A stretch of DNA of 64,000 nucleotides from Tridacna crocea (taxonomy: Eukaryota; Mollusca; Bivalvia; Cardiida; Cardiidae). The translations under genes were made by a program, and so were the position numbers. Below the pieces are notes generated by a model. The model had not been told where the DNA came from and searched no databases. It was given only the letters and a program-made list of their open reading frames with translations. Where the stretch lies: contig OX031061.1 of NCBI GenBank assembly GCA_943736015.1, forward strand, positions 62,874,192 to 62,938,191, read 5' to 3'. Of the stretch, positions 1 to 64,000 are shown piece after piece (position 1 is the stretch's first letter; every line of letters begins with the position of its first letter).

Positions 1-403
1 ATAGTCGCAATTATACCAAAATGATATATAAATTTGATATATGAAAGCAAAATTATCATATCAAAACATAGAACCACTTCAAGTAAAAAAAATATACTTC
101 AAGATGTAAAAACAGCATCAACATTTTAAAAAAAAACACACTGGTCAAGACAAATAAATATGCTTCAAGATGTAAAAAAAACCATTCACGTTTTAAAAAC
201 CACACCAAGACAAATATATAATACTTCAAGATGTAAAAACAGCATCAACATTTTAAAAACTACACCAAGACAAATAAATATACTTCAATATGTAAAAACA
301 GCATCAACATTTAAAAAAAACTACACCAAAACTCACGTGACCAATCAAGACTCACGTAACCAATCAAGACTCACGTGACCACAAAATCCATGACGTCATC
401 ACT
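1..403. repeat. left arm of a large inverted repeat, with ~59-bp tandem units
   Basis: Three to four ~59-bp units (AGACAAATA...TTCAAGATGTAAAAACAGC) run from ~75 to ~330, followed by repeated ACTCACGTGACCAATCAAG blocks. The whole arm reappears inverted at 1971-2367. The arm is cut by the window edge. Confidence 0.85.
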
Positions 404-1160
404 TGGCGAAAAGAACGTACACACACTGCTACTGCTTGACTGTTGACAGTCACAATTGTCATTTTTTATTCGGCGTATTAACGTTAATCATTGACCACCC
501 CAAGATCTTAAAAACACCACAGTTTTGTAAAAGTTTAACTGTTTACCAGACAATCTTGTTTATAACAACTCTGAAGAGCAGGCTTTTGAAAACATTGTGG
601 TAAAAGGAAAAAATGCTGGTAACCGGAAGAAATATTCCTCAATGTTTTCTACCCCCTCACCGACAGAAATCGTTATTTCAGCACTGATTAATTTGTCGTC
701 TGCAAATGCTTTGAAGTTAATCAAATCCGAAAATTTGTCATTTAGTAAGGAGTTGACAGAAATACGAGTGTAAGCCTTGACCACATGTATAATCCTAAGT
801 TTTAAACTTCCTGGTAGATTTAGTCTTTTGAAAACATTGTTTGAAAAGGAGAAAATCCTGGTAACCAGCATTTTCTCCTTTCTCCACAGTATTTTCTATC
901 CAACTGGAATGAGAAATCCTGATTCTTACATGATTAATGGCCTCTATACATGCTTTCAGTTTGATCATTAGAGTTGAGAGGAATGATTAACTTGATCTTA
1001 AATGTACTGGATTGCATTCTGCAATGTTCCGGTAAACTGTGGAAAGGTCATGACCTTTTAGTTTCACATTTGCAAATGGGCTTTATTTCATATTTTAAAA
1101 TCATTCAGGGCACCAGTATCAATCCGTACCTTCAAATCTGCAGTCAAACCTTGCCTTTTC
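404..1160. other. spacer of the large inverted-repeat element with two decayed MITEs
   Basis: Contains degraded copies of the palindromic TTAA MITE at ~567-760 and ~800-905 (recognisable by the GAAAACATTG...GCTGGTAACC core). No gene seen; short open frames here are translations of the MITEs. Confidence 0.6.
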
Positions 1161-1389
1161 TAAACCCTTTCCCAAACAATCCCTGCTTTTTACGGGTCAG
1201 GAATAGAAGCCTTTTGAAAACATTGTGGGAAAAGGAGGAAATGCTGGTAACCAGCATTTTCTCCTTTTCCTAAAATGTTTTCTACCCTATCATACAGAAA
1301 AATCATCTTTTTAGCAACTGTTAATTTGTCATCTGTAAAATGCTTTCAATTTGGTCTGGTCCAAAATTTGCCGTTTGGGAAAGGGTTAA
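1161..1389 (+). mobile_element. TTAA palindromic MITE (type 1), 229 bp
   Basis: ACCCTTTCCCAAACAATCCC at the left mirrors GGGAAAGGGTTAA at the right. The central palindrome reads AAAACATTGTGGGAAAAGGA then its inverse. The left TTAA is mutated. Inserted between the arms of the large inverted repeat. Confidence 0.8.
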
Positions 1390-1970
1390 TGGCCACCTCG
1401 AATTTTTCAAGCCTAACTAAATACACTGACACCATGATGTAGCCTCGAGTGTCCGTATTCCGTGATGATAAGGAAACAACTTGATGAAATTAAGAATTGA
1501 GACCCAAAATATGAGCAAGAAATTACTTGCCTTCACAAAAAACCATTTCTGGTCATTTTCATATGAAAATAATAACTTGGATAACTATTTTCATGTTCAC
1601 TGTGGATAAATAATGAACATACCGTCAGACTTTAAATGTGCAAACATGGCGTGACCCAATTCCAGTAGCTCGGTATTATTTACAGCAAAAAGTCGACGAT
1701 CTTTGCATTTTTGTAAGAAGAAACACTAATTAACATCAAGAAAAAAGAAGTAGATTTCTTTAATATAAGTTTATTTTCTGGTGTATTTGTCTTGTATTTG
1801 TCTGAAATTCAAGGACAATGAGACATTGGAATATTAGTAAGGGTTACGAGCAGAAATACCGTGTGATGTCATCAAAATATGCCCTCTACGAGAGGTAAAC
1901 AAAAATCACCGGTTCAAGGACACTCACGGAATAAGGACACTAGTACACTGGAGCAGATCATGGTACGGTG
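1390..1970. other. no feature recognised
   Basis: AT-rich spacer inside the large inverted repeat. No coding sequence, RNA gene or known repeat was recognised. Confidence 0.5.
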
Positions 1971-2367
1971 AGTGATGTCATGGATTTTGTGTCACGTGAG
2001 TCTTGATTGGTCACGTGAGTCTTGGTGTGGTTTTCAAAATGTTGATGCTATTTTTATATCTTGAAATATATTTATTTGTCTTGGTGTGGTTTTCAAAATG
2101 TTGATGCTGTTTTTACATCTTAAAGTAGATCTATATTTATTTGTCTTGGTGTAGATTTTAAAATAATGATACTGTTTTTACATCTTGAAGTATATTTACT
2201 TGTCTGGTGTAGTTTTTAAAATGTTGATGTTTTGTTTTACATCTTGAAGTATATTTATTTGTCTGGGTATGGTTTTTAAAATGTTAATGATGTTTTTACA
2301 TCTTGAAGTATAATATATTTGTCTTGAAGTGGTTTTATATATCATTTTGGTATAATTGAGACTATTT
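1971..2367. repeat. right arm of the large inverted repeat
   Basis: Reverse complement of 1-403: the CACGTGAGTCTTGATTGG blocks, then five or so ~59-bp units, then TATCATTTTGGTATAATTG matching window positions ~8-26. Arms and spacer together look like a ~2.4-kb DNA element with minisatellite-bearing terminal repeats. Confidence 0.85.
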
Positions 2368-3459
2368 CTATTGAATATTTTAAATATCTTGATAGTGTTT
2401 TTATATCTCGAATATTTTCTGCTATGGCATTCCATAATACAGACGATAATCTATTCTAAGCCAGGATTAATATTATGAAGATGACTATAACAGCAGGGTA
2501 GAAAAAGTCCTACTAGCGATTTGATGGTCAAGCAACCGACCCTTCGAGTATGAACTAGGATAAAAGACTATCTCTCTCCTCTCCTACTGTTTTGTCTATC
2601 CCCATGTTCTTTTTTTTCCACCTTTCCCCTCCCCCCCCCCTCTCTCTCTCTCTCGCGACTCATCATATGCTGAACTATGGCTTCATGGTTTCTTGCATGA
2701 GGACATCTTTCACGTCATCAGATCGAAAATCAGTTGAGATGAACTGAAATTATTTGATTACAAATCGGTCACGCTAATAACTGTATGTATCTTTGTCATG
2801 AAGCGAGTGGTATACGACATAATCTTATCATAATGAATCTCTCTTTCCCGCCTCTCTCTCCCTAACCCTCTCTCTCGTCGTACAAAAAAAAATAAGACAA
2901 AGACTCCGAGACAATGTCATTAGAAATGTATTCAATTCATAAATGAGATTTGCGTCTCATTAAATGAATGGTCAGGAAAGGGACACCCATATGTGTCAAT
3001 GCAGTATAATTATAATTCCCACACTCTAGTGTACCTAACAGGCTTTGGACTCGTCTTTGCTTTATTTGAAAGATAATGAATTTTGAACACGAACAAGAGA
3101 TTGGACAGGCTGATGCCATTTGACCTGTATTTTGAGACGATAAACTGCAGTTCTATTATTAGTGGATTGTGTCTGACGCGTGTGTCTGACGCTGTCAATA
3201 GTTCACTCCACTACCCTCCTCCACCACCAGTACGATCGCCGCCGCCGCCGCCACCGCCATAGGCCACCACAGCCGCCGCATCCTAGAGAAACTGGGGCTT
3301 AATAATTACTAAATAAGGTGACTTTTTGCAAAAGTGTCCTTGGGTAAGACTCTTCAGAACGCTGGCCTCGCACGGATAAAACCATGGCCAGAGGTGAATA
3401 AGTGAGCTGTCTATGGTATCAGACTGAAATCATGTTGAAAGCAGTTAAATAAAAAAGCA
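2368..3459. other. intergenic, simple repeats only
   Basis: Holds pyrimidine-rich tracts at ~2605-2655 (poly-C followed by CT repeats) and ~2840-2875 (CT-rich), and a GCC/GCCGCC-rich island at ~3236-3287. No supported gene. Confidence 0.6.
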
Positions 3460-3658
3460 GGGCCCGTATTTACCGACTATTCTTAAGAACGTTCTTTGAC
3501 TTATTCTCCAGAATTTTCTATATTTGTAAGTTACACAACTTCTGATTGGCTAAACCATTCGGTTTAGCCAATCAGAAGTTATGTTACTTACAAATTTAGA
3601 CAATCTCAGAGAATAAGACTAAGAATATTCTCAAGAATGGTTGGTGAATACGAGCCCA
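3460..3658. mobile_element. fold-back MITE (GGGCCCGTATTCACCAACC family)
   Basis: Near-perfect ~200-bp palindrome. It begins GGGCCCGTATTTACC, ends GAATACGAGCCC, and turns at GGCTAAACC/GGTTTAGCC. At least four relatives lie in the window (4377, 6741, 7533, 53668). Confidence 0.85.
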
Positions 3659-4006
3659 GGATAGATTCTGCTTTGTGAGGGAAAGTACTGAAGGTTCAGT
3701 GTCCGGAAAAGTTAGCTGTAAAACGATAATGTTGGGTACGAAATCCAGTAGGGGAGAATTTTTTTTCGTGTACTTAGTTTTCCCCTAAAAAAATCACGCC
3801 CTTGTGATTTTTTCCTAAATAATATTGACTGTCCCCTTCCAAAAATCTTCTTAGGTCAAAATCATGGTTAATGCTCCTTTAGCTTCAACCGTTCACTAAA
3901 CACTTTTGTGTCTTAATTACAATGAAGAACTTAAGCAGGTCTGTAACCATTGTGGATAAGAAGAAAATGCTAGTCACCAGATTTTCTTCTTTTCTCGCCA
4001 TGATAT

Positions 4007-4255
4007 GGCATGCCACATGCGAAAAGGGGGCATTCGGACATCTGCGTAAAGTGTCGTCTCGGATTAGCCTGCGCGGATCCGAAACGACACTGTCTGTCTT
4101 TATATTATTTTCTGTTTTGCAAAAGTCTACTGTAGCAGAAAATGTAATGTAGTTGTAAAGTGCCGTCTCCGATTAGCCTGCGCAGACTGCGCAGGCTAAT
4201 CCGAGACGGCATTTTACGCAAATGTCCAAATGTCCCTTTTCGCGTGTTGCAAGCC
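4007..4255. mobile_element. TIR MITE with internal GATTAGCCTGCGCAG palindrome
   Basis: ~45-bp imperfect terminal inverted repeats (CATGCGAAAAGGGGGCATTC versus its inverse ending TTTTCGCGTGTTGC). An inner 65-bp palindrome at 4155-4219 is built on GATTAGCCTGCGCAG. Much more GC-rich than its surroundings. Confidence 0.8.
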
Positions 4256-4376
4256 AATTATCTACCCTCGCTAAGGCACAATCTTTAGATTTAGCCACAT
4301 GTAATATATCATGTGCGAATAAGTCTCCGACTTCATTGTCACTATTAAAGTGTGTAAAACTGCCGCTTGCAGTAAC

Positions 4377-4558
4377 ACGGCTTATATTCACCAACCATTC
4401 ATAAGAATATTCTTTGTCTACTTTCATTCGTGTATCTACAAAGTAACGCAATTTCTGATTGACTAAACCGAATGATTTAACCAATCGTAATTTCCGTTAT
4501 TTTTAGATTTAGAAACAATACTAAGAATGTTCTTAGAATGGTTGGTGAAAAAAGACCC
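4377..4558. mobile_element. fold-back MITE, diverged copy
   Basis: Starts TATTCACCAACCATTC and ends GAATGGTTGGTGAAA with a central GACTAAACCG/AACCAATC turn, the same family as 3460-3658 but degraded. Confidence 0.7.
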
Positions 4559-6335
4559 ATAATCGATAAGGAAAATTAAGTAAGGGAGCCAAATAGTGTA
4601 CTAATAGATGTGAACACTTATTTAGTGTCATATTTATTTAATGATTTAAAAGAAATATACAAAATATTAACTTTTTAATCATGAGTCAAAACATACTTAA
4701 ATGTAACAAGCAATAATAACACTCTGTAAATGTAACAAAAAAAAACATTATGGAATACTAATTTACTCTTTATCCCTTTACTAGGTGAGCCCATTTTTAC
4801 GACCCTGAAGTGGAAGGCCTTTTGAACAGTTTGAGAACAGTATAAATATTTTTTTTTTATTTTCAATGTCACACACTTTTCTCTGCATTCCATGAAGCAA
4901 ATCCAATTATTTGAGACAAAATAAATGTGATTCAAACATTGAAATTTGTCTTTTCAAGAGTATGATATAGTGCAGTTTAGTCGACCTTTTTTTTTTGTTA
5001 ACCTCTGAACATTGAACTACAAATATAAGTTATGGTAATCACAAACCGAGCTGTTAGACATTTGATTCAACTGTCCTGAATAGTTTGCATTTACTGTAAC
5101 ATTTATTATTTTCTTTCAGGCATCTCGTTTTGGCACCAATTTTAGAGGTACTGGGTGCTACCCTAGGTTACTTGATATATGCTTGATGCAGCCAGGCATA
5201 TTGCTTTTCTGAAAGTCCACAGCACCGTAAGCAATACTGTACAGAATATAGTTCTGAGGTTTGGTTGGAACCGGAAACTTACTTTTGTTTTACCTCCCCA
5301 ACATGCACAAGTATTAACGGGTGATACAGTAACTGGTGCGACGGAAATTTCATCACAGCACAGACACTTTGATGTACTTTGTAGTTATGTAAAATATTCG
5401 TCTGGAACAGTTACTTCCGGCCGACACCAAAGTCATCGTAATAGTGAGAGAACCATTTGAACAATTTGTCTCAAGTTTAGAGCTCTGTCTTTCAACCTGA
5501 TTACATATTCAAATATATCAACAGCTCGAAACCTATCGAAACGTTCTTATAAGATCCATACAGGATTTTCCATGTAGGAAAATGACAAAAAAATGCTGGA
5601 ACCCTAAAACAAACAATCTGAAAGATATAATGACACCAAGAAAGAAAGCTTCATCTCCTTTTCACAAAATGTTTTTTTTTGTCCTATCATATATAAATTC
5701 TTCAATTTGATACATATTCAATTGTTCATATCTTAACAACCCTTTAGATGAAGGTCTTTTAAAAAAAATTCAGAAAATATTTCTTATCCTTTCAAAGCCA
5801 CACTCAATACATTTTACTATATGACATTTGCAAACACTTTAAAACTGGACAAGTCTACAAAATTGGCCTGTAGTAAAGAGTTAAAGAAATAATAATAAAA
5901 AACAAAAAGAACTCTGCAAAGAGATGCCAAGCTTCGGTTACAGATGCTTTTCCAGCACGATTTTTAAGTTAACAAAAGTGCCTTAAGTTCGTCAAAATGT
6001 GCTGAGATTTAAATGCCTCTCTGGTATGGTTCCCCTTTTGATAGTTAAACTGTACTCCCAAGTTTTACCAAAGTCTGAAGTAATCATATTCCATTATAAC
6101 AGAGATATAAGAACCTATCGAGTTTTCGCACAACGATGACTCAGATGACAGGGCTCTGGCAGAACCCGAATGTTTTCTTTGAAAACAGCCGAGCTAAAAA
6201 TAAGTCAAATATGTCATAAGTTGCACTTTTAATGAAAGTCACTATTAAAAATTATAACGGAAGCAATGAGTTAACTTGCATGTTTCACTGATTAATGATA
6301 TTTACATTTTGTACATTGATGTCATGTCTTGCTTT
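4559..6335. other. intergenic, one unassigned ORF
   Basis: AT-rich. A 93-codon frame at 5179-5460 (+) is preceded by an acceptor-like TTTCTTTCAG at ~5120 and has a locally higher GC content than its flanks. I do not recognise the product and see no donor or partner exon, so I do not call a gene. Confidence 0.3.
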
Positions 6336-6565
6336 TTAAAACCCTTTACCGCACAATCCTGGGTTTTAACGACCGCAAGGAAAATGTGTTTTGAAAACAT
6401 AGTGGGTAGAGAAGAAAATGCTGGTAACCACCATTTTCACCTTTTCCAACTATGTTTTCTTCCCTTCCAAATGTGAATGTTTATTTTTATGTCACATTTA
6501 TTTTGTCCTTTGAAGAAGCTTTCAGTTTGGACAAGTCCTGAGCGTTGTTATTAGGTAAAGAGTTA
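6336..6565 (+). mobile_element. TTAA palindromic MITE (type 1)
   Basis: TTAA-bounded with ACCCTTTACC at the left and GGTAAAGAGT at the right, around a palindrome centred on GCTGGTAACCACC. Slightly decayed copy. Confidence 0.75.
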
Positions 6566-6740
6566 AACAAGTTGGAATCTGGACTTTTCTACTGATAATA
6601 ATCTCATCACAATGGGTAAACATGATCTTTAACTATCAAAGAGAGGGCTTCTATGACCCTGCATTGCTCACCTCATCAAATACAAAAATATATATAAGCT
6701 ATGCTCTGTGAAAAAGGGGCTTTGTGCTTAATATCAAATC

Positions 6741-6921
6741 AGGGTCCATATTTACCAACCATTTTCAGGAATATTCTTAGTCTTATTCTCCAGATTTTCC
6801 CAACGTAACACGTCTTCAGATTGGCTAAACCAAATCAGAAAGTGCGTTACTTTCAAACGTGGAAAGTCTTGCAGAATTAGACAAAGAACATTCTTAAGAA
6901 TACTTGGTGAATACTGACCCA
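6741..6921. mobile_element. fold-back MITE, diverged copy
   Basis: Palindrome from GGGTCCATATTTACCAACC to TTGGTGAATACTGACCC, the same family as 3460-3658. Confidence 0.75.
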
Positions 6922-7339
6922 AATCGCCTGGCCAGTCTTTGCTGTCTGCATTTTAAATTTTTCCAATGTCTAAGAACTGTTACACTTTTTGCATCATTTG
7001 TATGTTAGACATAAGAAATTTTATGAATCCATAATTATGCTATGACTAAACACCCTGTATATTCAACATCCTTTGGCTAGAGCATGGTTCATGAACTGTG
7101 ACTGTACATTAAATCTTGGAATGGAGTAATGGTTGATACGTATGTTAATTCTATCACAATATGCTTTGTAAATTGATGTCACATGACTTTTAAATGCCAG
7201 AATCTTGTTTTCCCTATCGTCATTAGGGTACAGATTGTCTAAGATAGAGCACTACTCGCCAGAAAATTATGATCTGCCAAATATGTTTTTCACACAAGGT
7301 AAATACAAATCTCAGTCTTGTAACATGTCAAAGAATTTT

Positions 7340-8057
7340 GTCATGAAACCAGCAACCTTTGATAGGTGTGGGGCACGGATGGACTATGAGGCAGATTTGA
7401 AGCATATGCCGATCTAAAAGGCTTGTCAGAAGAACAGGAGGGCTTATACCTCTCTGTTTCAAAACGAGGACACAGGCTCAATGTGTGTTTGGTAACCTTG
7501 GGTCGGGGAAACACGATTTTTTTTGACGACCTGGGCCCGTATTCACCAACCATTCTTTAGAACGTTCTTTGTCTTATTCTCCAGAATTTTCTACATTTGT
7601 AAGTAACACAACTTCTGGTTGGCTAAACCATTCGGTTAAGCCAATCAGAAGTTGTGTTACTTACAAACTTAGAAAAACTTGGAGAATAAGACAAAGAATA
7701 TTCTCAAGAATGGTTGGTGAATACGGGCCCTGGTCACTGCTGTAGAAGAAAGATTTGTGCCGCCTAACCAGACAGAACTCTATAGGATTCCAACTAAGCG
7801 AAGGTCGTCAAAAACCATCAGATTCTATTTCTGAGCTAGGATAAGATATGTGGCGCTTAACGAATTTGGCCCATTCAAGAGCCCCTGATGACATTAGAGA
7901 AACACTGTCGATGGAGAAATTTGTAGATTCTCTTGTCATCTCTGAAAAGCGTTTAAGAATTAAACAATTAAGACCTGTTGATCTTAACGATGCAGTCGGG
8001 CATGCAGCTGAACTAGAAGCTTTCTATCGTGCTGAGAACATAATCTCGGAGAGATAA
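7340..8057 (+). pseudogene. degenerate Ty3/Gypsy-type gag, split by a fold-back element
   Basis: The left part reads a capsid-like stretch (MKPATFD...MDYEA) and then breaks with stops and frameshifts. The right part (7780-8057) keeps a capsid C-terminal block with DIRETLSMEKFVDSL, RLRIKQLRPVDL and ELEAFYRAEN, typical of retrotransposon Gag in bivalves. The fold-back MITE at 7533-7730 lies in the middle. No protease, reverse transcriptase or LTR was tied to it. Not functional. Confidence 0.65.
7533..7730. mobile_element. fold-back MITE inserted in the gag pseudogene
   Basis: The cleanest copy of the family: GGGCCCGTATTCACCAACC at the left and the inverse at the right, ~198 bp, almost perfectly palindromic around TTCGGTTAAGCC. 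Confidence 0.9.
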
Positions 8058-8147
8058 AGTCTGCAAGTATATAAAGTCTGCAACCTTTGATGATCAAAAA
8101 GAGTTACCAAATATCTTGAATGGAGAGCAGCATTTTCAACGCTCTTA

Positions 8148-8784
8148 TGTAGATGCGAAAGTCCTTGCCCGAAACCATCGCAATAGACAATAGGTATTCT
8201 TAAAAATTTTCCACGTGAAACTGACACGTAGTCAGTTTGAGAGGACGTCTCTGTGCTGACAGTCTTAGTTATTACAAGAAAGAATACTCAGTCGGTAAGT
8301 TAAACCAAATAACAATGTTGTATGTATGTATGTGTATGTATATTGACTAGTAATGTTGAAACATTAATATTTATTGCATTTTAAAAGTTTCAAATAAGTG
8401 CATGGTAATTTTTTCATGGCTGCAGCCATTGCCACAAAATTTCCAGAATGTTTCTCATTCTGTGATTACTTGAATAAAGAATTAATGAGCAATATCGAGC
8501 ATTACCCAATTGGCAATTGTCTTGGTCAGTTGAAAGTCATTTAAATGGTCAATATTAGTGCAATGTTGTCTAGATACGAAAATAAGAATTCTTCTTAAGA
8601 AGCGTATTGAATACTATATTCAATCAATCTGCATACCGGTATTTTCAAGGTTCGCTCGTATAAGATATCCTTGCAAACAACAGTTCATATTAAATGAATC
8701 TTCATATTTTCAAGGTTCACTTGTATCAGATATCCTTGCAAAGTACAGGACTTCATTATTTTGTGTAGGAATATCTGTCTGTTA
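8148..8784 (+). repeat. 5' LTR of the BEL/Pao-like element
   Basis: Shares TGTAGA, CACGTGAAACTGACACG, CATTACCCAATTGGCAAT and ACTTCATTATTTTGTGTAGG in order with 12091-12803. Ends set by where similarity fades; no clean target duplication was seen. Confidence 0.7.
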
Positions 8785-10439
8785 GGCTAAAATATCACTA
8801 GTCTATTCGCTGTTAAAATGGAGTGTTTTGCTAATTATTGTTGTCTAAATGAATGTAAATGAAGCTGAGTGTTAATGTATATATAGCAATTATAATCTTG
8901 TTTCAGTTAGTCTTTTCAATGAATTTGGCTAGCCTTTTAGCAATTATTTTGGTCTGTATGCAAATTTTGTATTGCCATGTATTTTACACAGTCCTTTTGG
9001 GCAAAAGGGTTCAATCTTTCCCTTAAAGTGATTATAATAAATAAATAAAAAAAAAAAATGAAAAATAAAAGGAAAATCATTATTAGTATTTCTTTTAATC
9101 AAAGGGTATCATTGATGTGAAAACATTGAATTTCTGTTGAGAAAGCTAGAAGAGTATCTTTTGTATAAAGTTTAGCTACATGTACATTTGTATTTTAACT
9201 TTTATGCTTTCAGTCAATTGTCATCTTCGTTTATGGCCAGCCATTTATTGGAATATCACAGAGATGTACAGCTGCAACGGTCAGCCATTCGCCGCTACAT
9301 GACTGGAGTGTCAATAGTCATATGAAATAAAATTGCAAGAGAATATGATTGTCTTATTAGCTATTTTCATAGCCATTCCGAGGAGATTGCCGGTACATCA
9401 TTAAGAACTGAGTTGTTTACAAATGGCTTCGCCAACTAGACAGAGGAAAACGACATAAAAGGGTAGAAAGATTGTGTGACATGAATTGAAGGGAAAGAGA
9501 TAAGAATTTGAAAACTCGAGAACATATCAGTTCAAAAATAGAAGCAATGCTACAAAAAGGTAGTGCTCCAGAACAATTAAGAAAACTCTATTCTGAGTGG
9601 ATATAAAAACCTTCTACTAGCTCATGATGAATATATAGCCTTTATCGACGAGTATATAGCCTTCATTGATCCTGAAGATATTAACTTGGAACAGAAATGG
9701 CTTGAAGAAAATGTAAAACGATAAATCATGTGAAATCCTCTGTAGAACAATGCTTTTTACAAAATGCAAGTGCTTCGAACATTAGACAAAAGGACATGAA
9801 CACAATATCTCAAATTAGTGCAAGTTTAAGCGTTGCTACTCACTAGCATTACTGACTGAACCTAAGAAAAAGACAGAATTACTAGCCTGGGCAGCTTCCC
9901 TACCACAAAGAAAGAAGACTACAGATAAGTTCAAGATTCGTAAGCAAGAAGAAGAAATTGAAATTCAAACAAAATTAAAAATGCTTGATGATTTTAGCTA
10001 GAATTTAGTTGAAGATAATGTGCTTGCTCAGCAGCAAGCTCATACTCAAAAGACTGTTGGGATGTCATTATACAACAATCATAGTCAAAAGTCTGGATAA
10101 ACGCTCCACTAATTCTGTATGTAAGTCAAGCAGATTTACCCGGAACACTGCCCCAGAAGCTTGAGATGAAAGAAAATGACCCGGAGATTAAAAGGGCCAC
10201 AGCCACAAGGTCTGGTGTGAAATCCAATGCTATGAAAATTAAGCCTGATGCCACCAATAATCAGATATTCTTTTTGGCATAAGCTGAAGAAAAATGTTGC
10301 ATGGATTTTTAAAATTTAGACAGACTTTCTTAGAGGAGAAAGGGCAAAATTTAGTCATAACCAAAACCCTAGATGAAACCCTAGAGAAGACTGTTTCTCT
10401 GTTGAAGATATTGTAGTTGCAGAAAAAGCTATTCTCATG

Positions 10440-11640
10440 TATGTGCAACAGCATACTTTTGTAGACGTGATGCACCGCCTGCATAAGGGACAAATAGTTA
10501 AGCCAGGTAGTAGTGGACTTTTACGGGTTGGTAACGTCTTCAGAGATCCCGCTTGCCAGCAGAGAGTATACATCCTATAATTCTGCCTGAGGATAATCAC
10601 ATCTCAATGCTTATTCTCAGGCCAATTCATGTAAACCCCAAACATGCAGGTAGAAACCATATCTTGTCTAAACTAAGAGAAAGGTATTGGATGACCAAAG
10701 CTCCTACTTGTACATGCCGACAGCTTAGGACTCCTGCTGGAGAACAAAGAAAAAAAATGCTTGTGCTAAAAGAAGATCGTGTAATGTCTGGTGAACCCTC
10801 ATTCACTTGGATAGGAGTGGATCACTTTGGACCATTTGAGGTCAAGGTGAAAAGAAGAGGTGTCAAACGTTACGGTATAATGTTTACATGATTAGCAAGT
10901 CGAGCTATTCACTTAGAGATGGCTTTTTCTTTGGATACTGACTCGTATATTTAAGCATTATATAGATTTATTGCACGTAGACGCCAAGCTACTAAAATGC
11001 TATCAGACAACAGTGCTAATTTTCATTGGGGATGAAAGTGAACTGCTACAAGCAATTAGGAAATGGGATGTTTCAGAGATATATGAGGAAATGCTGCAAA
11101 GGAATATTAAACGGAATTTCATTTCTCCAGCAGGATCTCATCATGGAGGTGTTTGGGAACGCCTTATTCTATCATGTTGAATTGTACTCTATCGGATGAA
11201 GGTTTGATGACTGTTCTCTATGAAGTCAAGGCAGTCCTAAATGATCGTCCAATTATCAGAATCTCAGATCAGGCTGACGTCTAAGAAGCTCTGACTCAAT
11301 ATCACATTTTGCTGCTAGAGCATTCACCAAATTTTCAATCAGGGCTTTTTCAAGAGGACGATTCCTATTGTAAACGCCGATGGAGACTAGTTTTATATGT
11401 CAAATATATCTTGGAGACAATGGGTCCATGAATACCTTCCTCTTCTTCATGAGCGTCAAAAGCGGCATAAAAGAAAACAGAACTTGAAAGTGGAAGATGT
11501 AGTTTTGATAGTTGAATATTCACCACCAAGGAATTCTTGGCTCTTGGCTCAAGTTGTTGAAACATCCTCAGAATGTATGGAATTTGTCCCACAAGTTAAA
11601 GTTAAACCAGCATCGAATACTTTACCCTGTCAATGAACCT
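10440..11640 (+). pseudogene. BEL/Pao integrase remnant
   Basis: Begins with a block resembling AEK-A-L-YVQQHTF...DVMHRLHKGQ..KPG and continues through a H/C zinc-binding-like region to a core with GVDHFGPF and HGGVWERL. Several stops and frameshifts. The longest intact frame is 112 codons (10553-10891). Described only as a broken retroelement gene. Confidence 0.75.
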
Positions 11641-11661
11641 TGTTTACTTCTCGAGCCAGAG

Positions 11662-11894
11662 TTAACCAATTACCACACAATCCCAGCTTTTGACGCCCCT
11701 GAGAAATAAGCCTTTAGAAAACATTGTGGGAAAAGGAGAAAATGCTGGTAATCAGCATTTTCTCTTTTTCCCACAATGTTTTCTACCCTCCCCCCCCCAA
11801 AAAAAATTCAAATTTTCAGCCACTTTTATTTTGTCGGCTGCAAATGCTTTCAATTTGGACCAGTCTAAAATATTGACGTTTGGTAATGGGTTAA
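11662..11894 (+). mobile_element. TTAA palindromic MITE (type 1) inside the retroelement
   Basis: TTAACCAATTACCACACAAT at the left and GGTAATGGGTTAA at the right, with the full central palindrome. 4 bp longer than the usual copies because of a poly-C/poly-A tract. Confidence 0.85.
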
Positions 11895-12090
11895 GATAGT
11901 GAACTTGAACTGATAAAAGAAATATTTTGGATAATCCATGATCCTTTATCAAGCATTCATCTTCAGATTTTGTAAAGGTATGATATCTGTTTCTTTGAAC
12001 TATATGTGCATTTGTTACTTATTAGTGTAAAAGACTATTCATTTAGTAATTGCTTTGTAACGACCATACTCCACAATTATGGGGCTGATG

Positions 12091-12803
12091 TGTAGACGTG
12101 AAAGTCCTTGCGCTATTGCACTGTATTGTACGAAAGGTATTGTTACAAAAGCTTATTGCCGTGAACCAGCTAATCCGTTTCCTCTTTCAAATTTTCCACG
12201 TGAAACTGACACGTACAGTGAGTTTGAGAGGACGTTTCTGTGCTGAGAGTCTTACTTATTGCCAGAAAGAATTTTCAGTTGGTAAATTTAATGAAATAAC
12301 TAGACACTGTCCGCCTGACCCTGCAGATGCTCTAACCCATCCTAGTATTTGCATGATTTTGTCAATTTTTTAACCCTAGCATAATGAAAATAAACTGAAA
12401 AAAAAAACTTTAGTTTTATATGTTTTAAAGTTTTCGTGGTGTCTTTGTGGTATATTTGAGCGTCCTTGTGCGTCTTTGTGTGTCTTTATAGTATTTAGGG
12501 TGTCTTTGTGGTATTTATTAGGACCCCATTGCCACAACATTTCTGGAATTTTTTTTCACTCTACTTGAATCAAGTAATAATGAGCAGTATTTATCATTAC
12601 CCAATTGGCAATGTCTTGGTCACTTGATAGTCACTTAAAATGGTCAATATTAGTGCGATATTGCAATTCACTAGTTAGGAAAATAAGTCTTCGCCTTTAG
12701 AATGTCATATTCGATGGATTTCTTTATTTCAAGGTTCTCTTGTACAAGTTATCCTTGCAAATGACAGGACTTCATTATTTTGTGTAGGAAAGTGTCCCTG
12801 ACA
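12091..12803 (+). repeat. 3' LTR of the BEL/Pao-like element
   Basis: Diverged copy of 8148-8784, longer because of an inserted run of GTGTCTTTGTGG-like units at ~12430-12510. The divergence indicates an old insertion. Confidence 0.7.
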
Positions 12804-13140
12804 GATAATTCGCAAAATTCATACAGTATTTGAAGAAAAGCTCTCAGAATGTTTGGAAGATAGTGGAAATAATTTGAGAGATGATGATAGGCTGAGTGAA
12901 AACGACAATTAGAATGTAAGACAAGCATGAAAAGAAAAGAATCAAACCCAACAAAAATGCGCCGATAAGTATCGTGCGTAGTGGATATCCAATGGAAAAC
13001 ATCGCCATAGACATTCTAAGAGAATAACAAGGTGCAACAATACTGTAGATCAAACATGGTCAAGACCAGGACTTCTGAAAGAAAACGGCCAACGCCAATT
13101 CGTTCGCTGTGTAAAAATCACATACGACCAAGTGAAACGT
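12804..13140. other. no feature recognised
   Basis: AT-rich sequence between the 3' LTR and a MITE. A 69-codon hydrophobic frame on the minus strand (12844-13053) has no recognisable relative and is not called. Confidence 0.4.
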
Positions 13141-13369
13141 TTAACCCTTTACCATGTGACAAAATTTTAGCCTGTCCAAATCAGAGTTATTTGCAAAGGG
13201 CAATTGTAGTGTGGCTCAAATGGTGCAAATTTTCTTTCATAGGGTAGAAAACATTGTGGGTAAAGGAGAAAATGCTGGATACCAGCATTTTCTCCTTTTC
13301 CCACAATGTTTTAAAAAAGGCTTCTTTCCCAGGGTCGTGAAAAGTCGGCATTGTGTGGTAATGGGTTAA
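13141..13369 (-). mobile_element. TTAA palindromic MITE (type 1), 229 bp
   Basis: TTAACCCTTTACCATGTGAC at the left, GTGTGGTAATGGGTTAA at the right, full central palindrome. Minus orientation. Confidence 0.9.
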
Positions 13370-13650
13370 AGCTCATCTTCTGATATATTCTAGAAACAGA
13401 CCTGGGTGTGGGAAGTGCAGAAAGACATTCAAGAAAACAGCTTGTATAAGTGTTACTAAAAGGGAGTTGCTTTGCAAGTTGCCATCGTAGTAAGGCGACA
13501 GAGAATAGAACAGTAAATACTTATGTTCATCTTAGCAAGTTCTCTGATCGCCCGAACCGTTACAACAGGCAGGCATCTTCTCTACCAATACTGCTCAGCA
13601 CTGTTGACAGGCTATCGTAGATGAGCTAAAGTGGTTAGATGAGAGACATC

Positions 13651-13874
13651 AGTGCTGGATAAAATAGGCTGATGGCCAAAAGATAGGCTCAGCTGTTGTT
13701 CACAACGTTTTGGCTGACTGAATATCAGTGGTGGATAAGAGGCTGATGGCCAAAAGATAGGCTCAGCTGTTGTTCACAACGTTTTGGCTGACTGAATATC
13801 AGTGGTTGATAAGAGGCTGATGGCCAAAAGATAGGCTCAGCTGTTGTTCACAACGTTTTGGCTGACTGAATATC
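13651..13874 (+). repeat. 74-bp tandem triplication
   Basis: Three head-to-tail units of 76, 74 and 74 bp, each containing GGCTGATGGCCAAAAGATAG and ending GGCTGACTGAATATC. Units 2 and 3 differ at only one or two bases. Confidence 0.95.
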
Positions 13875-14104
13875 GGTGATATTGTTAGGATCATTTCTCG
13901 ACTTCTAAAGACAGGTAGTCTATATTCTGTTCTCGTGATTGATCGTTTGAAGTTTGTGATGCTGTATAAATCATTATTTCAAGCGAGGTAGCCTATCCAT
14001 ACTCCTATTTTAAATATAAATCACCTTCATTTGCTATCATTTAATGTCTTCTGCTCTATATACCGAAAACGCGTTACACCAGTATAGCACCAGTACAGTT
14101 TTCC

Positions 14105-14333
14105 TTAACCCTTTACCCCGTAAGGCATTTCTATGGTATCTGTAACTGACCCTAAATAACAACAAGGATGAAGCCATTTCCTATGTGTATATGACACCTT
14201 TTTATAGCATAGAAAACATTGTGGCAAAAGGTGAAATTTCTCATGACGAGCAATTTCACCTTTTGCCACCATGTTTTCCATAGGCTCCTACAAGCAATGC
14301 GTCGATATGAATATTTATGGAGTAAATGGTTGA
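14105..14333 (+). mobile_element. TTAA palindromic MITE (type 2), 229 bp
   Basis: TTAACCCTTTACCCCG start; central palindrome GGTGAAATT...AATTTCACC; ends GGAGTAAATGGTTGA with a mutated right TTAA. Type 2 is recognised by its TTGC-TCGTGACGAGCAA-like core. Confidence 0.8.
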
Positions 14334-14557
14334 GACATCATAATTAGAGGAATTAACTTTCTTGCACACTGAAACATACATGGAAGCCAATGGACATTTT
14401 TAACTAAATGAAATGTTTATGGCCACTTACTGTTCATGTGTCTCTACCTTTGGAATGTATCAAAAGGTCCATTTCCTTTTCATGTTTGTTTACAAACATT
14501 ACTATCTTATATTTTTGGTTCACTATCACATGCGCTTTGTAAACTGATAAACTGACA

Positions 14558-15096
14558 TTAAAGGTGGGTATTTAGAATTTTTACATCTCATCAAATTAAA
14601 AAAAAAATATATATATCACCGAAATTCATATGAAAAAATAATACAAATAATCAACAATTAAGATCCATAAAATTACACCGAAATTTTTTTTGATGGTATT
14701 CCTTAAAAAGGCTACATAGCCTCTTAAGGTATTTTTAGATTTCGCGCCAAAAATCAATAAAGCATTGTGGGAATGTCTAGTGACTGGCATGTGATTCATA
14801 ACCCTTAAATTCCATTACATAACAAACATATAATAATTATTTTACATAATTTCTTCTTCGGGCGCTATGTTTGAAACTTTGTCTGTGTATTCCTGTATGT
14901 AAATGAGCGAATTGATCATCTAAAAATAGAACGTGGTTCCTGTTGGCCGTATTAAATCTCTAATTTCTCTTGTTGTCGGATGGTTTTCGACTATTTGGGT
15001 TTTATGAATGAAAATTAAAAGGCTTTGGGAGCATAAGGATGATTTTTTGGCATTTTTGTAAACTTTTCGTCCCAAAATCTGAAGGGCCACGTTTAA
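14558..15096. mobile_element. ~540-bp TTAA-ended repeat next to the SIDT stop
   Basis: Starts TTAAAGGTGGGTA and ends GGGCCACGTTTAA, an imperfect inverted repeat with TTAA at both tips. A second copy lies at 39416-39925 with matching ends and internal sequence. It has no coding potential. Its distal end is 9 nt from the SIDT stop, so it probably forms the 3' UTR. Confidence 0.75.
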
Positions 15097-15097
15097 T
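15092..15097 (-). promoter_or_regulatory. possible poly(A) signal ATTAAA
   Basis: ATTAAA on the minus strand lies 9 nt after the SIDT stop codon, inside the terminal repeat of the element at 14558-15096. No canonical AATAAA was noticed on the minus strand down to ~13.9 kb. It is very close to the stop, so it is a weak candidate. Confidence 0.25.
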
Positions 15098-15105
15098 AGG
15101 TTCTT

Positions 15106-15168
15106 TTAAAAGACTGGAATCTTGTCTCTTCTGATCATCATAATCTCATCGTCCAGAGTGAATATTAT
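15106..15168 (-). CDS. SIDT: SIDT exon 20 (C-terminus and stop)
   Basis: 63 bp, residues 637-656 and TAA. It encodes [18 protein letters not shown], matching the C-terminal LTLDDDL...RRDQIPVF of vertebrate SIDT exactly at its end, so the protein is complete at this side. Acceptor TTATTTACAG. Confidence 0.95.
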   Translation of the reverse strand: MIFTLDDEIMMIRRDKIPVF

Positions 15169-18100
15169 CTGTAAATAAGAAAGAAAAATAAAAACAAGAG
15201 GGCCAAGATGGCCCTGGATCGCTCACCTGAATTCCTGACAGAACCATAGCCATTTCTTTCAAAATGTAATCAGCCCTTTCAGAGTAGAAGAATTTTTAAG
15301 AATTTCTTCATGTCTGTATAGTGTAAATAGTCTATAGTCATCAGAGCCATGTTTCTTGATGGATCAAAATTTCTAGAGCAAAGTTTTGAAAGGGTTAGCA
15401 AAGAAACATTTCTGAGAAATTATTTCAAAATCTGATCAGACATTTCAGAGAAAAAGAATTTCTTCATGGCCAAATAGTGCAAGTAGCCCCCATTCACCAG
15501 AGCCATATTTCTAGACAAATCAGTATTTTGTGAACAATTTTTGGAAAGGGTTACCGAAGGAGCATTTCTGTGAAATTATTTCAAAATCTGATCAGAGAAG
15601 AAGAATTTTAAAGAATTTCTTCATGACCATACAGTGCAAGAAGCCCCCATTCACCAGAGCCATATTTCTTGATGGATCAAAATTTCACAAACAATTTGTT
15701 AAAAAGGGTCATTCAAGGAATATTTCTGTGAAATTATTTCAAAATCTGATCAGCAATTTCAGAGAAGAAGAATTTTTAAGAATTTCTTCATTTCCCTATA
15801 GTGCAAGTAGCCCCCATTCACCAGAGCTGTGTTTCTTGACGGATCAAAATTTCACGACCACTTTTCGGAAAGAGTCATTCAAGGAACATCTCTGTGAAAT
15901 TATTTCAAATTCTGACCAGCGGTTTCAGAGAAGAAGAATTTTTAAGAATTCCTTCATTTCTATATGGTGCAAGAAGCCCCCATTCACCAGAGCCACATTT
16001 TTGATGGATCAAAATTTTGCGAACAATTTTTGAAAAGGGTCACCCAAGAAACATATCTGTGAAATTATTTCAAAATATGACCTGTGGTTTCAGAGGAGAA
16101 GATTTTTAAAGAATTCCCTAGAAAATTCCATTTGGTTGCCATGTCAAGCACAGTTTTTGATGGAATCAAATTCTGTGAACAATTTTTAAAGAGGACCTCC
16201 CAAGGAACATTCCAGCCAAGTTTGGTCCAAATTGGCCCAGTGGTTTAGGAGGAGTTGATGTTTAAAAGAATTGTTGACAACGCTTGACAACGTTAACCCT
16301 CAGGCTGCTAAGCGAGACTCAAGGACCTTTAGCAGACAGCGTCGATTAAGATCAGACTACACAGAACGTGCAGTCTGTTGATCAGATACTGGTTTTACAC
16401 AGCCCAACAAGGAGATGTCTTTTCCTAAAACATTCTTTTGCAACAACAAAGTTTTTACAATTGCCTTGAAAGTTTCATTTCACTTATTAAGCAAGGTAAA
16501 TCACTTTTACCAGCATCTTCTCATTTTCCCGCTTCGAAAAGTGTCTTTCTGACCGTCATTAAAGGTTGGCATTGTGCTGTTTAACCCATTACTACACGAT
16601 CCCTACTTTTGACGCCCCTGAGAAAGAAGCCTTTTGAAAACACTGTGGGAAAAGGAGAAAATGCTGGTAACCAGCATTTTCTCCTTTTCCCACAGTGTTT
16701 TCTAACCTTCCCAGAACAAATTTCAATTTTTCAGTCACTTTTATTTTGTCGTCTGCAAATGCTTTCAATTTGGACCAGTCTAAATTTTTCTTGTGTGGTA
16801 ATGGGTTAAGAAATAATCTCCTTTCTTTTGCGCTATATCGTTTAAAGTTGTGAGTTCTGAAGCACAGTAAATACTTCATGAGGGCAATAGCTTGAGTTGT
16901 TTATTCATTGCACCTCATCAATCACAATGTGGTTCATTGAAAGATAAACCACGATAGAAAGAAGGTTATTTGGATTCTAACATGACCAACTCTAAATGAA
17001 AGGAAAACGAGTTTATATGTACAGTAAAAACACGGATGCAAATTAAATTCCATTGAATAATTTTTTATACAGAATGATGTCACTCTACATGGGCGGATCT
17101 AGATATCTTTCGGGGGGGGGGTCCCACCGAAAACGTCATATTATATGATACTTTGGTTTCCGGATTTCAGTGGATGTAAGCCGTTTACAAGAAAAGTAAA
17201 CGTTTTCAGTTCTAACCATGAGGAGGTCTCCACATTTAGAACCTTTTTTTTTTAAATTTATGACTGTATTTTACATAAATGCTGTGCAATATCAAACCAG
17301 CACCATTTCACGAGTCCGATAATCACATTTTTGCCAGAATTCCAGGAGGCGTCCGGACCCCCCCTCTGGATCCGCCCATGCTCTATATTAAATAACGTAG
17401 ATTTTTACCATGATTTCGTTTTGTTTAGAGCTGATTTCACGTGTCATGTTAGAATAATAATTAACCATTACCACACAATCCCTACTTTTGACGACCCTGA
17501 GAAGGTAGCTTTGAGAAAACATAGTGGGAAAACAAGAAAATGCTGGTAACCAGCATTTTCTCCTTTTCCCACAATGTTTTCTACCCTACTGGAAACAAAT
17601 TTCAGTTTTAGAGTTACGTTTATTTTGTCGTCTGCAAGTGCTGTCAATTTAGACCAGTCTAAAATTTTGTCGTCTGGTAAAAGGTTAAACACTTACCAGG
17701 AAAGAGAAGAACAAGCTCATAGCAGACAGGAAGTGCCACACGTCATGGGTATCATAAAATTGAAGGATCACACAATCCCGATTTCTGTTACGTGATTCTG
17801 CAGGTGATAACTGAAAAATAAAGAAGTCGTGTTTTGTTGAAAAGGAGCTCAATGCATTAACACAAAGCATAGCACTCCACGCATACAAACCTTGGTTGAA
17901 ATTTTTTGCTATCAGTAAATTTTCTACATGTCCGCAGGACCAGTGTTCTTCTTTATTCAGTTGGTTTTTGGACAAAATTGATTTTTTATGGATCCCTAAT
18001 TCAGTGATGAAATAATGGGTAAAAGATTATGAAGTCCTGTTGACCCTTTACTCCATAAATACTCATTTCTACACATTGCTTGTAGGAGCCTTTGGAAAAC

Positions 18101-21100
18101 ATTGTGGCAAAAGGTGAAATTGCTCGTGACGAGCAATTTCACCTTTTGTCACAATGTTTTCTATGCTATCAAAAGGTGTCATATACACATAAGAAACGGC
18201 TTCATCCTTGCTGTTATTTAGAGTCAATTAGAGATACCATAGAAATGCCTTATGGGGTAAAGGGTTAAGGTCCCTTCTGCTCGAGCATAACCCATTTATG
18301 AAGAGGGATGTGAAGGATGAGCCTCTCTCAAATTTGCTGTCTGAAAATCCTTTCAATTTGGATCGGTCTAGTATTTGTCATTTGAGTACTGTGTTAATCA
18401 TCACAAAGCTATAAAATATACATACTAATCCTACAAGGCAAATTGTTTTAATCAAAAGCTTTCTACAATCACATTTAATCACTCCTTAATTGGGTAGTCA
18501 ACAATGTGGGGAAAAGGAGAAAATGCCAGTAATCAAAGGCCTCCTCTCGCACGGTCCTTGAAAGTTGGGATTATGTGACAGTTTTCTTACAGAAGACAAG
18601 TTTGTACAACTGACCATTTGCCATTGCAATGGCTTTAAATAAGTGTAGTTTTAGGCATGAAAAATAACAAGAGGACCAAGATGGTCCTGTATCGCTCACC
18701 TGAGTACCAAGCTGTAAAATCAAACTTGTGACCCCTGGGTAGGGCCAGTTTTGACCCCAAGGGCATCCTAAGAACAAAACTTGGTAGAGGTCCACTTGGA
18801 GATGCTACATACCAAATATCAAACCTCTGCACCACCTATTTTCAGAGAAGAAGAATTTTAAAGTTTTCTTTCTTTTGTCCTATGATTCAAACTTGTGACC
18901 CCCGTGATGGGACCAGTTTTGACCCCAGGGACATCATATGTACAATCTTGCCAGAGGTCCACTAGGAGATGCTACATACCAAATATCAAAGATTTATACC
19001 TTCTAGTTTCAGAGAAGAAGAATTTTGAAGTTTTCCTCCTTTGTTCCTATGTTTCAAACTTGTGACCCCCGGGGCGGGGCCAGTTTTGACCCAAGGGGCA
19101 TCATATGATCAATCTTGGTAGAGGTCCACTAGAAGATGCTACATACCAAATATCAAAGCTCTGCGCCTTCTAGTTTCAGAAAAGAAGAATTTTGAAGTTT
19201 TCCTTCTTTGTTACTATCATACCAATTTGTAACCCCCGGGGTGGGGCCAGTTTTGACCCAAGGGGCATCACATGAACAATCTTGGTAAAGGTCCACTAGG
19301 AGATGCTACATACCATATATCAAAGCTCTGCGCCTTCCTTCTAGTTTCAGAGAAGAAGAATTTTAAAGTTTTCCTTCTTTGTTCCTATCATACAAACTTG
19401 TGACCCCGGGGGCGGGGCCAGTTTTGACCCCAGGGACATCATATGGACAATCTTGGTAGACGTCCACTAGGAGATGCTACATACCAAATATCAAAGCTGT
19501 ACACCTTCTAGTTTCAGAGAGGAAGAATTTTGAAGTTTTCCTCCTTTGTTCCTATGTTTCAAATTTGTGACCTCCGGGGCAGGGTCAGTTTTGACCCCAG
19601 GGGCATTATATATAAAATCTTGGTAGAGGTCCACTAGGAGATGCTACATACCATATATCAAAGCTCTGCGCCTTCTAGTTTCAGAGAAGAAGATTTCTAA
19701 AGTTTTCCTTCTTTGTTCCTATCATACAAACTTGTGACCCCCGGGGTGGGGCCAGTTTTGACCCCAGGGACATCATATGAAGAATCTTGGTAGAAGTCCA
19801 CTAAGAGATGCTACATACCAAATATCAAAGCTCTGTACTTTCTAGTTTCAGTGAAGAAGATTTTCAAAGATTTTGCTATTTTTTTCCTTTTGGTTGCCAT
19901 GGCAACCAGAATTATGGCTGGAATTCAATCTCTTGAACAACTTTGGTAGAGCTTCACCCAAGGAACATCCATGCCAAGTTTCATCAAGATTGGCCCAGTG
20001 GTTTCGGAGAAGATGTTTAAAGAAATTGTGGACGACGGACGACGGACATTGGGCGATCACAAAAGCTCACCATGAGCACTTCGGGCTCAGGTGAACTAAA
20101 AAGTATCATATAATTTAACTTAAGAATGACAAATGAGAAATTTTACCTGCGTATATGTAAGATGTAATTGGAAGAAATACAAGGCAAATCCCCAGGTTAT
20201 TATTGATAGGATGATCAAGGCAATCGTTAGTTTTGGTATCTTTTCTTTTGCTTGATACTAAAACATGACAATTGAAAAGTAGATAGTCACTACATACTGG
20301 GAGGGTTACTTGACAAAATGTAGGTTTTAACTGATTTTAACCCTTTACTCCATAGATACTCATTTCTACGCATTGCTTGTAGGAGCCTTTGGAAAACATT
20401 GTGGCAAAAGGTTAAATTGCTCCTGACGAGCAATTTCACCTTCAGTCACAATGTTTTCTATGCTATCAAAAGGCGTCGTATACACATAAAAAAAAGTTTC
20501 ATCCTTGCTGTCATCAAGGGTCAATTAAAGATACCATACAAATGTCTTATGGGGTAAAGGGTTAATTTTTTCTTTCAACTCATTACCAAACATCAAAATT
20601 TTAGGTTTGTCCAAATTGAAAGCATTTGCAGACGACAAAATAATGTGACTGAAAAATTGAAATTTGTTCTGGGAAGGGTAGAAAACACTGTGGGAAAAGG
20701 AGAAAATGCTGGTTACCAGCATTTTCTCCTTTTCCCACAGGGTTTTCAAAAGGCTTCTTTCTCAGGGGTGTCAAAAGTAGGGATTGTGTGGTAAAGGGTT
20801 AACTGAGTTTAATTTTTTCTTTCAACTCATTACCAAACATCCAAATTTTAGGTTTGTCCAAATTGAAAGCATTTGCAGATGACAAAAATAAAAGTGACTG
20901 AAAACTTGAAATTTGTTTTGTGAAGGGTAGAAAACCATGGGAAAAGGAGAAAATGCTGGTTATCAGCATTTTCTTCTTTTCCCATAATGTTTTCTACAGA
21001 CTTCTTTCTTAGGGTCATCAAAAGTAGGGATTATGTGGTAATTGGTTAATGTTTTACCAAGTAGTAAAATTTTCAACTTCTCTAAACAGAAATGACAAAT

Positions 21101-24100
21101 CAAATGCTGGTAACCAGCATTTTCCCCTTTTCTCACAATTTTTTCAGACCAGTTCTGACTGTGGGGAACTTGTCTATGATGTTACAAAACATTGTTGGGA
21201 AAGGACAAAAAATGCTGTTTACCAGCATTTTTCCCTTTTCCCACAAATTTTTCCAAAAAAACTTCCCACTGAGGGCCACTAATTTCGGGATTGTGGAATA
21301 AAAGATGAAATGCCCAATTGCCAGCAAAAAGAAACAAATCATGAATTTAAATTAACCCATTACCACACAATCCCTCCTTTTGACGCCCCTACGAAAGAAG
21401 CCTTTTGAAAACAATGTGGGAAAAGGAGAAAATGCTGGTAACCAGCATTTTCTCCTTTTCCCACAGTATTTTCTACCCTTCCCAGAACAAATTTCAATAT
21501 TTCAGTCACCTTTATTTTGTTGTCTGCAAATGCTTTCAATTTGGACCAGTCTAAAATTTTCTCGTGTGGTAAAGAGTTAAAATGCAGACAATTTTAATTT
21601 ATACAATTTAAAATTATGTTTCTTATTTTGAGTCTAATGTGTTACAGTATATTTTGTCGAATTTCAAGATGCTTGCAGAAAAACAAATAATATTGTAAAA
21701 CTAGAACCATAGTTGCAAATTTCATTTCTATTAATTTTGTAAGATTTATAATGCACTTTAAAAAGTCTGAAGAAGTTTCAGCTGGATTACACCTTAAAAT
21801 GGCAACACAAATACACAAATCCTAACCAGCCGATTAGCTCAGTAAGTAGAGTGTAGGACTCGCGAACACAATGTTTTGGTTCGCTACAGGTTGTGGGTTC
21901 AAATCCCCGGCTGACCAACTAAAATTACTAATAGTCTTTCGGATGAGACATTAAACCGAGGTTCCGTGTGATGGTGCTATACGCTGAGCACGTTAAAGAA
22001 CCAGGCGAAGCTCTCAGTAGTTTCGACCTGTATCCTTGCAATATTTCCAATAACAACTAAACCGTCTTCTGGGGGTGTCGCTCAGATGGGCAAACGGTAG
22101 TGATGATGAATAAACGGAAATAACCAACCAACACAAATTCTAGCAGCCTTCACAGCTATTGATCACTTACATGTTAGTTTAACCCGTCAGTACACATCAA
22201 AATTTTAGACCTATCCAACCTAATAGAGTTTGAAGATGACAATTTCACAGTGGCTTAAATGAGGTAATTTTTCTTTGAAAGGGTAGAAACTTTGTTGAAA
22301 AAGGAGAAAATGCCAGTTACCAGCATTTTCTCCTTTTCCCATAATGTTTTAGAAAGGCCTCTTCCTTAGGGTCGTTAAAAGTTATCATTGTGTGGTAAAG
22401 CTAATAATAAAAATCTGACTGAAATGAAGAAATTTATACTTGAAAAGGTAGAGAGCATTGTCGGAAAAGGAGAAACTGATGGTTACTAGAAATTCTTCCT
22501 GTTCCCACAATGTTTTCAAAAGCCGTCTTCCTCAGAATCATCACAAGCAATTGCAGACAACAATTTACATGTACATGACACTCAAATAAAGAAATTTTTC
22601 TTTTATAGGATGGAAAACATTGTGGGAAAAGGAGAAAATGCTGCTTCCCAGCATTTTCTGCTTTTCCCACAATGTTTTTAAAAGGCTTCTTACTCAGGGT
22701 TTTTAAAAGTTATCATTGTGTGGTAATGGTTTAATTTAAGCAAAAGGTTTAAAGGTCAACTTACCTTAGCTACTACATAAAAAATCGTGTAAAGCACTAG
22801 GTTGACAATGAAAATCGCAAGGAGAAAGGAAGCAAAATCAGACTTCGTTTTATTGACAAAACAGTAGATGGCTCTGTGCAGGGAAGAAAGAATAAATACG
22901 AGGGAAAATAATTATTAGGTGGTTGCTGCAAAGTCTGAGGACAGATTCCCACAATGAACCTAGACTAAGCTACTAAAATTTAGACTAGTCCATCGAAAGC
23001 GTTTTGTAGTAGAGAACTTACATGTAAATGTAACTTATTAGTGATGGGATTTTTCTTTAGAAAGGGTACAAAACATTTCAAGAAAAGAAAAAAGAGAAAG
23101 AGCTGGTTACACGCACTTTCTACCTTTCTTAAAATGATTACAAATGTCCCTGATGATAATGAGTCTTACAAACCCTGAGGTAGAGGACTTTTGAAAACAT
23201 AATGAGAACAGGAGAAAATGCTGGTAACCACTGGTCTTTATACCACTGTGTTTTCTACCCTTTCCTAAACAAATATCATCACTTAACTAACTTTAAAACT
23301 GACATTTGCAATTCCTATCAAGATTGAAGATTAAGAAGAGATCTGATTTCTCTCTTGCAGAAGGCTTTAAAATCTATTCATTACATAACTCTTTACCAAA
23401 CGACAAAGTTTAAACTTGTCCATCACAGCTTCAGATAGAGAGAGTGATTTTGATTTCAAAATTAGAAATATAATTTATTCTTATCGAAACCAAATGTTGT
23501 GGGTACTCATTAGAATAGTCTCATTGAGACGATTCTAATGAGTACCCACAACTTAGGGTTTTGACAAGAAATAACAGATTTAGCAAACCATCACTCCCTC
23601 TTATCTAGAGCTCTGTTGTCCACATTGAAATCATTTGCAGACAACACAAGAAGTGTGTCTCAAAAATTACAATTTGTTCTTGAATGGGTAGAAAACTTTG
23701 TCAGAATAGGGAAGAAAATGCTAGAAATAAGTGTTTTCTCTAATTTGCGTATTATTTTCAATGCACTACTTCTATGGAGCAATTAAAACTCAAGATGGTT
23801 TGGTACAGGTTTAAATATCAACTTATGCAAATTGTGTTTTGCAATAATGTTTCCAGTCTTCTGCTGCAAGAATATTTCTAGAAGGCAATATGTAAGTGAG
23901 CTAGTTTGATTAATAAACCAAAGTTCGATGAAGTTATCTCAGTTGGTTCATTTTCACCCTCTACCATTTGAAGAAGTTTTGAATCCTGTATGAATCTGAG
24001 GCATCCAGGATTTTGATGGAAATAACAACCCTAAAAATGAAGGCTTTTGAAGATAATTGGAAAAAAGGAGAAAATACTGGTCACCAATATTTTCTCCTTT

Positions 24101-27100
24101 TCCCACACTGTTTTCAAAATCTCATTCTCTTCAGAGTTGTTAAAACTCCACATTTTTCAAAGAAGATCAATGGGAGAATGAGTCTCAGTCTGAAAATTGC
24201 ATGTTGCACATTTCCAGTTTTCAGGAAATTTTTCAGTACAATAACAGCAAAACTGAGGTAGAAGTTTAAGACAAATGTACACATGAGAACGTCAACATTT
24301 TTTCTACAATATAATATAGAGAATTCTTTAAGCACATTTAGTCGGCTGTAAATGCTTTCCTAGAGATGATAACATGTAATTAGCAAAGGGATCTATGAAA
24401 AATTGCAATAGTAAAGGAAATATTGTGATAGGTGGGGGCTGGATTTGTTTTTCTGGATTTGTTTATCTAACGGGTAGAATATTTTCAGTGTCTAGCTCAA
24501 CATATGACTCCTTCCTGTTGGCATCCAATATAAATTCTTTTAATTTCCAAATAGACCATTATCAAATAACCCATTTTTTTTTTCTTGACTTTTTGGATGG
24601 TGGCTTAAAAGAACAAGAAGACCATGATGGTCCTATATTGCTCACCTGAGTGCTAAGCAGTAAATGTCTACAATGAAAATTCTTTTTTTCCGAAAAGATC
24701 ATCGTATCATATTTGGTAGAGGTCCACTAAAAGATGCTACATAATGAAATACATGTATCAAAGCTCTACGATTTCCAGTTTCAGAGAAAAATTTTCCTTC
24801 TTTGTTCCTATGTTTTGAACTTGTGACCCCCGAGGCTGGGCCAGTTTAGACCCCAGGGACATCATGTGAACAAACTTGGTAGAGGTCAACCAGCAGATGC
24901 TTCATACCAAATATCAAAGCTTTACTCCTTCTTGTTTCAGAGAAGAAGATTTCTAAAGTTTTCCTTCTTTGTTCCTATGTTTCAAACTTGTGACCCCAAG
25001 GGCGGGGTCAGTTTTGACCCCAGGAGCATCATATGAACAATCTTGGTAGAGGTCCACTAGGAGATGCTACATAATAAATATCAAACCTCTGCCCCTTCTA
25101 GTTTCAGAGAAGAAGATTTTTAAAGTTTTCCTTCTTTGTTCCTATGTTTCAAACTTGTGACCCCCGGGGCTGGGTCAGTTTTGACCCCAGGAGCATCATA
25201 TGAACAATCTTGGTAGAGGTCTACTAGGAGATGCTACATAATAAATATCAAACCTCTGCCCCTTCTAGTTTCAAAGAAGAAGAATTTTAAAGTTTTCCTT
25301 CTTTGTTCCTATGTTTCAAACTTGTGACCCCCGGGGCTGGGCCAGTTTTGACCCAAGGGGCATCATAGGAACAATCTTGGTAGAGGTCCACTAAGAGATA
25401 CTACATACCAAATATCAAAGCTCTGCACCTTCTAGTTTCAGAGAGGAAGAATTTTAAAGTTTTTGCTATTTTTTTCCCTTTTGGTTGCCATGGCAACCCC
25501 AGAGTTATGGCTGGAATTCAATCTCTTGAAGAACTTTGGTAGAGCTTCACCCAAGGAACACCTCTGTCAAGATTGGCCCAGTGGTTTGGGAGGAGAAGAT
25601 GTTTAAAGAAATTGTGGATGATGGACGACGAACGACGGACATTGGGCGATCACGAAAGCTCACAATGAGTACTTCGTGCTCAGGTGAGCTCAAAATAAGG
25701 GCAAATTAGAGAAATGTTGGCAACAACCATTTTCTTTTCCTCTCCAACAAGGTTTCTTAATCTTTTGAGACACACCTAATAGGTGGTCAACAAATGGTTT
25801 CATTTCTGACCGCTTAAAAATAGTTTTCCACCATTCCCATAAATTCTCAAAATTTTAGCTACATTTAGATTGTCTGGAACTGTTCTCAATTTCCATATTG
25901 AAAAATTTTAAAGTCAGATGAAGAATTAGGTTTTGATTTAACCCATTACCACACAATCCCTACTTTTGACGCCCCTGAGAAAGAAGCCTTTAGAAAACAT
26001 TGTGGGAAAAGGAGAAAATGCTGGTAACCAGCATTTTCTCCTTTTCCCACAATGTTTTCTACCCTTCACAAAACACATTTCAAATTTTCAGTCACTTTTA
26101 TTTTGTCGTCTGCAAATGCTTTCAATTTGGACAAGCCTAAAATATTGTCGTTTGGTAATGAGTTAAGATATTGACTGAAAGTGATTTCACACTGTTAATT
26201 AAAAAAAACTTTGTGGTAACAGAAGCTAAATTTTGCTACCTGTTACTTAGCTTTTCTATATTTGTTACACGGAAGATATTCAAGATCATACTGTTTGTGA
26301 GAGGATAACAGGTAAATGGGACAACTAGCCTATACCTTAACCCTTTAGCTCATTACCAAACGACAAAATTTTAGGTTTGTCCAAACCAAAAGCATTTGCA
26401 GACGACAAAATAAAAGTGACTGAAAATTCGAAATTTGTGTAGTGAATGGTAGAAATCATGGTGGGAAAAGGAGAAAATGCTGGTTACCAGCATTTTCTCC
26501 TTTTCCCACCATGTTTTCTAAAGGCTTCTTTCTTAGGGGCGTCAAAAGTAGGGATTGTGTGGTAATGGGTTAACACACAATACAATTTTGAACATTTTGG
26601 GAAAAGGAGGAAATGCAGGTAACCTGCATTTTCTCCTTTTTCAATAATGTTTTCTATCTTGTCAAAGAATTTCAGTTTAATTCCATCATTTTTTGAAATT
26701 TTTGTCTGCAGAAGTTTTCAATTGGAAGTCTAGAATCTGTTGTATGATAATGGGTTAACAGGTAATTCAAAAAAGTTTCACCTTCACAAACATGTAAAAG
26801 ATTAAATATAGCAACAAATTGGCTATATATACAGCAAGTAGAAGAGTGGCGAAGTCTGAAGGTGCCTGAATCATTCCATACAGGGCCCTAGAAACAAAAC
26901 AGTAAACTTAAAATGAAGGAAGACCGTCAAAAATTTTGTGGAAAAAATAAAGAAAGAAAACTGGAAACAAGCATACTTTGCTGTTTCCTGAATGTTATCT
27001 AACCTTTGTAAGACAAACACCATCATTTAAACCATATTTAATTCATCTTCTTCAAAAACTTTCAAAGTGAACTAGGTTAAAATATTTGCTATTGCTTTAA

Positions 27101-30100
27101 CCCTTCAGCAGATTGCACAAGAATGCCAAAGCTTGGCAGCAGTTACTTGGATAGATAAAACTTTAAATATTCAATTTATCTCCGAATCTTAGTATCATGT
27201 TAACGACGTATATAACAAATGTTCGTGTGCATCCTACTGTTTGTGCATTTTCTTTCATGGACAGTAAATAAAAGGTGCACCTTTGTATTTTCTGCACATA
27301 TAGTAATACTGTTGGTGGGTGCTAAAACAAGCAGCACATTCTTTGGGTAGTATTAGTATAGAGAAAAAATGGATCTGTGGACTGTCACCATAATATAATT
27401 AAAATACTATTGACACGGTGTTACACACCGAACAGGCAGACAAAGGCAGGAATTCCAAGGCTGTGGAAGCTTAGCTGTTTCCATTTGCAAAAGTATTGTT
27501 GTAAAAGTGGAAATCGCTCCTAATGAACAATTTCTCCTCTTCCCACTATATCTGCTGAGCTTTCATTATCTAAAGTGACCTTTGTCCTTGTTTTGTGGTG
27601 AAATAAGCACGGATATGTGCCATTTTTATTTTTTCATATTGTTTACAATAATATAATACTGCAGGTATGTAAATTTCATGTAAAATCTGTCCGTCAGAAA
27701 GTATATATTTATAAGGAGGGACCCATTTTTCGCTAAAATTATCTCCCTTTGTCACTTAATGGTCCATTTGTAACAGGCATATTTGTACATTAACCATGGT
27801 CAAAACCAGGCTTTATATACATGTAATTTGTGCAAAACTAAATGAACTTTTACTAAAATGATGTATATTTGGATATTCTTTCAGTTTTTCTGTTTTCCTA
27901 TTAAATCAGTATTTAAGAAAAGCTTGTTAAATCCAGTTTAAGTCGAATTTTAAAAGTGTATATACCTTTTTCAAGTGCAGATTTCTCAGAAACAAGCACA
28001 GTGACCCCAATTTTTTTTTAATCTATTAAAGATATTATGAGCTTTATATGTGCAAAGATTTTAGAAAATCTGTCCAGTAGAAAAATTTGTGATATACATG
28101 TACATTGTTAACTTAACCTAATAGCAACATATATCTCCCAATCTTAATGTCCTGTTTATGTAATCAAATCAATTTATCTTCCAATCTCAATGTTGTGTTT
28201 ACTTAACCTCACAGTAATATTCAATTTATCTCCGGATCTCAAAGTCGTGTTAACTTAACCTAACAATAATATTCCATTTATCTTCCGATCTCAATATGGT
28301 ATTAACCTAACCTCACAGCAATATTCAAGTTGTCTCCCAATCTCAAAATCATGTTAAGTTTACCTAACAGTAACATTTAATTCATCTCCCAATCCTAATC
28401 TCATGTTTTCTTAATCTCACAATGATATTCAACTAATCTCATAATCTCGATGTCTTTTTCACTTAAATCCCACAATATCAAATTTATCTCAAAGTCTTAA
28501 TGTTACATTTACCTAATCCAAAAGTTATATTTAATATATCCCCCTGTCTTAATATCCTGTGTACTCAACCCCATAGTAATATTCATCTCCCAGTCTGATG
28601 TCATATTACTTAATACCACAGTCATATTGAATTTTAAGATCAAGATTATACTGTAGAGAACATTTTGCCTAGGTTAAGTTAGGTCTAAAACTCTGTTTAT
28701 TTCAATATTTTGCATTAGTTATCTAGTTTGGAGGAAGACGTCTGCAGCTTGTTTCAAGAGTTAGTAAGTCAGCAGAGTATCAGAACTAACTTAACCCTTT
28801 CCCAAACAATCCCTGGTTTTTAAAGGTCAGAAATGGATGAAGCCTTTTGAAAACATTGTGAGAAAAGGAGAAAATGCTGGCAACCAGCATTTTCTCCTTT
28901 TCCCACAATGTTTTCTAACCTACCACATAGAAAAATCATCATTTTAGCAACTGTTAATTTGTCATTTGCAAAATGCTTTCAATTTGGTCTGGTCCAAAAT
29001 TTGCTGTTTGGGAAAGGGTTAATCCATGATGTAGCTGAATAAACCAAACTGACCATTCCAGTCTAGAAATAAGACCCAGACAATTGTTATTTCAAGGTTG
29101 CTCTTACTCAGAGACTAATCAGAGCTGACAGTGTGTATCAAATATCAGACAACACATTTTGTGGCAGCTAGAATAGTGAAAAGCTCTTAACCCATTACCA
29201 CACAATCCCTACTTTTGACACCCCTGAGACAGAAGCCTTTTGAAAACACTTTAGGAAAAGGAGAAAATGCTGGTAACCAGCATTTTCTCCTTTTCCCACA
29301 GTGTTTTCTACCCTTCCCAGAACAAGTTTCAATTTTTCAGTCACTTTTATTTTGTCGTCTGCAAATGCTTTCAATTTGAACCAGTCTGAAATTTTGTTAT
29401 GTGGTAATGGGTTAAAGGTTTAAAAGTTAATTTCTGAACAAAAGTAAGAACCCAATGCAACAAGTTCTCTGTAGTCTAATCTTGATCTACACGGCCAAAG
29501 AAACCACTGTGAGTCATAGTTTACAGTTTAAAAGTTGCTACTTATCATTTAAAACCCAAGAGACACACCCAGGCAAGTTAGACATGATTCGTAAGAAATG
29601 TACTTACAAGCCCCAATTTACTGCCAGTCCAATGGCCAGGAGAATCAGTCGGTCCTGAAGTATAAATCACAATTACCTGATGAGATCCCCGAGTTTGTAA
29701 CGGCAGCGTTCATATTCTTTATTCACCAAAAAAAAATTTCTAACAAGGTGAAAGATTTCATCATACTCTTATTAACCCTTTCCCAAACGACAAACTTTTG
29801 GACCAGACCAAATTGAAAGCATTTGCAGACGACAATTCAACTCTTGCTGAAAAGATTATTTCTGTCTATGAAAGGGTAGAAAACATTGTGGGAAAAGGAG
29901 AAAATGCTGGTTACCAGCATTTTCTCCTTTTCCCACAATGTTTTCAAAAGGGTACTATTCCAGACCCATAAAAACCAGGGATTGTTTGGGAAAGAGTTAA
30001 GAGTTCAGGCAAGGCAAATCTACGGCATTTTTGATTTGGAACAAGAACTTCACATAGACAATTAGGAATGCCATGTGACAAAATAAAATACCTAATTGTT

Positions 30101-33100
30101 AAGTTTTTTATTCAAATTGGTATGATGAAACCATATCTGAAAATAAAATAGCCTGAATTCTTACTGACTTCATTTAACATGACCCAAGTCATTACCATTT
30201 ACATAAATAAATTTGTCCAAAATGGTCATGGAGATATTTTGTACAGATTGAGTTGCTTCCCCGTACCTTCCTCTGTATATACAACTTCGCGAATGGTAGT
30301 CCCACTTGTATTTATATACCCACACACATATTCAACAATATACTGGAAAATAGTGGAAATATACTTACAACATACATTGGTCTTGTACATCTAAACAAAT
30401 CTTGTCTGATAAAGTGATATAATCTCGATATTATATGTCGATCTGAAATGAACAAAATACAAGTAAAATGAAAAAGGTAAAACCTCAATACGAGAACATG
30501 AATGATTTCTTTAACAAATATCTAAAAATTGGAATGACAAGCTAGATCCTGAAATCACAGGGTTTTGAGTTCGAATTCTGGAGTTGGCAAAACTAATTTT
30601 TGAGCACTGTTAAAAGTAGAATGCATGCTTCTTTTGTAGATGCAGATTTATACATGTGAAATAGGGTGAAAGTCCCGGATCCTTTTAACCATAATAAAGA
30701 CAGTTCCTTGACAGTTTTGTTATAAAGGTTCAGATTCCAATAACTTGGAATGATTACTGGTTCACATATTTCTTAAGAACATTTTAAGAAAAGGTAAGAG
30801 GAAATTAACGCTCATATTTTGAATTGCATTCAAAAAGGAAAACAAGAAAAACATTCACTTTGTATAGATCTTTATAATTCCATGGAACACTTCTGACTCT
30901 CTGTAATATGCCAAGTGTCTTTAATTGCCAGAGAATCATAAGTGACTGCCACAGTTTGAAGGATTTGATTGGTGATTAGGTTGATTAGATTGTTCCAACC
31001 AATACCCCGTTGGTACTGCAGCGATATCCCATTCTTATCAAACTTGTTTCAAATCTTGATCTTTCAATATTTGGAGGTTCATGATGTTTTGTCTCAGTGC
31101 GCCCAGTTTATTTTTTCAACTATAGTTTTTACAGGGAATCAGTCAGTAGGCTGGGAAGAATATTGAGCAGAGTAAAAGAAAATCCATTTGGTTGGTTGTA
31201 TTGGGGTTTAACGCCACTTTAACAGCTAAGGTCATATCATGGCGGTCAGTGACACACATGTGTTTCCTGGCTTTCTCACACCAGTACTTACACTACTTTC
31301 TCTCCGAAGCCACCGACTACTTTTCTCACATGCTTCAGCAGAGGTGAGAGGCGAAAATATGCCGGAAAGAAAGTTTGCCTCAACCGGGTATCGAACTCAC
31401 AACCACCAGGTCATGAGTCCGACACACTCACCACTGAGCCACCCTGGCGGGCAAAAAAAAAAGAAAATCCAGGAACACACGGTAGGTGTGTAGTATTCTG
31501 AGCTATCCAACATATAGATATACATGTATCACTCGTGTTTGTATTAGGGCACATTTACTGCCTTACAATAGAGCTAGCTTTTGAATCAAAGAAGTAGCAT
31601 ATTTGCCTTAGGACCTTGCGGTCCTCAGTTCAATCCCCTTTCTGAGAAGTTCTTTGTCAGAACTGTTACAAACACAAGCCATACATTTATATATCTGTGG
31701 GATAGACCAGAATACGAGGTACTACAGGTGCACTTGCCTCAGCAATATGTATATAAACATGAAAGTGAAGAATAATGATAAGAATGATCTCATCCTGTTT
31801 CTCCCTTACAACAGAACTTCAGTTGGCCATTTAATCGTTTTTCTGTCTAAAATCTGATTATTCAGGCTCTGTTTGTATACTCAAAGAAAAATGAATACTA
31901 TATAGAGGGTATGTTTGCTTATTTTCGATGAAAGATCGAAATGTATTTCCAGTGAACATCACTGACAATATTTTCACGAGTGGTGCACCCCTGAGTGAAA
32001 ATATTACCTATGATATTCACGAGATGAAATAAATTTTATCTATTTATTTCATGTATCTCTTTTGTGGTGAGGCCTATGCTCCTACATCAAAATCCATTAG
32101 AGCTGTTTTTTGTTAATTTCTGTGGTGTAACCCCTCCTGATACAACATATTTACAAAAATTACGTACAGCACGTGAAATATTTTGCAAAGTATGTCATAT
32201 TTTCACCAGTTTGAGTGGCACACACATTTTACCAAGGTAACTCTTTCATGAGAACTAATGTTTCTGCCTTCAAATGAAGTGTTTGAAGATAAAAATCAGT
32301 ATCTTTCAATGGTCATAACCATGAAATATAAAAAAAAAATCATTTTTATTTCTCGATAAATTACTGAAAAGCATGTAATATGAAATTGGTATTTTCATAG
32401 GTCCAACTTACCCAGTCTCCATCTTCCCATATAGTACAGATGAATGCTCAACAATAAGGAGGCTAACATGTACACCAGAGCGAACAAAATCCAAAATACA
32501 TTATTACCATAAACCTGCAGTGAACCAATTTAACCATTAAATCACCTTTTTAAACTTAAGTTGCATTTTCAACAATTGTAGATCAAGATCAGACAGCACA
32601 AAACACAATCTGATTCCTGATCTACACTGTCTGCTCAGCAGAGATATTTTTAACAAAACTATTTTGAAACTGCAACTATTTGTGTCTTATTTCATGACTG
32701 AAAGATATAGAGGATATTTATTTTTTTTATCAGCGAAAGTCAAAATATATTTAATCAACTGGCTACCACTCGTGAAAATATTACCAATAACATTAACTCC
32801 ATGAAACAAATTTTGATCTTTAACTCTTTACCGAAAAACAAAATTTCAGACTTGTCTAAATTCAAAGCAGTTGTAGACGACAAATTTAAGATGACAAAAA
32901 AAGATGCCCCCAATTACCAGAGCCTTGTTTCTCTGTGGATCAAAATTTTGCGAACAGTTTTTGAAAAGGGTCATTCAAGGAACATCTCTGTTAAATTATT
33001 CCAAATCTGATCAGCGGTTTCAGAGAAGAAGAATTTTTAAGAATTTCTTAATTTCTGTATTGTGCAAGTAGCCCTTATTACCAGAGCCATATTTTTTTAT

Positions 33101-36100
33101 GAATCAAAATTTTGCGAACAGATTTTGAAATGGGTCATCCAAGGAACATCTCTGTAAAATTATTTTAAAATCTGACCAACGATTGCAGAGAAGAAGAATT
33201 TTTCAGAATTTCTTCATAGCCATATAGTGCAAATAGCCCCCGTCACCAAAGTCATGTTTTTTTGACGGATCAAAATTTCGTGATCAATTTTTGAAAAGGG
33301 TCACACAAGGAACACCTGCACTGTCCAATAAGGAGATGCTTTTCCTTAACTCTTTCCCAAACAGCAAATTTTGGACCAGACCAAATTGAAAGCATTTTGC
33401 AAATGACAAATTAACAGTTGCTAAAAAGATGATTTTTCTATATTGTAGGGTAGAAAACATTGTGGGAAAAGGAGAAAATGCTGGTTACCAGCATTTTCTC
33501 CTTTTCCCACAATGTTTTCAAAAGGCTTTGATTCCTGACCCGTAAAAACCAGGGATTGTTTGGGAAAGGGTTAAACATTACTTTGAAATAGCAATATTAC
33601 TACCCCTGTTTTCACAAAGCATGGCTCCTATGTAGCCAACAACACCTACCACTCCACAAACTGCCACAATTATAATAGCAGCCATCACTAGGTATGATGA
33701 GTGAGCCTTAGCTGTGATATCTGGATGTCTATTCTGATATATCTTCAATATACATAAACAGGCTATGATGTACATGAAGGATGTATCTGCAATGGAGGAT
33801 AGAGATACATGTGGTTAGGTTTCATCCTATATTTTCATATTTTAACCCTTTACTCCATATATACTCATTTCTAAGCATTGCTTGTAGGAGCCTTTGGAAA
33901 ACATTGTGATAAAAGGTGAAATTGCTCGTGACGAGCAATTTCACCTTTTGCCACATATGTTTTCTACACAAGGTGTCATATATACACATAAAAAACGGCT
34001 TTATCCTTGCTCTTATTTAGGGTCAATTAGAGATACCATAGAAATGCCTTATGGGGTAAAGGGTTAAGCAAAATAACTAACATCTACATAAGTGACAACG
34101 CCAACAATTTTCTATCAGTTTAGCAGAAACTTGTGTATGTCGGCTTCTCTTGATCCTGCAATAGTCAACTTAATAAAAGAACAGACTTGCTAATATGCAA
34201 AAAGAACACTTTAGAATAGGACATCTTGCTTAGCTTTAAGAGATATCTCTAAAATAGGAACATTTTGCTGATTTACAGTAGACAAATCTAAAATAGGATA
34301 GTTTGGTTATTTATAATAGATTAATTTACAATGTGATAGTTTGCTGATTGATAACAGATGAATTGATAACGGATGAATTGATAACGGATGAATTTAACAT
34401 AGGACAGTCTGCAGATATATCTTAATAGACAAATTTAATTGTATGTGTATACCTACTATTCTTGATATGTATTTTCAATCAAAGAGAGAATTATGAATAT
34501 AATAAACAGAATAATCAACTGGTGGTGTGTGATGATAGAAATCTATCACTCGTGTGGGATTTGATATTTAAAAACTTGTCCTTCAAATTCGTTTTTCAAC
34601 CCTATTATCCCCACTCCAGTGACAGATTTTTAACATCACACATCACACTCCAGGTTGATTTTCCTCTATGTTTCTGGTAACCCATAATTTTCTGCTTTTC
34701 TTGCCATATTTAAAAAAAAAAACAAAAAAAAACCAAACAAACTATCAACTGAGCCACGTTAAGTTTGGGGTCTGCAAAAGCTTTCTTGAATAGTGAAAGA
34801 AAAATGCATGTTAACATGTCAATGGGCATCTGGAATTTGATAAAATACCAATGACCACTGTGAGTAGCTCGTACACGAGAGCCAGGTCCATACTATGTAC
34901 TACTGCAGACTCAATCCCAGTGTTGTTTGTTCCTTGAGAAGGACAATTTTGTTAAGATCTTCAACAGAAGATACACTAGATCTAATACAACATTTGCTAA
35001 TATTTGTCATTTCGATTATGTTTTAAATCTGAAACTCAACCAATAGGAAAAAAGCATCTGCTTTTCCTTTCTGATCAGTCACCATACCAAGTCCAATTAT
35101 AATTTAACAAATCATTTACTGATATATGATTGGGTTTTTGTCCAGGTTAAAATGTGACTGGTGCATAAAGAAAACGATTTTAAACCCTGAAAATACATAC
35201 TGTATGTTTTCATAATGCTTGAATGCCGTAAAAAAAGGCTTCTTTCCTGTTCTGCAGAATTTGGATACCAGCGATAAAACATCTCGGAGACAATCTGGTT
35301 TTCCAGAAGGAGACAATCCAGTTTTCCAGAAGTGTAATTGGCAACCTTGCTTCGTTCTTTTCATGCGATATGAAAATTTTTCATTCGATATGAAAATTTT
35401 GTATGTTTTCTTTTGAGTTTATAAACATTACAGATGTAATCTCTTTGCATTTCTCATATTCTTTATTTCCTTCAAAAATGTGTGTGCTTTATCGCACATT
35501 ATGTAGCAATCTTTGGGCGACCTACACAATTTAGGCATGACTTGCGTAATGGCCCATCTAAAATAAACACAGAGATTACTATCATTAGGCTACCTGATTT
35601 AGACTACATGCCCACTTACCAAACTGAAAGTTAGTTACTGTAGGACAAATATGATAGCAAGCACTCATCACTCCCTCTATGCAGAGTGCAAACCCCATTG
35701 CATAGTACAGTCCATAATACTGTGGTATACCAAACAACTGAAAATTAAATTGATGTCAATTTTCACTCTAACCCTCTTCTACACCTCACCTCCTGATAGA
35801 GGGAGTGATTTTGATTTCATAATAGAAAATATTAGTTATTCTCTTCTGAACCCTATGTTATGGGTATTCATTAGAATCGTCTCATGGAGACAATTCTAAT
35901 GAGTACCCACTACCTAAGGTTTGGAAGAAAATATAACAAATTTAGAACTCCACCACTCCCTATTATCTGTAGCTGTAACTACACTATCACAAATTTTAAC
36001 CACCCAGAGAAAGGAAGGCATTTGAAGGAGAAAAGTACTGTCTACCAGCAATTTTTCTTTTTTTCCCCTCACGCTGTTTTCTGCCCTGTCAGAAATAAAT

Positions 36101-39100
36101 ACCATTATGTAAGCAGCATTTAAATAATCATCTACAAAAGTTTTCAATTTAGAAAGGGACAAATGGTAAAAAGCTTGGAATAACAAGTTATTTCATTGAA
36201 ATGATATATATTTACCGAAAAAAGCACTTTTTTGATGAACACATACAAAAGGTATTGTACCTTGCATGTACATATGGCCTTTTGCTATTTGTCCATAATG
36301 AAATTACATGTTAAGCCCACTCTTTCCATGATATGGTATTTTATTAAATGCAAAGAAAAAAAATAAGAAAATAAGAAAAAAAATAATAATGATGGTCTGT
36401 GGCATGTGATAAACGATTTAAATATGAAGTTTCATAAATTTTTGTTCAGAATTTCAAGAGATAACAAGATGGCCAAGATGGCTCAAAATCTGATTAGCCG
36501 TTTCAAAGAAGAAGAATTTTTAAGAATTTCTTCACGGCCATATAGTGAAAAAAGACCCCCTTCACTACAGCAATGATTCTTGACAAATCAGCATTTTAAA
36601 AACAGTTTTTGAAAAGGGTCAACAAAGAAACATTTCTATGAAATTATTTCAAAATCTGATCAACCATTTCAGAGGAGAATTTTTTTAAAGAATTTCTTCA
36701 TCACCATATAATGCAAGTAGCCCCCATTCACCAAAGTCATGTTTCTTCAAGGCCGTCGGAAGCGGTCCGGCCATGGCCGGACCAAATTTTCGGCCGAAAA
36801 TGAAAAATGGCCAGTCCAATTTTCGAAAAAAAAATGCGCAATATAAACCTCAAAAAATGCGCAAGAATGCACCAGAGAGCGTCTTATTTTCATTTTTTTT
36901 TTTTTTTTTCGGGGGAGCATGCCCCCGGACCCCCCTAGCATGGCTTAAATGCGTAATATTTTTCCGGGGGAGCATGCCCCCGGACCCCCTTGCATGGCTT
37001 CGCGACTTCGTCGCTCGCCATACTAGCCGGACCAAATGAAATTTCCTTCCGACGGGCCTGTTCTTGACAGATCAAAATTACGCAAACAGTTTTTGAAAAG
37101 GGTCACCAAAGGAACATTTCTGTGAAATTATTTCAAAATCTGACCAGCAATTTCAGAGGAGAATAATCTTAAGAATTTCTTTACTTCTGTATAGTGCAAG
37201 TAGCCCCCATTCACCAGAGCCATGTTTCTTGGCAGATCAAAATTTAATGAACATTTTTAAAAAGTGTCATCCAAGGAACATCTCTGTGAAATTATTTCAA
37301 AATGTGATATACTGTTTCAGAGAAGAAGAATTTAAGCATTTCTTCATTTACCAGAGCCATGTTTCTTGATGGATCAAAATTTCCATGAAACAAATTTCAA
37401 ATTTTAAGTCACTTTTATTTTTCTGTCTGCAATTTTTTTCAATTCGGACAAGCCAAAAACATTGAGTTAACAGGTTTATACAGCCCTGGAAACTACAGAC
37501 CATCACCATGTCCCACTTTATGTTTAAAAAAAATGTTTCAGTCCTGAGAGTCGGTCAATTAAACAAAAAAAAATCACGAACAGTTTTTGAAAACAGTCAC
37601 CCAAAGAGCATCTCTGTGAAATTATTTCAAAATCTGACTAGCCGTTTCAGAGAAGAAGAATTTTCAAGAATTTCTTAATTTCCGTATAGTGCAAGTAGCC
37701 CCCATTCACCAGAGCATTGTTTCTTGATGGATCAAAATGTTGCCATGGAAAAAGTTTTGAAAAGTGTCATCCAAGGAACATCTCTGTGAAATTATTTTAA
37801 AATCTAACAAGCTGTTTTAGAGAAGAATTTTTAAGAATTTCTTTATACCGTATAGTGCAAGTAGCCCTCATTCATCAGAGCCATGTTTCTTGACGGATCA
37901 AAATTTCATGAACAACTTTTCAAAAGGATCACCAAAAGAGCATCTCTGTGAAATTATTTCAAAATCTGTCCAGCCGTTTCAGAAAAAAAGAATTTTAATG
38001 AATTTAATAATTTCTTAAAAGTGCAAGTAGCCTCCATCCACCTGATCCTAGTTTCTTGACAGGTCAAAATTTCACAAACAGTTTTTGAAGAGGGTCACCC
38101 AAGGAACATCTCTGCGAAATTATTTCAAAATCTGACCAGTGGTTTCAGAGAAGATTTTTTCAAGAATTTTCTAGAAAATTCTATTTGGTTGCCATGGCAA
38201 CCAGAGTTTTTTGATGGAATCAAATTCTTTGATCAATTTTTAAAGAGGACCTCCAAAAGAACATTCCAGCCAAGTTTAGTCCAAACTAGCCTAGCGGTTT
38301 AGGTGGAGTTCATGTTCAAAGAATGCAAGAACGCACTGAGGCACTATGGACGAAGGACAATGGACAACAGGTGATTCTCAAAGCTCCCCTTGAGCATGTT
38401 GTACTCAGGTGAGCTAAAAAAGGAAATAAATGTGAAGCTCCCCCTCTTTTAATTTTTTAATAGAAACATATGAGATACTGCGAGTTAATTTTAAATCATC
38501 ATGTAAGCATTATAGACTCACTTTATGCCTCCCCTGGCTTGTTAATTTGACTCTGTCATGCAACTTTTCCCTGAAAGAACAAATTAATTAATAAAATAAA
38601 GAGCTAGTTAATTTGAAAATAAATACAATGTATCTCAAAACAAGAGGGCCATGATGGCCCTGTATCACTCCACTGGCTTTTTAACCCTTTACCACACACA
38701 TTAAAGTGTTCATGACCCTGAAAAAGAGGGCTTTTGAAAACAATGAACACTGTCAGGCATATACAAGCAGGTTTAGTCATTTGCATGAAAGGTAAAGTTT
38801 TTAGAAAAAAACCTGAATGACAGAAATCTTACTTTGAAATTAAAATTCCACTATGTATGCATAACTTTTAACATCAAAATGAATCACTCTCTCTGAAAAC
38901 AGAATATTTTCTATAAAAAAACTTAAATATCTGGCATCAATCATGTATAACTGCAGTTTGATAATCAAAGGAAACATGATTTTTTTTCATTTTTGTTGCC
39001 ATGGCAACCAGAGTTTTTGAAGGAATCAAATTCTTTCAAGAAATTCTGAAGAGGACCATGGCAGGATTATTTCTGTGAAGTTTCATCAAATTTGGATGGG

Positions 39101-42100
39101 TAGTTTCAGAGAAGATGTTTGAAATAAAAGTTAACACACGTATGCATGCACGATGGACACCAAGCCATGACATAAGGTCGCTGGCCTTCGGCCTGTAGAG
39201 CTAAAAATTATCTGTCTTTGCAGTGGGAGAGAACATCCCAAGAAAGAGACCTTTGAAAATGTTGAGGGAGAAGGAAAGAATGCTAGTAATCAGCATTTTC
39301 TCCAATCTTTTCTACCCTATCAAAGACAGAAACCAGCATTAGAGCTCCATTTAATGTGTCGTTTGCTTATGCTTTCAGTTTAGTCAAGTCCAAAATTTTG
39401 TTGCTTGGTCAAGACTTAAAGGTGGGTATTAAGAATTTATACATCTCACCAAATTAAAAAATATCTATATCAATGAAATTCATATGAAAAAATATACAAA
39501 TCATCACTAAGATTTATATAATTACAAAAAAGAATATGTAGCCTCTTAAGGTATTTTTAGATTTTGCGCCAAAAATCAACAAAGCATTTTGGGAATGTCA
39601 AGTGACTGGCACCTGACTCATAATGCTTAAATTCCATTACACAACAAACGCGTACTAATTACTTTCCATAATGTCTTCTTTGTACGCTATGTTTGAAACT
39701 TTGTGTATTCCTGTATGTAAATGAGCGAACTGACAATCTAAAAATAGAATGTGACTCCCTTTGGTGTCAACCTGGGCCATAGTAAAGCTCTAATTTCTCG
39801 TATTGTTAGATGGTTTTTGACTACTGGGGTTTATGAATAAAAATTAAAAGGCTTTGTTGGTATAAGGATGATTTTTTTGCATTTTTGTAAAAATTTCGTC
39901 CCACAATCTGAAGGGCCACCTTTAACGAACAATGTCATGGGAGAACTAAATGCTAAGTTCTGTTAAAGTTACTTTTAGCATATTAGTTATTCATTTTTTC
40001 CAGAGATTAGTTTAAACAACAAGAGCACCAAGATTGCCCTGGATCACTGACCTTAATTTTTTAGAGGACTATAGCCAATAGTTGTTTGAGGTATAGAAAC
40101 TTTGGAAACAAAATCATTATTTTGCAAAGCAATTTTGATAAGGTCACATGTAAAAGTCATGTAGAGCCATGTTTCTCAATGGATCAAAATTTCGCTGATA
40201 ATTTTTTAAAACGGTCACACACGGAACATCTCTGTGAAATTATTTCAAAATCTGACCAGCAGTTTCAGAGGGGGAGATTTAAAAAAAAAAAATCTTAGAA
40301 AATTCCATTTGGTTGCCATGGCAACCAGGGTTTTTGATGGAATCAAATTTTGTGAACAATTCTTAGAGAGGACCTCCCAAGAAACATTTAAGCCAATTTT
40401 GGTCCAAATCAGCCCAGTAGTTTAGGAGGAGAAGATGTCTAAAGAAATTGTTGACAGACGACATATTACAGGCGATGGACACAGCGTGATCGTAATTGCT
40501 TCCCTTGAGCACATTATGCTCAGGTGAGCTAAAAAGAGTTCTACGAAAGATCAACACAATAATGGATTATATAGAGGATATTTGTTTTTTTTCGGTGAAA
40601 GATCGAAATTTATTTCATTGAGTGAACACCATCAGTAATATTTTCATGAGTGGTTGTGCCACTCGTGAAAATATTACTGATGGTGTTCACGAGATGAAAT
40701 AAATTTGATCTTTCACCGAAAAAAAACCCCCAAATATTCTATATATTTCATGCTTTTAACCCTTTCTGGGAGGAGCTTTATCAAAATCCAGTACAGTTCT
40801 TTTCTGTTATTCCCTGTGGCGTACCCCTCCTGCATAGCAATGCATTACAATATTACGTCAAGCACGAGAAATGTAAGGTATATGACGTCATATTTGCCAT
40901 CTGGTTGTAAGGCACGCGCAATTTACCTAGGCAAGAAGAACGTGAAAATTGGTATTTTCACTGGTTGTACCAGTGTAAGATCGAAAAATATTTTCACTGC
41001 TATTTCTCGATATCCTACCGGAAAGCATGAAATAAAGCATTACCTTCTATAGACCAACATAAGGAACAGTATGCCCAGTAAGACATAGCCAATGTTGCTG
41101 AATACATTGTTGAAGGCACTGACAGGACCAAGTCTGTGAGAACAGAGGGAGTTGTAATAACAAATGTCTTGATTTCCCGTAAAATTGAGGACCTGTAAAT
41201 ATATAAAAGTGATTTTGAGAACCTATTAATATAATCATAATTATTGTAACAGAGGACCATAAAATACCATGAAACTTACAAAGAAGTTATTATGTATTTA
41301 GCTTTAGGGACAATATGAACAACATGAAGTTTAGAACTTATGATCAATAAAGTGATTTCTGAGGACTCATGATTAATGTAAACAAGATAGCCCTGGATCG
41401 CTCACCTGAACTTTTGAGGGGACAATAGCCAATTTTTTGAGGTATTGAACTTCGGAAACAAAACCATTATTTTCTCAAGCAATTTTGAAAAGGTCAACTT
41501 TAAAAGTCATTTCAAAATCTGTCATCACCCTACAATCCATGCCACAGCAAAGATTTTGACGATTCAGAATTCCGCAAATAAATTTTGGGATAGGTCACAC
41601 ATGGGCAATTTCTTGAAGAGCACATGTTCCATTGTGACTAAAAACAAGTCAAACAAGAGCACCACATGCAGGTGCCAACAACTGGCCGTTGTTTTTCGAT
41701 GAATTAAAATTTTGATAACAATTTTTAAAAAGGGTCACCCTGGGTATATTTCTGTAAAATTATTTCAAAATCTGAACAGCCATTCCAGAGAAGAAGAATG
41801 AGAAATTCCTCTTCATGCCCCTGTAGTACAAAAAGTCCCGACCACCAGGGCCATGTTTCTTGACAGATCACAGTTTATTTTAGCAATGTTTGAAAAGAGT
41901 CACTCACAGAACATTTCTAATTATTTCAAAATCTGACCAGCAGTTTCAGAGAACAAAATTTTTTCAGAATTTCTTCATGTCCATACATGTATATTGTAAA
42001 TAGCTCACAGCAATCAGAGCCATGTTTCTTGACAGATCAAAATTTCTCAAACACCCTTTGAAAAGGGTCACCAAAGGAACATCTCTGTAAAATTATTTTG

Positions 42101-45100
42101 AAATCTAACGAGCAGTTTCAGAGAAGACGAATTTTCAAGATTGTCTTCATTTCCAAATAGTGCAAATAGCCCCCATTCACCAGAGCCATGTTTCTTGAGG
42201 GATCAAAATTTTGCAAACAAGTTTTGAAAAGAGTCACCCATGGAACATCTCTGTCTAATTATTTTCAAAATCTCACTGACAGTTCCAGAGAAGAAGAATT
42301 TTTGAGAATTTCTTTACGGTGGTATAGTGCAAGTAGCCCCCAGTGACCATTGCCATCTTTCTTGATGGATCAATATTTCGGGAACAAACTTTGAAAAAAG
42401 TCACCCAAAGAATATCTCTGTGAAATTATTTCTAAATCTGACCAGCAGTTTCAGAGAAGATGAATTCTTTAGAATTGCTTCATCTCTGTAAGTGCAAGTA
42501 GCTCCCATTCACCAAAGCCATGTTTCTTGGCAGATCAAAATTTCGCAGACAACTTTTAAGAGGGTCATCCAAGGAACATGTCTGTGAAATTATTTCAAAA
42601 TCTGACCAGCTGCTTCAGAGAAAAGGAAATTTTAAGAATATCTTCATACCCCTATAGTGCAAGTAGCCCCCATTCGCCAGACCCATGTTTCTTGACAGAT
42701 CAAAATTTCGCAAACAGTTTTGAAAAGGGTGAGGATAGGAACATCTCTGTGAAATTATTTCAAAGTCTGACCACAAGATTAGAAAATTCCAATTGGTTGC
42801 CATGGCAACCAGAGTTTTTGATGGAATCAAATTCTGTGAATAAGTTTTAAAGAGGACCACCCAAGGAACATTCCAGCCAAGTTTAGTCTAAATCGGCCAA
42901 GCGGTTTAGCAGAAGATGATGTTTAAATAAATTGTAGAGGACGGATGATGAATGACGGATAACACACAACCTTGTGCTCAGGTGAGCTAAAAAGGATATT
43001 GAGGACCTTAATTACTATAAAAATAATGATTCGTCAGTACTTAAGTGACAATGAAAACTGTTTTGACATGAATAAATTTGGATAAAGAACCATAGAAATG
43101 CATGACAATGACGGCCTAAAACTATAAAAGAGGCTCTGAGGACCTGTTGATATAAATGCATGACAATTAAGGACTTTAAAATAATGTGAAATAAGATACA
43201 TGTAGATATGCAAGTGAATTTGAGAGGCAGTCGACATAAATATATTGAAAAATAGAGCCTCAAAATACCACATGATGATGAGGATCTCTATGTATTTATA
43301 TAGATGGCTTTGATGACATTCTGATATAATCACATCAAAACTGAGAACCCTAAAATACCACGGTATTGAAGACTTTAAAAAATTATGAATCGGGTACCAC
43401 ATAAGGAAACTGGGGACCTCTAACTATAGAAGTACTAATATAAATGCAACACTTATCACAAAAGTGTGTAGATTTCTCCCATACCTCAACTTTTCAAAAA
43501 TAGTATTAAAAAGAAAAATGGAAAATGTTATTGGATTTATCACTGAAACATGCCAGAAATTTCATTAAAAAAAACTAAACAAATTAAATTAATTTTACGT
43601 TTAGCTAGTTAGAATATTTGCCACTTTCAAATCTCAAAAAATCTTTGAGAATAAGATTAAGAATGGTTGGATCCAGGTCTTCAGAGTCACTGCTATATTT
43701 ACAGGTCACCAATTTGTATGGTATTTCAAGGTCCAAATTCTCAATCTACATGTATGTATATCAAAAGGTTTTCAGAGAACTTTTTATTTCCAGGTCCTCA
43801 ATTTCATGGTATTTCTATGCCTCTAGTTTTAGTGTATTTACATCATATTGCATTTATATCAATTGCCTGTCTAAGTCACTATACATTCACTAGTCCCATA
43901 TTTCACTGTATATGAAAGTCCTCAATCTCAAGTTATATTTTCAACAGGTTATTAAATTCGTTTTCATATTTACAGATCCTTAATATTTTGGTACATTGTA
44001 TTTTATTACAGTATTACTTATTTACTGGTGCCATATTTCATAGTATATAAAGGTCCTCTATCTCAATTTGACATATCAACAGATTATCTGAGTCACTGTC
44101 CTATTTACAGGTCCTTAACTTTACGTGTTTTGAATTTTAAAAACACTGTCATACAAGAGGGCCAAGATGGCCCTGGATCGTTCACCTGAATTTTTGAGAG
44201 GACCATATCCATTTTTTTTTCTTGAGGTATTGAAACTTTGGAGACAAAAACATTATATTGCCAAGCAATTTTAAAAAAATCTTCTGTAAAAGTCATTTCA
44301 AATCATCACCAGAGCAATGATTTTGATGAATCAGAGTTCTCCAAATAAAGTTTTGGATAGATCACCCACGGATAGTTTCTTGAAGAAGAACACATGCTCG
44401 ATAGAAACTGAAAATATGAACAAGAGCACCACTTACAAGTGCCAACAATTGGCTGTTGTTCTTTGAGGGATGACAATTTCCTAACAACTTTTGAAAAGGG
44501 TCACCCTAGGAACATTTCTGTGAAATTATTTCAAAATCTGAACATCCATTCCTGAGAAGAAGAATTAAGAAATTCCTCCCCATGTCCCTGTAGTGCAAAT
44601 AGCCCCAATCATCAGAGTCATGTTTCTTGACAGATCACAATTTTGTGAACAGTTTTTGAAAAGAGTCACCCAAGGAATATCTCTGAAATTATTTCAAAAT
44701 CTGACCAGCGGTTTCAGAGATGAAGAATTTTTCAACATTTCTTCATGTCTGTATGGTGTAAATAACCCACAGCCATCAGAGCAATGTTTCTTAATGGATC
44801 AAAAATTTCTCCAACAGCTTGTTAAAAGGGTCACCCAAGAAACATTTCTGTGAAATTATTTCGAAATCTGACCTGCCGTTTCAGACAAGAAGAATTTTTA
44901 AGAATTTCTTTATGTCCATATAGTGCAAGTGGCCCCCCCCCCTCCATCAGAGCCATGTCTCTTAATGAATCAGCATTTTGCGAACAACTTTTGAAAAGGG
45001 TCACCACAGGAACATCTCATGAAAAGAACATCTATGTGAAATTATTTCAAAATCTGACCAGCAGTTTCCAAAGAAAAATCTTTAAGAATTTCTTCATTTC

Positions 45101-48100
45101 TAAATAGTGCAAGTAGCCCTCATGCCCCAGAGCCATGTTTCTTGGCAAATCATAACTTCGCAAAGAAGTTTTGAAAAGGGACACCTAAGGAACATCTTTG
45201 TTAAATTATTTCAATATCTGACGAGTGGTTTCAAAGGAGAAGAATTTTTTAGAATTTCTTTATTTCTGTATAGTGCAAGTAGCCCCTATTCAGCAGAGCC
45301 ATTTTTCTTGATGGATCAAAATTTCACAAATAATTTTTGAAAAAGATCACTCAAGGAACATCTCTGTGAAATTATTTCAAAATCTGAACAGTGAAAAAGT
45401 TTTCAGAATTTCTTCATGCCCATATAGTACAAGAAGCCCCAGTCACCAGAGCCATGTTTCTTGATGGATCACAATTTAGCGAACAGTTTTTCAAAAAAGG
45501 TCACTAATGGTACATCTCTGTGAAATTATTTTAAAATCTGACCGGTTTCAGAGAAGAAGAATTTTTAAGAATTTCTTCATTTCTGTATAGTGCAAGTAGC
45601 CCCCATTCACCAGTCATGTTTCTTGACAGATCAAAATTTTGAAAAGGGTCACCTATGGAACATCTCTGTGAAATAATTTTAAAATCTGACCAGAAGTTTC
45701 AGAAAAGAAAAGTTTTTAAGTATTTCTTAGAAAAATCCATTTGGTTGACATGACAACCAGAGTTTTTGATGGAATCAAATTCTGTGACAAATTTCTAAGG
45801 AACACCTCCCAAGGAACATTCCAGCCAAGTTTGGTCAAAATTGGCATGGTGGTTTAGGAGGAAGTGATGTTTAAAGAATTGTTGACGAAACATGACAGAC
45901 GACACACGACGGACAAGGGGTTATCCAAAAAGCTCCCCTTGAGCATGTTGTGCTCAGGTGAGCTAAAAAGGGGGATATGCTGTTTACAAGCATTTTTCTC
46001 CTCTTCTTGTAACAATTTTTTTTTTACCTTTCAGAGTAAAATCATGCAATTTCAGCTGCTTTTAATTTATTGCCTACTTATGTTTAATTTACTAATTTTC
46101 AAAACTTTGCTCTTTGTCAAACAGTTGCAATTTATTATACCACACAGAAAAGTCAAAAGAACAGATAGTTTTATATAACAATTAAAATTGCACTATACCT
46201 TCTGGTAAGTCAATACAAGCTGTATTACCGGAAGCCCATAAAAGATAGAAACTGTAACAAGGTTTCTGAAAAGAGAATAAAATATAGTAAATGTTTCAAA
46301 ATAATTGAAATAAGAAAATAAAATATGGACACTGTCACAAGATTTCTTGGTATGAAAACTGTTGAAAAAAGAATTCTAAACATGGAAACAAAGTACACAA
46401 AATCCCTGAAAGGGAGAGTAAAAAGGGACCTTTAAAAAGATGTCTGAAAAGAGTGTATTTTCACATTAACATCATATTTTCTGCAAACAGCATTTCTGTG
46501 TCTACTGAAAGACCACCTAAATAAATCCTGGAATAGCAAAGTTCCTCGTTATCAGTGATTTCGCCTTTAGCCACAATGTTTTTTCATAATTTGGTTACAA
46601 GTAGTTTCCTCCTTTCCCTATAAGGTTTCTAAAAGCCTTGTTCTCAGGATCCTTAACCCTTTACCACATGACAAAATTTTGAACAGGTCCAAATTCAAAG
46701 CATTTGCAGGTGACAAATCAAATGTGGTTAGAACAACAAAAGGTGTCTCTAGTGGGATTCAAGACATTGTGGGAAAAGGAGAAAAAGTTGGTTATCAGCA
46801 TTTTTTTCTTTTTCCAACAGTGTTTATAAAAAATTCTTCTTTCTAAAGATCGGTAAGTCAGGTTTGTGAGGCAAAAGGTTAATTTATATCCTAAAAGCAA
46901 GACTCATGCTAAAAATTTTTGTTTAACTTACTTGAAATACAACATGTATTTTTTCCTTGTCCTGTTTTCACTCTTTTTTGATAGATCACTTACAAATAGG
47001 GCTGTCTGAAAAACAAAGCAATAACAAAGAGTAATGAAGACATGGCTATGCTATATAGATAATCTATACATTTGTTTTTCACTAAAACCAGCAATAAACA
47101 TTCATGTTTTAACAGTTTTTTTCTTTCATCTGTGAAGCTGTCTATTTTGCTAAATAGCTTTCTATAGGTCAAGTGTTTTTTTCTTTTGTGTAAACTGCCA
47201 TTTTCAATTTTATTTTTAGTAATATCACTACTGTCAGTACACCTATCCATGTATTCTTAATTCTGTTCAGGGATGAGAAGGGATTAGAAGATATTGGCAC
47301 CAATTATAATGAACTTTATCAATCCTGAAAAAAAAAAATTTGCCAACCTAGGTATTCAAACAAAAAACTTCTTGTTTACTAGTCCTGCATGTTACCACTG
47401 AAGAACGGTGGTTTGGCAAAGTTTTCAGTTAGACAATTCTTGTGTGGTGCCCGTTATTATGAAGTAGAAAATTGGCCTTGCAACTTTAAAGTACAGCGTT
47501 CGATTGCTGGGTGTGGGTGTCAACTTTTGGACTTTTCAATGGCCCGGACATTTGGTGCAAGTACTGGTGTAGTCTCCAGGAGGCAAAATTCAAAGAGATT
47601 AGTACAAGTTGCAAGAACTTGCTTCTCAATCTATTTAAAGTTAAGTATGTTTAACCCTTTACCACACAATCCCGACTTTTAATAACCCTAAGACAGAAAG
47701 CTTTTGAAAACATTGTAGGAAAAGGAGAAAATGCTGGTAACCAATGTTTTCTACCCTTCCAAAATCAAATTTAAACTTTTGAGTCACATTTACTTTGTTG
47801 TCTGCAATTGCTTTGAATTTGGACAAGTTCAAAATTTTGTCGTTTGGTAAAGAGTTAAACTAACAATTTAACAATTTGTTAATTTAGACTACAATTCCTC
47901 ACTAGATGACAATATTCTTATCTTACATACATGTATATATATGTATTTAACTTTAAGATTTTTCCAATTTTAAAGTATTTACAGACAACAACCTGAATAC
48001 TTAGACTTGCATTTCAAGGGGGAATTTTTGTATCCACCAAGGCTTCAACAGCCCTTTCCACAAGGTTGCTAAGCCTGATCCTGCTGATTAGGATAAATAA

Positions 48101-51100
48101 TACCTTCAAGTCAATAATAAAAACACAAATTTTTTGGAGGATGGGGTGGGTAGGAAAAATGTCTCATTATCTGACAATGTGGATTTAAGATCAGACAGCA
48201 CATTTTGTACAGTCTGATCTTGATTTACACCGTTTGCAAAAGGTCTGTGGGTGGTGTTTAGTAGCCCAAAGGCTAAAACTGTGATCAAAACAAGGCAAGA
48301 AAATGGAATTATTAACATTTTCTCTTTTTGCATAGATTTTTTCAAAGGCTTCTTCCTCAGAGTCCTAAAAGGATTGTTTCGTGTAGGGTTACAAAACACT
48401 TACTTTAGTGCGGAAAATGTTTTTATCTTGGTCCACATCATTCAGTTTGTCATACTCATCTGAATTCAGGGAATCAACGGACTGTGTGTCTGTGTCTATG
48501 GTACCATTTGACACAGCTGTAGACCGACTTGGAACAATACTGACCTCATGATCTGGTTCATTTTCTCCTAAAATGACACAATTACATCATTTATTAGGCT
48601 ACAAGCAGATTTTTATATATATAGGTTATTAGTAGAATGAAAATAAGGACAATGTATGTGGGTTCTAACACTCTGGCAGTTGGTTTTACAAAGAAAATTC
48701 TCTATAAAAAAAAAATGGAGCACAACTTTTTCAAACATATTTTGACATCTACTTTTCCTTCCTTTATGGATTACAAAACATGGGCAATTTCTCCGAAAAA
48801 AAAAGAAAGGAAAAACAGCTAAACAGCAATGGTAAAATTTAAAGACATTCTTGCTTGAATCTGATAGAAACTGCTTTGGAGAAAGAAGTTATTGCAATTT
48901 GCCCTTATTCTGCTAAATAAATGACATAAAATTTTCATTCTGATTCATAAATATTGCCATGTCAAAGTTATCATTAGGGGAGTAGTATCTCCTTAGCGGA
49001 CAATGTAGATCAAAGATCAAATTCTGTGCAGTCTGATCTTGATCTACAGTGTCTACAAAAGGTCAGTGAGTCATGCTCAGCGGCCAAAACTATCTTTTCT
49101 TTCCCTAAACTGTTTTCAATAGCTGTATGTGAGTGCAGCAGTATAAAAGCCAGTATTTGTCCTGTAACAGATTACCCAATACCAGATTTTTCAGGTAGCG
49201 TTTATACTATATAATTACAAAACAATTATGGCTCACACAATGGGATTCACCCACCAAAGAACAGAAAAAAATAAGCAAAAGGAGAAAATCCTGATGACCA
49301 GCAATTTCTCTTTTATTTCCTCAGTATCTTCAATCATCTTCTCCTCGGAGTTATTAAACTAAACAGAAAAATCAAATAAAACAGGCTTGTATCAACTGAC
49401 CTTGGATGGTACCATACCCTGCTCTTGTTGGCTCCAACAAGGGTCTTTCTGAGTTACTTACACCAACCTCTGTAACAGAAATTACAGACCTTCTTAAACA
49501 GCAGCATGGTAAATGAAGGAAAGCTCATACGGTAAATCAAGTAAGCACATAGAATTACATGTAAACATGTTAAACTGAATGAAATAAGATATACAGTAAA
49601 ACTGATAAATACTGTAAGGTTAACATTTAAGTAGTAAATATAGTAAAATGAACACAGTGTAGCTGATATAATAAACATGGTTAAAGTAAAATAATAAATT
49701 TAACACTGCTAACAAAATAAATACAGCACATTTATGGAGGATATTTGTTTTTAATGGTAAAAAATCGATATTTATTTAATGGAGTGAACATCATATTTGT
49801 GAGAATAATCCTCTATGGGGGGGAGGGGAACTTAATCAAAATCCAGTTCAGTTCTTTTTGCTTATTCCCCGTGGCCTATCCCTTCCCCATAGGAACCCAT
49901 TACAATATTACATCAAGCGCAAGAAATGTAAGGTAAATTACAACATATTTCCATCTGGTTGTGAGGCATGCGCACTTCACCTAGGTAACTAGTGCACATG
50001 TCCAACTGTTTTCACCTTCAAGTAATAAATAAAAATCTGTTTTTCTACCAGTCATACACATGAAATATCGAAAAATATTTCATTATTATTTCTCGATAGC
50101 CTACTGGAAAGCAAGAACTTTTATATGCTAAATACAATGAAGTTGATAAATAAAGCAAAGATGAAAATGTAAATACAGTTCAGTCAATAAATAAAACAGT
50201 GTGCAGTGGAATCAAATGCAGTGAAGCTAATAATCAAAATATTACGAAGTGGAATCAGACAGAGTTTGGATGATAAAGTTAATACAGTAAAGATGATTTT
50301 TTTATATTCCTATCAGTGAATCATAGGAATTTCTCAGTTATTATTTTTTAATTTTTGACAGTGAATAACATCACTAGTGATGGTATGGAATTATCACTAG
50401 CGATGATATAGTTATATAGAGAATATTTGTATTTTTCGGTGAAAGATCGAAATTTATTTCATCGAGTGGACACCATCGGTAATATTTTCACGAGTGGCTG
50501 CACCACTCGTGAAAATATTACGGATGGTGTTCATGAGATGAAATAAATTTCGATCTTTCACAGAAAAATACAGATATTCTATTTATTTTATGCCTTTATC
50601 CCTTTCTGGGAGGAGCTTTGTCAAAATTTAGTACAGTTCTTTTCCTTTATTCCCCGTGGCGTACCCCTCCCACATAGCAACGTTACGTCAAGCGCGAGAA
50701 ATGTAAGGTATATGACTTCATATTTCCCATCTGGTTGTTAGGCACGCGCAATTTACCTAGAAAACAAGAACGTGAAAATCTGTATTTTCACTGGTGGTAC
50801 CAGTGTAAGATCGAAAAATATTTTCACTGCTATCTCTCGATATCCTACTGGAAGGCATGAAATAAATAATGTTTACTGTAACTATTTTTTTTCCTATATC
50901 ACTTACAGTTCAATGTTTCTGTCTCTGCTTCAAATATTTTTTAGTAAACAATAACACAGTGAAAAGATTTTTGGTACAGTCTTTTCAAACAATCCTGAGT
51001 TTACAATCGTGTCGGAAAAAAACGTTTGAAAGTATTTTCAGAAAAGAAGATAGCTGGGAAACAGCTCTTGGAAAGAATTTTGTCAAAACAATAAAATACT

Positions 51101-54100
51101 AGAGACCAGCATTTTCTCCTTTTTCCATAGTGTTTTCTATCCTATCAGAAGACATACTCAGTACCAAATTAGTATTTGTCATTTGGAGATGTTTTTAATT
51201 TGGTAGAATTTGAAATTTATCAGGTGGGAAAGTGTTATATCTTTCTTGTTCTTATTTCATATAGCTGCTCATAAATTGTAAATTGTAAAGGTGCAAAACA
51301 ATGCATGCCTTGAAATGGATAGATAGATGACGTAACATACCCTGTAGCATTATGTCAGCTGTTTCTGCCAAAAACGGATCATGTGTATGTCAAAAAGATT
51401 CATATACATGTACCACTATTGATAATTACAAGCAAATAAATGGAGAAATAGGAATAGAATAATCAACTGGTAGTGTGTGATATCAAAAATTTGTCTGAAG
51501 AATGGGGTTTGATACCATTAAAGTTAATCTGATATAGTAGATGGTGCAAAGCTGGAAGGTAAATACAGTAAATCTCACAATAAACATGTAAATAGAAAAA
51601 AATCTTTGACAGTATGTTTCACAAAGTAAATAGAAACAAGAGGGACAACATGGCCCTGGATCGCTCACCTGAATTTTTGAGATGACCATAGTCTATTTCT
51701 TTTTTTTTGAGGTATTAAAACATTGGAACCAAATCTTTAATTTTGCCAAGCAATTTTCAAAAAGTCACCTGTAAAAGTCATTTCGAAATCTGACCATCAG
51801 TTTCAAAAAGAAGAATTTTTAAGAATTCTTCATTTCTGTATTAGAGCAAGTAGCCCTCATCCACGACAGCCATGTTTCTTGATGGATCAAAATTTACGAA
51901 GAAGTTTTGAAAAGGGTCACCCAAGGAACATTTCGAAAAAGTTTTTTTAAAATCTGACCAGGGGTTTCAGAGAAAGAGAATTTTCAAGAATTTCATTATG
52001 TCCGTATGGTGCAAGTAGCCCCCATTCAGCAGAGCCATGTTTCTTGACCAATCAAAATTTCGCGAACAGTTTTTGAAAAGTGTCACCCAAGGAACATCTC
52101 TGTCAGATTTTTAAAAAAAAAAAAAAATTTAAAATCTGACCAGGGGTTTCAGAGGAGAAGAATTTTCAAGAATTCCTTCATTTCCATATAGTGCAAGTAG
52201 CCCCCATTCACCAGAGCCATGGTTCTTGACCGATCAAAAATTCGCAAACAAATTTTGGAAAGGATCACCCAAGGAACATATCTGTGAAATTATTTCAAAA
52301 TCTATCCAGCTGTTTCAGAGGAAAAGAATTTTCAAGAATTTCTTCATTTCTGTATAGTGCAAGTAGCCCCCATTCACCAGAGCCATTTTTCTGGACCAAT
52401 CAAAATTTCGCAAACACTTTTTGAAAAGGGTCACCCAAAGAACATCCCTGAGAACTTATTTCAAAATCTGACCAGCAGTTTCAGAGAAGAAGAATTTTTA
52501 ACAATTTCTTCATTTCTGTATAGTGCAAGTAGCCCCCATTCACCACAGCCATGTTTCTTGACCAATCAAATTTTCGCGAACAATTTTTGAAAAGGGTCAC
52601 CCAAAGAACAACTCTGTGAAATTATTTCAAAATCTAACCAGCCGTTTTAGAGTAGAAGAATTTTTAAGAATTTCTTCATTTCCCTATAATGCAAGTAGCC
52701 CCCATTCACCAAAGCCATGTTTCTTGACCAATTAAAATTTCGCGAACAATTTTTGAAAAGGATCACCTAAGGAGCAACTCTGTGAAATTATTTCAAAATT
52801 TGACCTGTGGTTTCAGAGAAGAAGATTTTTTAAGAATTCCTTCATTTCTGTATAGTGCAAGTAGCCCCCATTCACCAGAGCCACATTTTTTGAAGGATCA
52901 AAATTTCACGAACAACTTTTGAAAAAAGTTACCCAAGGAACATATCTGTGAAATTATTTCAAAATCCGGCCAGCGGTTTCAGAGAAGAAGATTTTTAAGA
53001 ATTTGTTAAAAAATTCCATTTGGTTGCCATGGCAACCAGAGTTTTTGACAGAATCAAATTCTGTGAATAATTTCAAAGAGGACCTCCCAAGGAACATTCC
53101 AGCCAAGTTTGGTCCAAATTGGCCCAGCAGTTTAGGAGGAGTTGATGTTTAAAGAATTGTTGATGACGCACGATGGACACCCCGTGATCCTAAAAGCTCC
53201 CCTTGAGCACGTTGTGCTCAGGTGAGCTAAAAATCTTTGACAGTATGTTCCATAAAGTAAATAGAAAAAATCTGATAAAGTAAATTTATACAGCAAAGAT
53301 AGTACATTTAAACATATTTAGCTATAGAGTATATACACTAAAGCTACCTTATTTTTTTTATTTTTCCCCAAAACACAGGTTATTGTCATGCTTAGAAAGA
53401 TAACTTTTGAAAACATCTTGAGAAAAGGATTAAAAAATAACAACCAGCATGTTTTCAACGCAATACTGTCTTCCCTTCAAAAGTTTTCATCAGGGTCAAA
53501 TTTCATTGGCATCTTAAAGTGCTTTAATCATAGATAATCTATAAATTAGAATTTAGTGAAGAGTAAATGTCATTTGTGTATCTTCATTTTCCCACAATGT
53601 TTTTGCAAGAGGCTTTATACATAAGCGTCCAAGATTTGTTTAATCAGACAAAACGGATTTAAGATCTGGGCCTGTATTCACCAACCATTCTTAAGAACAT
53701 TCTTTGTCTTGTCCTCCAGAATTTTGGGGAGTAAGACTAAGAACATTCTCAAGAATGGTTGGTGAATACACGCCCAGATCTACAAGACAGACTGTTGACA
53801 AAAGTGGTGCAATTAGAGATTAAACTAGCAATATTCTTTGGGTACTAATTTTCTTTTGATTTGTGGGTCCACAAATCTCACACCTTATCTCACAAAAACA
53901 CTTGTTATTTGTAATTGTTCACACAAAAAATGCACAGACTAAAACAATACTGCAGTGTACATTCAGACCCAGTGCATGACAGTCCAAAGTAAAAATTAGC
54001 ATTGACAAAAGTCTGAAAACAAATTAGTTTACCTTGCCTCGCAGATAATACTGCCGTTTCGAATACAACAACATCAAGCTGCTTTGCAAGATATTATGTC

Positions 54101-57100
54101 CATTAAAATAATCTCCCTTTACAGGAAGTGGGTAAAAACAGTCACGGTCCTAAAGGGCCCATTTTACCTAGTCTTAGACAACTATTATTGCAATAAATTT
54201 TACCAGAATGAATTTTAAATCTGTAACTTTTATTCATCCTAACTATTTGTCAAAATTAGGCTCAATTTCTGGAGAAGAATATTCCAGGAACTGTCTTTTG
54301 ACATGTTACCTGGTCAGTATGTGAACTATGTAGCCTTTGACAGGAATGTAAGTCTCAGTATGCGAACTATGTAGCCTTTGACAGGAATGTAAGTCTGGTA
54401 TATGAGTTACATGTATTTATTTTATGCTTTCTGGTAGGTTATCCAGAAATATGGGTGAAATCTTTTTTGATATTTCATGAGTTTTATATTCAAACTCTTC
54501 ACTTGTGGGCAGAAACAGCTGTTCCCATGCACTGGTTACCAATGTAAAATATGCTTTCCTCACAACCAGATGGAAATGTGATGTTATTTACCATTCATTT
54601 TTGGCCCTTGATGTAATTTTGTAATGCCTAGCTATGTGGAGAGGGTACGCCACAGGGAATAACTGAAAAGAACTGTACTGGATTTTGATCAAGTTCCTCC
54701 CAGACTGGGATAAAAGCATGAAATAAACAGAATATTTGGGGATTTTTTTTTTTTTTTTTAGAAAGATACAAATTGATTCATCTCATGAACATCATCGGTA
54801 ATATTTCCACTTCTGGCAGCTAAATTTTGATCTTTCACCGTATAAAACAAATAACCTCTGTATATTGGTTTGAAGTTGCTTTTATTTCTTTTTCAAAGAT
54901 CTTTTCCTTTTTTTTGGATGGTCGGAGTAAATCCCCTCCCGTTTATAGTATCTATAATAGACACTCATACCGAATAGATTTGCTGATTGTCACTGTTTTA
55001 CCTCGATTTCTAGTACTGTATTTACCACAATGAAAATAAACAAGTACAGCTAAGAAAAGAATACGAATGCATATTAAGGCTTGTTTCTATACTTATATTG
55101 AAATTTTACTATTATGTATCCAGTTGACAATCTGACTCATTTAGTTTGTTTCTTACTGAAATTTTTGGTGATAAATATCTCATCGAAATGCCATTGTTTT
55201 TCAAAAAAAAGTCTCTTTGAAAACAATAGTTAGTACTCTTGTTCTCATTAGCGCCTATTTCACCAGGATAAATATCATATGAAAAGGGAATCACTATAAA
55301 CAGCTTGTAAGAGAGCATTTCGAAAGTCAATGTAATTTTATGCTGGCAATACTGAAGCATTGTCCTAATACTCTTGGCTGGAAAATTTGGTTGCAACCTG
55401 TAATTTAAGGGTTTGAAAATTTCATACCAGTCCAAATTCCACAAATTTAAAGTATTTTGTGCACAAAAAAAGAAAAATCAATGTGTCATACAACCAATGA
55501 GAGTTCGCAACAACTGCATAGTTAAAATACAAACCACATCTGGTTGGATTTAAACCCATGTGGACAAATATCCACATCACAACTTCATACCAACAATATT
55601 ACAAGAAACAACAGAATATGGTTTTGAAACTTACCGACAGATAGTTCTCGCTGATATGCAGAAAAATCTACAAACCCCCAGTTTTCTTTGCTGTAAAAAA
55701 TGAAATATCAATTGCTGTATGCAAGTGCTTTAAGCTTTTGTAAATTTGTTATTCTAGTCCAAATGTAAAACAAAAGTTTCTTATATTCATTTAAGGATGG
55801 CCTACAATTACTGTTGATGTTTTTCTGATCCAAAGTTACATCAAAAATTTATTCTATCTTTTTGGATAAAAGCTTTAGAGCTACTGTTAATAATTATGTT
55901 ACCTTTCTCCATATAGCTTAAAAGCCCCCTTGGTGGCCAAATGCAAACAATAAAGTAGTTAAAATGCATTTAAAATCATACCATTTAAAAGATGGATATT
56001 ATTGTGAAGGTAACATTCTGTTCTTGTAGGGTCTGTTGTTTTCCCGCGCATTAGTTACTTAGGTAATGTGGGCATGCCTCACAACCAGATGGACATATGA
56101 CATAATTTACCATATGTTTCTCAGGCTTGAGGTAATATTGAAATGCATAGCTATGCAGAGGGGTACGCCATGGCTAATAACTGAAAAGAACTGTACTGGA
56201 TTTTGACCAAGTTCCCCCCAGAAGGGATTAAAAGCAATAAATGGATAGAATATTTTTCTTTTTCAGTGAAAGATCAAAATTATTTCATCTTGTGAACATC
56301 ATTGGTAATATTTTCACCGATAGAATATTAGCCTATCACAAGCAATTTCTCCTGGCCTTCACAATGACAAATCCCATTATTTACAAAACATTTACTTTGG
56401 TCATCAGCAATTGACTTTTTCAGTTTAACTCTTTAACAAACAACAAAATTTTAGACTTGTCAAGACTGAAAGCATTTGCAGACGACAAAGTAAATATTAG
56501 TCAAAAATCGAAATTTGTTTCCTGCAGGGTAGAAAACATTGTGGGAAAAGGAGAAAATGCTGGTTACCAGCATTTTCTCCTTTTCCCACAATGTTTTCAT
56601 AAGGCTTCTATCTCAGGGTCGTAAAAACCAGGGATTGTTTGGTAAAGGGTTAAGGCAGGCAAAAGTTTTGTGATCTGCTGCTACAATAATGCATGGTTTG
56701 CTATAAGATAAACATATTAAAGAAGAAAAAAAGAATGTAGAAAAGATTCATAAATATGTAAGTGATATGTGAAAAAACGTGTCTCTCAAACAACCCCATC
56801 AAAAAATAGGAAAATAGCTCTTACCATCCATGGTAATATATTCCGATTAATAGCGCTACAATGAAGAAGGAAAGGAACACTCCAATAGCTGCTATGATTG
56901 CCTTCCAGTACTGAGTACCTGTAATAAGATGTTTCTGATGGTCAATAATTGTCTACATAAGAAACAGTCCTCTTTCTATCAAGGTTTATTGTTCAATAAA
57001 TTCATGATAGTTATGAGACACAATAAATAATCAATCAAGGTCCCATAAATAATCCATGACGGCCCCAGTACTTTATTCATTGCATCTCATGACTCACAAC

Positions 57101-60100
57101 ATGGTTTATTGAAAAATAAACCATAACAGAAAGAACATTATTTCAATTCTTACACAACCATGATCATACTAAGTGAATAAGAGTCGATGCAGACAAGCTT
57201 GCCTTGAATAAACCACTGCTGTTCAACCAATTTACCAAAGCAAAACCCCAATGCTCAGTCGTAAATATGAAAAGAATCAAAATTTCAGTAAAACCTTAGG
57301 CATCAAACATGGCATAACCCCCCTCCCTTTACCATTATATTTTCTCCCTTATAAATGACCGAAGAACGGATGTATTGTCAAGCATCAGAGTTGTAGTTTC
57401 TTTGAATCCTCTGAATATTACTCCCCCCACTCCCAATCCCAAAGCAATACATGTATCTGTCAATTTTGAAGTAACATTCATATTGAACAGCCACTTGATT
57501 TCCATTATGTTTTCTGGTAGTATTTCATGTAGTTCCATCATTGTCAATTTTTATCATGTTAACCCTTTCCCAAACGACAAATTTTAGACTCTTCCAAAAT
57601 CAGAGAGTTTGCAGACAACAATTTTAACTTTCAAAACAATGACATAAAATTATCCAAATAGGCAGAAAACACTGTGGGAAAATGAGAAATTGCTCGTTAC
57701 GAGCAATTTCTCCTTTTCCCACAGTGTTTTCAAAAGACATGTACTGCAGTCACATAAAACAAGGGCTTGTTTGGGAAAGGATTAAGGGAGACTACTCCTT
57801 CATGCATGGGCTTTGTCCAGATTTAAACACAATACTTAACAACTGTATTAGGGAGATATCTCTTTAGTTCAATGATAATTGTATTGGTTTATTCAAACCT
57901 CAAAAAAAAAAAAAACCGAAGATCTTTGAGAACCTATGAGAAAGAAAGCTTTTAAAAACATAGAAGGACCAGCTGAAAATGCTGTTAACCCATTACCACA
58001 CAATCCCTACTTTTGACGCCCCTGAGAAAGAAGCCTTTTAAAAACACTGTAGGAAAAGGAGAAAATGCTGGTAACCAGCATTTTCTCCTTTTCCAACAGT
58101 GTTTTCTACCCTTCCCAGAACAAATTTCAATTTTTCAGTCACCTTTATTTTGTCGTCTGCAAATGCTTTCAATTTGAACAAGTCTAAAATTTTGTCGTGT
58201 GGTAATGGGTTAACCAACATTTTCTCCTTTTCCCACAATAACTTTCGACCATTTCAATTTTTGAGTCACATTTACTTTAACTTCTGTAGATGCTTTCAAT
58301 TTGGAAGTCTGAAATTTTGATGTTTGGTAAAGGATTAACCCTTTTGACCCCTTGGACAGAAACAGTAACTTTTCTGACGGCACTGATTATTTTCTCCCTT
58401 TCTTCACAGTCAAATAAGTTAATTTATCTACAATGTTTTCTTCACAGACAAATTCCATGATTTAGCCTCATATAATTTGTTGTCTACAATTAGTTAACTG
58501 GTGCCAGCATTTTCTCCTTTTCCCCCAGTGTTTTCAAACGGCTTTCTCCGTCTGAGTCATTAAAACTCTGGTATAGGTTTAATGATTTGTTGATGTTTTC
58601 TGTTAACCCATTACCACACAATTCCTACTTTTGACGACCCTTAAAAAGAAGCCTTTTAAAAACATTGTGGGAAGAGAAAAAAACACTGGTAACCAGCATT
58701 CTACCCTTTCAAAGAAATATTGAACCATCTGAGCTGCTATAAATTTGTCATCTGCAAATACTTTCAAAGTATACAAGTCTAAATTTTTGCTGTGTGGTAA
58801 TGGGTTAATGTTGTTTTTTGAAAAAATAAACAGTCAAAAGCCTTATACTGTGATGAACATAGGGACAACGCTCAACAACAATCAACGCAAAAAAATACTA
58901 AACAAAACTGAAACATACTTGGCAAAGTTTCCTGGATATACAAAGTGAAATTTTTCTCCCTAATTCGAAAGGCCTGGGCTGGCGTGATGGTATTGATTGC
59001 CCCAGAGCAGTCATCGTCATTTGGCTGCACAACCACCACCACATAAAATGAATCACTGTCAGTTTTCTAGAAACAGAAACAAAGTATTAGCTAACCTGCT
59101 ATCACACAACCCTCCAGATTTAACGACCTGGAAAAATATGTCTTTCCCAAACATTGTGGGAAAAGAAAGTAATGCTGACAACCAGCTTTTTCTCTTTTTC
59201 CTAAAATGCTTTTTTGATTTTTAAATGAATCTGTTTAACCCTTTACCAAACAATCCCTGGTTTTTAAGACCCTGAGATAGAAGCCTTTTGAAAACATTGT
59301 GTAAAAAGGAGAAAATGCTGGTAACCAGCATTTTCTCCTTTTTCCACAATGTTTTGTACCCTGCTGGAAACAAATTTCACTTTTTGAGTTACTTTTATTT
59401 TGTCGTCTGCAAGTGCTCTCAATTTGGACCAGTCTGAAATTTTGTTGTTTGGGAAAGGGTTAACTCACATTTAATTCATTGTACTTTATTGCTATTATTT
59501 TGGTTTAGATAAAAATTTTGTTGTGCAAACTCACGAGTTACAGGCATGAAATACACAAATCATATGTTCCTTTCCTTAACAACAGTGCTTAGCCTATTAT
59601 GCCTGGAGTAATTTAATTTAGAAATTCTCTTGGTTTGTATTGTTACTGACCAATTAAAATTCAAATATTTTTCTCACTGTTCAAACTTTTCAAGAGAAAA
59701 GAAGACTATGCTTGAAAACATCAAGGGGAAAAGATTACCTGGAGCCAGGAGAGACCTTTTTTTTTCAGCTGTAATCAGCTATTCTAATATCCAGTGGGCC
59801 TACAGATGACATTTCAAATCAGACTGTTAACTTGTGTCTTGATACCTACATACTAGAACCTTTTAAAGTGGAGTGTCAATTTCACCTAAAATACTATATA
59901 ATTGTGCTTCTCTATCATGAACATAGGTGGCCCATCTCACAAAAAGGATATTTTGGGATCTGCAAAAAGTATCAATCCTGGTCAGACTGCGCCAATTGCG
60001 CAGTCTGACCAGGGTTGACACTTTTGGCTTTAATGACATTTTTTGTATAAAAAATAGTCATTGTACCTTGTTGTACAATCATTTTTATGAACTTAAACTA

Positions 60101-62797: not shown

Positions 62798-62945
62798 CTG
62801 TAAGGGAAAACATTATATAAAGGGAACCACATGAACATTGGGGGTATTTCAATGGGGGCCATTACATCACAGACATTTTGTTCTTTACCCAAACCAGGTA
62901 ATTTTAGACTTGACCAAATAGAAAGTACTAGCAGATTGAACATGA

Positions 62946-63177
62946 CCAATAGCCCTTTCCCAAACAATCCCTGGTTTTTACAGGTCTAGAATAGTAGCCT
63001 TTTGAAAACATTGTGGGAAAAGGAGAAAATGCTGGTAACCAGCATTTTCTCCTTTTCCCACAATGTTTTCTACCCTATCATAGACAGAAATCATATTTTC
63101 AGCAAGAGTTGAATTGTCGTCTGCAAATGCTTTCGAGTTGGTCTAGTCCTAAAGTTTGTCGTTTGGGAAAAGGTTAA
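62946..63177 (+). mobile_element. TTAA palindromic MITE (type 1), left TTAA lost
   Basis: CCCTTTCCCAAACAATCCC start, GTTTGGGAAAAGGTTAA end, full palindrome. Confidence 0.9.
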
Positions 63178-64000
63178 ATTGGAATTTATGAAGGATGAGA
63201 GCACCATTGCAAAAGGAACATTGTGAGAAAAGGAAGAAAAGAGCACCCAATGAAGGTGGTATCACTCGGCTGTAATTGCTTGATTTCCAGTGAAAATTCC
63301 TTATTAAAAAGAGGTATATTTGTTTGAAAATACTTCAGTGCAGGGTTTTCTTTCAGCTTTAAAAATTGGGGTTCATTGTGACCCCCTTCCTCATTAGTTG
63401 AGGGTCATTTCTTTAACTTAGGGAATTAAAATAAATGGATCTCATTGTCATCAACTTCAAGCATGATTTACAATGCATTTCTCCTTTAAACTCCAAGACA
63501 GAAAAGTCAGTCAGTCATTTCTGATGGAAAGGGTGATTTCATGAATGTGGGAAAAGGAGAAAATGCTGGTTACAATTTGTTTTCAAAAGGCTTCTTTTGC
63601 AGGGTTATTAGAAGTCCAGATCGGTAAAGAGTTAACCAATAGAAGTCCGGATCGGTAAAGAGTTAACCAATGTCAAAAAAGTGATCAGCAGAGAGAGACA
63701 TTTGAATCCTGTTAGAAAGACTATACACAGCATAAAATTTTGACCAATCAAATTGCAAATGAATACATACTTATGCTGCTCATGAGTTGTATCATCATGA
63801 CATCATGCTATAATATTTGAAATTGTATTTTTAGTCATTCATAAATGCAGAGTAACTGGCGACTGCAAGATTATTTGTTTTACTTTGTTTGCCATTTTTG
63901 AATAAAATATCAACAATTGCAATGTTTTTTTTCATTGAAAGGTGTAGGTATATAACAAAAGGAATCTCCTTGCACTTGTGTTTTTTCTTGCCTTGCAAGA
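63178..64000. other. intron upstream of exon 1, MITE relic and 31-bp duplication
   Basis: A decayed minus-orientation MITE half at ~63530-63635. Its end (AGAAGTCC-GATCGGTAAAGAG-TTAACCA) is duplicated in tandem at ~63608-63669. No SIDT exon could be recognised here. Confidence 0.6.

Follow-up and report, generated by a model that had tools for sequence, protein, structure and literature searches.

Voltage-gated channels, for example, have tandem-duplicated, mutually exclusive exons both in human and in fly (PMC9741552, PMC5740500). In a human survey (PMC5740500), 377 clusters of mutually exclusive exons (60%) are reported to contain exons whose length is not divisible by three, so that including both exons is non-functional. 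In the SID-1 family, the connection between lipid hydrolysis, sterol binding and RNA uptake is not settled. The genome of Tridacna crocea has a SIDT gene in which exon 17 occurs in two versions, 17a and 17b. Judged by their sequence, these are very probably an old tandem duplicate of a single SIDT exon, kept by selection as alternatives of which one is used per transcript. The analysis covers one window, a 64-kb stretch of a T. crocea contig, and was extended to the 1.05-Gb genome (31 contigs) where copy number was at issue.

The initial annotation had recognized a SIDT gene in this window, and this identity is borne out by matches to the profile PF13965 (SID-1_RNA_chan) and by alignment with human SIDT1 and SIDT2 chains. 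Nine of the eleven PF13965 matches in the genome lie within the window, all on the minus strand, and six of those nine score above the family cut-off. The matches in the window fall on several exons, in order and on one strand, as in a member of the SID-1/SIDT family. Among 14 control genomes, the same profile has matches in one and none above the cut-off. The two genome matches outside the window (C3 and C11) are below the cut-off; in six-frame view the frames around them are broken by stops and have no recognized SIDT motif. Profile positions 1-38 and 37-66, which would represent the N-terminal extracellular part, have one exon match each, and the 5' part of the gene, upstream of the exon model, may lie beyond the window.

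The exons were assembled manually, guided by homology to human SIDT2 and by splice signals, and the model runs from 41192 down to 15106 (Table 1). Exon numbers are counted outward from the 16-18 of the initial annotation. Exon 11, the second among the eight best similarity candidates, was picked on its splice sites. In an alignment of human SIDT2 with a 242-residue concatenation of pieces from the window, the zinc-site residues S, H, D, H and H are supplied by SACYH, DTSFMY and HDVWH; the roles of these residues are described in PMC10272179. These ligands are all in constant exons (at 35620, 33650 and 17697), outside the segment that is swapped between 17a and 17b.

Table 1. Modelled SIDT exons and the repeat copies that bracket exons 17a and 17b, in positions of the window.
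Feature	Position	Strand	Content
Exon 10	41044..41192	-	TM2-TM3 loop and TM3 region
Exon 11	38522..38570	-	Small, tentative; similarity score 20 (weak)
Exon 12	35620..35737	-	Zinc-site Ser and His (SACYH)
Exon 13	33650..33786	-	Zinc-site Asp at start (FQF|DTSFMY)
Exon 14	32412..32514	-	TM7 region
Exon 15	30369..30442	-	74 nt; TM7-TM8 loop
Exon 16	29608..29654	-	47 nt; most of TM8; ends in split-codon TT
Exon 17a	26782..26887	-	106 nt; TM8 end, loop, TM9
Exon 17b	22765..22873	-	109 nt; alternative TM8 end, N-K-T sequon loop, TM9
Exon 18	20147..20257	-	111 nt; TM10 region
Exon 19	17697..17810	-	114 nt; two C-terminal zinc-ligand histidines (HDVWH)
Exon 20	15106..15168	-	Last coding exon; TAA at end
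Palindromic repeat copy	26337..26573	.	Complementary to 29187-29423; pair brackets 17a
Palindromic repeat copy, part	26344-26573	.	Complementary to 21352-21581; pair brackets 17b

The span 22765-26887 first proposed for the pair is exact: its lowest position is the lower boundary of 17b and its highest is the upper boundary of 17a, both on the minus strand. The lengths of 106 and 109 nt given there for 17a and 17b, both 1 mod 3, are correct. The two exons also share their phase in and out, as had been proposed, with entry in one phase and exit in phase 0. At the 16/17 junction, the split codon becomes TTG if 17a follows and TTA if 17b does, and either one encodes Leu. The chains 15-16-17a-18-19-20 and 15-16-17b-18-19-20 each form one open frame with a common C-terminus and a natural stop. 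The two premature stops predicted in the initial annotation were both found where it placed them: when 17a is joined to 17b, the eighth codon of 17b is a TAA, and when 16 is joined to 18, the TAA is the eleventh codon past the junction, with the split codon included. The reversed order (17b and then 17a) likewise shifts the frame, and its stop comes later. Among the five joins (17a alone, 17b alone, the two in either order, and neither), a full-length protein is obtained from one exon at a time. Since both exons or neither shift the frame, exclusivity is built into the reading frame, and at this level 17a and 17b are mutually exclusive.

All splice sites of 17a and 17b are GT-AG. The two exons are adjacent, homologous, similar in length and in the same frame, features that were used for screening mutually exclusive exons in PMC5740500. 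The introns 16-17a, 17a-17b and 17b-18 are 2720, 3908 and 2507 nt long, and with these lengths and ordinary GT-AG sites there is no steric reason for exclusion; splicing could join or skip both exons. By a rough score made from approximate consensus frequencies, 17b ranks first both among the 12 acceptors and among the 11 donors that were modelled. Exon 17a is tied fifth among the 12 acceptors and tied ninth among the 11 donors on the same rough scale (AAG|GTGAAA). The view that both exons have good splice sites therefore applies more readily to 17b than to the donor of 17a.

The peptides of 17a and 17b are identical at 18 of 35 residues, in agreement with the "about half" estimated earlier. 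Against the solved SIDT1 and SIDT2 chains, the match extends along the full 35 residues for 17a, with a best E of 9e-7, and along the final 26-27 residues for 17b, with a best E of 6e-4. On PF13965, 17a covers positions 465-499 with 24.4 bits and 17b covers 469-499 with the higher score of 28.4 bits; both are below the family cut-off of 28.7, which is unsurprising for a 35-residue piece. Human SIDT2 and SIDT1 share 20 and 19 of 35 residues with 17a, and 18 and 16 with 17b. Seventeen columns are invariant in 17a and the two human proteins, and 17b keeps 13 of these; the four that it loses include a Gly and a Pro in the stretch formed by the end of TM8 and the loop.

Codon positions 1, 2 and 3 are identical between 17a and 17b at 20, 30 and 7 of 35 codons, and only four of the 18 identical residues use the same codon. 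A dN/dS comparison had been suggested for 17b, and it was made on the 17a-17b pair: over 35 codons, a short stretch for such a ratio, dN is 0.37 (NG86) or 0.43 (ML) and dS is saturated (17.9 by ML, not computable by NG86, and without a value by LWL85 and YN00). In 5000 neutral simulations, which started from 17a and ran under a simple substitution model until the observed 48 nucleotide differences were reached, none kept 18 residues (maximum 16) and the frame stayed open in 17%; with divergence fixed in this way, the simulations address the absence of protein constraint and not the age of the copy. Together, the saturated third positions, the conserved protein and the outcome of the neutral runs argue for 17b as an old exon under selection; it looks neither fresh nor decaying. 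There is good evidence in the sequence that the pair evolved under constraint at the protein level.

These data also bear on two other explanations. If 17b were a relic, a duplicate that was formerly used and is now rarely or never spliced in, its slightly greater distance from human SIDT2 and SIDT1 would fit, but a relic with saturated third positions should hardly have an open frame, its kept residues and the top-scoring splice sites of the modelled gene, and this explanation is improbable. It is likewise quite improbable that one of the two exons acts mainly as a poison exon, whose addition to the other shifts the frame and lowers SIDT output via nonsense-mediated decay. The early stop in the 17a-17b join is what such a device would use, yet a pure poison exon does not need conservation of the protein, and the agreement at second as against third codon positions points to just that. 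A poison effect could be a side effect of the exon switch. The preferred explanation, two retained alternatives of one exon, would mean that T. crocea probably makes two forms of the SIDT membrane protein.

Exon 17 is the sole doubled one of the 11 exon positions when the 12 exon peptides are searched against the 64-kb window with tblastn. The 17a and 17b peptides match each other (E 4e-8 and 1e-9), and for the other 10 the best second match has an E of only 0.036. In the genome, the 17b peptide has four matches, namely 17b itself, 17a (E 0.013) and two others with E >2. The 340-residue spliced protein has 12 matches, of which ten are at the SIDT locus; the other two have E values of 0.93 and 1.75. 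Searches of the 1.05-Gb genome, the one animal genome covered, with PF13965, with spliced proteins of 171 and 340 residues and with the 17b peptide found no second SIDT locus, although such searches have little power for exons that are short and divergent (a query carrying 17a finds 17b at only E 0.04 to 0.36) and a very divergent SIDT paralogue could escape them. Prokaryote genome contigs and viral contigs, scanned for stray animal DNA, gave 285 and 162 pattern matches, and no relative was confirmed among these.

Large animal genomes often contain tandem gene copies, and the second exon might on that account belong to a second SIDT gene, partly duplicated or dead, nested in the first. However, exon 17 is alone in being doubled in the window, against 10 other exon peptides searched there, no further SIDT locus was found in the genome, and 17b sits between exons 16 and 18 in the proper order and orientation. 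A nested second SIDT gene is thus largely refuted, and has a very slight chance of being correct.

Among the 25 longest of 160 inverted repeat pairs in the window are pairs that bracket 17a and 17b (Table 1). Inverted repeats of this kind are a lead for splice control through RNA structure and may be background, because the element, a MITE-like palindromic repeat of about 230 nt, occurs whole or in part at 53 places in the 64 kb. Examples of this repeat are at 25924-26166, 26345-26587 and 29187-29423. Tandem arrays of a unit of about 167 nt, with similar units, are present at 18720-19888 (7 copies) and 24788-25463 (4 copies), and in intron 16-17a a 52-nt unit is repeated 5.7 times in a tandem array that is degenerate (28169-28466). 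The stretch 21826-21918 looks tRNA-like by eye and is perhaps a SINE head, with no ARAGORN call. No Rfam families (at gathering score) and no tRNAs were found in the 64-kb window.

The swapped segment consists of the last turn of TM8, the TM8-TM9 loop and TM9, a helix that borders the zinc-hydrolase cavity in human SIDT1 and SIDT2. The TM7-TM8 loop of SIDT is described as cytoplasmic (PMC11137008), which places the TM8-TM9 loop on the extracellular/luminal side. The two exons are most divergent in the TM8 end and loop, with two of nine residues identical as against 16 of 26 in TM9. The stretch IQ-APSDF of 17a is replaced by VNKTKSDF in 17b, with one residue gained. The change gives 17b an N-K-T glycosylation sequon in the outer loop, which 17a lacks and which the initial annotation does not mention. 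The sequon is on the side where glycosylation occurs, and its use is doubtful in so short a loop.

In human SIDT2, the cavity is formed by TM3-6 and TM9-11, and the zinc site is about 6 A from the extracellular/luminal side (PMC10272179). The same structure report gives a shift of about 3 A, relative to TM10, for M709 (TM8) and S716 (TM9) between the cryo-EM structure and the AlphaFold model. In chain numbering these are the seventh and fourteenth residues of 17a, both within the swapped segment. At the position of M709, 17a has Q, and 17b has N or K according to the placement of the gap; at that of S716, 17a has T and 17b has S. For SIDT1, TM5-9 are described as a mobile lipid-binding domain (PMC11208740), and a ceramide-like density touches TM3-5 and TM9-11 (PMC10879482). 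According to the SIDT2 structure report (PMC10272179), no path for conducting nucleic acid can be discerned, and the protein has a zinc-dependent ceramidase activity that is slow. In view of this, the word "channel" used for the SID-1 family in the initial annotation is debatable.

It is possible to outline how the switch may work. One SIDT exon would have been duplicated in tandem long ago, and selection would have retained both copies as alternatives. Transcripts with both exons or with neither would be removed or useless, and the full-length protein would come from 17a or from 17b, probably with a bias by tissue or stage. By comparison with the human structures, the swap would leave the zinc site intact and change the TM8 end, the outer loop and TM9, helices that adjoin the lipid cavity and appear to be mobile. 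The two forms may then differ in the opening of the cavity, in lipid or sterol preference, or in coupling to RNA uptake. The changed positions of TM9 are not concentrated on any one face of the helix (p 0.38), so the sequence does not point to the cavity side in particular; from the human structures we infer that the exon switch may make the lipid cavity open differently or change access to it. A more specific version, with tissue-specific forms that gate the cavity differently, one suited to lipid or sterol handling and the other to RNA uptake, and with N-K-T N-glycosylated in 17b, is unlikely as a whole.

Among the matches listed in a search of the open-access literature, there is no report of alternative exons in the transmembrane region of a SID-1 family gene. 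This type of splicing is already known, and for the SID-1 family it is apparently new. If both isoforms are made, they represent a clean natural swap of 35 or 36 residues beside the catalytic cavity with the rest held constant, a natural experiment able to separate lipid hydrolysis, sterol binding and RNA uptake. Among known proteins, human SIDT1 and SIDT2 come closest; they belong to the same family and have the same TM8-loop-TM9 segment and the same zinc-site residues in neighbouring exons. The five SIDT chains listed among the matches of 17a have a single version of the segment per protein, and 17b adds one residue and N-K-T. ADIPOR and ACER3, the CREST hydrolases, have seven TMs, unlike SIDT, and are compared through published structures. 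SIDT TM9 is the counterpart of ADIPOR1 TM5, a helix that differs between the closed and open forms, but the conformational change of SIDT1 differs from that of ADIPOR1 and centres on TM5-TM8 (both as described in PMC11137008). Unlike mutually exclusive exons that have been confirmed by reads, 17a and 17b are known here from genomic DNA, in a gene of the SID-1 family. Like the alternative exons of voltage-gated channels, they are tandem, homologous, of the same phase and of similar length, and they lie inside a folded membrane domain.
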